DNA from: Candidatus Stygibacter australis
GTDB lineage: Bacteria; Cloacimonadota; Cloacimonadia; Cloacimonadales; TCS61
Assembly (NCBI GenBank): GCA_030765845.1
Contig: JAVCDJ010000273.1
Span: 1-33,839, forward strand
Length of the DNA stretch: 33,839 bases
Reading direction: 5' to 3'
Made by a program: the position numbers and the translations under genes. Shown in pieces: positions 1 to 33,839 of the stretch; the stretch's first letter is position 1, and each line of letters begins with the position of its first letter. Below the pieces are notes generated by a model that did not search any database, had not been told where the DNA came from, and was given only the letters and a program-made list of their open reading frames with translations.

Positions 1-249
1 CCCTTTATCAAGAAATGTGAAGAGCAGTTTGATATGATCTTTTTGGATCCTCCCTACAATAAGAAATTGATAAACAGCACAATAGAAGAGATATTTGCAG
101 CAGATCTATTAGGTGATAATGGCATTGTTATTGCAGAACATTCATCTGATGAAGTACTTGATGAAAAGTGGACAGATCATATTATCCAAATAAAAAAGAC
201 CCGGCATAGCCAGGTCTCAATTATTTCTAAAAACACAAATATACTATAA
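1..249 (+). CDS. rsmD: 16S rRNA m2G966 methyltransferase RsmD, C-terminal part (5' end outside window)
   Basis: The frame is open from base 1 and ends at the TAA at 247-249, so only about 82 C-terminal residues are present. The residues around base 49 read FLDPPYN, the (D/N)PPY motif IV of N-6/N-2 amino methyltransferases, preceded by a hydrophobic strand (DMIFLDPPY) exactly as in RsmD. RsmD methylates G966 of 16S rRNA during 30S assembly using S-adenosylmethionine. The remaining tail (a short helix, then a strand containing IVIAEHS) matches the end of the Rossmann-fold domain. Its last 6 bases overlap the convergent serS gene. A closely related DPPY RNA methyltransferase cannot be fully excluded because the SAM-binding half lies outside the window. 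Confidence 0.82.
   Translation, partial: PFIKKCEEQFDMIFLDPPYNKKLINSTIEEIFAADLLGDNGIVIAEHSSDEVLDEKWTDHIIQIKKTRHSQVSIISKNTNIL
192..217 (-). terminator. Intrinsic terminator of serS, inside the rsmD coding sequence
   Basis: Read on the minus strand, the stem AGACC, bulge, GGC, loop TAT, GCC, bulge, GGTCT (217 down to 197) is followed by a run of T (197-192). It begins 27 bases past the serS stop codon and is the only strong hairpin-plus-T-tract there. It lies within rsmD codons, so the rsmD sequence also serves as terminator of its convergent neighbour. Confidence 0.7.
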
Positions 250-1506
250 AATCTCTCGATTTCCCAGATAAGATCTCAGTGCTGGGGGGATGGTGATAGT
301 ACCATCTTCATTTTGCCAGGTTTCTATTAAGGCAATGAAGCTCCTAGGTGTTGCCAGCCCTGAACCATTTAAAGTATGAAGGTATTTTACCTTTCCATCA
401 TTATCTCTAAATCTGATGTTCGCTCTGCGGGCCTGAAAATCTAAGAAATTTGATACAGAAGAAACTTCCAGATATTTTTCTGTTCCCGGAGCCCACACTT
501 CCAGATCAAAAGTTTTTGCTGAGGCAAAACTTAGATCACCTGTTGCTAGAACAACTACGCGATAGTGTAATCCTAAAGCCTGGAGAATATCCTCAGCATC
601 ATGAACCATTTCATCCAGAACATCATATGATGTTTCTGGTTGAACAAAACGAACCATTTCAACTTTATTGAACTGATGAACCCGTTGCAATCCCTTGTTA
701 TCTTTTCCATAGGAACCAGCTTCACGACGGAAACATGGACTATAGGAAACAAATTTTCTAGGCAATAATGAAAAAGGTAATATTTCACCAGCATAGAAAT
801 TAGTAACTGATACTTCTGAGGTAGGGATCAGGAACATATCATCCTGATCAATGTGATACATATCGTTTTCCAGTTTCGGCAATTGTCCCGTTCCTGTCAT
901 TGTCTCACGGTTAACAATAAAAGGTGCAGATATCTCTTCATAATGGTGGTTTGCTAAATGAAAATCCAAAAAGAAATTGATCAACGCTCTCTCTAAAGCA
1001 GCACCTTTTCCCGTATAGGCAATAAAGCCGCTACCGGACATTTTGGCAGCTCTTTTAAGGTCAAAAAGGTCATTGATCTCAGCCAGTTCAACTTGATCAC
1101 GGGCCTGGAAATTAAACTTCCTTGCTTCACCCCATTCTCTGATCTGCTGATTATTTTCTTCCCCTCCTGCCGGAACCCCTTCTGCTGGAATATTAGGAAC
1201 CGTGAGCAGGAGTGTGTCCAGCTCATTTCCGCTTTCCGTAAGCTTAGCTGAAATGTTTTTGAGTTCATCTGCAAGTGACTTCATCCTTTCCATCACTTGA
1301 GAAACATCTTTTCCTGCTTTCTTTAATTTGGGGATTTCACTGCTGGTCTTTTTTTGTTCTGATCTGAGATTATCAAAATCAAATTGAAGCTTTCTTCTGG
1401 CTTCATCAATCTCCAGAATACGATCAATATCTGCTTTCTCTTTTTTGTTTATCACAGCTTCTTTGAGCAGTTCTGGATTACTGCGAATATATTTAAGATC
1501 TATCAC
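244..1506 (-). CDS. serS: Seryl-tRNA synthetase
   Basis: This 420-residue class II aminoacyl-tRNA synthetase charges tRNA-Ser (and tRNA-Sec where present) with serine in the cytoplasm. Residues 1-105 form the N-terminal coiled-coil arm that contacts the tRNA variable arm (charged heptad-like stretches about 30-95). The catalytic core shows PTSEV (228-232), motif 2 with FRREAGSYGKD (259-269) and QRVHQF (274-279), and motif 3 beginning NGSGLATPR (380-388). The length is typical of bacterial SerRS. The start is ATG; TpiA ends 17 bases upstream in the same direction, so the two are probably cotranscribed. The 3' end overlaps rsmD by 6 bases. Identification is secure. Confidence 0.97.
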   Translation of the reverse strand: MIDLKYIRSNPELLKEAVINKKEKADIDRILEIDEARRKLQFDFDNLRSEQKKTSSEIPKLKKAGKDVSQVMERMKSLADELKNISAKLTESGNELDTLLLTVPNIPAEGVPAGGEENNQQIREWGEARKFNFQARDQVELAEINDLFDLKRAAKMSGSGFIAYTGKGAALERALINFFLDFHLANHHYEEISAPFIVNRETMTGTGQLPKLENDMYHIDQDDMFLIPTSEVSVTNFYAGEILPFSLLPRKFVSYSPCFRREAGSYGKDNKGLQRVHQFNKVEMVRFVQPETSYDVLDEMVHDAEDILQALGLHYRVVVLATGDLSFASAKTFDLEVWAPGTEKYLEVSSVSNFLDFQARRANIRFRDNDGKVKYLHTLNGSGLATPRSFIALIETWQNEDGTITIPPALRSYLGNREIL

Positions 1507-1523
1507 TGATTTCTCCTTCTGAT

Positions 1524-2285
1524 CTACATTTTACGGGCAATTTCAAGCATCTCAATATAGCTGTCACTATTAAGTGAAGCTCCACCGATCAAACCACCGT
1601 CAATATCTGATTGAAGTAAAAGTTCCGCCAGGTTGGCTGGTTTCACACTGCCACCATATAGAATTGGCAAATTTGCTGCGGTTTCTTCATCATAATTTTC
1701 TTTTATCCAGTTCCTTATCATCAGGTGTATTTCCTGAGCCTGCTCTGGAGTTGCTGTTTTACCCGTGCCAATCGCCCACACGGGTTCATAAGCAATTAAG
1801 ATATCCTCGTCAATTTTTATATCTTTGAGGCAGTTTTTAAGTTGCTCCTGCACTACTTCAAAGGCTTTGCCGGCTTCCCTTTCAGCCAATGATTCTCCCA
1901 CGCAAAGGACTGGCTTAATAAAGAAACTGCGAAGTTTCTTGATTTTCTGATTAAGGAGTGAATTTTTCTCATTGAAATACTGGCGTCTTTCCGAGTGACC
2001 AACCAGGGAATATTCCACGTCCATTGATGAAAGTATTTCTGCTGAAATTTCTCCAGTATATGCACCATTATCCCGCTCAGATACATTCTGCACACCAATG
2101 CTGAGGGATGTTTCATCAGCGGTATCAGTTGCCAGTTCAAGATAGGTGAAGGGGGGGAAGATCAATGCTTCGATGTTTTTTGAGCCATTATTCTTAAGAT
2201 AATCTCCCAATTGAAAAAAGAAATCATCAGCAGCCTGGAAGGTCATGTTCATCTTCCAGTTTCCAGCAATATAAATTTTTCTCAT
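1524..2285 (-). CDS. tpiA: Triosephosphate isomerase
   Basis: This 253-residue TIM barrel interconverts dihydroxyacetone phosphate and glyceraldehyde 3-phosphate in glycolysis and gluconeogenesis. The catalytic set is complete: Lys11 in GNWKMN, His97 in VGHSERR, Glu167 in AYEPVWAIGTGKTA, whose following residues (168-178) form flexible loop 6, and the phosphate-binding YGGSVKPAN near the end. The ATG is preceded by AAGGAG at a normal 7-base spacing, which fixes the start. It is followed by serS 17 bases downstream. An AT-rich hairpin and about 130 bases separate it from the leftward gene upstream, so it may have its own promoter there. Confidence 0.98.
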   Translation of the reverse strand: MRKIYIAGNWKMNMTFQAADDFFFQLGDYLKNNGSKNIEALIFPPFTYLELATDTADETSLSIGVQNVSERDNGAYTGEISAEILSSMDVEYSLVGHSERRQYFNEKNSLLNQKIKKLRSFFIKPVLCVGESLAEREAGKAFEVVQEQLKNCLKDIKIDEDILIAYEPVWAIGTGKTATPEQAQEIHLMIRNWIKENYDEETAANLPILYGGSVKPANLAELLLQSDIDGGLIGGASLNSDSYIEMLEIARKM

Positions 2286-2348
2286 TATACACTCCTTAAT
2301 ATTATTCCAGTATTGAGACAGATTTTAAGTCAATATAAGATTGGCAAG

Positions 2349-2380
2349 CAGAAAAGAGAATAATAAATATTCTCTTTCTG
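2349..2380 (-). terminator. AT-rich hairpin between the 2417-2986 gene and tpiA
   Basis: CAGAAAAGAGAATA (2349-2362) pairs with TATTCTCTTTCTG (2368-2380), with one bulged A and a 5-base loop. It sits 37 bases past the stop of the leftward secreted-protein gene. No clear T tract follows on the minus strand, so it may be a weak terminator, an mRNA-stabilising hairpin, or an element in the tpiA leader. Confidence 0.35.
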
Positions 2381-2416
2381 AATTTATAGGTTCCTAAGGT
2401 TTACATTCCCAAAAGA

Positions 2417-2986
2417 CTATTTCTTTTCATCGCCCCAATATTTCTTAAATGACCTGGGATTAAATGCTTTTTCCAGTTCTTCAGCATTCTCAGTCCAGAA
2501 ATAGAGTTTAAATCCCTTCTTGGAGATGGAATCATCTTCTCGTGAAGTCATTGGACTAAAGAATAGTATGAATTGATGCAGTTCAGTATTTTGAGAAAAG
2601 AAATTTCCAGAGGAATTCACTCGCGAATTATGCCAGGTTTTGTATCTTTTAAATCGACTTTCTGTGATTGGCAACTTACCTAATTCCAAATCATATTCTT
2701 CTTTCCATTCGATAGCCTGTCTTTGTTTGCGCATAAATCTTCTCACCAGATCATACATGGCTTTACGGTATTCTTCCGTAATTGTGATTTCTGAAGGATA
2801 TTTTTCATCAGGGATTGTCATATAGATGCGGTTTTCTGCTTCATCATAAGCAACATCTATTTTGATTTCCATCAGATCATTGATAAACTGGTTCCAGATC
2901 ATTGCTTTGAAACTGGTAATAGGTGTATCAGCTATCAGAGAAATTCCCATCACAAGAATTATATATATTATTAATACTTTCTTCAT
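2417..2986 (-). CDS. Predicted secreted protein of unknown function
   Basis: I do not recognise this 189-residue family. It begins with a typical Sec signal peptide: two lysines, a hydrophobic core (residues 4-17) and probable cleavage near Ala19 (LIAD). The mature part is mixed alpha/beta, with a basic amphipathic helix around residues 70-95 (RKAMYDLVRRFMRKQRQAIEW) and a C-terminal segment rich in aromatic and basic residues, ending in KK. No lipobox, membrane segment or catalytic motif is visible. The ATG is preceded by GGGAG. It lies between the TPR protein gene, which ends in a strong terminator, and tpiA, so it is probably a single-gene transcript. Location is likely periplasmic; function unknown. 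Confidence 0.75.
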   Translation of the reverse strand: MKKVLIIYIILVMGISLIADTPITSFKAMIWNQFINDLMEIKIDVAYDEAENRIYMTIPDEKYPSEITITEEYRKAMYDLVRRFMRKQRQAIEWKEEYDLELGKLPITESRFKRYKTWHNSRVNSSGNFFSQNTELHQFILFFSPMTSREDDSISKKGFKLYFWTENAEELEKAFNPRSFKKYWGDEKK

Positions 2987-3040
2987 TCGATTCTCCCATT
3001 TATTTTAAGATAATTTAATGAATAAATATAATTTGGCAAG

Positions 3041-3066
3041 AAAAAAGCCGATCCGGAGAGATCGGC
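3041..3066 (-). terminator. Strong intrinsic terminator after the TPR gene
   Basis: On the minus strand the 7-bp perfect stem GCCGATC / GATCGGC (3066-3060 with 3053-3047, loop of 6) is followed directly by TTTTTT (3046-3041). It lies 27 bases beyond the TPR gene stop, a textbook rho-independent terminator. Confidence 0.9.
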
Positions 3067-3092
3067 TATGAAATTATTTAATAAAATGACTA

Positions 3093-4076
3093 TTATTGAG
3101 AGTTAATTGACTCAATATAACCCTTAGCAATTGAACCATAAGTGGGATTATTTTGTATCGCTTCAAAATCCTTTCGGGCTTCTATTAAGTCTCCCTTATT
3201 ATACTTGATCATTGCTCTATAATATAATGCATCAGCACCATCAGGTTTGTTTTTAAGGTATAGGTCAATATTCTTAAGACTTTTATCATATATATTCAGA
3301 TCATAATAGCGACTTATTAATAATAATGTAATTTGATTATTATATCGCAATTCATTAGATTTTTCATAATATTCCAGAGCATTATTGATCTCACCCAGAT
3401 CCTCATAAAGTTTTCCAAGATTTGTATAGGTCTTTATTTTTGTAGCAGTAGCAGGATCTGTATCAAGGAAATCTTTATAGGCTTGAATGGCTGCTTCATT
3501 CCTGCCCAAAGTAAGATTTATTACAGCAATATCTTTGATAGTATTTGAATCCTGTCTTTGGTCATAAGAAAGGTAATACCATTTGAGTGCATTTTCCCAG
3601 TCTTCACGGTCTTTATAGATTGAAGCTATGGCTTTACTGTTTTTATAACTTGGTTTTACTGAGTCAATATAGGTATAGGTTTCTATTGCATCATCAAATC
3701 TATTCAGTTTCTTTTGCAGAATTGCTTTTTGAGTATAATATTTCATGTTTTCAGGATCGAGTGTGATCATATCTTCCAGAATACGGAGAGCGTTTTCAAA
3801 ATTAGATGATTTCACAAAGCAATCAAAAGTAATTGCCAGCCAGTGACCGATCAGTGCTTCATCATTAGGAACCTGGTCTTCAGTAACTGCCTGTTTAAAT
3901 AATTTAATTGCTTCTTCACAAGCTATTGCTGATTCAGTATAATTCTCAGCTTCCCAGAGCCCCTCAGCTTCCACTCCCTTTTCTCGAGCCAATCTCTCAG
4001 TAGATTTTTCTGACCATAAGCTTGATGTTAATGCCATCAGTATCACTAATAACAGATAAAAAACTCTTCTATCCAT
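3093..4076 (-). CDS. Secreted tetratricopeptide-repeat protein
   Basis: This is a 327-residue protein with an N-terminal signal peptide (MDRR, then a hydrophobic stretch to about residue 20, cleavage near LWS-E) followed by an almost uninterrupted array of TPR helices. Repeats with the usual pattern (A at 8, G/A at 20, P near 32) are visible from about residue 85 to 325, for example ALRILEDMITLDPENMKYY, AIQAYKDFLDTDPATA and ALEYYEKSNEL. TPR arrays are protein-binding scaffolds; in the periplasm of Gram-negative bacteria they often belong to envelope assembly or trafficking complexes. No enzymatic domain is present and the partner cannot be told. The start follows GGAGG at 8 bases. It is a single-gene unit with its own candidate promoter and terminator. 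Confidence 0.85.
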   Translation of the reverse strand: MDRRVFYLLLVILMALTSSLWSEKSTERLAREKGVEAEGLWEAENYTESAIACEEAIKLFKQAVTEDQVPNDEALIGHWLAITFDCFVKSSNFENALRILEDMITLDPENMKYYTQKAILQKKLNRFDDAIETYTYIDSVKPSYKNSKAIASIYKDREDWENALKWYYLSYDQRQDSNTIKDIAVINLTLGRNEAAIQAYKDFLDTDPATATKIKTYTNLGKLYEDLGEINNALEYYEKSNELRYNNQITLLLISRYYDLNIYDKSLKNIDLYLKNKPDGADALYYRAMIKYNKGDLIEARKDFEAIQNNPTYGSIAKGYIESINSQ

Positions 4077-4107
4077 ATAAAACCTCCAATATTAAATTTC
4101 TTTTTGT

Positions 4108-4136
4108 CAATTACAGGGTTCTAGTGTAATTGTCAA
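4108..4136 (-). promoter_or_regulatory. Candidate promoter with overlapping palindrome for the TPR gene
   Basis: Minus-strand TTGACA (4136-4131) is followed after 17 bases by TAATTG (4113-4108). A perfect 8-bp inverted repeat, CAATTACA (4108-4115) and TGTAATTG (4125-4132) with a 9-base spacer, covers the promoter and could be an operator. The -35 match is exact; the -10 is weak. Confidence 0.35.
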
Positions 4137-4215
4137 CATTTTGATTGTCATCCGGAAAATATTGAAGATATTTAATGCTCCATAAAGGCAAAATACATAT
4201 CGCTGAACACAAGTA

Positions 4216-4250
4216 TTGACAAATGAGGTGGATAGTGAAAATTTCCCTCA
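4216..4250 (+). promoter_or_regulatory. Possible promoter region for the UDP-sugar pair
   Basis: TTGACA at 4216-4221 lies 54 bases ahead of the epimerase start codon. No good -10 box stands at 17 bases (AAATTT at 4239). The small inverted repeat TGAGG (4224-4228) / CCTCA (4246-4250) spans the expected -10 region. Weak evidence. Confidence 0.22.
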
Positions 4251-4274
4251 GATTGTAATTAAGGGGTATATCCT

Positions 4275-5237
4275 ATGAGAATTCTCGTTACTGGTGGAGC
4301 AGGATTTATTGGCTCGCATCTGGTGGAAAAGCTTCTGTCTGACGGACATGAAGTTGATAATCTTGATAATTTTAACGATTTTTATGCCCCTGAGATTAAG
4401 CGTGATAACGTCTCTAACTGCAATTCTTTCAGAGGATACCGGTTACTTGAAGGAGATATTCGAGGCCGTAAATATTTAACCAATATCTTTGATGATCGCG
4501 AATATGATCTGGTTATTCATCTTGCTGCAATGGCAGGAGTTCGACCATCACTTCAGCAACCCCTTTTATATAGTGAAGTCAATATTAATGGCACTCAAAA
4601 TCTATTGGAAGAATGCCGAAGGAAGGGGATAAAGAAATTCATTTTTGCTTCCTCCTCTTCTGTGTATGGCAACAGCCAGAGTTTACCTTTCAAAGAGACT
4701 AATAATGTGGATCACCCCATATCACCCTACGCAGCGACCAAAAAAGCAGCTGAGCTAATTTGTCATTCATATCATCATCTATATGATATTTCGATGATCT
4801 GCTTAAGATTTTTTACTGTATATGGTCCCCGTCAACGACCAGATCTGGCAATACATAAATTTACAAATCTAATTTCGAGGGGAGAAACACTTCAGCTATT
4901 TGGTGATGGCACTACTGCACGTGATTATACATATATTGATGACATAATCACAGGCGTGACCGGGGCAATTGAATATATAAATGACCATCAATGTTTTGAA
5001 GTGATCAACCTGGGAGAATCTGAAACAATTAGCTTACTTGAAATGGTAGAGATAATTTCTGATGAAATGGGCAGGAAAGTTGATTGTGAATTTCTGCCAA
5101 TGCAGCCTGGAGATGTGATTTGCACTTTTGCAGATATTAGCAAAGCAAAAAAAATGATTGGTTATAATCCCCAGACAGATTTCAAGTCAGGGATCAGGAA
5201 ATTTCTGAACTGGTATAATAAACAAAATAATTTATAA
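4275..5237 (+). CDS. NAD-dependent UDP-sugar 4-epimerase, probably UDP-glucuronate 4-epimerase
   Basis: This 320-residue extended short-chain dehydrogenase has the Rossmann motif TGGAGFIGSH (6-15), the SSSSVYG loop (127-132) supplying the catalytic Ser, and YAATK (152-156) with the catalytic Tyr152 and Lys156. FFTVYGPRQRPD is the substrate-loop signature of the family. The early DNFNDFY segment (31-37) resembles UDP-glucuronate 4-epimerases (CapI/GAE type), and the next gene makes UDP-glucuronate. Together they should give UDP-galacturonate for a capsule, O-antigen or glycan. UDP-glucose 4-epimerase activity or dual specificity is the main alternative. It is encoded 20 bases ahead of ugd on the same strand, clearly a two-gene operon. 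Confidence 0.88.
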   Translation: MRILVTGGAGFIGSHLVEKLLSDGHEVDNLDNFNDFYAPEIKRDNVSNCNSFRGYRLLEGDIRGRKYLTNIFDDREYDLVIHLAAMAGVRPSLQQPLLYSEVNINGTQNLLEECRRKGIKKFIFASSSSVYGNSQSLPFKETNNVDHPISPYAATKKAAELICHSYHHLYDISMICLRFFTVYGPRQRPDLAIHKFTNLISRGETLQLFGDGTTARDYTYIDDIITGVTGAIEYINDHQCFEVINLGESETISLLEMVEIISDEMGRKVDCEFLPMQPGDVICTFADISKAKKMIGYNPQTDFKSGIRKFLNWYNKQNNL

Positions 5238-5257
5238 AGATATTTTATGGAGGAAAG

Positions 5258-6580
5258 ATGAAAATAGCTGTCATAGGAACAGGCTACGTGGGACTTGTAA
5301 CGGGGACCTGTTTTGCAGAGATGGGCAATCAGGTGATCTGTGTGGATAACAATATAGAAAAAATTAATATGCTCAATCGCGGAGAAATTCCTATCTGGGA
5401 ACCGGGACTCGAAAGCATGGTCAATAATAATGTGGAGCAGAGTAGATTGTGTTTTACCACCGATATCGCCAGTGCAGTTAAAGCATCTGAAATCTGCTTT
5501 ATTGCTGTGGGAACACCTCCTGGAGAAGATGGCTCAGCAGACTTGCAGTATGTGCTGGCAGTTGCCGCAGATATTGCCCATAATATGGATAGTTACAAGA
5601 TAATAGTAGATAAATCCACAGTTCCTGTAGGAACAGCGGATCTAGTGGGAAAAACCGTGAAGGCTATTCTGACAGAGCGAAATGTAGATTATAGTTTTGA
5701 TGTGGTCTCTAATCCCGAATTCCTGAAAGAAGGCTCAGCCATAGCAGACAGCATGAAGCCGGATCGCGTGATAGTGGGCACAGACAACCCGAAAGTTGGT
5801 GAGGTCATGCAGGAATTATATGAACCATTCAGCCGTTCACGTGATAAGACCATTATTATGAGTGTACGCTCAGCTGAGATGACTAAATATGCTGCAAATG
5901 CCATGCTGGCTACCAAGATATCCTTTATGAATGATATTGCTAATCTCTGTGATATTCTCAAAGCCGATGTAGAAGATGTTCGCAAAGGAATAGGCTCAGA
6001 TAGCAGAATCGGCTATCAGTTTATTTATCCCGGTGTTGGTTATGGTGGAAGCTGTTTTCCCAAGGATGTGAAAGCATTGATCAAGATGGCACTTAAGGAA
6101 GATACGCATGTGCGGGTACTGGAAGCAGTGGAAGCCGTGAATGATGATCAAAAAGATATTCTGGTGCAAAAAGTGAAAGATTATTATAATAATGATCTTA
6201 AGGGTAAGATATTTGCAATGTGGGGATTGGCATTTAAACCCAAAACAGATGATATGCGTGAAGCTCCATCAATAAGAATTATTAAAGGCTTGATCGCTGC
6301 TGGTGCCAGAGTGATAGCTTATGATCCTGTGGCTACAGAAACAGCCAAAAAAGCGATTGGAAAGCTGGATGGACTCACTTATGGAGAAGATAACTACAGC
6401 ATTTGTGAAGACGCTGATGGGCTGCTGGTGGTTACTGAATGGAATCAATTCCGTAATCCAGATTTTACATTGATCAAATCAAAAATGCGTCGTCCAGTAA
6501 TTTTTGACGGGAGAAATGTATTTAAACCGCAGGAAGTAAGAAAATCAGGATTTGATTATTTTGGCATTGGAAGAGTATAA
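5258..6580 (+). CDS. ugd: UDP-glucose 6-dehydrogenase
   Basis: This 440-residue enzyme oxidises UDP-glucose twice with NAD+ to UDP-glucuronate. Visible are the N-terminal NAD site GTGYVGLVTGTCFAE (7-21), VGTPPGEDGSAD (84-95), STVPVGT (120-126), SNPEFLKEGSA (151-161), the Lys210-containing SAEMTKYAANA and the catalytic Cys266 in GGSCFPKD. The C-terminal UDP-binding domain includes FAMWGLAFKPKTDDMREAPS. All catalytic residues are in place. The ATG follows GGAGG at a normal distance. Paired with the upstream epimerase gene, it supplies acidic sugars for surface polysaccharide. The family name is secure; Ugd/TuaD/RkpK names are interchangeable here. Confidence 0.95.
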   Translation: MKIAVIGTGYVGLVTGTCFAEMGNQVICVDNNIEKINMLNRGEIPIWEPGLESMVNNNVEQSRLCFTTDIASAVKASEICFIAVGTPPGEDGSADLQYVLAVAADIAHNMDSYKIIVDKSTVPVGTADLVGKTVKAILTERNVDYSFDVVSNPEFLKEGSAIADSMKPDRVIVGTDNPKVGEVMQELYEPFSRSRDKTIIMSVRSAEMTKYAANAMLATKISFMNDIANLCDILKADVEDVRKGIGSDSRIGYQFIYPGVGYGGSCFPKDVKALIKMALKEDTHVRVLEAVEAVNDDQKDILVQKVKDYYNNDLKGKIFAMWGLAFKPKTDDMREAPSIRIIKGLIAAGARVIAYDPVATETAKKAIGKLDGLTYGEDNYSICEDADGLLVVTEWNQFRNPDFTLIKSKMRRPVIFDGRNVFKPQEVRKSGFDYFGIGRV

Positions 6581-6897
6581 ATAGACCTTGTTGAGACCTT
6601 GACTAGTGGAAATTGATCAGCCTTCCCTAAAAACCTGGTTAAGGTATTTTTTGTGGGAATTAAATCCGGGAAAGAGGTTATATAACCCCTACAGGGTAAA
6701 TATCTGATGTGTGTCGATGTTGTGCTACAATTAAAGAACATCTACGATGTAAAATATTTTATTTAGATTTTGTACCATATACCGGGATTTAGTATCAAGT
6801 AGTGGTTCGCTGTTTGTAGAAAAAATCATCCACCCGAAAAGTGGTTTCTCTGTAGGGGATATTTGTAAGGGAAAGCGAAACATTATCCTACTCGATT
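6581..6897. other. Gene-free 317-base stretch between ugd and the ABC exporter
   Basis: No convincing coding sequence, tRNA or terminator is visible. It contains a perfect 12-bp palindrome GGTTATATAACC (6676-6687), a short direct repeat GACCTTG (6592-6598 and 6605-6611 region), a small inverted repeat ACATC/GATGT near 6739-6751 and the CCAC/GTGG hairpin near 6831-6845. It sits between two genes on opposite strands that converge, so the absence of a clear bidirectional terminator is notable. A dispersed repeat or gene relic is possible. Confidence 0.4.
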
Positions 6898-8802
6898 TTA
6901 TCCAGAAGTACTATCTTTAAATTGCAGATTATAAAGAGTTTGATAGCGGAAATTAGTTTTCAGCAATTCCTGATGTGTTCCTATCCCCACGATTTTACCC
7001 TTGTCCAACACAACAATTTTATCTGAATTAAGAATCGTGGAAAGCCTGTGAGCTATCATGACCACAGTTCTATCCTTAGTAGCCTGCTCGATAGCTTTCT
7101 GAACTTTTTGTTCTGCTTCAGTATCCAGAGCACTGGTAGCTTCATCAAAGATCAGGATTGGTGGATCACCCACAATACTTCTGGCAATACATAATCTTTG
7201 TTTCTGTCCTCCAGAAAGATTTCCAGCTTTTGTATCAAGCATTGTATCATAGCCATTATCCATGTTAAGGATAAATTCTTCTGCATTGGCAATCCTGGCA
7301 GAATTAATGATAATTCCGCGTTCACATTCATTCAGAGAGCCATAAGCAATGTTATTGACAACAGTATCTGAAAATAAAATAGAATCTTGAGTAACAGTGC
7401 CAAAAAGCAATCTGAGATCTTTGATTTTAATTTTTTTGATAGGAATACCATCGATATTGATCTCTCCGGAAGTGGCATCATACATTCTGGTCAGCAAGTT
7501 GGCAATAGTGGTTTTCCCTGATCCGCTGCTGCCCACAAGAGCGATTTTTTCGCCTTTATTGATCTTAAGATCGATATCTTTGAGTACCTCTCTATTACCA
7601 TCATAAGAAAAGGAGATGTTCTTAAGCTCTATCTGACTGTCAAAACTGCTCTTTTCCTGAGGGTCAGCATCTTCCTTTATCTCACTATCCTGGTCCAGGA
7701 TTTCTGATATTCGGTCTAAAGATATCATCGCCTTACGGAAATTCGCATAAGTCTTTGTCAAGTTCTTAAAAGGGCGAAGCATAGAAAATATGGCAAATAA
7801 GAAAGCCATAAAACTGCCGAACGTAAAAGTGCTTTCTGGTGCAAGAACTATCTTGCCACCAATCACTAGAACAAGGCAGCCGATCAGAACGCTGTTCAAT
7901 TCAGACAGAGGAGTAGTGAGTAGATGATAAATCTTGGATTTAAGCCAGAAAGTTAACTGCTTGTCATTGATTCCCTTAAATCGTTCATATTCCATTTTCT
8001 CACGTGAAAAAGCTTTCACAATCTTAATACTCGACAGCACCTCTTCCACATAACTGAAAAGATGAGACATCTGAGTTTGAATCCGTCGGGCATATTTCTT
8101 CATTTTGATTCCAATTGCTGTAACTCCCAAGGAAAAGAGGGGCATTACGATGATCGATATCAAAAATAATCTGCTATTTATTGATATTGCTGTGGCCATA
8201 TATACAGCAATCAGAATGACGTCTTGAAAGGAGCGGAACATGGATTCTATGAACATCAAATTGACGATCTGAACATCATTCACCATCCGCACCAGAGAGT
8301 CTCCGATCCTGTTCTTATTAAAAAATGCCAGACTCTGATAGAGGTATTTATGATACATCAGGTTTCGCACTTCCCTGATCGTGTAACCCTGCAAATAGGC
8401 AAAAAGATAATTCTGTCCCATAAAGAAGGCATTTTTTAATATAGTTAGGACGCCAAATAATACCGCAATAGTCCAGAGCAGCATCACCGGATCAGACTGC
8501 TTCATGATATCCGAAAGGCTCTCCAGAATTGGCTGATAGCTTCTTTCTGAAATGATTGCTCCCAATCCGCCAAGATCAGATATTGAACTGCTGACCATCT
8601 GCTGGATCGCCTGCCAGAATTGCGGGAAAGTGTGATGTAATACAACTGGTTTATCTGAAACAAAAACATTGTCCAGAAGAGGAATTACCATTAATATACT
8701 CACTCCGCTGAATAGAGCGAAACCAAGAGAGAAAATTATTCCTCCCAGGGCATAACCCCAGCGTTGAAGCATTATCTTGTATATCTTAACTAAATTCTTC
8801 AT
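6898..8802 (-). CDS. MsbA-like ABC exporter (fused permease and ATPase)
   Basis: This 634-residue half-transporter has a six-helix ABC exporter membrane domain (residues about 15-345) and a C-terminal nucleotide-binding domain. The ATPase has Walker A GSSGSGKTT (424-432), Q-loop TQDS (471-474), signature LSGGQ (529-533), Walker B ILIFDEA (549-555) and switch His585. Such homodimers in Gram-negative bacteria flip lipid A-core or other lipids across the inner membrane, or export drugs. Odd here is the roughly 60-residue segment between the first membrane helix (about 17-41) and the second (about 105-125), much longer than the short loop of E. coli MsbA. Start ATG preceded by AGAGG. MsbA function is inferred; a peptide or drug exporter is possible. 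Confidence 0.88.
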   Translation of the reverse strand: MKNLVKIYKIMLQRWGYALGGIIFSLGFALFSGVSILMVIPLLDNVFVSDKPVVLHHTFPQFWQAIQQMVSSSISDLGGLGAIISERSYQPILESLSDIMKQSDPVMLLWTIAVLFGVLTILKNAFFMGQNYLFAYLQGYTIREVRNLMYHKYLYQSLAFFNKNRIGDSLVRMVNDVQIVNLMFIESMFRSFQDVILIAVYMATAISINSRLFLISIIVMPLFSLGVTAIGIKMKKYARRIQTQMSHLFSYVEEVLSSIKIVKAFSREKMEYERFKGINDKQLTFWLKSKIYHLLTTPLSELNSVLIGCLVLVIGGKIVLAPESTFTFGSFMAFLFAIFSMLRPFKNLTKTYANFRKAMISLDRISEILDQDSEIKEDADPQEKSSFDSQIELKNISFSYDGNREVLKDIDLKINKGEKIALVGSSGSGKTTIANLLTRMYDATSGEINIDGIPIKKIKIKDLRLLFGTVTQDSILFSDTVVNNIAYGSLNECERGIIINSARIANAEEFILNMDNGYDTMLDTKAGNLSGGQKQRLCIARSIVGDPPILIFDEATSALDTEAEQKVQKAIEQATKDRTVVMIAHRLSTILNSDKIVVLDKGKIVGIGTHQELLKTNFRYQTLYNLQFKDSTSG

Positions 8803-8896
8803 TATATTACCTCTTAACTGCAGATAACCAATACAATCTATTTGACATCAAAGATTTTCCAGATACAGTTAGCTGTCAATTATTAGGGTATTAAGA

Positions 8897-9370
8897 TCAC
8901 TTTGAAATCTTCTTTCGAACTTCCTCCAGCACCTTCTGAGCATGTTCTTTTGCTTTTACATTATACCATGCCTCATTGATATCTCCCCTGGGATCAATCA
9001 AAAAAGTACTACGAATTACACCTAGAAAGGATTTACCATACATCTTTTTTTTCCGCCAGGTATCATAGGCTTTAATTGTAGTAAGATCAGCATCACTGAG
9101 CAATTGCAGGCTCAGTTCCTGTTTACTGATAAATCTCTGGTGGCTCTGAATAGAATCTTTGCTGATCCCCACAACCTGAACTCCAGCTTGAGCAAATTCT
9201 TCCTGAAGACAAGAAAAATCTTTGGCTTCAATTATGCAGCCGGGAGTATTATCCTTAGGGTAAAAATAGATTACCAGCCACTTACCGAGTAGATCATCAA
9301 GATCAACCATCTGGTTATCCTGATTTGGTAAAACAATTGCAGGTGCTTTATCTCCAATTTTCAAGGCCAT
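8897..9370 (-). CDS. bcp: Peroxiredoxin of the PrxQ/Bcp family
   Basis: This is a thiol peroxidase of 157 residues if started at the ATG at 9370, which is preceded by AGGAGGAAAG. A longer frame reaching 9454 lacks a good ribosome site and adds 28 residues foreign to the family. The thioredoxin-like fold shows KIGDKAPAIVLPNQD at the start and the peroxidatic Cys45 in YPKDNTPGC. The usual resolving Cys five residues later (TPGCTxEACDF in typical Bcp) is replaced by Lys50; another Cys, Cys54, lies four residues further. It is therefore either a 1-Cys enzyme or uses Cys54. It reduces peroxides with thioredoxin or glutaredoxin partners in the cytoplasm. It may be cotranscribed with nothing: 94 bases separate it from the exporter upstream on the map. 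Confidence 0.92.
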   Translation of the reverse strand: MALKIGDKAPAIVLPNQDNQMVDLDDLLGKWLVIYFYPKDNTPGCIIEAKDFSCLQEEFAQAGVQVVGISKDSIQSHQRFISKQELSLQLLSDADLTTIKAYDTWRKKKMYGKSFLGVIRSTFLIDPRGDINEAWYNVKAKEHAQKVLEEVRKKISK

Positions 9371-9412
9371 CTTTCCTCCTTGTATCATTTCGTTTACATA
9401 TCGCGTTTTGTA

Positions 9413-9454
9413 ATATAAGTTGAAGTTCCAACAATTCAACTTATATAACTTCAA
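9413..9454. promoter_or_regulatory. Pair of mutually exclusive inverted repeats ahead of the peroxiredoxin gene
   Basis: ATATAAGTTGAA (9413-9424) and TTCAACTTATAT (9435-9446) are perfect 12-bp inverted arms with a 10-base loop. TTGAAGTT (9420-9427) and AACTTCAA (9447-9454) form a second inverted repeat that competes for the same bases. Position, 43-84 bases before the start codon on the minus strand, suits an operator or a switching leader hairpin. I do not recognise the regulator. Confidence 0.45.
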
Positions 9455-9695
9455 GCTTTATTTTTCTACCAACACAATAAAAAATATAATTTAAATTATC
9501 GGCAAGTAAAATAAGTATTGCTTCAACAAATGTTAGTAGTTAAATGAAATTATATTTCGCAAATTATCTTCTGAATTATTCTCACCCAACATAATGATCC
9601 CGTTAAAAGCAGGATTTCAGCCTAAAAATCCCTCAAAAGAGCCACCAAAATACCACTAATTACATTGATAATATATAATTAGCTATCAATAAGCA
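9455..9695. other. AT-rich gene-free stretch
   Basis: No open frame, repeat or RNA motif is supportable here. It probably carries the divergent promoter region of the peroxiredoxin gene; no clear -35/-10 pair stands out. Confidence 0.4.
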
Positions 9696-9791
9696 GCCAG
9701 AAGGAGGAACAACAAAGAACTATGTGACATTAAAATGTCAGTACGTGCTTTGTTGTTCCCCTTTAGAGGTGCCTATAGTCTGATTTCTGGC
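9696..9791. repeat. Nested triple inverted repeat (possible small mobile or REP-like element)
   Basis: Three inverted repeats are nested around one centre. The outer arms are GCCAGAA (9696-9702) and TTCTGGC (9785-9791); the middle arms are GGAACAACAAAG (9706-9717) and CTTTGTTGTTCC (9748-9759), 12 of 12 bases; the inner arms are TGACATT (9725-9731) and AATGTCA (9734-9740). The DNA or its transcript can form a long interrupted hairpin. There is no T tract, so a simple terminator is unlikely. It resembles palindromic repeats or tiny MITEs, but copy number cannot be judged from one window. Confidence 0.6.
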
Positions 9792-9855
9792 AGTGATAAA
9801 TAAACTTATGTAATAAAATCAAATTAAATTTAATATTAATTTTACCAGATAATGA

Positions 9856-9931
9856 GTTCTCACACTGCTTATAGAATCCCGGAAGTCTTTCCTACGCCAA
9901 GGCTACGGCACAGTCTATGAGGAGCGAGAAC
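9856..9931. repeat. Inverted repeat with short internal direct repeats
   Basis: GTTCTC (9856-9861) pairs with GAGAAC (9926-9931), and CTTATAG (9868-9874) with CTATGAG (9915-9921, one G-T pair). Inside is CTACGCC/CTACGGC, a near direct repeat (9892-9909) around a GCC-AA-GGC mini-hairpin. The whole 76-base segment may be a folded RNA or a repetitive element. Confidence 0.4.
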
Positions 9932-9972
9932 TATTATCAATTATCAGCATTAATCTTTGATTTTCACCTCAG

Positions 9973-10075
9973 TAATTTTACTTTCAGGGTTTGGCTGATA
10001 GCTGTCGTTATCTGCGCCCCACCTGGAAATACCCGACGGTGCACATCTAACTTAGCAGCTGAAAATATTTAAATT
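9973..10075 (+). ncRNA. Candidate structured RNA upstream of gcvH
   Basis: This GC-richer island in AT-rich intergenic DNA can fold with a closing stem: AATTT (9974-9978) with AAATT (10071-10075) and TTTCAG (9982-9987) with CTGAAA (10059-10064). Inside, GCTG (9994-9997) can pair with CAGC (10056-10059, competing with the closing stem), CTGTCG (10002-10007) with CGACGG (10034-10039), and GCGCC (10014-10018) with GGTGC (10038-10042), the last two partly exclusive or pseudoknotted. The core CGCCCCACCTGG looks like conserved RNA. I considered 6S RNA and a glycine riboswitch; it lacks the glycine aptamer core, and 6S identity is only a guess. Confidence 0.35.
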
Positions 10076-10169
10076 GCGGGTGAGTGCAAGAATAAAGAAT
10101 TGATATTGCTTGACAGTGGTTTACGAGGAAAAAAAGTTAGTAAAAAAGAAATACTGTGCGGAGGTAATT

Positions 10170-10544
10170 ATGGTAAAACAGGATTTGTATTATACTGAAA
10201 GCCATGAATGGGTAAAGATAGAAGGCGAAGAAGCTTATATTGGTATCACAGAATATGCAGCAAAAGAGCTTGGTGAAATCGTTTTTGTAGAATTACCCGA
10301 AGAAGGTGATGAAGTCAAATTGGGAGAGGCATTTGGCAGTGTGGAAGCAGTTAAGGCTGTAGAAGATATCAAAGCTCCCATGTCAGGAGAAGTGCTTGAG
10401 ATCAATGAAGATCTGGAAGATACTCCTGAGATGGTCAGTAAAGACGCTTTTGGTGATGGCTGGATGATCAAGATCAAATTAACCAATCTCGATGAGAAAA
10501 AGAATTTATTGAGTGCTGCTGATTACGCAAAGCTGATTGATTAA
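10170..10544 (+). CDS. gcvH: Glycine cleavage system H protein
   Basis: This 124-residue lipoyl carrier shuttles the aminomethyl intermediate between the P, T and L proteins of glycine cleavage, and in some bacteria donates lipoate to other enzymes. The lipoylated residue is Lys62 in GSVEAVKAVEDIKAP, and the N-terminal YTESHEWVK is diagnostic. The start is ATG at 10170 after GGAGG (10160-10164); an in-frame TTG at 10110 would add 20 lysine-rich residues with no family match and is rejected. No gcvT, gcvP or lpd lies nearby; it heads a long operon of unrelated housekeeping genes, with gmk 5 bases downstream. Confidence 0.96.
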   Translation: MVKQDLYYTESHEWVKIEGEEAYIGITEYAAKELGEIVFVELPEEGDEVKLGEAFGSVEAVKAVEDIKAPMSGEVLEINEDLEDTPEMVSKDAFGDGWMIKIKLTNLDEKKNLLSAADYAKLID

Positions 10545-10549
10545 TATCT

Positions 10550-11173
10550 ATGCCATATGAACATAAGCCATATCTGCTGATCCTGATAGCACCTTCCGGA
10601 GGTGGAAAATCTACCATCTGCGATGAGATATTATCAAGATATCGGGAGTTTGTCTATTCCATATCATTTACAACACGCAAAGCGCGTGGAGATGAAATGG
10701 ATGGAGTGGATTATTTTTTTCTGGAAGAAGATGAATTTCTGAAGAAGCAGGAAGTTGGTGTTTTTATTGAAAGTGCCCTGGTGCACGGCAAGTGGTATGG
10801 TACATCAAAAGAATTTATTGATGAGCAATTAGCAAAGGGCTTTGATATAATTCTTGATATTGACGTACAGGGTGCGCTTAAAATACTTGATAGTGGAGTA
10901 GAATGCGTATCAGTATTTTTATTACCCCCTACTCAGGAAGTATTACGGGATCGCTTAGAAAAGCGAGGTACAGATACTCGTGAAATTATTGAACTGAGGA
11001 TGGAAAATGCTGCAAAAGAGGTTGCCCTGATAGGCAGGTTTGATTATCTGGTGATCAATGATAACCTTGAGATGGCAGTGAATGATATTGAAAAGATAAT
11101 ACGGGCAGAGAAACTGCGTGTGAAAAGATATAAAGAGATAAAAGAAAATTATTACAGGAGTGAAAATGCTTAA
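10550..11173 (+). CDS. gmk: Guanylate kinase
   Basis: This 207-residue enzyme phosphorylates GMP to GDP with ATP, essential for GTP supply. The P-loop reads APSGGGKST (14-22), where most relatives have GPSGVGKST. FTTRKARGDEMDGVDYFF (about 40-57) is the GMP-binding region with the conserved Arg/Gly/Tyr set, and DIDVQGA (about 103-109) and RLEKRGTD (about 131-138) follow as in the family. The start lies 5 bases after gcvH; the 3' end overlaps the next gene, the omega subunit. The gmk-rpoZ order is widely conserved in bacteria and supports both calls. Confidence 0.96.
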   Translation: MPYEHKPYLLILIAPSGGGKSTICDEILSRYREFVYSISFTTRKARGDEMDGVDYFFLEEDEFLKKQEVGVFIESALVHGKWYGTSKEFIDEQLAKGFDIILDIDVQGALKILDSGVECVSVFLLPPTQEVLRDRLEKRGTDTREIIELRMENAAKEVALIGRFDYLVINDNLEMAVNDIEKIIRAEKLRVKRYKEIKENYYRSENA

Positions 11174-11408
11174 TCCAAAAGTCGAAAAGTTTTTGGAAGA
11201 CAATAACATGACCTACCTTTTCCTGATGCTGGCAAATCTGGAAGTGGCAAGACTGTCAAATCTTCCGGATATTATCAAGAAGAAATTTGAAGGGAAAATT
11301 ACAGAAACAGCCTTAGAACATGTGGCTGAGAACATCATTCCGGATTACCTGGCAGATATGCCTGAGCTTCCAGAAGAAGAAGACGAAAATCTGAACCCAT
11401 TTGAATAG
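11166..11408 (+). CDS. rpoZ: RNA polymerase omega subunit, divergent
   Basis: This is an 80-residue protein if started at the ATG at 11166, five bases after AGGAG; a GTG at 11160 is possible but sits inside the ribosome site. It overlaps the last bases of gmk. Omega folds around the beta-prime C terminus and helps RNA polymerase assembly. The pattern YLFLMLANLEVARLSN matches the omega helix normally written YxLVLxAAKRARQL, and TETALEHVAENII matches the TxALEEIxxGKI element, followed by an acidic tail (ELPEEEDENLNPFE) common in omega. The classic R-A-R segment is reduced to one Arg. Position after gmk makes the call good despite low similarity. Confidence 0.8.
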   Translation: MLNPKVEKFLEDNNMTYLFLMLANLEVARLSNLPDIIKKKFEGKITETALEHVAENIIPDYLADMPELPEEEDENLNPFE

Positions 11409-11419
11409 AGCAGACAATT

Positions 11420-12109
11420 ATGTCTGTGAAAGCTTTTAATCAATATCTTGAGTTCCTGAAAATATCAGGAATTCAGGATATTTTTGTAAAAGAAACATCG
11501 AGGGAGCAGGAAACTGTATCTGATGATATTCTGGAAGGAAAGCAACAATTATTACAGGAATTGAGTCAGAAATATTCTGACTGCAGGAAGTGTATATTGA
11601 ACACCGGCAGGATCAAGCTTGTTTATGGTCAGGGAAACGCAGATGCAAAGATGATGGTGATTGGAGAAGCTCCAGGGGCTGAAGAGAATAAGACCGGACA
11701 TGCTTTTGTGGGAAGAGCAGGTCAATTGCTGGATCGGCAATTGAAGGCGATTAATTTAACACGTGAAGATATATATATTGCTAATATTGTGAAATGTCGC
11801 CCTCCTGGTAATCGGGATCCACAGAAAGATGAAATGGAATCCTGCCTGCCATATTTGCTAGAACAAATTGAGATCATTCAGCCTCAAATATTCCTCTTAT
11901 TAGGCAGGATCGCTGCTCAGGCATTATTGGAGACCACTACATCGCTTGGTAGATTAAGGCTTACTGCCCATACATTCAATGGCATACCTGCTTATGTGAC
12001 CTATCATCCAGCAGCTGTACTGCGGTTTACAGAATATCGCAAACCCACCTGGGAAGATCTGAAGCGAGTGCGTGATCAATATTTCAATTTACCACCAAAG
12101 ATAAGATAA
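11420..12109 (+). CDS. Family 4 uracil-DNA glycosylase (iron-sulfur type)
   Basis: This 229-residue enzyme removes uracil from DNA, starting base excision repair. Four cysteines at 55, 58, 126 and 142 (CRKC, VKCRPPGNRDP, ESCLPY) fit the [4Fe-4S] cluster ligands of family 4 enzymes. Motif 1 is GEAPGAEE (82-89) with the following FVGRAGQLLD (97-106), and the second active-site motif is YHPAAVLR (195-202) with His196. About 50 residues precede the first Cys, as in the longer type often annotated next to DNA polymerase genes. It starts 11 bases after rpoZ and ends 7 bases before dnaB, so repair and replication genes are translated together. Confidence 0.93.
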   Translation: MSVKAFNQYLEFLKISGIQDIFVKETSREQETVSDDILEGKQQLLQELSQKYSDCRKCILNTGRIKLVYGQGNADAKMMVIGEAPGAEENKTGHAFVGRAGQLLDRQLKAINLTREDIYIANIVKCRPPGNRDPQKDEMESCLPYLLEQIEIIQPQIFLLLGRIAAQALLETTTSLGRLRLTAHTFNGIPAYVTYHPAAVLRFTEYRKPTWEDLKRVRDQYFNLPPKIR

Positions 12110-12116
12110 GAAGGAA

Positions 12117-13508
12117 ATGATGGCAGAATTTAATAAAGAGACCAGTTCAAGAAAAGACCCGAACACATCCGTTGATAAGCAATTGCCTAATGACCCTAAT
12201 GCCGAAGCAGCAGTGCTTTCTGCCATGCTGATAGATTCATATAATGTGAGTTATACAATGACTCTTGTCACGGAAAAGGATTTCTACCGGAATAGTCATA
12301 AAACGTTATTCAGGGCAATGAAACGGCTTTTTGAGCAAAGTATAGAAATTGATGTTATCACTCTCACTGATGAATTAAAGAAAAGTAATGACTTTGAGAA
12401 AGTAGGTGGGTTCGAATTTATAAATAAACTCACCAGCGTGGTATTGAGCGGTGCAAACATCAAGGATCACGTGAAGATCATTCGCGATAAATCAACTCTT
12501 AGGCAACTGATCACGGCAGCAAATAACATCATTGAAGTTAGTTATAGAGCAGATGAAGATGTTGCTAAGATACTCGATGAAGCTGAACAGCAGATATTTG
12601 ATATTGCCGAGAATCCACTTAAGGAATCATTTAGTAATTTTAAAACTGATATTGATGACACGATAGAGATCATTCAGGAGATAGCAAGCAAGAAACGCAA
12701 TGTAATGGGAGTTCAGACGGGTTTTTATGATCTGGATAATCTGATCGGTGGGTTCAGAAGCGGACAATTTGTTATAGTTGCAGCTCGTCCAGCGATGGGA
12801 AAAAGTTCATTTGCACTTAATTTTGCTTTTAATGCAGCAATGAACTTTGATCTTAAGATCGCCATATTCACTCTTGAGATGGAAAGCCAGGAACTAATAA
12901 TGAGAATGCTTAGTTCAGCAGCAGAAATCCCAATGCAGAGCATGCTGCGGGGTACTGGACTGGGAACAGAGAAAATTGAGAGAATTGTTACTGTTGCCGA
13001 GGTGCTGCGAGATTGCCAAATATATATCGATGATACTGGACATCAGACTTTGAACCAGATTCGGGCAAGAACCAGACGTCTGGCAGCAGAAGTTGGAAAG
13101 CTGGATATGATCATTGTTGATTATCTGCAATTAATGTCTTCTAATAGCCCCAAAGGAAGAGATAACCGACAGCAGGAAATATCTGAGATCTCTCGTGGAC
13201 TAAAAGTTCTGGCAAAAGAAATGAAATTACCTGTGATCGCATTATCACAATTGAACCGCCAGGTGGAAAGTCGTGAAGATAAACGTCCAATTTTGGCAGA
13301 TTTAAGGGAATCTGGAGCAATTGAACAGGATGCGGATATTGTTATGTTCATCTACCGAGAGCATGTGTATAGCAAGAAACAGGAAGATATCGGGAAAGCA
13401 GAATTATTGATCAGAAAGAATCGTCATGGAAAAATTGGAACAGTTCATATGACATTCCTGAGCGAATTTACTTCCTTTAGAAATGCTTCAAATCAGCCAG
13501 AGATGTAA
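12117..13508 (+). CDS. dnaB: Replicative DNA helicase DnaB
   Basis: This 463-residue hexameric 5'-3' helicase unwinds DNA at the replication fork and recruits primase. The N-terminal DnaB domain (about 20-125, starting LPNDPNAEAAVLSAML) is followed by a linker and a RecA-like motor with Walker A RPAMGKSS (224-231, Lys229), FTLEMES (251-257), Walker B IIVDYLQLM (332-340, Asp335) and the DnaB-specific ALSQLNRQVESR and RESGAIEQDAD motifs. There is no intein. ATG at 12117 and an adjacent in-frame ATG at 12120 are both possible; the ribosome site AAGAAGG suits the second slightly better. The stop overlaps the mlaE start (TAATG). Confidence 0.97.
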   Translation: MMAEFNKETSSRKDPNTSVDKQLPNDPNAEAAVLSAMLIDSYNVSYTMTLVTEKDFYRNSHKTLFRAMKRLFEQSIEIDVITLTDELKKSNDFEKVGGFEFINKLTSVVLSGANIKDHVKIIRDKSTLRQLITAANNIIEVSYRADEDVAKILDEAEQQIFDIAENPLKESFSNFKTDIDDTIEIIQEIASKKRNVMGVQTGFYDLDNLIGGFRSGQFVIVAARPAMGKSSFALNFAFNAAMNFDLKIAIFTLEMESQELIMRMLSSAAEIPMQSMLRGTGLGTEKIERIVTVAEVLRDCQIYIDDTGHQTLNQIRARTRRLAAEVGKLDMIIVDYLQLMSSNSPKGRDNRQQEISEISRGLKVLAKEMKLPVIALSQLNRQVESREDKRPILADLRESGAIEQDADIVMFIYREHVYSKKQEDIGKAELLIRKNRHGKIGTVHMTFLSEFTSFRNASNQPEM

Positions 13509-14269
13509 TGCTCAATAAAATTAAAAATATCCTGATCATAATTGGTGATTTCACCAGATTTCAATTCACAGTATTATTATCTTTGAAAGTAATTGGTAAA
13601 AGAAGAAATCAGATAATTGAGCAGATGGAGAGAATTGGTTATGATTCTCTTCTACTCATATCTATCACTGCTGGATTCACTGGTCTGGTTACGGCTGTTC
13701 AGGCATCTTATCTTACAAATGGTTACATTCCTCCTAATCTAATTGGCGTACTGGTAGGAAAATCTACCATGATCGAACTCGCACCTGTACTCACTGCTCT
13801 TGTGCTAGCCGGCAAAGTTGGGGCTTCTATTGCTGCTGAGATAGGTACTATGAAAGTAAGTGAGCAATTGGACAGTATGCTTTCCATGGCAATTGAGCCC
13901 TCTGATTATCTGTATATGCCCAGGGTGATTGCAGGATGTATTATGGTGCCGATTCTCACAATTTATGCAAATCTCATAGGTATTGTCTCGGCTTTCGGAC
14001 TTTCAGTGTTCAAGTATCATATCAATGGCTATACTTTTTTTATGGAGTTAAAGAACTATTTCATGCCATCTAATTTATGGGGTGGATTGATCAAGGCGTT
14101 TTTCTTTGGATTATTTATTACCATGATTGGGTGTTTTGCGGGAAGTAAAACCCAGGGTGGAGCACAGGGAGTGGGAAGAGTAACCACTATGACTGTGGTT
14201 TATTCATCAATTGCAATTCTTATTCTTGATTTTCTGGTTGCCAGTGTGTTGTTAGGTGTATCTAATTGA
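13508..14269 (+). CDS. mlaE: MlaE-family lipid ABC transporter permease
   Basis: This 253-residue polytopic protein matches MlaE/YrbE permeases, which with an MlaF ATPase and an MCE-domain MlaD move phospholipids between the inner and outer membranes. The family core IELAPVLTALVLAGKVGASIAAEIGTMKVSEQLDSM runs about 90-125, and about six hydrophobic segments are visible (45-70, 90-110, 140-165, 185-210 and 225-250 among them), the length being standard. No mlaF or mlaD gene adjoins it, unlike the usual operon; partners must be elsewhere. It starts on the last base of the dnaB stop codon and overlaps the following lipoprotein by 4 bases. Confidence 0.9.
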   Translation: MLNKIKNILIIIGDFTRFQFTVLLSLKVIGKRRNQIIEQMERIGYDSLLLISITAGFTGLVTAVQASYLTNGYIPPNLIGVLVGKSTMIELAPVLTALVLAGKVGASIAAEIGTMKVSEQLDSMLSMAIEPSDYLYMPRVIAGCIMVPILTIYANLIGIVSAFGLSVFKYHINGYTFFMELKNYFMPSNLWGGLIKAFFFGLFITMIGCFAGSKTQGGAQGVGRVTTMTVVYSSIAILILDFLVASVLLGVSN

Positions 14270-15291
14270 AGATAAATATCATTCTCCTTATCACTCTCAT
14301 TATTCTTAGCGGTTGCGGGAAAGATGATTCTGCAATTCAAAAGCCAGACCGAAATCTTGTGGTCTATACTGCAGAACCATTTATGAGTAATGCCGTGTGG
14401 GAGGATCTAAATTACTTTGAGGCGAGATATAATTGTACGCTGATTATAAAAAATTTTGATGATCCCTGGCTAGCCTTGGATGCACTCAGACAGGAAGCAG
14501 ATTCCACAGAGGCAGACGTTATCTGCGGGATTAATAATGCTTTAGTGCAGGAAGCTTTGGATAGTAACCTGTTTACGGAATATAAGTCTGATAATATTAA
14601 ATTCATTGATAGTAAATTTTGCTTTGACAAATCTAATCATTTCACGCCATATGCCTATGGTTTATTAGGTTTGATGTATGATAGCAGATATATAGTCAAA
14701 CCACCACAGAATTATGGTGAATTGCAGGATAATGGCTGGGATGAGACTTTAATCATGCCTGACCCGGAAAAAACAGGGATGGGAAGAGCATTTTTGCATT
14801 TAACTGCTGCTCAGTTTGGCAAAAATGGGTTCCGTTATCTTTGGAATGGGATCAAGAAAAATATATCCGCATATCCTCTTTCCTATAATGATGCCTACAA
14901 AAGGTTTCTAGCTGGGGAAGGTTATCTGATTCCGGCATACACGACGATGCCGGTATTCCATAAATTAAATCGAGATGATACTCAATATCGAGTAGTCGTG
15001 ATGGAAGAAGGTAGTTTTCAGGTAGAGGAATTTGCCGGTATAATAGCATCAACAGATAAGCTGCTGCTGGCACAGCGGTTTATAGATTACCTGTTAACTC
15101 AGAATTTTCAGGAGAGAATTTGCCTGAAAAAATGGATGTATCCCCTGAATCGGGATGTGGATTTTCCAGCAGAATTTGATGATGTGGTCAAGATTGCACC
15201 AGATGATGTTTTCACACTGAGTGCCAGTCGGGTAAAAACAGAAGAGAAAACCTGGCTGAAGAAACTAAAAAATACCTTAGGGAGAGATTAG
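14266..15291 (+). CDS. ThiB/TbpA-like substrate-binding lipoprotein
   Basis: This 341-residue protein starts at TTG, overlapping the mlaE stop, and has a lipoprotein signal (hydrophobic core 3-14, lipobox LSGC with Cys17). The mature part follows the pattern of the periplasmic thiamine-binding protein TbpA/ThiB: VVYTAEPF near the start, DVICGINNALVQEAL, a PYAYGLLGLMYD hinge segment, PDPEKTGMGRAFL, YLIPAYTTMPVFH and a WMYPLN near the C terminus. Such proteins capture thiamine or a related compound for an ABC importer. No thiP or thiQ gene is in the window, so the ligand and transporter are inferred, and another iron/spermidine-type ligand in the same superfamily cannot be excluded. Confidence 0.8.
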   Translation: MKINIILLITLIILSGCGKDDSAIQKPDRNLVVYTAEPFMSNAVWEDLNYFEARYNCTLIIKNFDDPWLALDALRQEADSTEADVICGINNALVQEALDSNLFTEYKSDNIKFIDSKFCFDKSNHFTPYAYGLLGLMYDSRYIVKPPQNYGELQDNGWDETLIMPDPEKTGMGRAFLHLTAAQFGKNGFRYLWNGIKKNISAYPLSYNDAYKRFLAGEGYLIPAYTTMPVFHKLNRDDTQYRVVVMEEGSFQVEEFAGIIASTDKLLLAQRFIDYLLTQNFQERICLKKWMYPLNRDVDFPAEFDDVVKIAPDDVFTLSASRVKTEEKTWLKKLKNTLGRD

Positions 15292-15780
15292 TTGTTCAAG
15301 ATAGTTTTATATCAACCGGAAATTCCTGCTAATACAGGTAATATCGGAAGATTATGCGTGGGTGCAGATAGCGAATTGCATATAATTAAACCCATGCGAT
15401 TCATGATCAATGATAAATACCTGAAAAGAGCTGGACTTGATTACTGGCAGGATCTTAAGCTTTTTTTGCATGATGATCTTGCTGAACTTCAGGTTGAATA
15501 TCCGCAAAGTAATATTTACTACTGCACAACTAAAACAGAAAATAAATATACTGAGCCTGAATATAAGGCAGGAGATATATTTGTCTTTGGCCCAGAATCA
15601 AGAGGAATTCCAGAAGAAATTTTATTAGAAAATAAAGATAATACAATCACAATTCCCATGTCAGAAAAAATAAGATCAATCAATTTGAGTAACAGCGTGG
15701 CTATAGTGCTCTATGAGGCATTACGCCAGGTTGACTGGGAAGGTGATGAGAATGTTTCCACCAGGAGGATAATATGCTGA
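15292..15780 (+). CDS. trmL: tRNA (cytidine/uridine-34 2'-O)-methyltransferase TrmL
   Basis: This 162-residue SPOUT-fold (alpha/beta knot) enzyme methylates the ribose of the wobble base in tRNA-Leu isoacceptors. Motifs seen: NTGNIGRLC (14-22), FGPESRGIP (99-107) and IPMSEKIRSINLSNSVAIVLYE (121-142, the SAM-binding knot). Length and architecture match TrmL rather than the longer TrmH or TrmD. The start is TTG immediately after the TAG of the lipoprotein gene, with GGGAGAG upstream as ribosome site. The 3' end overlaps dapA by 7 bases. Confidence 0.94.
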   Translation: MFKIVLYQPEIPANTGNIGRLCVGADSELHIIKPMRFMINDKYLKRAGLDYWQDLKLFLHDDLAELQVEYPQSNIYYCTTKTENKYTEPEYKAGDIFVFGPESRGIPEEILLENKDNTITIPMSEKIRSINLSNSVAIVLYEALRQVDWEGDENVSTRRIIC

Positions 15781-16652
15781 AAGGATCAATAGTAGCTTTA
15801 GTAACCCCCTTTAAGAATTCTCAGATTGATTACAACGCTACTGATAAGCTGATCAATATGCACCTTGAAAATAAAACTGATGCTCTCCTGTTATGTGGCA
15901 CGACAGGAGAATCACCTGCTCTGGCAGAAGATGAGAAGGAATTCTTTATCAGGTATTGCCTTCACAAGATCAATGGGAAAGTTCCCGTGATCGTAGGGAC
16001 TGGTACCAATAATGTCTCAAAGACAATTGCAAGTACTCTCAAAGCCCAGAAAGCTGGTGCTGATTATGCTCTGGTGGTTACTCCATATTACAATAAACCT
16101 ACTCAAAAGGGTTTGTATGATTTCTTCTTCAGAGTTGCCTCAGAAGTTAAAATCCCCATTATTTTATACAATGTGCCCTCACGAACAAGTATAAATCTTC
16201 AGGCAGCAACCACAGTTGCTTTAGCAAAAGACTGCTCAAATATTATTGCTATCAAAGAAGCGTCTGGTAACCTTGTGCAGGCATCTGAGATAATCCGCGA
16301 TGCTCCTTCAGATTTTGTTGTTCTTTCCGGTGAAGATGCACTGAATATGCCTATGATGGCATGTGGAGCAAAGGGTACTGTATCAGTGACTGCAAATATT
16401 GTTCCGGAAAAAGTTCACAATCTTATTCATCATTGCCTTGAAGGTAATTTTGAGCTGGCTAAGAAGGAGCACCTTGATCTTCTGGAACTTAATGATGCGA
16501 TGTTTATTGAAACAAATCCTATCCCGGTTAAAGAAGCCCTAGTGATGATGGGAATAATTGAACGAGAATACCGTGCTCCAATGTCAGTAATGAGTGATGA
16601 TAATAGGCAGATATTAAATAACATTCTGCGTAAATATGAATTGGTTAAATAG
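15774..16652 (+). CDS. dapA: 4-hydroxy-tetrahydrodipicolinate synthase
   Basis: This 292-residue class I aldolase condenses pyruvate with aspartate semialdehyde, the first committed step to lysine and diaminopimelate (peptidoglycan). It has GTTGESPAL (42-50), the conserved Tyr106 region YYNKPTQKGL (105-114), YNVPSRT (132-138) with Tyr132 and Arg137, and the Schiff-base Lys161 in IAIKEASG. Thr43, Thr44 and these residues give a complete active site. AGGAGG precedes the ATG. Other N-acetylneuraminate lyase family members are possible but the Arg137 and GTTGE pattern favour DapA. It overlaps trmL by 7 bases and the next gene by 1. Confidence 0.93.
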   Translation: MLKGSIVALVTPFKNSQIDYNATDKLINMHLENKTDALLLCGTTGESPALAEDEKEFFIRYCLHKINGKVPVIVGTGTNNVSKTIASTLKAQKAGADYALVVTPYYNKPTQKGLYDFFFRVASEVKIPIILYNVPSRTSINLQAATTVALAKDCSNIIAIKEASGNLVQASEIIRDAPSDFVVLSGEDALNMPMMACGAKGTVSVTANIVPEKVHNLIHHCLEGNFELAKKEHLDLLELNDAMFIETNPIPVKEALVMMGIIEREYRAPMSVMSDDNRQILNNILRKYELVK

Positions 16653-17026
16653 TGAGACGAATAGGCAAGAAGAATCTTAATTTAGTAGTTTGCCCACGCA
16701 GCAAGCAGTTCAAAGACCTTGTGGTCTGTGCTGCCAGTTGCGAGAAGTTCTGTTCTCAGTATATTGAGAATATCAAGCTGGTAGAACTGCAGAAATACGT
16801 TGAGGAACATCCTGAATATAAAATTATAGGAGTAATTATGGCTGGACAAAAGACCCCACCCGCAAAGAAAAAAATGTTCTGGGTTATTGACTCAGATAAG
16901 AAAGTGAGAGAAGTAGAGGAAAAAGAGATCATGGCAAATCCGCAAGCTTACCTGAATCAGGAAATTTGGGATAGACCTCCCTATAAATATGAGGTGATTA
17001 TTGCTTTGAAAAGAGTTAAAGCTTAA
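16652..17026 (+). CDS. Small cysteine-cluster protein of unknown function
   Basis: I do not recognise this 124-residue protein. It starts at GTG overlapping the dapA stop (TAGTG), so it is translationally coupled. Its N terminus carries four cysteines, Cys14, Cys26, Cys30 and Cys34, in a C-x11-C-x3-C-x3-C pattern (VVCPRS, CAASCEKFC), suited to a zinc or iron-sulfur site. The C-terminal half is basic and contains YKIIGVIMAG and a predicted beta region (MFWVIDSDKKVREVEE) followed by WDRPPYKYEVIIALKR. No signal peptide or membrane helix is seen, so it is cytoplasmic. Its place at the operon end gives no strong clue. Its 3' end overlaps the convergent VanZ gene by 11 bases. Confidence 0.75.
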   Translation: MRRIGKKNLNLVVCPRSKQFKDLVVCAASCEKFCSQYIENIKLVELQKYVEEHPEYKIIGVIMAGQKTPPAKKKMFWVIDSDKKVREVEEKEIMANPQAYLNQEIWDRPPYKYEVIIALKRVKA

Positions 17027-17393
17027 TTGACAGAAATTTTATGAGCAGCAGATAAACGATAAAAGCAAGAGAAACTCCTGCCCAGTCGGCAGAAAAGTCC
17101 AGGGGAGAGCATTCTCTGCCTCTTATAAATAATTGATGCAGCTCATCTAAAGCAGGCAGCAGCACTGCCAGAAAGAAATAGTTTTTAAGTATTGGTTTCT
17201 GATGCCTGGCAAGTTTCATACAGATAAAAAGAAAAGCAAGGATCAGATACTCAATAAAATGGGCGTATTTATCAAACCCCAGCAGAGATTCTTCGGAAGA
17301 CCCGATATCAGGGATTGAGGATACAATTAAAATAGCAGCCAACCAGGTGTAATAAATTGCTGTCATCCATTTGGTCATTTTATTCATAAGCAT
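17016..17393 (-). CDS. VanZ-like membrane protein
   Basis: This 125-residue protein has about four hydrophobic segments (12-30, 40-60, 67-84, 102-122). The VanZ pattern is clear: FDKYAHFIEYLILAF (about 38-53), then LDELHQLFIRGRECSPLDFSADWAGV (about 80-107), with the conserved Asp/Glu and Arg residues facing the membrane interface. The VanZ prototype gives low-level teicoplanin resistance; the function of most homologues is unknown and resistance should not be assumed here. It overlaps the upstream DUF3108 gene by 14 bases and converges with the Cys-cluster gene. Confidence 0.85.
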   Translation of the reverse strand: MLMNKMTKWMTAIYYTWLAAILIVSSIPDIGSSEESLLGFDKYAHFIEYLILAFLFICMKLARHQKPILKNYFFLAVLLPALDELHQLFIRGRECSPLDFSADWAGVSLAFIVYLLLIKFLSIKL

Positions 17394-18093
17394 CTAATAT
17401 CCAGTAAACCGCAAAAGGTTTCATACTATACCGAGCCTTCAAAGGTAATCTCTCAGCCGAATCCGAAATCCATAAAGTGAGTACATTATCTTCATTCACC
17501 AGATTATTAGTCAACATATCAGAACGTTCTATGGCAGTTTGAGAGATTTTTTGAAAAGCCACTTCCACTACAAATGCTTCCTGTTTTCCCAGTATAGTAT
17601 TGATCATTTCTTTTTTTACTACTTTGTAATCAGCTTTCCAGATCAGAGAATTAGCATCCAGATAAATAGCTGAGGGGATTTCAAGATGCCTTCGAATAAA
17701 ATACAAGGCAGAAAAGAAATCACGGCTCTCAGGCATGATAGGATACTGCAAATCAAGCTCTTTTGATATTTTGCTCGTGCGATCAGCTATCAAACTACTG
17801 CGATCATAGTTTATTATCCTGTTCTCAGTATATTTCTTTTGATAGATCACTTTTTTGTATTTATCGGGTAGATATTCATCTTGATAATTGCTTTGATATA
17901 AATTATCCATTCTGCTTGCAATACTGCCAAGTCCTGTCGCCTTTGCAGTGACTGTAAGCGTAGAATCATTATCAATCATATCCACATTAACAACTTTCAG
18001 CCCTAAATAGCGGATACTCATTTGCAAATGTTCCGCAAAGCCAAAACTGCTCAATAGAAGTAAAAAAACAATCAGAAGGGTTTTTTTTTTCAA
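17380..18093 (-). CDS. Secreted DUF3108-type protein
   Basis: This is a 237-residue protein with a signal peptide (three lysines, hydrophobic 6-18, cleavage after FGFA at about 20). The mature part resembles DUF3108 proteins: an early LGLKVVNVDM strand, YQSNYQDEYLPDKYKKVIYQKKY, RDFFSALYFIRRH near the middle, and a C-terminal LTLWISDSAERLPLKARYSMKPFAVYW, typical of this beta-rich periplasmic family of unknown function. The start is TTG at 18093, sharing bases with the stop of the CNNM gene. Codons 2 to 4 lie in a run of ten A on the coding strand (18090-18081), which could slip. It overlaps vanZ downstream. Confidence 0.8.
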   Translation of the reverse strand: MKKKTLLIVFLLLLSSFGFAEHLQMSIRYLGLKVVNVDMIDNDSTLTVTAKATGLGSIASRMDNLYQSNYQDEYLPDKYKKVIYQKKYTENRIINYDRSSLIADRTSKISKELDLQYPIMPESRDFFSALYFIRRHLEIPSAIYLDANSLIWKADYKVVKKEMINTILGKQEAFVVEVAFQKISQTAIERSDMLTNNLVNEDNVLTLWISDSAERLPLKARYSMKPFAVYWILDAYE

Positions 18094-19370
18094 CTTTTCT
18101 TCAGTTTCTTTACGCGCACATAATGAATGCGCCTGGATTTTATATTCGTCACTACAAACTCAATCCGGTCATCATATATATAGGAATCATATCTGGCAGG
18201 TACACGATTGAATCCATCAAAGAGAAATTCTGCCAGATTATTATATTCCTCTTCAGGAATATTAAGGTCAAATTTCTGATTCAATTCTGCAATCGATACC
18301 ATACCATTAATTATATATTCATCTTCACTGATCATGCTGATGGTTGGACCTTCCTTATCATATTCATCAAGAATTTCTCCCACCAGTTCTTCAAGAATAT
18401 CTTCCAGTGTCAAAAGTCCACTGGTTCCACCATATTCATCCACCACCACTGATATCTGGATTTTCTTCTGCCTGAACATATTCAGCAGATCACTGATCTG
18501 GCTATTCTCAGTTACATAATTTGGCTCCCGCATCAAAGATGAAATAGAGGTTTTATCTGGATTCAAAATTACATCTTTGGCATAGATTATCCCAGTTATA
18601 TTATCGATGCTTCCTTCGTAAACCGGGAGCTTGGAGTGTCCCGATTCCAGCAGACACTGTCTTAATTCTTCATAACTTTCCTTGCTTTCAATTCCCACAA
18701 TATCCACACGGGGAGTCATTATCTCACAGGCTTTTGTTCCAGAAAAAAATCTGAAAATACTCTGTATGATCTCTTTCTCACTGTCTTCCAGGGGATGGTC
18801 AGTAGAATCTGATTGCAGTAGGTTTTTTAAATCCTCGGTTGTAATATTATTATTTTTATCAGCGCTATATCGTGATCTGTGTGCAAAAATTATATTGATA
18901 AATTCCAGTACTTTGATCAGCGGATAGAGCAGGTAATATAAAATGATCAATGGCAGACTGGTTATCTTGCTGAATTTCTCAGATGTATTGTATGCCAGCA
19001 GTTTGGGAGTGATTTCACCAAAGATTAGCAGGATAAATGTCATGATCACAATCTCAAAAAAGATTGAAAAGGCATGCCCTTTTGAACCAAAATATTTTTC
19101 CCCAATTTCTAAAGCGATCAAAGCCGCAGTACTGGATGCTGCTACATTTACCAGAGTATTACCCAACAGGATAAGCACAAGAAGTGATCTGGGATTTAAA
19201 AGCAGTTTATTTATCCTTCTTTCACTGGCATTTCCGCTTTTCTCATACTTTTTGATCTGGATCTTGGTTAATGAGAAAAACGCAGTCTCTGACCCTGAAA
19301 AAAATGCTGATAAGATAAGTAGTCCTACTAAAAAAATATACGAAAGGCTGTCTTCCACTTTATCTGCCAA
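18090..19370 (-). CDS. CNNM/CBS-domain transporter-like protein (HlyC/CorC family)
   Basis: This 426-residue inner-membrane protein has an N-terminal CNNM (DUF21) domain with about four helices (residues 10-190; SAFFSGSETAFFSLTK is the family signature), two CBS repeats that bind adenine nucleotides (about 205-330, with MTPRVDIVGIE and VVDEYGGTSGLLTLEDILEELVGEI), and a C-terminal CorC_HlyC domain (about 340-422). Homologues are linked to magnesium or cobalt efflux. The start is TTG at 19370 or GTG at 19358; a stop lies just upstream in this frame, and the AAGGAG lies very close to the TTG and 13 bases from the GTG. It overlaps ybeY by 11 bases. Confidence 0.9.
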   Translation of the reverse strand: MADKVEDSLSYIFLVGLLILSAFFSGSETAFFSLTKIQIKKYEKSGNASERRINKLLLNPRSLLVLILLGNTLVNVAASSTAALIALEIGEKYFGSKGHAFSIFFEIVIMTFILLIFGEITPKLLAYNTSEKFSKITSLPLIILYYLLYPLIKVLEFINIIFAHRSRYSADKNNNITTEDLKNLLQSDSTDHPLEDSEKEIIQSIFRFFSGTKACEIMTPRVDIVGIESKESYEELRQCLLESGHSKLPVYEGSIDNITGIIYAKDVILNPDKTSISSLMREPNYVTENSQISDLLNMFRQKKIQISVVVDEYGGTSGLLTLEDILEELVGEILDEYDKEGPTISMISEDEYIINGMVSIAELNQKFDLNIPEEEYNNLAEFLFDGFNRVPARYDSYIYDDRIEFVVTNIKSRRIHYVRVKKLKKS

Positions 19371-19806
19371 TCTCCTTTATGTATTTTTGATAAAATTTCT
19401 CTTTTTCCTGCATCGCTAACTGCTGCTGACGGGTCATGTGATCATAACCCAATATATGAAGCAATCCATGTAAAAAAAGGGTTTGAACCTCATAACTCAG
19501 CGACATATTACCTTTTTGAGCAGAAGCCTGTTCAATGTCAATAATAATATCACCTAATTGTGGAATTGCCGGATATTCACCAGTAAAGGACAGTACATCC
19601 GTTTTGGAGTCATTGCCACGGTATTTTCGGTTCATTTCCCTGATAGTTTCTCCTTCGCACAAAGTCAGTCCTATCTCCAGTTCAGCAAATTCGGTATTTC
19701 CCTCATCTTTGAGTTCAGATTTTATTACTTCGACTGCCAATTGATTAAACAAAGCTTCAACAAAAGGCTGACTGGTGTCATTTATTAAGTGCACTACACT
19801 AATCAT
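19360..19806 (-). CDS. ybeY: Endoribonuclease YbeY
   Basis: YbeY is a zinc-dependent endoribonuclease needed for 16S rRNA 3'-end maturation and ribosome quality control. The motif HGLLHILGYDH gives the three zinc ligands His113, His117 and His123 (numbered from the ATG at 19806), and MNRKYRGNDSKTDVLSF with the FTGE segment is diagnostic. A frame reaching back to 19863 would add 19 residues lying inside the pgpH gene; I prefer the ATG at 19806, which overlaps the pgpH stop and gives the normal length (148 residues). The pgpH-ybeY-CNNM order is a widely conserved bacterial cluster. Confidence 0.94.
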   Translation of the reverse strand: MISVVHLINDTSQPFVEALFNQLAVEVIKSELKDEGNTEFAELEIGLTLCEGETIREMNRKYRGNDSKTDVLSFTGEYPAIPQLGDIIIDIEQASAQKGNMSLSYEVQTLFLHGLLHILGYDHMTRQQQLAMQEKEKFYQKYIKEIGR

Positions 19807-21895
19807 CTTCCGGGTACTCAATTCTGGTGCTGTAAACCCCAAGCAGTATAGGATGCATTGCATTTGCTATCTTGCGAAGATCACTTATTGTTACGGGTGC
19901 CTGATTTAACTGACCATCCTTGATAAGTTTATTGATCGTCTCATCCAGGAGTTGATCAAGTATCTGGCTGTTAATTTCTGTCAAAGATTTGGAATGTGAT
20001 TCCACGATATCTGCTATCATTATTATCGCGGCTTCCTGTGTCAGTGGTTTAGGACCTGGATATTCAAATTCTTCTGCATCATAATCCAGATGATTTTCCT
20101 GAGCTTTATTTAAAAAATACCTGATTTTAGATGTTCCATGATGTTGCCTGATGATATCAATCACAGATTCCGGCAATCCGGCTAATCTTGCCAGTCTCAC
20201 TCCTTCCAGAATATGCCCTCTGATCAGTTGTGCACTCTGAGTTGCCAGCATGTTATCATGCACTTCATTTGCTTCAGCATTATTCTCAATATAGATGCGG
20301 GGATTAGCAAGTTTACCAAGATCATGAAAATAACTCCCGACTCTTGCCAGCAGATGATCTGCTCCAATTGCTTCTGAGGCACTTTCTGATAGATTACCTA
20401 CAACCAGGCTATGATGATATGTTCCTGGCATTTCTCTACTCATCCGTCTTAATAAAGGATTCTCCACATCAAGAAGTTCCATCAGGGTTTCTCTGGTTAC
20501 AAGCCTTAATCGCTTCTCCAGATAAGGGATAAAGAGAACAGCTAATATGGTGGATATCAATATCGATGCCGAACCCAGCAGTACTCTCTGGAAAAAATCT
20601 CCCAGGGGTAATACCTGATTCAAACTCAATCCCAAAGTTAATAATATATATAATACTATTTCGGATAAAGTGAGTGTTAGATATCTGACATTTAAGGATA
20701 CATGATATGATAGCAGCAATATTGCCAGTGAAGCCAGACTCAATAACATCGGATTGATAAAATTCCAGTTCAGTAGAAGACTCACCAGGATCAGTTGAGT
20801 AATTGTATATAAAAATGATATTTGCCTGTTATAAAGTTTCATTATGGCAAATGTAAAAAAACTCACCGGTATCAGCAAGGAAGGCAGCTCAAATATATTA
20901 TGTATGGACAAACTGATCAATGACCCAAACAGGAAGAAGATCAGCAGTAGATTAGTTCGTCTTTCAGTCATTTCAATTGATCCTTTATAATACTCAAGTA
21001 AATTAAAAAAGATCAGCAGTAATAGAAGTGAAAATATAAAAGTACCACTACAAGAGGTGATCACTCTACGGTTATTTCGCTCAAGATTCTGTGTTTTCAT
21101 CGCTCTTTGCAGTGATGCTAATTTCTGCAGATGTCCCTCATTTACCCGTTCACCCTTTCGGATTATCGTTTCATTTTTAAGCACTTTTCCGGCTGTGATA
21201 TCTATATCAATCCTTGCTTTCTGCTTTAATCGCTCCGTGGTTTCACGATCAAGGATGATATTCACCACCAGGATATTTTCAATAATATCTGCTAGAGCAG
21301 TTTTCCCTTTGGAATCACTATACCCGTCCAGTATCTTATCTCGTGCCTCATTAAACGCATATAGTTTGAACAGGTAGTAATTCTTTACCACTCCCTTACG
21401 CTTAACATTGATTGAAGGGGCACTATAACTTTCTGGATAAATCCCAATATCAAGTACCCTTGCCAGCTTTTCACTTAGATAGCCATAAACCCGATTTCGA
21501 TTTTCTGGTTTCATCAGGTACATGATCGAGTTTTCACTCATCTTATAACCCTTTTGAACCAGGGTTTTATTTATCTCCTGTCCGTTTTGTTCTTCTCCAT
21601 TATTTTCAAAATGCCGAATTATGATATCAAGATTACGAATAGCATTGAAGGTAATATTGTCAGAAATTGTGTAAATATCATCTATCTTGTCTTCTGCATT
21701 TTTACGTTCACGACTCAAATTCTCTTCGCTTTTATATACATTGAATTCAATGGGTGAGATTATCTCCTGCTCAGCTATTTGACCCACGTTGAGATTGATA
21801 GACCTGTTCCATGTACGATAAGGATTCATCAGCAATTGGGCTATTGTAATTAGCACAGCGGTGATGATTATCAGATAAAGTTTTTTTCTCGTCAT
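19799..21895 (-). CDS. pgpH: PgpH-like c-di-AMP phosphodiesterase (7TM-HD)
   Basis: This 698-residue protein has one N-terminal membrane helix (8-24), a large extracytoplasmic domain (7TMR-HDED, about 30-280), seven membrane helices (about 283-460) and a C-terminal HD hydrolase domain. The HD domain shows HHSLVVGNLSESASEAIGA (494-512) and the HD dyad in YFHDLGKL (His524, Asp525), followed by further His residues in RQHHGT and VESHSKS regions. The architecture matches Listeria PgpH, which cleaves c-di-AMP to 5'-pApA. If so, the organism should also have a diadenylate cyclase (not in the window). An ATG start is used; a terminator separates it from the upstream gene. Confidence 0.92.
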   Translation of the reverse strand: MTRKKLYLIIITAVLITIAQLLMNPYRTWNRSINLNVGQIAEQEIISPIEFNVYKSEENLSRERKNAEDKIDDIYTISDNITFNAIRNLDIIIRHFENNGEEQNGQEINKTLVQKGYKMSENSIMYLMKPENRNRVYGYLSEKLARVLDIGIYPESYSAPSINVKRKGVVKNYYLFKLYAFNEARDKILDGYSDSKGKTALADIIENILVVNIILDRETTERLKQKARIDIDITAGKVLKNETIIRKGERVNEGHLQKLASLQRAMKTQNLERNNRRVITSCSGTFIFSLLLLLIFFNLLEYYKGSIEMTERRTNLLLIFFLFGSLISLSIHNIFELPSLLIPVSFFTFAIMKLYNRQISFLYTITQLILVSLLLNWNFINPMLLSLASLAILLLSYHVSLNVRYLTLTLSEIVLYILLTLGLSLNQVLPLGDFFQRVLLGSASILISTILAVLFIPYLEKRLRLVTRETLMELLDVENPLLRRMSREMPGTYHHSLVVGNLSESASEAIGADHLLARVGSYFHDLGKLANPRIYIENNAEANEVHDNMLATQSAQLIRGHILEGVRLARLAGLPESVIDIIRQHHGTSKIRYFLNKAQENHLDYDAEEFEYPGPKPLTQEAAIIMIADIVESHSKSLTEINSQILDQLLDETINKLIKDGQLNQAPVTISDLRKIANAMHPILLGVYSTRIEYPEDD

Positions 21896-21915
21896 TACTG
21901 GTCTTTAATGAAAAG

Positions 21916-21941
21916 AAAGCCTCCAGCAAACCGGAGGCTTT
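21916..21941 (-). terminator. Intrinsic terminator after the LysM gene
   Basis: AAAGCCTCC (21916-21924) and GGAGGCTTT (21933-21941) form a 9-bp perfect stem with an 8-base loop. Read on the minus strand it follows the LysM gene stop by 18 bases and is followed by TCTTTTC. It separates the LysM pair from pgpH. Confidence 0.85.
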
Positions 21942-21959
21942 CATTTATTTTAGAACTGA

Positions 21960-22856
21960 TTAGTCCCTTGGTATCTCGAATATCTGATTAGGGTAGATCA
22001 AATCAGGATCTTTGATCTTATCTTGATTTGCTCTGTAAATAAGAGGCCATTTAGCTCCGTTTCCATATACTTCCGGATAGGAAGCGATTCTCCATAAGAA
22101 TTCTCCCTTATAAACCTTCCAGGTATTTGGCTTGCCACGAGGTATCTTAAGTACCTGATCAGGATTAATTATATTAGGATCCTTGATCTGGTCGCGGTTT
22201 GCACGATAGATTATTCCCCATTTGGCAGGATCATTATAAATGAAATGATAACCTGAGATCTTGGATAATGTCTCGCCTTTCAAAACTTTATATTCATCTT
22301 CAAAATATTTCGGACGCTTTGATTCAAGCTCTGTTTCCAGTCTGGTTAAACGATTTTCAATCATCATGATGTCATCCTGAAAATCGGGAACCTTAGAATA
22401 ATTATCGTTACGATAATCATCCCATTCCTGACGCAATGCATAGATACCCTTCTTGGCATTCCATAAGTCTTCATCAGAAAGTGAATTAAAATCATTGATC
22501 TGCTTATTGAAGTAATCTATTTTACCTTCAATATCACCCCATTTTGCCTGATCGTTTTTATCTACTTCCAGATAATTAAGGATCTGATTATAAGTGGCTT
22601 CATGTTCTTCTTCCACTGCTGCTATCTGCTGACGAAGTTGTTCAATCCTGGCTGTGGCATCGTCAATGCGGTTTTGAGCATCAGATTTACGCTCTGTTAG
22701 ATCCTGCAGATCTGATTCCAGACGTTCCCAGTAATTAAGACGCTCAGCTTTCTTTAGTTTCTTATATTCATCTTCGCTGAGATAATTTACCTCGGATACT
22801 AATAAAACGGGAATAACCAGTACGGCTACGATCATTAATACTATTAATTTCTTCAT
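21960..22856 (-). CDS. Secreted coiled-coil protein with two LysM domains
   Basis: This is a 298-residue protein with a signal peptide (MKKLIVLMIVAVLVIPVLLVS). Residues about 28-185 are strongly charged heptad coiled coil (for example RLNYWERLESDLQDLTERK). The C-terminal 100 residues contain two LysM modules: YKVLKGETLSKISGYHFIY (about 195 on) and WKVYKGEFLWRIASYPEVYG (about 246 on), each ending in an IYRANxDxIKDPxxIxPxQxxxIPR pattern. LysM binds peptidoglycan, so the protein likely spans or braces the periplasm. AAGGAGG precedes the ATG. It is followed by a terminator; its upstream neighbour, 9 bases away, is a small lipoprotein with a coiled coil, suggesting a pair. Confidence 0.85.
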   Translation of the reverse strand: MKKLIVLMIVAVLVIPVLLVSEVNYLSEDEYKKLKKAERLNYWERLESDLQDLTERKSDAQNRIDDATARIEQLRQQIAAVEEEHEATYNQILNYLEVDKNDQAKWGDIEGKIDYFNKQINDFNSLSDEDLWNAKKGIYALRQEWDDYRNDNYSKVPDFQDDIMMIENRLTRLETELESKRPKYFEDEYKVLKGETLSKISGYHFIYNDPAKWGIIYRANRDQIKDPNIINPDQVLKIPRGKPNTWKVYKGEFLWRIASYPEVYGNGAKWPLIYRANQDKIKDPDLIYPNQIFEIPRD

Positions 22857-22865
22857 GGTGCCTCC

Positions 22866-23114
22866 TTATTCCTCTGCCTTAAGTTTTGTATCATAGGCTT
22901 TCAGCTTATTTAGATCCTGCTGCTTAGCTGACAATTCCTGTTCTAAATTTTGTATTTCCTGTTCCAATTGAGCTGCTTCTGCCTCTTTGGCCAGAGCTTC
23001 CTTATCTGCCATCTCTAATTGTGCTTTTTCTACCGGTGGTGGTGGAGGGGCACATGCACTCAATAATAATGAAACTGCTACCAATGCCAATAACATCATT
23101 CTGATGATCTTCAT
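22866..23114 (-). CDS. Small coiled-coil lipoprotein
   Basis: An 82-residue lipoprotein: MKII and a hydrophobic core lead to the lipobox LLSAC (Cys21), followed by a poly-proline stretch (APPPPPV) and a glutamate-, glutamine- and lysine-rich helix (KEALAKEAEAAQLEQEIQ) that should form an alpha-helical coiled coil. This is an Lpp-like layout, a lipid anchor plus short spacer plus long helix, although it lacks the C-terminal Lys of Braun lipoprotein. It is upstream of, and almost certainly cotranscribed with, the LysM coiled-coil protein; the pair could tether outer membrane to peptidoglycan. The family is not identified. Confidence 0.75.
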   Translation of the reverse strand: MKIIRMMLLALVAVSLLLSACAPPPPPVEKAQLEMADKEALAKEAEAAQLEQEIQNLEQELSAKQQDLNKLKAYDTKLKAEE

Positions 23115-23436
23115 CGCGTCTCCTTTGTTAAATATTTTTCTATATAACTTTTTTTATCATTTATACACTTAACTATACTATTACAATATTTTGTCAAGTA
23201 ATAATAATAATGATCATCTCTTTTTAATTGAGACTGTTCAAAATTGTCTTAATAAAAATCATCAAGAAAATTTATATTTTGCAAAGATTAGAAATTTTGA
23301 TCAAATTCCTGGTATTTCTGCAATTTTGCTTTATCAGAAAATCAGAGATATGGAAATTGCTTGACCATAAATATAATATTTAGAAAGGATTCATTGAAAA
23401 GATTTGTAGAATAATTGAAATAAGGAAAATACTAAA
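23115..23436. promoter_or_regulatory. Divergent promoter region between the lipoprotein and AhpD-like genes
   Basis: AT-rich and gene-free. For the minus-strand lipoprotein there is TTGACA (23197-23192) with TATAGT (23177-23172) 14 bases away, a short spacing, or an alternative at other spacing. For the plus strand no clean promoter is visible; TTGACC at 23361-23366 is the best -35 match. A TAATAATAATAA stretch occurs near 23198-23211. Confidence 0.3.
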
Positions 23437-23808
23437 ATGAAAGATAGGGTAAATGAATTTAAGGCAGAAAGAAATCGGTTACAGAATTTGATGCAGGAGC
23501 ATTCTGGCTTGAGTACAAAACGATTTCTGAGTCTGGACAGTCAGGTTTACCGTGAAGGAGTGATCGAGACCAAAATTAAGGAAATGATGGGTCTGGTGGC
23601 ATCATTGGTGTTACGTTGTGATGATTGCATTCGTTATCATCTTGACAGGTGCTATCAGGAAGGAGTAAATGAAGCGGAACTGGAAGAAGTGTTGTCTATC
23701 GGTCTGGTTGTAGGTGGCAGTATAACTATTCCGCATATCAGGCGTGCCTGGGATTTTTGGGAAAATATGATCTCAAACCCGGAAAACGCTGAACACACTG
23801 AAAAATAA
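23437..23808 (+). CDS. AhpD-like carboxymuconolactone decarboxylase family protein
   Basis: This 123-residue helical protein matches the AhpD/CMD family. The active-site signature is RCDDCIRYHLDR (Cys61, Cys64, His68), the CxxC-xxx-H arrangement of AhpD-like peroxidase or thiol-disulfide proteins, followed by the helix-hairpin ELEEVLSIGLVVGGSI. The reaction is unproven; many of these proteins serve as thiol redox partners for peroxiredoxins or in protein complexes. An ATG start follows a weak ribosome site. It is 20 bases ahead of the secreted esterase gene and shares its direction. Confidence 0.88.
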   Translation: MKDRVNEFKAERNRLQNLMQEHSGLSTKRFLSLDSQVYREGVIETKIKEMMGLVASLVLRCDDCIRYHLDRCYQEGVNEAELEEVLSIGLVVGGSITIPHIRRAWDFWENMISNPENAEHTEK

Positions 23809-23828
23809 AAAATTACAAGGATAGGAAA

Positions 23829-25340
23829 ATGAAGAGAAAAATTGTTATTCTAATTATTGGATTGGTGATGCTTGCTGTTATTCAGGCAGATTTGAATGAG
23901 CAGGCGATAGAGAACATCTTTGCAGATGAGCTTCTTAACACTCAGGATATATATCAGCAGATCATGATGTTTAATGATTATCAGGATATGAGTAATAAAG
24001 GAATTGTGATGGAGGATAGTCTGGCAGATGGTTCTCCATGGTTTTATTATATTCCAGAGAGTTATGACCTTCATCAACGTCATGGATTGATCATCTGGCT
24101 GCATGGGGGAGTGGGGCGAGAAGATTATTTTGAGCCTGATGAATATTGGTTTGACCACCCGATCATAGACTATGCAAAGGAAGCAGATATGCTGGTTCTG
24201 ATGCCCATGGCCAGAGGTGATTGCATGTGGTGGGAATCTGCTGGTGAGAAGCATGTAATAGATGAGCTGCTGATCATGAAAGAGAGATATAATATTGATG
24301 ATGATAGAGTATTTATGACGGGATTTTCTGATGGAGGATCAGGTTCTTTTCATTTTGGCTATCGGCTGCCAAATGAATTTGCTGCGTTTTATCCGCTTAA
24401 TGGTATGATCTCAGTTCCGGCCCATGTTACGGGCAAACCCTGTTTTATCAAAAATCTTCAGAACCGGTATTTGAGAGCTGTTAATACAGATCAAGATGGG
24501 CTTTATCCTGCTGCAAGTACGCGATTGACAATGAATCTGGCACTTAGCGCCGGGGCGGATATCAGCTACCGTGAATACTGGGGACTCGGTCATGACTGGG
24601 GATATTCTGATGAGGATTTGCCATTGATAATGAAAGATATTCAGAAACGCGCCAGGGATAGTTTTCAATCTGAGATATATTGGGAATGCTTGAGTACTAA
24701 GGAATATAACCACTGCGACTGGCTGGAGGTCACTGAACTTGATACTTTGGCAGAGAAGCAGGACTGGCAGCAAGAATACAACGTCCAGCTTCCAGATGAC
24801 AGGATCAGTTTTGGATTTTATCATGATTCAGAATTCAAAGGTGACGGGATCATGGTTAATAAAGTAATAGAATCCTCCCTGGCAAAAGAGATGGGATTAA
24901 AAGATAAGGATATCATAATTGCTATGGACGAAGTGACGATCACTAATATTGATGAAATGGAAGAGCTGAAGGCTGAAAAGCAGCGCGGAGATGAAGTTAG
25001 TTTGACGGTTTACAGGGAAGGGGATACTCACTTATTAAAAGGTGTTTTTCCCGAGATCGCTTACTATGATGCTTTCTTTTATGATCAGCCTTCTGGAGCA
25101 GCAAAAGCAAAATATTATGGGAATATATTTGAAATAGAAACCTCCAGAGTAGGGGCTTTGGCAATATATATAAATCCCGAAATGGTGAACCTGAAAATAC
25201 CCGTAAAAGTTATCATAAATGATATAGAAGTTTTTAATGAGAAAGTTGATTATGAAAGCCAGATTATGAAGGAGAACATTATTAAAAATAGAGACCGCAA
25301 AGCTATCTGGGTTAATAAACTGAAATTTGAAATTGAATAG
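23829..25340 (+). CDS. Secreted esterase with C-terminal PDZ domain
   Basis: This is a 503-residue protein with an N-terminal signal (MKRK, hydrophobic 5-19). The alpha/beta hydrolase core has the oxyanion region LIIWLHGGVG (87-96) and the nucleophile elbow GFSDG (165-169, Ser167); a likely His255 lies in GLGHDWGY and an acidic residue near NTDQDG (219-224), so the triad looks complete. Relatives resemble PHB depolymerase or ferulic acid esterase-type secreted esterases. Residues about 325-410 form a PDZ domain (MVNKVIESSLAKEMGLKD, then IIIAMDEVTI), which usually binds peptide ends. A roughly 90-residue C-terminal beta region follows. An esterase fused to PDZ is uncommon. The substrate is unknown. 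Confidence 0.8.
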   Translation: MKRKIVILIIGLVMLAVIQADLNEQAIENIFADELLNTQDIYQQIMMFNDYQDMSNKGIVMEDSLADGSPWFYYIPESYDLHQRHGLIIWLHGGVGREDYFEPDEYWFDHPIIDYAKEADMLVLMPMARGDCMWWESAGEKHVIDELLIMKERYNIDDDRVFMTGFSDGGSGSFHFGYRLPNEFAAFYPLNGMISVPAHVTGKPCFIKNLQNRYLRAVNTDQDGLYPAASTRLTMNLALSAGADISYREYWGLGHDWGYSDEDLPLIMKDIQKRARDSFQSEIYWECLSTKEYNHCDWLEVTELDTLAEKQDWQQEYNVQLPDDRISFGFYHDSEFKGDGIMVNKVIESSLAKEMGLKDKDIIIAMDEVTITNIDEMEELKAEKQRGDEVSLTVYREGDTHLLKGVFPEIAYYDAFFYDQPSGAAKAKYYGNIFEIETSRVGALAIYINPEMVNLKIPVKVIINDIEVFNEKVDYESQIMKENIIKNRDRKAIWVNKLKFEIE

Positions 25341-25505
25341 AAGAGGGTTTAACCACGGAACACACGGAAGGAATGTAAGAGAAAAAGGGATTTATATTTG
25401 GATTGGTGGTTATCTGGATTATTCTAGGTTTAACTTGTTTTTGGGGGGGGGTAAATGATAAAGGTTGTGTTTTTTCCTGTGTGTTCAAAGTGTTCCGTGG
25501 TTAAA
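25335..25505. repeat. Inverted-repeat element, copy 1
   Basis: TTTAACCACGGAACAC (25348-25363) and GTGTTCCGTGGTTAAA (25490-25505) are 16-bp perfect inverted arms; inner ends AACACACGG (25359-25367) and CCTGTGTGTT (25476-25485) extend the pairing with one mismatch. The element begins at the stop codon of the esterase gene (TAGAAGAGG) and ends just before the next ribosome site. A related copy lies at 25914-26086. It also contains a run of nine G (25443-25451). Confidence 0.7.
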
Positions 25506-25523
25506 AAAAGAAACAAGTAGGAA

Positions 25524-25916
25524 ATGATTGAGGTTAAAATGAAAGATCTGATATTTGAGGATGAAAGTTATAAGATAAGAGGTGCAATATTTAAAGTATA
25601 TACGGATATGGGTTGTGGTTTTTTGGAAGCAGTTTATCAGGAATGCTTGCAGAAGGAATTTGAATTGAGTCAAATTCCATTTGTTGCAGAGCATAAAGTG
25701 AGTTTGACGTATAAAGGTCATCAGCTTAAGCAAGTATATTATCCCGATTTTATATGTTATGAAAAGATTGTCGTTGAACTGAAAGCAGTGAAGGCTCTTG
25801 AAGATATTCATTTAGCACAGGTAATTAATTATTTAAAAGCTACAGGACTGAACCTTGGGTTCTTAGTGAATTTCAATCACTATCCCAAAGTTGATATCAA
25901 GAGAATAGTATTGTAG
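25524..25916 (+). CDS. GxxExxY family protein (PD-(D/E)xK nuclease-like)
   Basis: This 130-residue protein carries the diagnostic GFLEAVY (Gly32, Glu35, Tyr38) and, further on, YPDFICYEKIVVELKAVKAL with Asp75, Glu85 and Lys87, which fits a PD-(D/E)xK nuclease core. GxxExxY proteins are common, often multi-copy, and their biological role is not established. ATG at 25524 or 25539 can start it. It lies alone between two related inverted-repeat elements, a setting that suggests a mobile or recombination-linked cassette, though no transposase is present. It is not obviously co-regulated with its neighbours. Confidence 0.85.
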   Translation: MIEVKMKDLIFEDESYKIRGAIFKVYTDMGCGFLEAVYQECLQKEFELSQIPFVAEHKVSLTYKGHQLKQVYYPDFICYEKIVVELKAVKALEDIHLAQVINYLKATGLNLGFLVNFNHYPKVDIKRIVL

Positions 25917-26086
25917 AAGAGGATTTGACCACGGAATACACGGAACACACTGAAGAACGCGAGAAAAAAGAGATTTTGTCAATTAAAGGTTTTGTTTTGG
26001 AGATTTTACTGTTAAATTTTATTTTAGAGAAATTGATTACATAAAAGTTGTATTTTTTCCGTGTATTCTGAGTATTCCGTGGTTAA
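25914..26086. repeat. Inverted-repeat element, copy 2
   Basis: CCACGGAATAC (25929-25939) and GTATTCCGTGG (26072-26082) are perfect inverted arms. It begins in the GxxExxY stop (TAGAAGAGG, 25914-25922), the same way as copy 1, and interior pieces (GAGAAAAA, AAAGTTGTATTTTTTCC against AAGGTTGTGTTTTTTCC in copy 1) also match. The two are about 170-base direct copies with inverted ends. Confidence 0.7.
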
Positions 26087-26107
26087 ATAATAAAATAAGG
26101 AGAAAAG

Positions 26108-26479
26108 ATGTTTGATTTACAGAAACTACATGATCATGTTGGAAAGGGATTGAAGATATCAATGGTATTTGGTGATCCGATTGAAGCTCAGGGAAAGACT
26201 ATTATTCCTGTGAGTAAAGTAACTGGTGGATTTGGTGGGGGAGAAGGAATCGCCCCTGGTAGCAGTTGCGGAGATGATAAGGAAGAAGGGGATACTGATA
26301 ATGCTGCTCATGGTATGGGTGGTGGCGGTGGATTGCATAATGAGGCAATTGGTGTATTTGAGATAACTCCTGATAGTACCCGGTTTATACCAGCAGTCCA
26401 ATTTAAACACATCCTGGTCATGCTGGGCATGATCATGGGATTTATCTGGAGAATGAGCAAGAGAAGAAGGCGTAAATAG
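26108..26479 (+). CDS. GerW/YtfJ-family protein
   Basis: This 123-residue protein matches the Spore_YtfJ (GerW) family: HVGKGLKISMVFGDPIEAQGKTIIPVSKVTGGFGGGEG at the start, a glycine-rich middle (GGGGGLHNEAIGVFEITPDS) and a single C-terminal membrane helix (about 98-116) with a basic RKRRRK-like tail after it. In Bacillus the homologue is needed for normal spore germination, but the family is widespread in non-spore-formers and its molecular role is unknown. No other sporulation genes are here. AAGGAG precedes the ATG. The C-terminal helix and basic tail suggest membrane anchoring. Confidence 0.85.
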   Translation: MFDLQKLHDHVGKGLKISMVFGDPIEAQGKTIIPVSKVTGGFGGGEGIAPGSSCGDDKEEGDTDNAAHGMGGGGGLHNEAIGVFEITPDSTRFIPAVQFKHILVMLGMIMGFIWRMSKRRRRK

Positions 26480-26507
26480 CAGCTTAATGTGATGGGAGGG
26501 AAAAAAT

Positions 26508-26894
26508 ATGCTCCGTAAAATCTTAGCTATGCGGATAATCGTAGTTTTATTATTGCTACTGCTGGCATTTCATATTTTGGTAGTGATGCAGATCATACCA
26601 GGAGATTTTGTCTGGGGTGGTCAGATAGAAGCTAATAGTGAGCAGCTTATCAACTATGAGATATTCGCTGCAGTGATCACATGTTTATTTCTGATAATTT
26701 CATTTTATAAAATAAAACTTATACTGGAAAATAGAAAAAACAGCGTCAATCAGGTGGGACTTTGGTTGATGTTGCTGTTTTTTCTATTAGGTATTTTGGG
26801 TAATCTCAGTTCAGATATAACTAAGGAAAAACTGATCTTTACCCCAGTAACTGTGCTTTTATCGCTTTTTATTCTAAGAGTAATTATTAAATAG
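26508..26894 (+). CDS. Small membrane protein of unknown function
   Basis: A 128-residue protein with four hydrophobic segments (about 8-28, 50-70, 84-100, 108-126) and short connecting loops. The family is unrecognised. It starts 28 bases after the YtfJ-like gene, with GGGAGG ahead of the ATG, and ends 45 bases before the convergent esterase gene. Its proximity to the YtfJ-like gene suggests cotranscription, without telling its role. Confidence 0.65.
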   Translation: MLRKILAMRIIVVLLLLLLAFHILVVMQIIPGDFVWGGQIEANSEQLINYEIFAAVITCLFLIISFYKIKLILENRKNSVNQVGLWLMLLFFLLGILGNLSSDITKEKLIFTPVTVLLSLFILRVIIK

Positions 26895-26938
26895 CATGGG
26901 AGATAAGGAATCAGGCATTAATTAGATTATAATTACCT

Positions 26939-28117
26939 TCAAGGAGTTGTCCACAGCCAGAGGCAGGCATCGGGAAAGCGTCTTGCCCAGGCTTTTTCAT
27001 TATGCTGCGCTCCCTGGTCAATAACGAGTTTGAGATTGCTGTCAGGAATACCTGCATTTTGCAGAAGCTGATAGAATTCCTTTGCATCATTTAGATATGC
27101 TTTCTGTCCCTGAGGATTATCTCCTTCAGCAGTTCCTACATCTATATATACCTGGCAGTTTTTTGGTATTGGTGAATTTTTAAAATAATTGACCATTGGC
27201 TTTTTGGCAAACCAGAATGCCGGAGAAAATATTCCAAGTCGTGAAAATGTTTCAGGATATTTGCAACCAGCATAAAACGAGATAAGCCCTCCCAAACTGC
27301 TGCCGGCAATACCAGTGTGTACTTTATCAGGCAAAGTGCGGTAATTTTCATCAACCCAGGGCTTCAGGGTAATAACTATGAAATCCACATATTCATCACC
27401 TTCACCAGTACAATTATATTTCTTATTATCCCAGGGTGAATATTCATTACTGCGTTTGGTGGGGTGATTATCTATACCAACCACAATAAGACCTTCCATT
27501 TTTCCCTGTAGAGTGAGTTTTTCCAGGCTTTCATCAATTTTCCATTCTCCAGCAAAAGAAGTGGCATTATCAAACAGGTTTTGTCCATCATGCATATAGA
27601 GAACAGAATAACGAGTGGAGGTGCTGTCATATCCCGCTGGAAGATAAATGCGAATAGTGCGGTAGCGATCTAATTGAGGGATATAGAAATTCTCGTGGTA
27701 GATCACTCTCCCGGTTAGTGTATGTGGCTTTGCTGGAGATTCCTCACAAAAATCACGCCAGTTGGCAATAGCGAATTCAAGAGTAGATTCAGGATCAGTA
27801 TTATCCCAGCGGTGATTAGCAATTTCTTCTTCATTGTTACCTTTTTCCACTGTATCCCAGGAACCACGGGTAAATTTGAACTCCATTGCTGTCAGGTCAG
27901 ATATATCAAGATCAATCTGATATTTGCTATCCACTAATTGGAGCTGGTAATCAGGATCACCAGGATTCCAGTTATTGAAATTTCCAGCGATATATATTTT
28001 TGCATCTGGGGGAGTATCATCAGGGATAGAAATGATCTTCATCATAAGTCCCTGTTTATTAGCCCTAAGACACAATGCAAATACAAGAATGATAACCAGT
28101 AAAATAATATGTTTCAT
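26939..28117 (-). CDS. Secreted esterase with N-terminal carbohydrate-binding-like domain
   Basis: This is a 392-residue protein with a signal peptide (MKHIILLVIILVFALCLRA). Residues about 25-115 resemble a CBM20/CBM48-like module (IYIAGNFNNWNPGD is its signature). The rest is an esterase D / enterochelin-esterase-like alpha/beta hydrolase (pfam00756): RTIRIYLPAGYD, YMHDGQNLFD (about 169-178), VVGIDN, nucleophile elbow GSSLGG and a C-terminal GAQHNEKAWARRFP with the catalytic His. Relatives hydrolyse acetyl or feruloyl esters on polysaccharides or siderophores; the substrate here is unknown. CTGGAGG precedes the ATG and a TATAAT lies upstream. It is transcribed divergently from the GntR cassette. 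Confidence 0.85.
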   Translation of the reverse strand: MKHIILLVIILVFALCLRANKQGLMMKIISIPDDTPPDAKIYIAGNFNNWNPGDPDYQLQLVDSKYQIDLDISDLTAMEFKFTRGSWDTVEKGNNEEEIANHRWDNTDPESTLEFAIANWRDFCEESPAKPHTLTGRVIYHENFYIPQLDRYRTIRIYLPAGYDSTSTRYSVLYMHDGQNLFDNATSFAGEWKIDESLEKLTLQGKMEGLIVVGIDNHPTKRSNEYSPWDNKKYNCTGEGDEYVDFIVITLKPWVDENYRTLPDKVHTGIAGSSLGGLISFYAGCKYPETFSRLGIFSPAFWFAKKPMVNYFKNSPIPKNCQVYIDVGTAEGDNPQGQKAYLNDAKEFYQLLQNAGIPDSNLKLVIDQGAQHNEKAWARRFPDACLWLWTTP

Positions 28118-28142
28118 ATTACCTCCAGCTCAAAAAAGAAGA

Positions 28143-28148
28143 ATTATA
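28143..28148 (-). promoter_or_regulatory. Possible -10 box of the CBM-esterase gene
   Basis: Minus-strand TATAAT lies at 28148-28143, about 25 bases before the start codon. The only TTGACT upstream stands 12 bases away, too close for a standard -35. Confidence 0.3.
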
Positions 28149-28267
28149 AAGATATTGTCCAGTCAATGTTGTATAAGCCATAGATTTAAAAAATCTGAGC
28201 TTATCTATCTACAAGAAATTCAACGAAATTACTAATCAGCAATCTTTCTGCCAACATAGGAGTAACC

Positions 28268-28360
28268 TATAAGGACTGCAACGATGAACAGCATAACTTA
28301 AATATGTCATGCCGTTCATCGTTGCAGCCCTTATAAGACCCTTATAAGGCCCCTGTAAGA
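28268..28360. repeat. Long hairpin followed by three 11-bp tandem repeats
   Basis: A 27-base left arm (28268-28294, beginning TATAAGGACTGCAACG) pairs with 28309-28335 (ending GTTGCAGCCCTTATA) with three mismatches and a 14-base loop; the core CTGCAACGATGAAC / GTTCATCGTTGCAG is exact. It merges into CCCTTATAAGA (28328), CCCTTATAAGG (28339) and CCCCTGTAAGA (28350), an 11-bp period close to one helical turn. Such a layout suits a multi-copy palindrome or a regulatory array. Confidence 0.6.
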
Positions 28361-28477
28361 CCTTAATAGTTATATATAAAGGAAATAGACAGTGTTTTGA
28401 GGAGAAAATCAGAGCATTTGGAAAGGAGGTAAAAATAGCGAGTCTGGAAATAAAATTACAGAAAAAATAAAAAAGAA

Positions 28478-28521
28478 TTGACAGAAATAACCTTAGTGTC
28501 TTAGTTGACCCAGACACTAAG
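28478..28521 (+). promoter_or_regulatory. Candidate promoter and GntR operator
   Basis: TTGACA at 28478-28483 may be the -35 box; no good -10 follows at 17 bases. Just downstream CTTAGTGTC (28492-28500) and GACACTAAG (28513-28521) form a perfect 9-bp inverted repeat with a 12-base spacer, and GTCTTAG/CTAAGAC overlaps it. It ends 13 bases before the regulator start codon, where a YtrA-type repressor is expected to autoregulate. Confidence 0.55.
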
Positions 28522-28534
28522 ACAGAGGTGAAAT

Positions 28535-28906
28535 ATGAGAAATTTTGATCCGAATGTGCCCTTGTTTCTGCAGGTGAAGGAGGACATAGAGAATATGATC
28601 CTATCCGGAGCAGTGCAGGAAGACGAGAAGCTGCCTTCTGTGCGGGAAATGGCAAGGGATTATGAGCTCAATCCCAATACCGTTAACAGCGCAATAGGTG
28701 AACTATTAAATGCAGATATTATCTATAAAAAGCGAGGAATAGGAATGTTTGTTAAACAAGGAGTGAAAGATAAGCTGCTTGAGCAGCGATTGGAGAGTTT
28801 TGAGACAGAAGAAGTAGAGACTCTGGTTCAGAGAGCCAGGATGCTGGGGATGAGTGAGGTAAAACTTGTGAGCCTGATATCCAGCCGATACAGGAGGGAA
28901 GACTAA
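28535..28906 (+). CDS. GntR-family (YtrA-type) transcriptional regulator
   Basis: This 123-residue protein has a winged helix-turn-helix of the GntR type, with LPSVREMARDYELNPNTVNSAI as recognition region (about 35-55) and a wing KKRGIGMFVK (about 68-78). The short C-terminal tail (about 45 residues) instead of a ligand-binding domain places it in the YtrA subfamily, which usually controls an adjacent ABC transporter. GAGGTG precedes the ATG at 28535; a perfect palindrome upstream is a likely operator. Its stop overlaps the ABC ATPase start. A repressor role is inferred from the subfamily. Confidence 0.9.
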   Translation: MRNFDPNVPLFLQVKEDIENMILSGAVQEDEKLPSVREMARDYELNPNTVNSAIGELLNADIIYKKRGIGMFVKQGVKDKLLEQRLESFETEEVETLVQRARMLGMSEVKLVSLISSRYRRED

Positions 28907-29754
28907 TGAATACGATTTATGAGATCAATAACTTAACCAAGTTTTATGGTAAGTTTCAGGCCTTAGATGATGTGAATCTAAAAATAGAGCCAGGACGGAT
29001 CATAGGTTTGCTTGGTAGAAATGGTGCCGGCAAATCGACATTATTGCGTTCCATGCTGGGATTATTAAAATACGAAGGCAATATTAATTATACTGGAACA
29101 GATATTCAGACACTGAAACATCATTTATTTGAAGAGGTGGCTTTTATCCCTGATGTAAATATCATCGATGATCGATTGACAGTAAGGCAGATAATCCAAT
29201 ACATGAAAGGGATACATGAACACTGGAATGAAGAAAAGTTTGAAGAGCTGATGGCAAAAAGCAATCTTCCTATGGATAAGAAGATCAGTAAACTATCTAA
29301 AGGTATGAAAACCAAGCTTTATTTATTGATAACCCTTTCACTTGAAACGCGAATGCTGCTGCTGGATGAGCCGACTCTGGGGCTTGATATAGCTTTCAGA
29401 AAGGAATTTCTGAATACAATTCTGGGAGAATATTTTGATGAAGAAAGGTCAATAATAATATCTACCCATCAAGTTGAAGAAGTTGAGCAGATCCTGCAGG
29501 AGATAATATTTATTGATGATGGCAGGATAATTTTACATGAAGATGTGGAAGGGCTTAAAAATAAGTATAACCTGGTATCAGTTGCTGCTGATCAATTGCA
29601 TATATTGGAGGAAAAGGGAGCACGACAAATAACTCACACTCTGGGTCAATATCATGGTATTTTACCTATAGAAATAGAAATAGAGGGAGCAACATATCAT
29701 AGACCGGGATTAGCTGATCTTTTCCTGGCATTCACGGGAGGCAGTCATGAATAA
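28906..29754 (+). CDS. ABC transporter ATP-binding protein
   Basis: This 282-residue ATPase has Walker A GRNGAGKST (37-45), an LSKGM signature (in KISKLSKGMKTKLYLL), Walker B MLLLDEPTLGLD, and a switch His in IISTHQVEEVEQI. A C-terminal extension (about 220-282) follows. This fits YtrB/EcsA-like exporters linked to GntR regulators. The start overlaps the regulator stop by one base, and the end overlaps the permease gene by 8. The substrate is unknown; lipid, peptide or antibiotic export are the usual guesses. Confidence 0.93.
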   Translation: MNTIYEINNLTKFYGKFQALDDVNLKIEPGRIIGLLGRNGAGKSTLLRSMLGLLKYEGNINYTGTDIQTLKHHLFEEVAFIPDVNIIDDRLTVRQIIQYMKGIHEHWNEEKFEELMAKSNLPMDKKISKLSKGMKTKLYLLITLSLETRMLLLDEPTLGLDIAFRKEFLNTILGEYFDEERSIIISTHQVEEVEQILQEIIFIDDGRIILHEDVEGLKNKYNLVSVAADQLHILEEKGARQITHTLGQYHGILPIEIEIEGATYHRPGLADLFLAFTGGSHE

Positions 29755-30625
29755 ATTTGCAGCACAAATTAAAAATGATTACCGGATACACCAAAAAAGT
29801 ATTTTATCCCCGATTATACTTTTTCTGGTAATAGATTTCCTGGCAATAATCACGTTTTTTATAATGAAAAGTAAATTAGGTTTAGATTTTCAGGATTTTA
29901 TGTCGATAAATATTCAAACAGACGGGGCTGACCTTTCAATGATCAGCGAATCATTCTGGTATATGATCGGTATGGGTGTATTGGGTTTTGCTGGTTTTGT
30001 GATGGTGATAGTATCATTATCAATCGGAAATCAGTCATTGAATATGGAGAAGTTCCGGAAATGTGAAATATTTTATCGGAGTCAGCCCGTGAGTATCTGG
30101 CTTTATTCATTTTCAAAGTATCTGATAGCAGTAGCAGCACCCATTATAGTGCTTTTCATTGTAGGAATATTTAATCTGATCCTGGTGGTTCCCTTTGTGA
30201 ATCAGATTATCAGATTTGATTTCATAGATGCAATTTCGGGCTTAATTGTGAGTTTTTTATTATACTCACGATCAATAATAGTAGTGGGAAGTATTGGTTT
30301 CATGATGTCAGGAATATTCAAAGAGAAGGCTTTTATGAAGCTGATCTTGATTGCAATCTCAATCCAGTTGATAATCGTATTTGCACATCTAAGTTTTGAT
30401 ACTCCTCTATTGGATATTTTTAAATATATCGGAAAGTTGATAAGCCCGTTACATGGAGTAAAAGACATGATCGATTTCGAAAATCTGGAGTCAGTAATGG
30501 ATTTTAGACAGGCAATCAATGCCAGAATATTACTGTTTAACTGGCATAGTGCTTTACAAATAATAGCTTCTGGAATATTTTTTGTACTGGGAGTGTTCGC
30601 CTATTCAAAGAAAGAAGTAAATTAG
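29747..30625 (+). CDS. ABC transporter permease
   Basis: A 292-residue membrane protein with about six hydrophobic segments (20-40, 68-90, 118-142, 148-172, 195-215 and 270-290). It lacks a recognised family signature beyond the ABC-2-type permease look of a small subunit with a hydrophilic N terminus. It partners the ATPase encoded just upstream, overlapping it by 8 bases. The downstream gene follows after only 5 bases. Confidence 0.82.
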   Translation: MNKFAAQIKNDYRIHQKSILSPIILFLVIDFLAIITFFIMKSKLGLDFQDFMSINIQTDGADLSMISESFWYMIGMGVLGFAGFVMVIVSLSIGNQSLNMEKFRKCEIFYRSQPVSIWLYSFSKYLIAVAAPIIVLFIVGIFNLILVVPFVNQIIRFDFIDAISGLIVSFLLYSRSIIVVGSIGFMMSGIFKEKAFMKLILIAISIQLIIVFAHLSFDTPLLDIFKYIGKLISPLHGVKDMIDFENLESVMDFRQAINARILLFNWHSALQIIASGIFFVLGVFAYSKKEVN

Positions 30626-30630
30626 GAGGA

Positions 30631-32106
30631 ATGATGAAAAAAAGTATAATTATCCTTGTATTAATTGTCCTGGCTGCAAGTTTATCAGCAAAAAACATAA
30701 CAGAGTCATTTAAGTTCAAGCAGGAACTAATAGAGCTTTCATTATCAAATATTAAAGTAGAAAGTGTCAGTTTTGTATCCGGCAATAAGCTGGAAGTAAA
30801 ATGTAATGATACTGATGCGATTTTCAATCAGGATAAACATTATCTGGGAATATCTTCACCAAAGAAAAAGGCAAAGATCTGGTTGAAATTGCCAGAGAAC
30901 AAGAAATATCACGTGACCATAGAAGACGATAATTTCTATTTTGATAAAGAAGGTCTTACAATAATGTTAGAAGGTTCTCAGCCGATTTTTATGGATGGCA
31001 AGATACTTAAGATCACCGATGAAGATGATGAAGTAATAGTATATGAAAACGGAGATCTGATGATCACAAATAGTGATGGTAAGATCGTAACCATCAGTGA
31101 AAAAGGCTTTATCACCGAGAATTCTGAATTTGAAGAAGATGATGAGGATTTGACTAATTTTTGGGGTAAAATGCTGGCAGGGGTAATCCGTGTAGCAGCC
31201 AGAACAGCTATGAATGCATTAGGTGATACGCCAGAGGAAGTGATAAAAACCTCTTTGAATGAACGTAACTGGAGAGCTGGTATTAATGATATGATGGTCA
31301 CAGTGGAAAATAATGCTCCCGATTTTGGTAGAAAGGATCATTTCAGAGAAGTGGAAAGAAGTTTCCCATCTGCTGATATAGATAATTTAAGTCTGGATAA
31401 TTTTAATGGTAACATCTCAATAGTAGGAACAGAAAATGATCAATTGGAAGTAAAAATAGTGATCTCTGCTAATTCTGAAGATGATCTGGATAATGTGGAA
31501 ATAGAGTTTATCGGAACAAGAAAAATGAAGATCCATAGTAAAGCACTAATCACTAATCCACATTGTGCGATTGAATATGAAATAAACCTGCCATTCAATA
31601 TTGCCTTGAATCAAGTTATCAGTAGTAACGGTAAAATCATTGTTAAGAGATGTATGGGTGAAGGTGAATTTATAACCAGTAATGGCAGTATAAAGGTGGT
31701 AGATTTTAAGGGTAACACTGATATCCGAACCAATAATGGCAGCATTGAAGTAGAAGAAGTGAGTGGAATGGTAAATGCCAGAACATCAAACGCCAAGATT
31801 GAGATTGAGGATTGTCCCGATATCAGGAAAGCAATAACTTCTAATGGGAAAATCATACTCGAGATAAAAAACATCATCGGAGGATTGGAAGTGAATACAA
31901 GCAATGCTGATATAACCCTCATCTTATCCAAGTCGGTCAATTGCGATATACAGGCAAGAACCTCTAATGGTAAGATCAATTTGCAGGATATTAAGCTGGA
32001 TATTCAAAAGAGTTCCAGAAATTATCTCATGGCAAAATATAATGATGGTGGAAAACTTCTTGACGTAGAAACCTCAAATGCCAGTATTAATTTATATAAT
32101 CAATAA
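30631..32106 (+). CDS. Secreted protein with DUF4097-type repeat region
   Basis: This is a 491-residue protein with a signal peptide (MMKKSIIILVLIVLAASLSA). Residues about 25-170 are beta-rich with many acidic residues; 172-215 form a short helical segment. The C-terminal half (about 245-490) is a DUF4097-like beta-helix with periodic T/S-N-G/A pattern: SSNGKI, TSNGSI, TNNGSIEVEE, TSNAKIEIED, TSNGKIILE, TSNADIT, TSNGKINL and TSNASINL. DUF4097 proteins are often linked to envelope stress and PspC-like or ABC genes, with no known molecular function. ATG at 30631 or 30634 follows AGGAGG. It is 5 bases behind the permease gene and 17 ahead of sppA. Confidence 0.85.
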   Translation: MMKKSIIILVLIVLAASLSAKNITESFKFKQELIELSLSNIKVESVSFVSGNKLEVKCNDTDAIFNQDKHYLGISSPKKKAKIWLKLPENKKYHVTIEDDNFYFDKEGLTIMLEGSQPIFMDGKILKITDEDDEVIVYENGDLMITNSDGKIVTISEKGFITENSEFEEDDEDLTNFWGKMLAGVIRVAARTAMNALGDTPEEVIKTSLNERNWRAGINDMMVTVENNAPDFGRKDHFREVERSFPSADIDNLSLDNFNGNISIVGTENDQLEVKIVISANSEDDLDNVEIEFIGTRKMKIHSKALITNPHCAIEYEINLPFNIALNQVISSNGKIIVKRCMGEGEFITSNGSIKVVDFKGNTDIRTNNGSIEVEEVSGMVNARTSNAKIEIEDCPDIRKAITSNGKIILEIKNIIGGLEVNTSNADITLILSKSVNCDIQARTSNGKINLQDIKLDIQKSSRNYLMAKYNDGGKLLDVETSNASINLYNQ

Positions 32107-32123
32107 AAAATTTAGGAGGATAT

Positions 32124-33839
32124 ATGAAAAAAATTACTTTTTTTCTTTTGATCCTGATGATCAGCGGTATAATGCTGGCACAGGAAGATCATCTACGTTA
32201 CCTTCCCATAGCTGAAACGGATGATTTCTGGTCACCACTGCTAAATCCAGCAGCTTTAGGTTTTGGTAATAGTAATGGATTTGCTTACGTGGGAGAAGAT
32301 CACGAAGGTGAGGTTACAAAGGATTACTATTCACTGTTTTTCAATATGGATAACCTTTCTTATGTATTTGAGCGAGATGGCAGAAATGAAGAAACAGCCG
32401 ACAGGCATACCCTGGCATTTGGTGAGAGTATATTTTCACCAAATTTCTACTTTGGATTAAAATATGATTGGAAGAATAAATATTTTAAAGATGGAAAGTG
32501 GGGAGTTAGTGGATTATGGCGTCCAGTTAATTATCTTTCTATGGCAGGAACTGCTTATGACCTGGAAAATGATGACAAAGATTATAGAATTGGTCTATCA
32601 CTTCGTCCGTTAGGAAATAATGAAAAGCTGAGCCGTAAATTGACCTTGAGTGGGGACATGATCTACACCGAAGGTGATGATAGTGAATATGACTGGCAGA
32701 AACCAATATTCACAGTAAGTACTGAACCGGCTGCAGGTATCTTCTTAAGTGGATCTTATGATTTTGAATATGAAAGGATTGGTGCGAATATCTCAGTTGC
32801 ATTACCTAATACCCGATTAGGTAATTTGATGTCCTTTAATGATGATGATAGTTATGCTACCGGGAAAATGTATGTGCATTTTACAGATTACAATCAGGAA
32901 TCTTTATTTAATCCAGCCTCCAAAGATCGTTATTATATCTGGAAATTAAAGGGCGAAATAGTAGAAGAAAAGGCAAGCTTCAAGATAGGCCCCATCAATA
33001 TCTCCAGTAAAGGTCAGATAACAATGTCTGAGATATTAAAGAAAATAGAAAAGCTCAAGAATGATGATCACATTAAAGGCATTTACTTCAAAAATCCTCA
33101 ATATTCCTGTTCTTTTGCTGCCCGTCAGGAATTGCAGAAAGCACTTCTGGATTTCAAAAGCAGTGGCAAGAAAATTATATATTATGCTGATAATATCACA
33201 GGTTCTCAATATTGCCTGGCAGCAAGTGTGGCTGATGTAATATATCTAAATAAAAATGGCAGTGTAGATTTGAGGGGTGTGAGTATTTCCCTGCCCTATT
33301 ACAAAGGACTGTTAGATACTATTGGAGTGGATATCACTAATTTCCAGAGTCATGAATATAAAACCGCATTCAATTCCTTTTCCTATGAGCACATGACTGA
33401 TGCTGAAAGGGAAACTTATGATCTTCTTTTAGATGGAATATATACTGACATGATCGCTATGATAGAATCTGGCAGGAGTGATAAACTGAAAGTTCCTGTA
33501 AGAGAATTGATCGATAATGGTCCATATCTTAATGGAGAACGGGCATTTGACAATGGAATGATCGATTATCTGGTATATGAAGATGAAATTGATAAAATAC
33601 TTGAGGATGAATTTGCAATAAAGAAATTCAGCAAAAAAATGCCTGAAGAATCGATGCAGATCAACTGGCAGAAAGAAAAAAGAGAAAAGATTGCTGTAAT
33701 TTATGCTGTAGGATCCATAATATTGGGTAAAGGTCAACCGGGAAAGATCATTGGATCAAAGACTACTTCTGAAGCAATTCGCAAGGCTCGTGAGGATAAA
33801 AGTGTGAAAGGTATTATCCTCAGAGTTGATAGTGGTGGT
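32124..33839 (+). CDS. sppA: SppA-type signal peptide peptidase with N-terminal barrel-like domain (3' end outside window)
   Basis: Open from ATG at 32124 (after AGGAGGA) to the window end, 572 codons so far. A signal peptide is followed by about 250 residues that look like an outer-membrane beta-barrel start, with LLNPAALGFGN near residue 45, many aromatic alternating strands and no protease motif. Then come the SppA folds: the catalytic Lys413 in EYKTAFNSF, and the second repeat ending LRVDSGG with Ser570 at the edge of the window, matching E. coli Lys209 and Ser409 in tandem SppA. SppA cleaves signal peptides and membrane remnants in the inner membrane; a barrel fusion suggests a different site or partner. 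Confidence 0.82.
   Translation, partial: MKKITFFLLILMISGIMLAQEDHLRYLPIAETDDFWSPLLNPAALGFGNSNGFAYVGEDHEGEVTKDYYSLFFNMDNLSYVFERDGRNEETADRHTLAFGESIFSPNFYFGLKYDWKNKYFKDGKWGVSGLWRPVNYLSMAGTAYDLENDDKDYRIGLSLRPLGNNEKLSRKLTLSGDMIYTEGDDSEYDWQKPIFTVSTEPAAGIFLSGSYDFEYERIGANISVALPNTRLGNLMSFNDDDSYATGKMYVHFTDYNQESLFNPASKDRYYIWKLKGEIVEEKASFKIGPINISSKGQITMSEILKKIEKLKNDDHIKGIYFKNPQYSCSFAARQELQKALLDFKSSGKKIIYYADNITGSQYCLAASVADVIYLNKNGSVDLRGVSISLPYYKGLLDTIGVDITNFQSHEYKTAFNSFSYEHMTDAERETYDLLLDGIYTDMIAMIESGRSDKLKVPVRELIDNGPYLNGERAFDNGMIDYLVYEDEIDKILEDEFAIKKFSKKMPEESMQINWQKEKREKIAVIYAVGSIILGKGQPGKIIGSKTTSEAIRKAREDKSVKGIILRVDSGG

Follow-up and report, generated by a model that had tools for sequence, protein, structure and literature searches.

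The GxxExxY gene at positions 25524-25916 of the window, the whole 33,839-nucleotide stretch of Candidatus Stygibacter australis DNA that was analyzed, belongs to a recurrent arrangement in which one small gene lies between two mutually inverted arms. This arm-gene-arm pattern is real and general and, as far as sequence comparison can tell, finds its best explanation in a selfish element that resembles a REPtron and is based on a Cas4-like nuclease. We consider it probable, with moderate confidence, that gene and arms together constitute a minimal selfish mobile element whose nuclease would recognize its own arms, much as in a REPtron, although the two enzymes are unrelated.

In the window, the GxxExxY gene (+ strand, 130 aa) lies between two host genes of the same strand, a PDZ-domain protein gene upstream (23829-25340), which is also the neighbor at this junction in genomes G001 and G002, and a gene of the Spore_YtfJ family downstream (26108-26479), which adjoins the PDZ gene directly in G001. 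Two inverted-repeat elements, E1 (25348-25505) and E2 (25923-26088), also read on the + strand, bracket the gene, as the preliminary description had proposed, and both are preceded by TAGAAGAGG, which starts at a stop codon: the two copies, at 25338-25346 and 25914-25922, begin with and include the stop codons of the PDZ gene and the GxxExxY gene, respectively. The left arm of E1 (25348-25369) holds two CACGGAA units spaced 9 nt, and its right arm (25472-25505) is the inverse of the left, with the outer 16 nt perfect (TTTAACCACGGAACAC at 25348-25363 against GTGTTCCGTGGTTAAA at 25490-25505, 16/16 complementary). The left arm of E2 (25923-25957, three CACGGAA/CACTGAA units) and its right arm (26054-26088) are 83% complementary over 35 nt. 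As had been proposed, the two elements are related (alignment score of 136.5, compared to 37.5 for the best of 500 shuffles), but their interiors taken alone are only weakly alike, the observed score being reached by 33 of 500 shuffles, so that most of the resemblance comes from arms and ends. A lack of similarity beyond the arms, named in advance as evidence against a common unit, is close to true for these interiors. Folding of both elements as single-stranded DNA was better than that of shuffled sequences (z -2.5 for E1 and z -4.7 for E2). Each of E1 and E2 is an arm pair that is complete but has no gene of its own and lies next to GxxExxY; similar pairs are seen around loci L018, L048 and L062. 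As had been noted, no transposase adjoins the GxxExxY gene, which is itself the sole annotated gene between the arms, in the place that the transposase occupies between the terminal inverted repeats of a classical insertion sequence. Gene and repeats do behave as an inserted unit, although this unit is not the gene plus one element, as had been suggested, but arm-gene-arm, ~460 bp in length.

The encoded protein matches TIGR04256 (E=2.5e-41, 140.7 bits vs a cut-off of 35) and PF13366 (PDDEXK_3; E=1.7e-41, 141.7 bits vs a cut-off of 22). The residues that do not vary among 25 sequences are G30, G32, E35, Y38, Y63, D75, E85, K87, Q99, N116, F117 and R127, and the PD-(D/E)XK catalytic pattern is intact in 109/109 genes. 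The window protein carries E35, D75, E85xK87 and Q99xxxY103, and D-ExK together with QxxxY is the pattern of RecB/Cas4-like nucleases. Its predicted structure (pLDDT 93.8) found its best PDB match in 4ic1 (SSO0001), a Cas4, with a Foldseek probability of 1.0, E=6e-4 and a VIA Z of 9.9; lambda exonuclease was next by Foldseek and Hjc stood further down the list. All other entries listed by VIA-align 2 were below Z 8 and may reflect only a common fold. Most solved structures near this fold belong to exonucleases or to nucleases of repair and restriction rather than to transposases, a point against the mobile-element reading, and a sequence search of the PDB gave nothing significant. The nuclease core attributed to the protein beforehand is thus borne out by the intact PD-(D/E)XK residues and a predicted fold like that of Cas4 and lambda exonuclease, and by its D...ExK residues and modeled restriction-endonuclease-like fold the protein is a member of the PD-(D/E)XK nuclease superfamily, with putative nuclease activity. 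The gene is under purifying selection, with a median dN/dS of 0.11 over the 12 pairs with dS above 0 (13 were computed, one of them without synonymous change); this value and the intact catalytic pattern suggest that the protein is kept active. The candidate defence model PDC-M36A gave only a weak partial match (E=2.3e-5, residues 73-129). No described function for GxxExxY was found in the literature searched, outside which most subscription journals lay, and among the matches listed there was neither a paper linking GxxExxY to repeats, papers on REP/RAYT, casposons and rRNA intervening sequences included, nor, for the arm sequences, anything on bacterial repeats.

The genome from which the window comes (G000) holds five GxxExxY matches, one of them truncated (contig C144). 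Each of the four full-length genes lies amid periodic repeats of different sequence, and the truncated fifth also has such repeats; the units, CACGGAACA in the window, CACAGAAGG on C175, ATCAACGAAAACACG on C224, CGCGAACAAACCGAAC on C21 and GTGGACGTTGTGGACG on C144, are alike in style and not in sequence. With up to 2 mismatches allowed, ACCACGGAANACACGGAA has 12 matches in G000, compared to 2 for the reversed control, and 9 of the 12 are on contigs without a GxxExxY match. The elements thus lie, literally, mostly away from GxxExxY genes, a distribution which had been held to speak against a link between the two; when the count is made from the genes instead, the association with arms is strong, both in the phylum (86/104) and in other named bacteria (60/76). 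Many gene-less copies away from the gene are also what might be seen, by analogy, with miniature non-autonomous elements whose spread depends on a small number of autonomous copies. Gene-less arm copies elsewhere in G000 often form mosaic arrays with AATGTAATGTAAGA in between: the intergenic arrays at L010, L013, L014 and L015 mix several arm types, with AATGTAATGTAAGA as separators and tracts like GAGTCGTGAGTCGTGAG. At L003 (C224, locus positions 1280-1520), a tandem duplication upstream of the gene includes a left arm and also an apparent remnant of the gene's 5' end.

Across the window's phylum, TIGR04256 matches were found in 82/124 genomes, with as many as 16 in one genome. From 99 loci (9 from the window's genus, 30 from the profile search and 60 fetched from places listed there) we obtained 113 distinct genes, 104 of them with usable flanks (9 were dropped, 5 as short and 4 as fragments); the sample leans to high-scoring members because it was drawn from the best-scoring places listed. 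Against the 86 of these 104 genes with mutually inverted flanking arms stand 23/232 control genes, 10/104 when the downstream flank was complemented without reversal, and 13.4% among 4000 mismatched pairs. These figures are from the anchored version of the statistic, in which the upstream flank is not cut at the HMM boundary. An earlier version, since replaced, cut it there, lost the arms lying inside the stop-to-stop frame, applied a harsher mismatch penalty and gave 44/103 at a score of 30. The control genes are not wholly free of such elements, since their top scorers include L130 and L133; by eye, L130 encodes a four-helix-bundle-like protein, and gene _-_8104 of L133, with inverted flanks, resembles a REP-associated Y1 transposase (RAYT) with its own repeat.

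A scan of GTDB genomes, in which 80 of 543 confirmed loci were kept and 76 could be analyzed (2 were short and 2 had no recognized ORF), extended the pattern beyond the phylum: the 60 armed loci of the 76 compare with a null of 11.8% and with 9/76 for complement-only flanks. Armed loci occur in Desulfamplus, Nitrosomonas and Methylomonas and in MAGs or genomes titled Planctomycetes, Verrucomicrobia, Acidobacteria, Chloroflexi, Bacteroidetes, Cyanobacteria and Spirochaetia. Below the arm-score threshold fell 18/104 phylum genes and 16/76 genes of other bacteria, some of them (L041, L042 and L043) with one arm only. The arms consist of about three units of 8-10 nt each (CACGGAACA, CACAGAGGA, CGCAAAGGA and others), inverted between the two sides, and lag analysis gave a unit period of 9 nt, mostly 8-10. 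The family is near-absent from plasmids (8/72,556 records); no member was found in 50,697 phage records, no relative in IMG/VR and no match in PHROGs. A GxxExxY protein is listed for a virus of the alga Chrysochromulina parva in Table 1 of PMC12085832.

The placement of the genes is equally regular. Among those with both neighbors known, 88/92 are co-directional with both, compared to 163/223 control triples. Read from the sequence, the preceding gene often has its stop codon directly next to or within the left arm (TAACCAC, TAGCCAC), which also often holds a GGAG ahead of the GxxExxY gene, and this layout, with the co-directional placement, would fit an element living on read-through transcription. 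Arms that hug the gene and often hold its ribosome-binding site could also serve a resident gene in an ordinary way, as operator, as terminator or in mRNA stability, and nothing would then be mobile. We give this explanation next to no credence, given the gene-less pairs elsewhere, the similar units at several junctions and the differences in presence and absence between relatives.

Arm sequence and protein sequence covary. Arm similarity rises with protein identity in the phylum (rho 0.25, 0/500 permutations), also after removal of 63 flank-similar pairs (rho 0.23, 0/500), and it does so within single genomes when only pairs below 70% identity are considered (rho 0.34, 60 pairs, 3/1000) and in other bacteria (rho 0.25, 0/500). 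These correlations are modest in size, yet they are as would be expected if the protein recognizes the arms. Furthermore, units of ~450-470 bp that are 72-93% alike recur at different operon junctions, and the similarity between them stops at the arms: the units of L047 and L060 are 84% alike over 459 bp, and three copies in G011 are 88-93% alike. A tree contains a CACAGAG-armed clade and a CGCAAAG-armed clade (UFBoot 100 for the latter), each present at several purine-operon junctions, and both are found at purE/purD and at purD/purN (gene names assigned by eye from translations), which indicates that arm type follows the clade and not the site. The purine operon looks like a hotspot, with GxxExxY units of two clades at purE/purD, purD/purN, purH/purC and purN/guaA (L047, L050, L052, L057, L060, L038, L040, L094, L095 and L097).

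A different order of events would put the repeats first. PD-(D/E)XK homing endonucleases are small proteins whose genes spread selfishly, and GxxExxY, a small PD-(D/E)XK protein whose gene likewise seems to spread selfishly, could be a homing-endonuclease gene that cuts gene-less arm pairs, themselves independent intergenic repeats, and that recombination then copies in between their arms. A general search pattern for one arm type gave 3676 matches in 121 genomes, compared to 343 for the reversed control, and, consistent with homing, gene-less pairs outnumber genes, at about 10.7 pattern matches per gene. Gene-bearing and gene-less copies also have a common stretch by the left arm (AATGTAAGAGAAGAAG, on both sides of the gene in L019), and the weaker fold matches of the protein include the homing nuclease I-Bth0305I. 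However, arm type tracks the protein clade even inside one genome, for which homing would need a constant matching of gene to target; no intron or intein was seen, and GxxExxY, unlike homing endonucleases, carries its own covarying arms. Some relatives of an occupied junction lack any repeat, which suggests that a complete unit can insert where no arms were present before. Taking these points together, we regard homing into pre-existing repeats as unlikely.

The bare sites come from a comparison of junctions. At the histidine-kinase/regulator junction of L072 (gene names by eye), G025, G013, G016 and G012 have no insert, G010 has 219 bp of gene-less element debris, and only G011 has the GxxExxY gene, a pattern most simply read, on these alignments, as a derived insertion. 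G010 also has an arm pair of the GAACAAAACGAAC type, without a gene, that G011 lacks. The window junction itself is less one-sided: in G001, of the same genus, 46 bp lie between the host genes, with no GxxExxY gene and no complete element (flanks 81-89% identical), and in G002 the order is left arm, gene, complete element. Since YtfJ identity to G000 is 95% for G001 and 82% for G002, the gene is present in G000 and the more distant G002 and absent from the closer G001, and loss in G001 is at least as likely as gain. No target-site duplication was obvious by eye in the few junctions compared, at 69-94% identity, and no excision or integration product was seen.

If whole units move, another enzyme might move them in trans, with GxxExxY as cargo; REP-associated Y1 transposases (RAYTs) or an insertion sequence would be the candidates. 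Members of the Y1 family are indeed present in 95/121 genomes of the phylum, and arms tend to be denser where these genes are denser (rho 0.33). Once the densities of GxxExxY and PF05635 were controlled for, however, the Y1 correlation was gone (0.02, p=0.80), while that of GxxExxY persisted in the same analysis (0.27, p=0.003), and four genomes (G084, G095, G097 and G100) have GxxExxY and many arms but no detected Y1 gene. Gene-less arms are also denser where GxxExxY occurs, the median excess of the arm pattern being 7.8/Mb in the 79 genomes with the gene and 1.5/Mb in the 42 without (p=4e-5). Exceptions were found on both sides, 10/42 genomes without a detected gene being arm-rich all the same and 8/79 with the gene nearly arm-free, where the pattern used covers only some arm types, and the p-values of the density correlations are rough because the genomes are related. 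Nor would a cargo role explain the covariation of arm and protein, and mobilization in trans appears quite improbable.

The repeats might instead act at the level of RNA, with the arms pairing in the operon mRNA and RNase III excising the element, as in 23S rRNA intervening sequences. The layout is that of the Coxiella intervening sequence, which PMC4990558 describes as a selfish element of 428 nt, with one S23/IVP ORF (PF05635) inside a transcript, excised by RNase III. Both are units of ~430-460 bp with one small ORF inside a host transcript, and genes of the intervening-sequence family PF05635 are themselves flanked here by arms of this kind. The family occurs in 99/121 genomes of the phylum, in up to 30 copies per genome, and inverted arms were found at 23/29 loci of this four-helix-bundle IVP family (L228-L257, 1/30 dropped), compared to 6/29 for complement-only flanks, with a period of 7-8 nt and units such as GTGTTAG, GTCAGCNG and AGTGATT. 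Against excision as RNA, mismatches between left and right arms show no G-U preference (157 vs 165 of the A-C type, p=0.70, 4193 aligned positions), which favors recognition at the DNA level, and the arms are direct repeats of one unit, which a stem would not need; no sign of RNA-stem selection in the GxxExxY arms was seen, and Rfam had no match anywhere in the window. In contrast to the rRNA elements, the GxxExxY sites are protein-gene junctions, the window copy included, and the protein is nuclease-like. We think an RNA-level element very unlikely. That two unrelated proteins each have their own repeat period supports the notion of a protein reading its arms.

Under the explanation we favor, a selfish element served by its own nuclease, the arms, as arrays of about three 8-10 nt units inverted on the two sides, would be bound by a Cas4/lambda-exonuclease-like nuclease specific for its own arm type, which would cut or resect the DNA there. 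The element would then be copied or moved, perhaps by host repair, which is a guess, into the gaps of operons, between genes of one direction, where it would be expressed by read-through transcription, often with a ribosome-binding GGAG inside the left arm, and where insertion would cost little host function. Arm pairs that have lost the gene, for example E1 and E2, would persist and multiply as miniature non-autonomous copies. These copies resemble MITEs in being short, inverted-ended and intergenic, but no transposase with matching ends was found, and the matching gene-bearing partner carries GxxExxY.

A close parallel is with REPtrons and REPINs, in which, according to PMC3116915 and PMC8266576, a single small gene lies by cognate inverted repeats, many gene-less doublets are found between genes, and the repeats co-evolve with the enzyme. 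The GxxExxY gene likewise has flanking cognate inverted repeats and many gene-less copies. It differs in that GxxExxY is a PD-(D/E)XK protein and RAYT a HUH protein, in that its arms are arrays of 8-10 nt direct units where REP is one hairpin, and in that RAYT abundance does not explain the abundance of arms here. PF13366 was the only domain found in the window protein, with no HUH/Y1 domain of the REP/RAYT kind, so the element may work like a REPtron, yet it is not one. The protein resembles Cas4, lambda exonuclease and RecB-like nucleases in predicted fold and in its D-ExK-QxxxY residues, but it has about 120 residues, and, with no cysteine among the invariant columns, nothing points to an iron-sulphur cluster of the Cas4 type. 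Among the GxxExxY neighbors looked at there were no cas genes.

The GxxExxY family is widespread, and periodic repeats of the CACAGAG, CACGAATTA or CGCAAAG kind are scattered between the genes of many bacteria. A link between them would account for family and repeats alike in a way that can be tested, namely through binding and cutting of cognate arms, and, if true, would add a type of mobile element with a minimal Cas4-like nuclease as its sole gene, which would bear on the origin of such nucleases. Annotation would also be helped, because GxxExxY genes break into conserved operons (purine, two-component) of which they are not part. A broader proposition, tentative and rather doubtful, is that this would be a categorically new kind of mobile element, in which one ~120-residue Cas4/lambda-exonuclease-like nuclease reading its own array of 8-10 nt units would suffice to carry arm-gene-arm units and gene-less miniatures into operon junctions across many bacterial phyla, with no need for a transposase, an integrase or a reverse transcriptase, and that the unrelated four-helix-bundle IVP family would have arrived independently at a similar element whose code is 7-8 nt long. 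Copies of the gene can also be numerous within one genome: G040 (L073 and L074) has ten GxxExxY matches, many of them clustered near-identical tandem copies and fragments.
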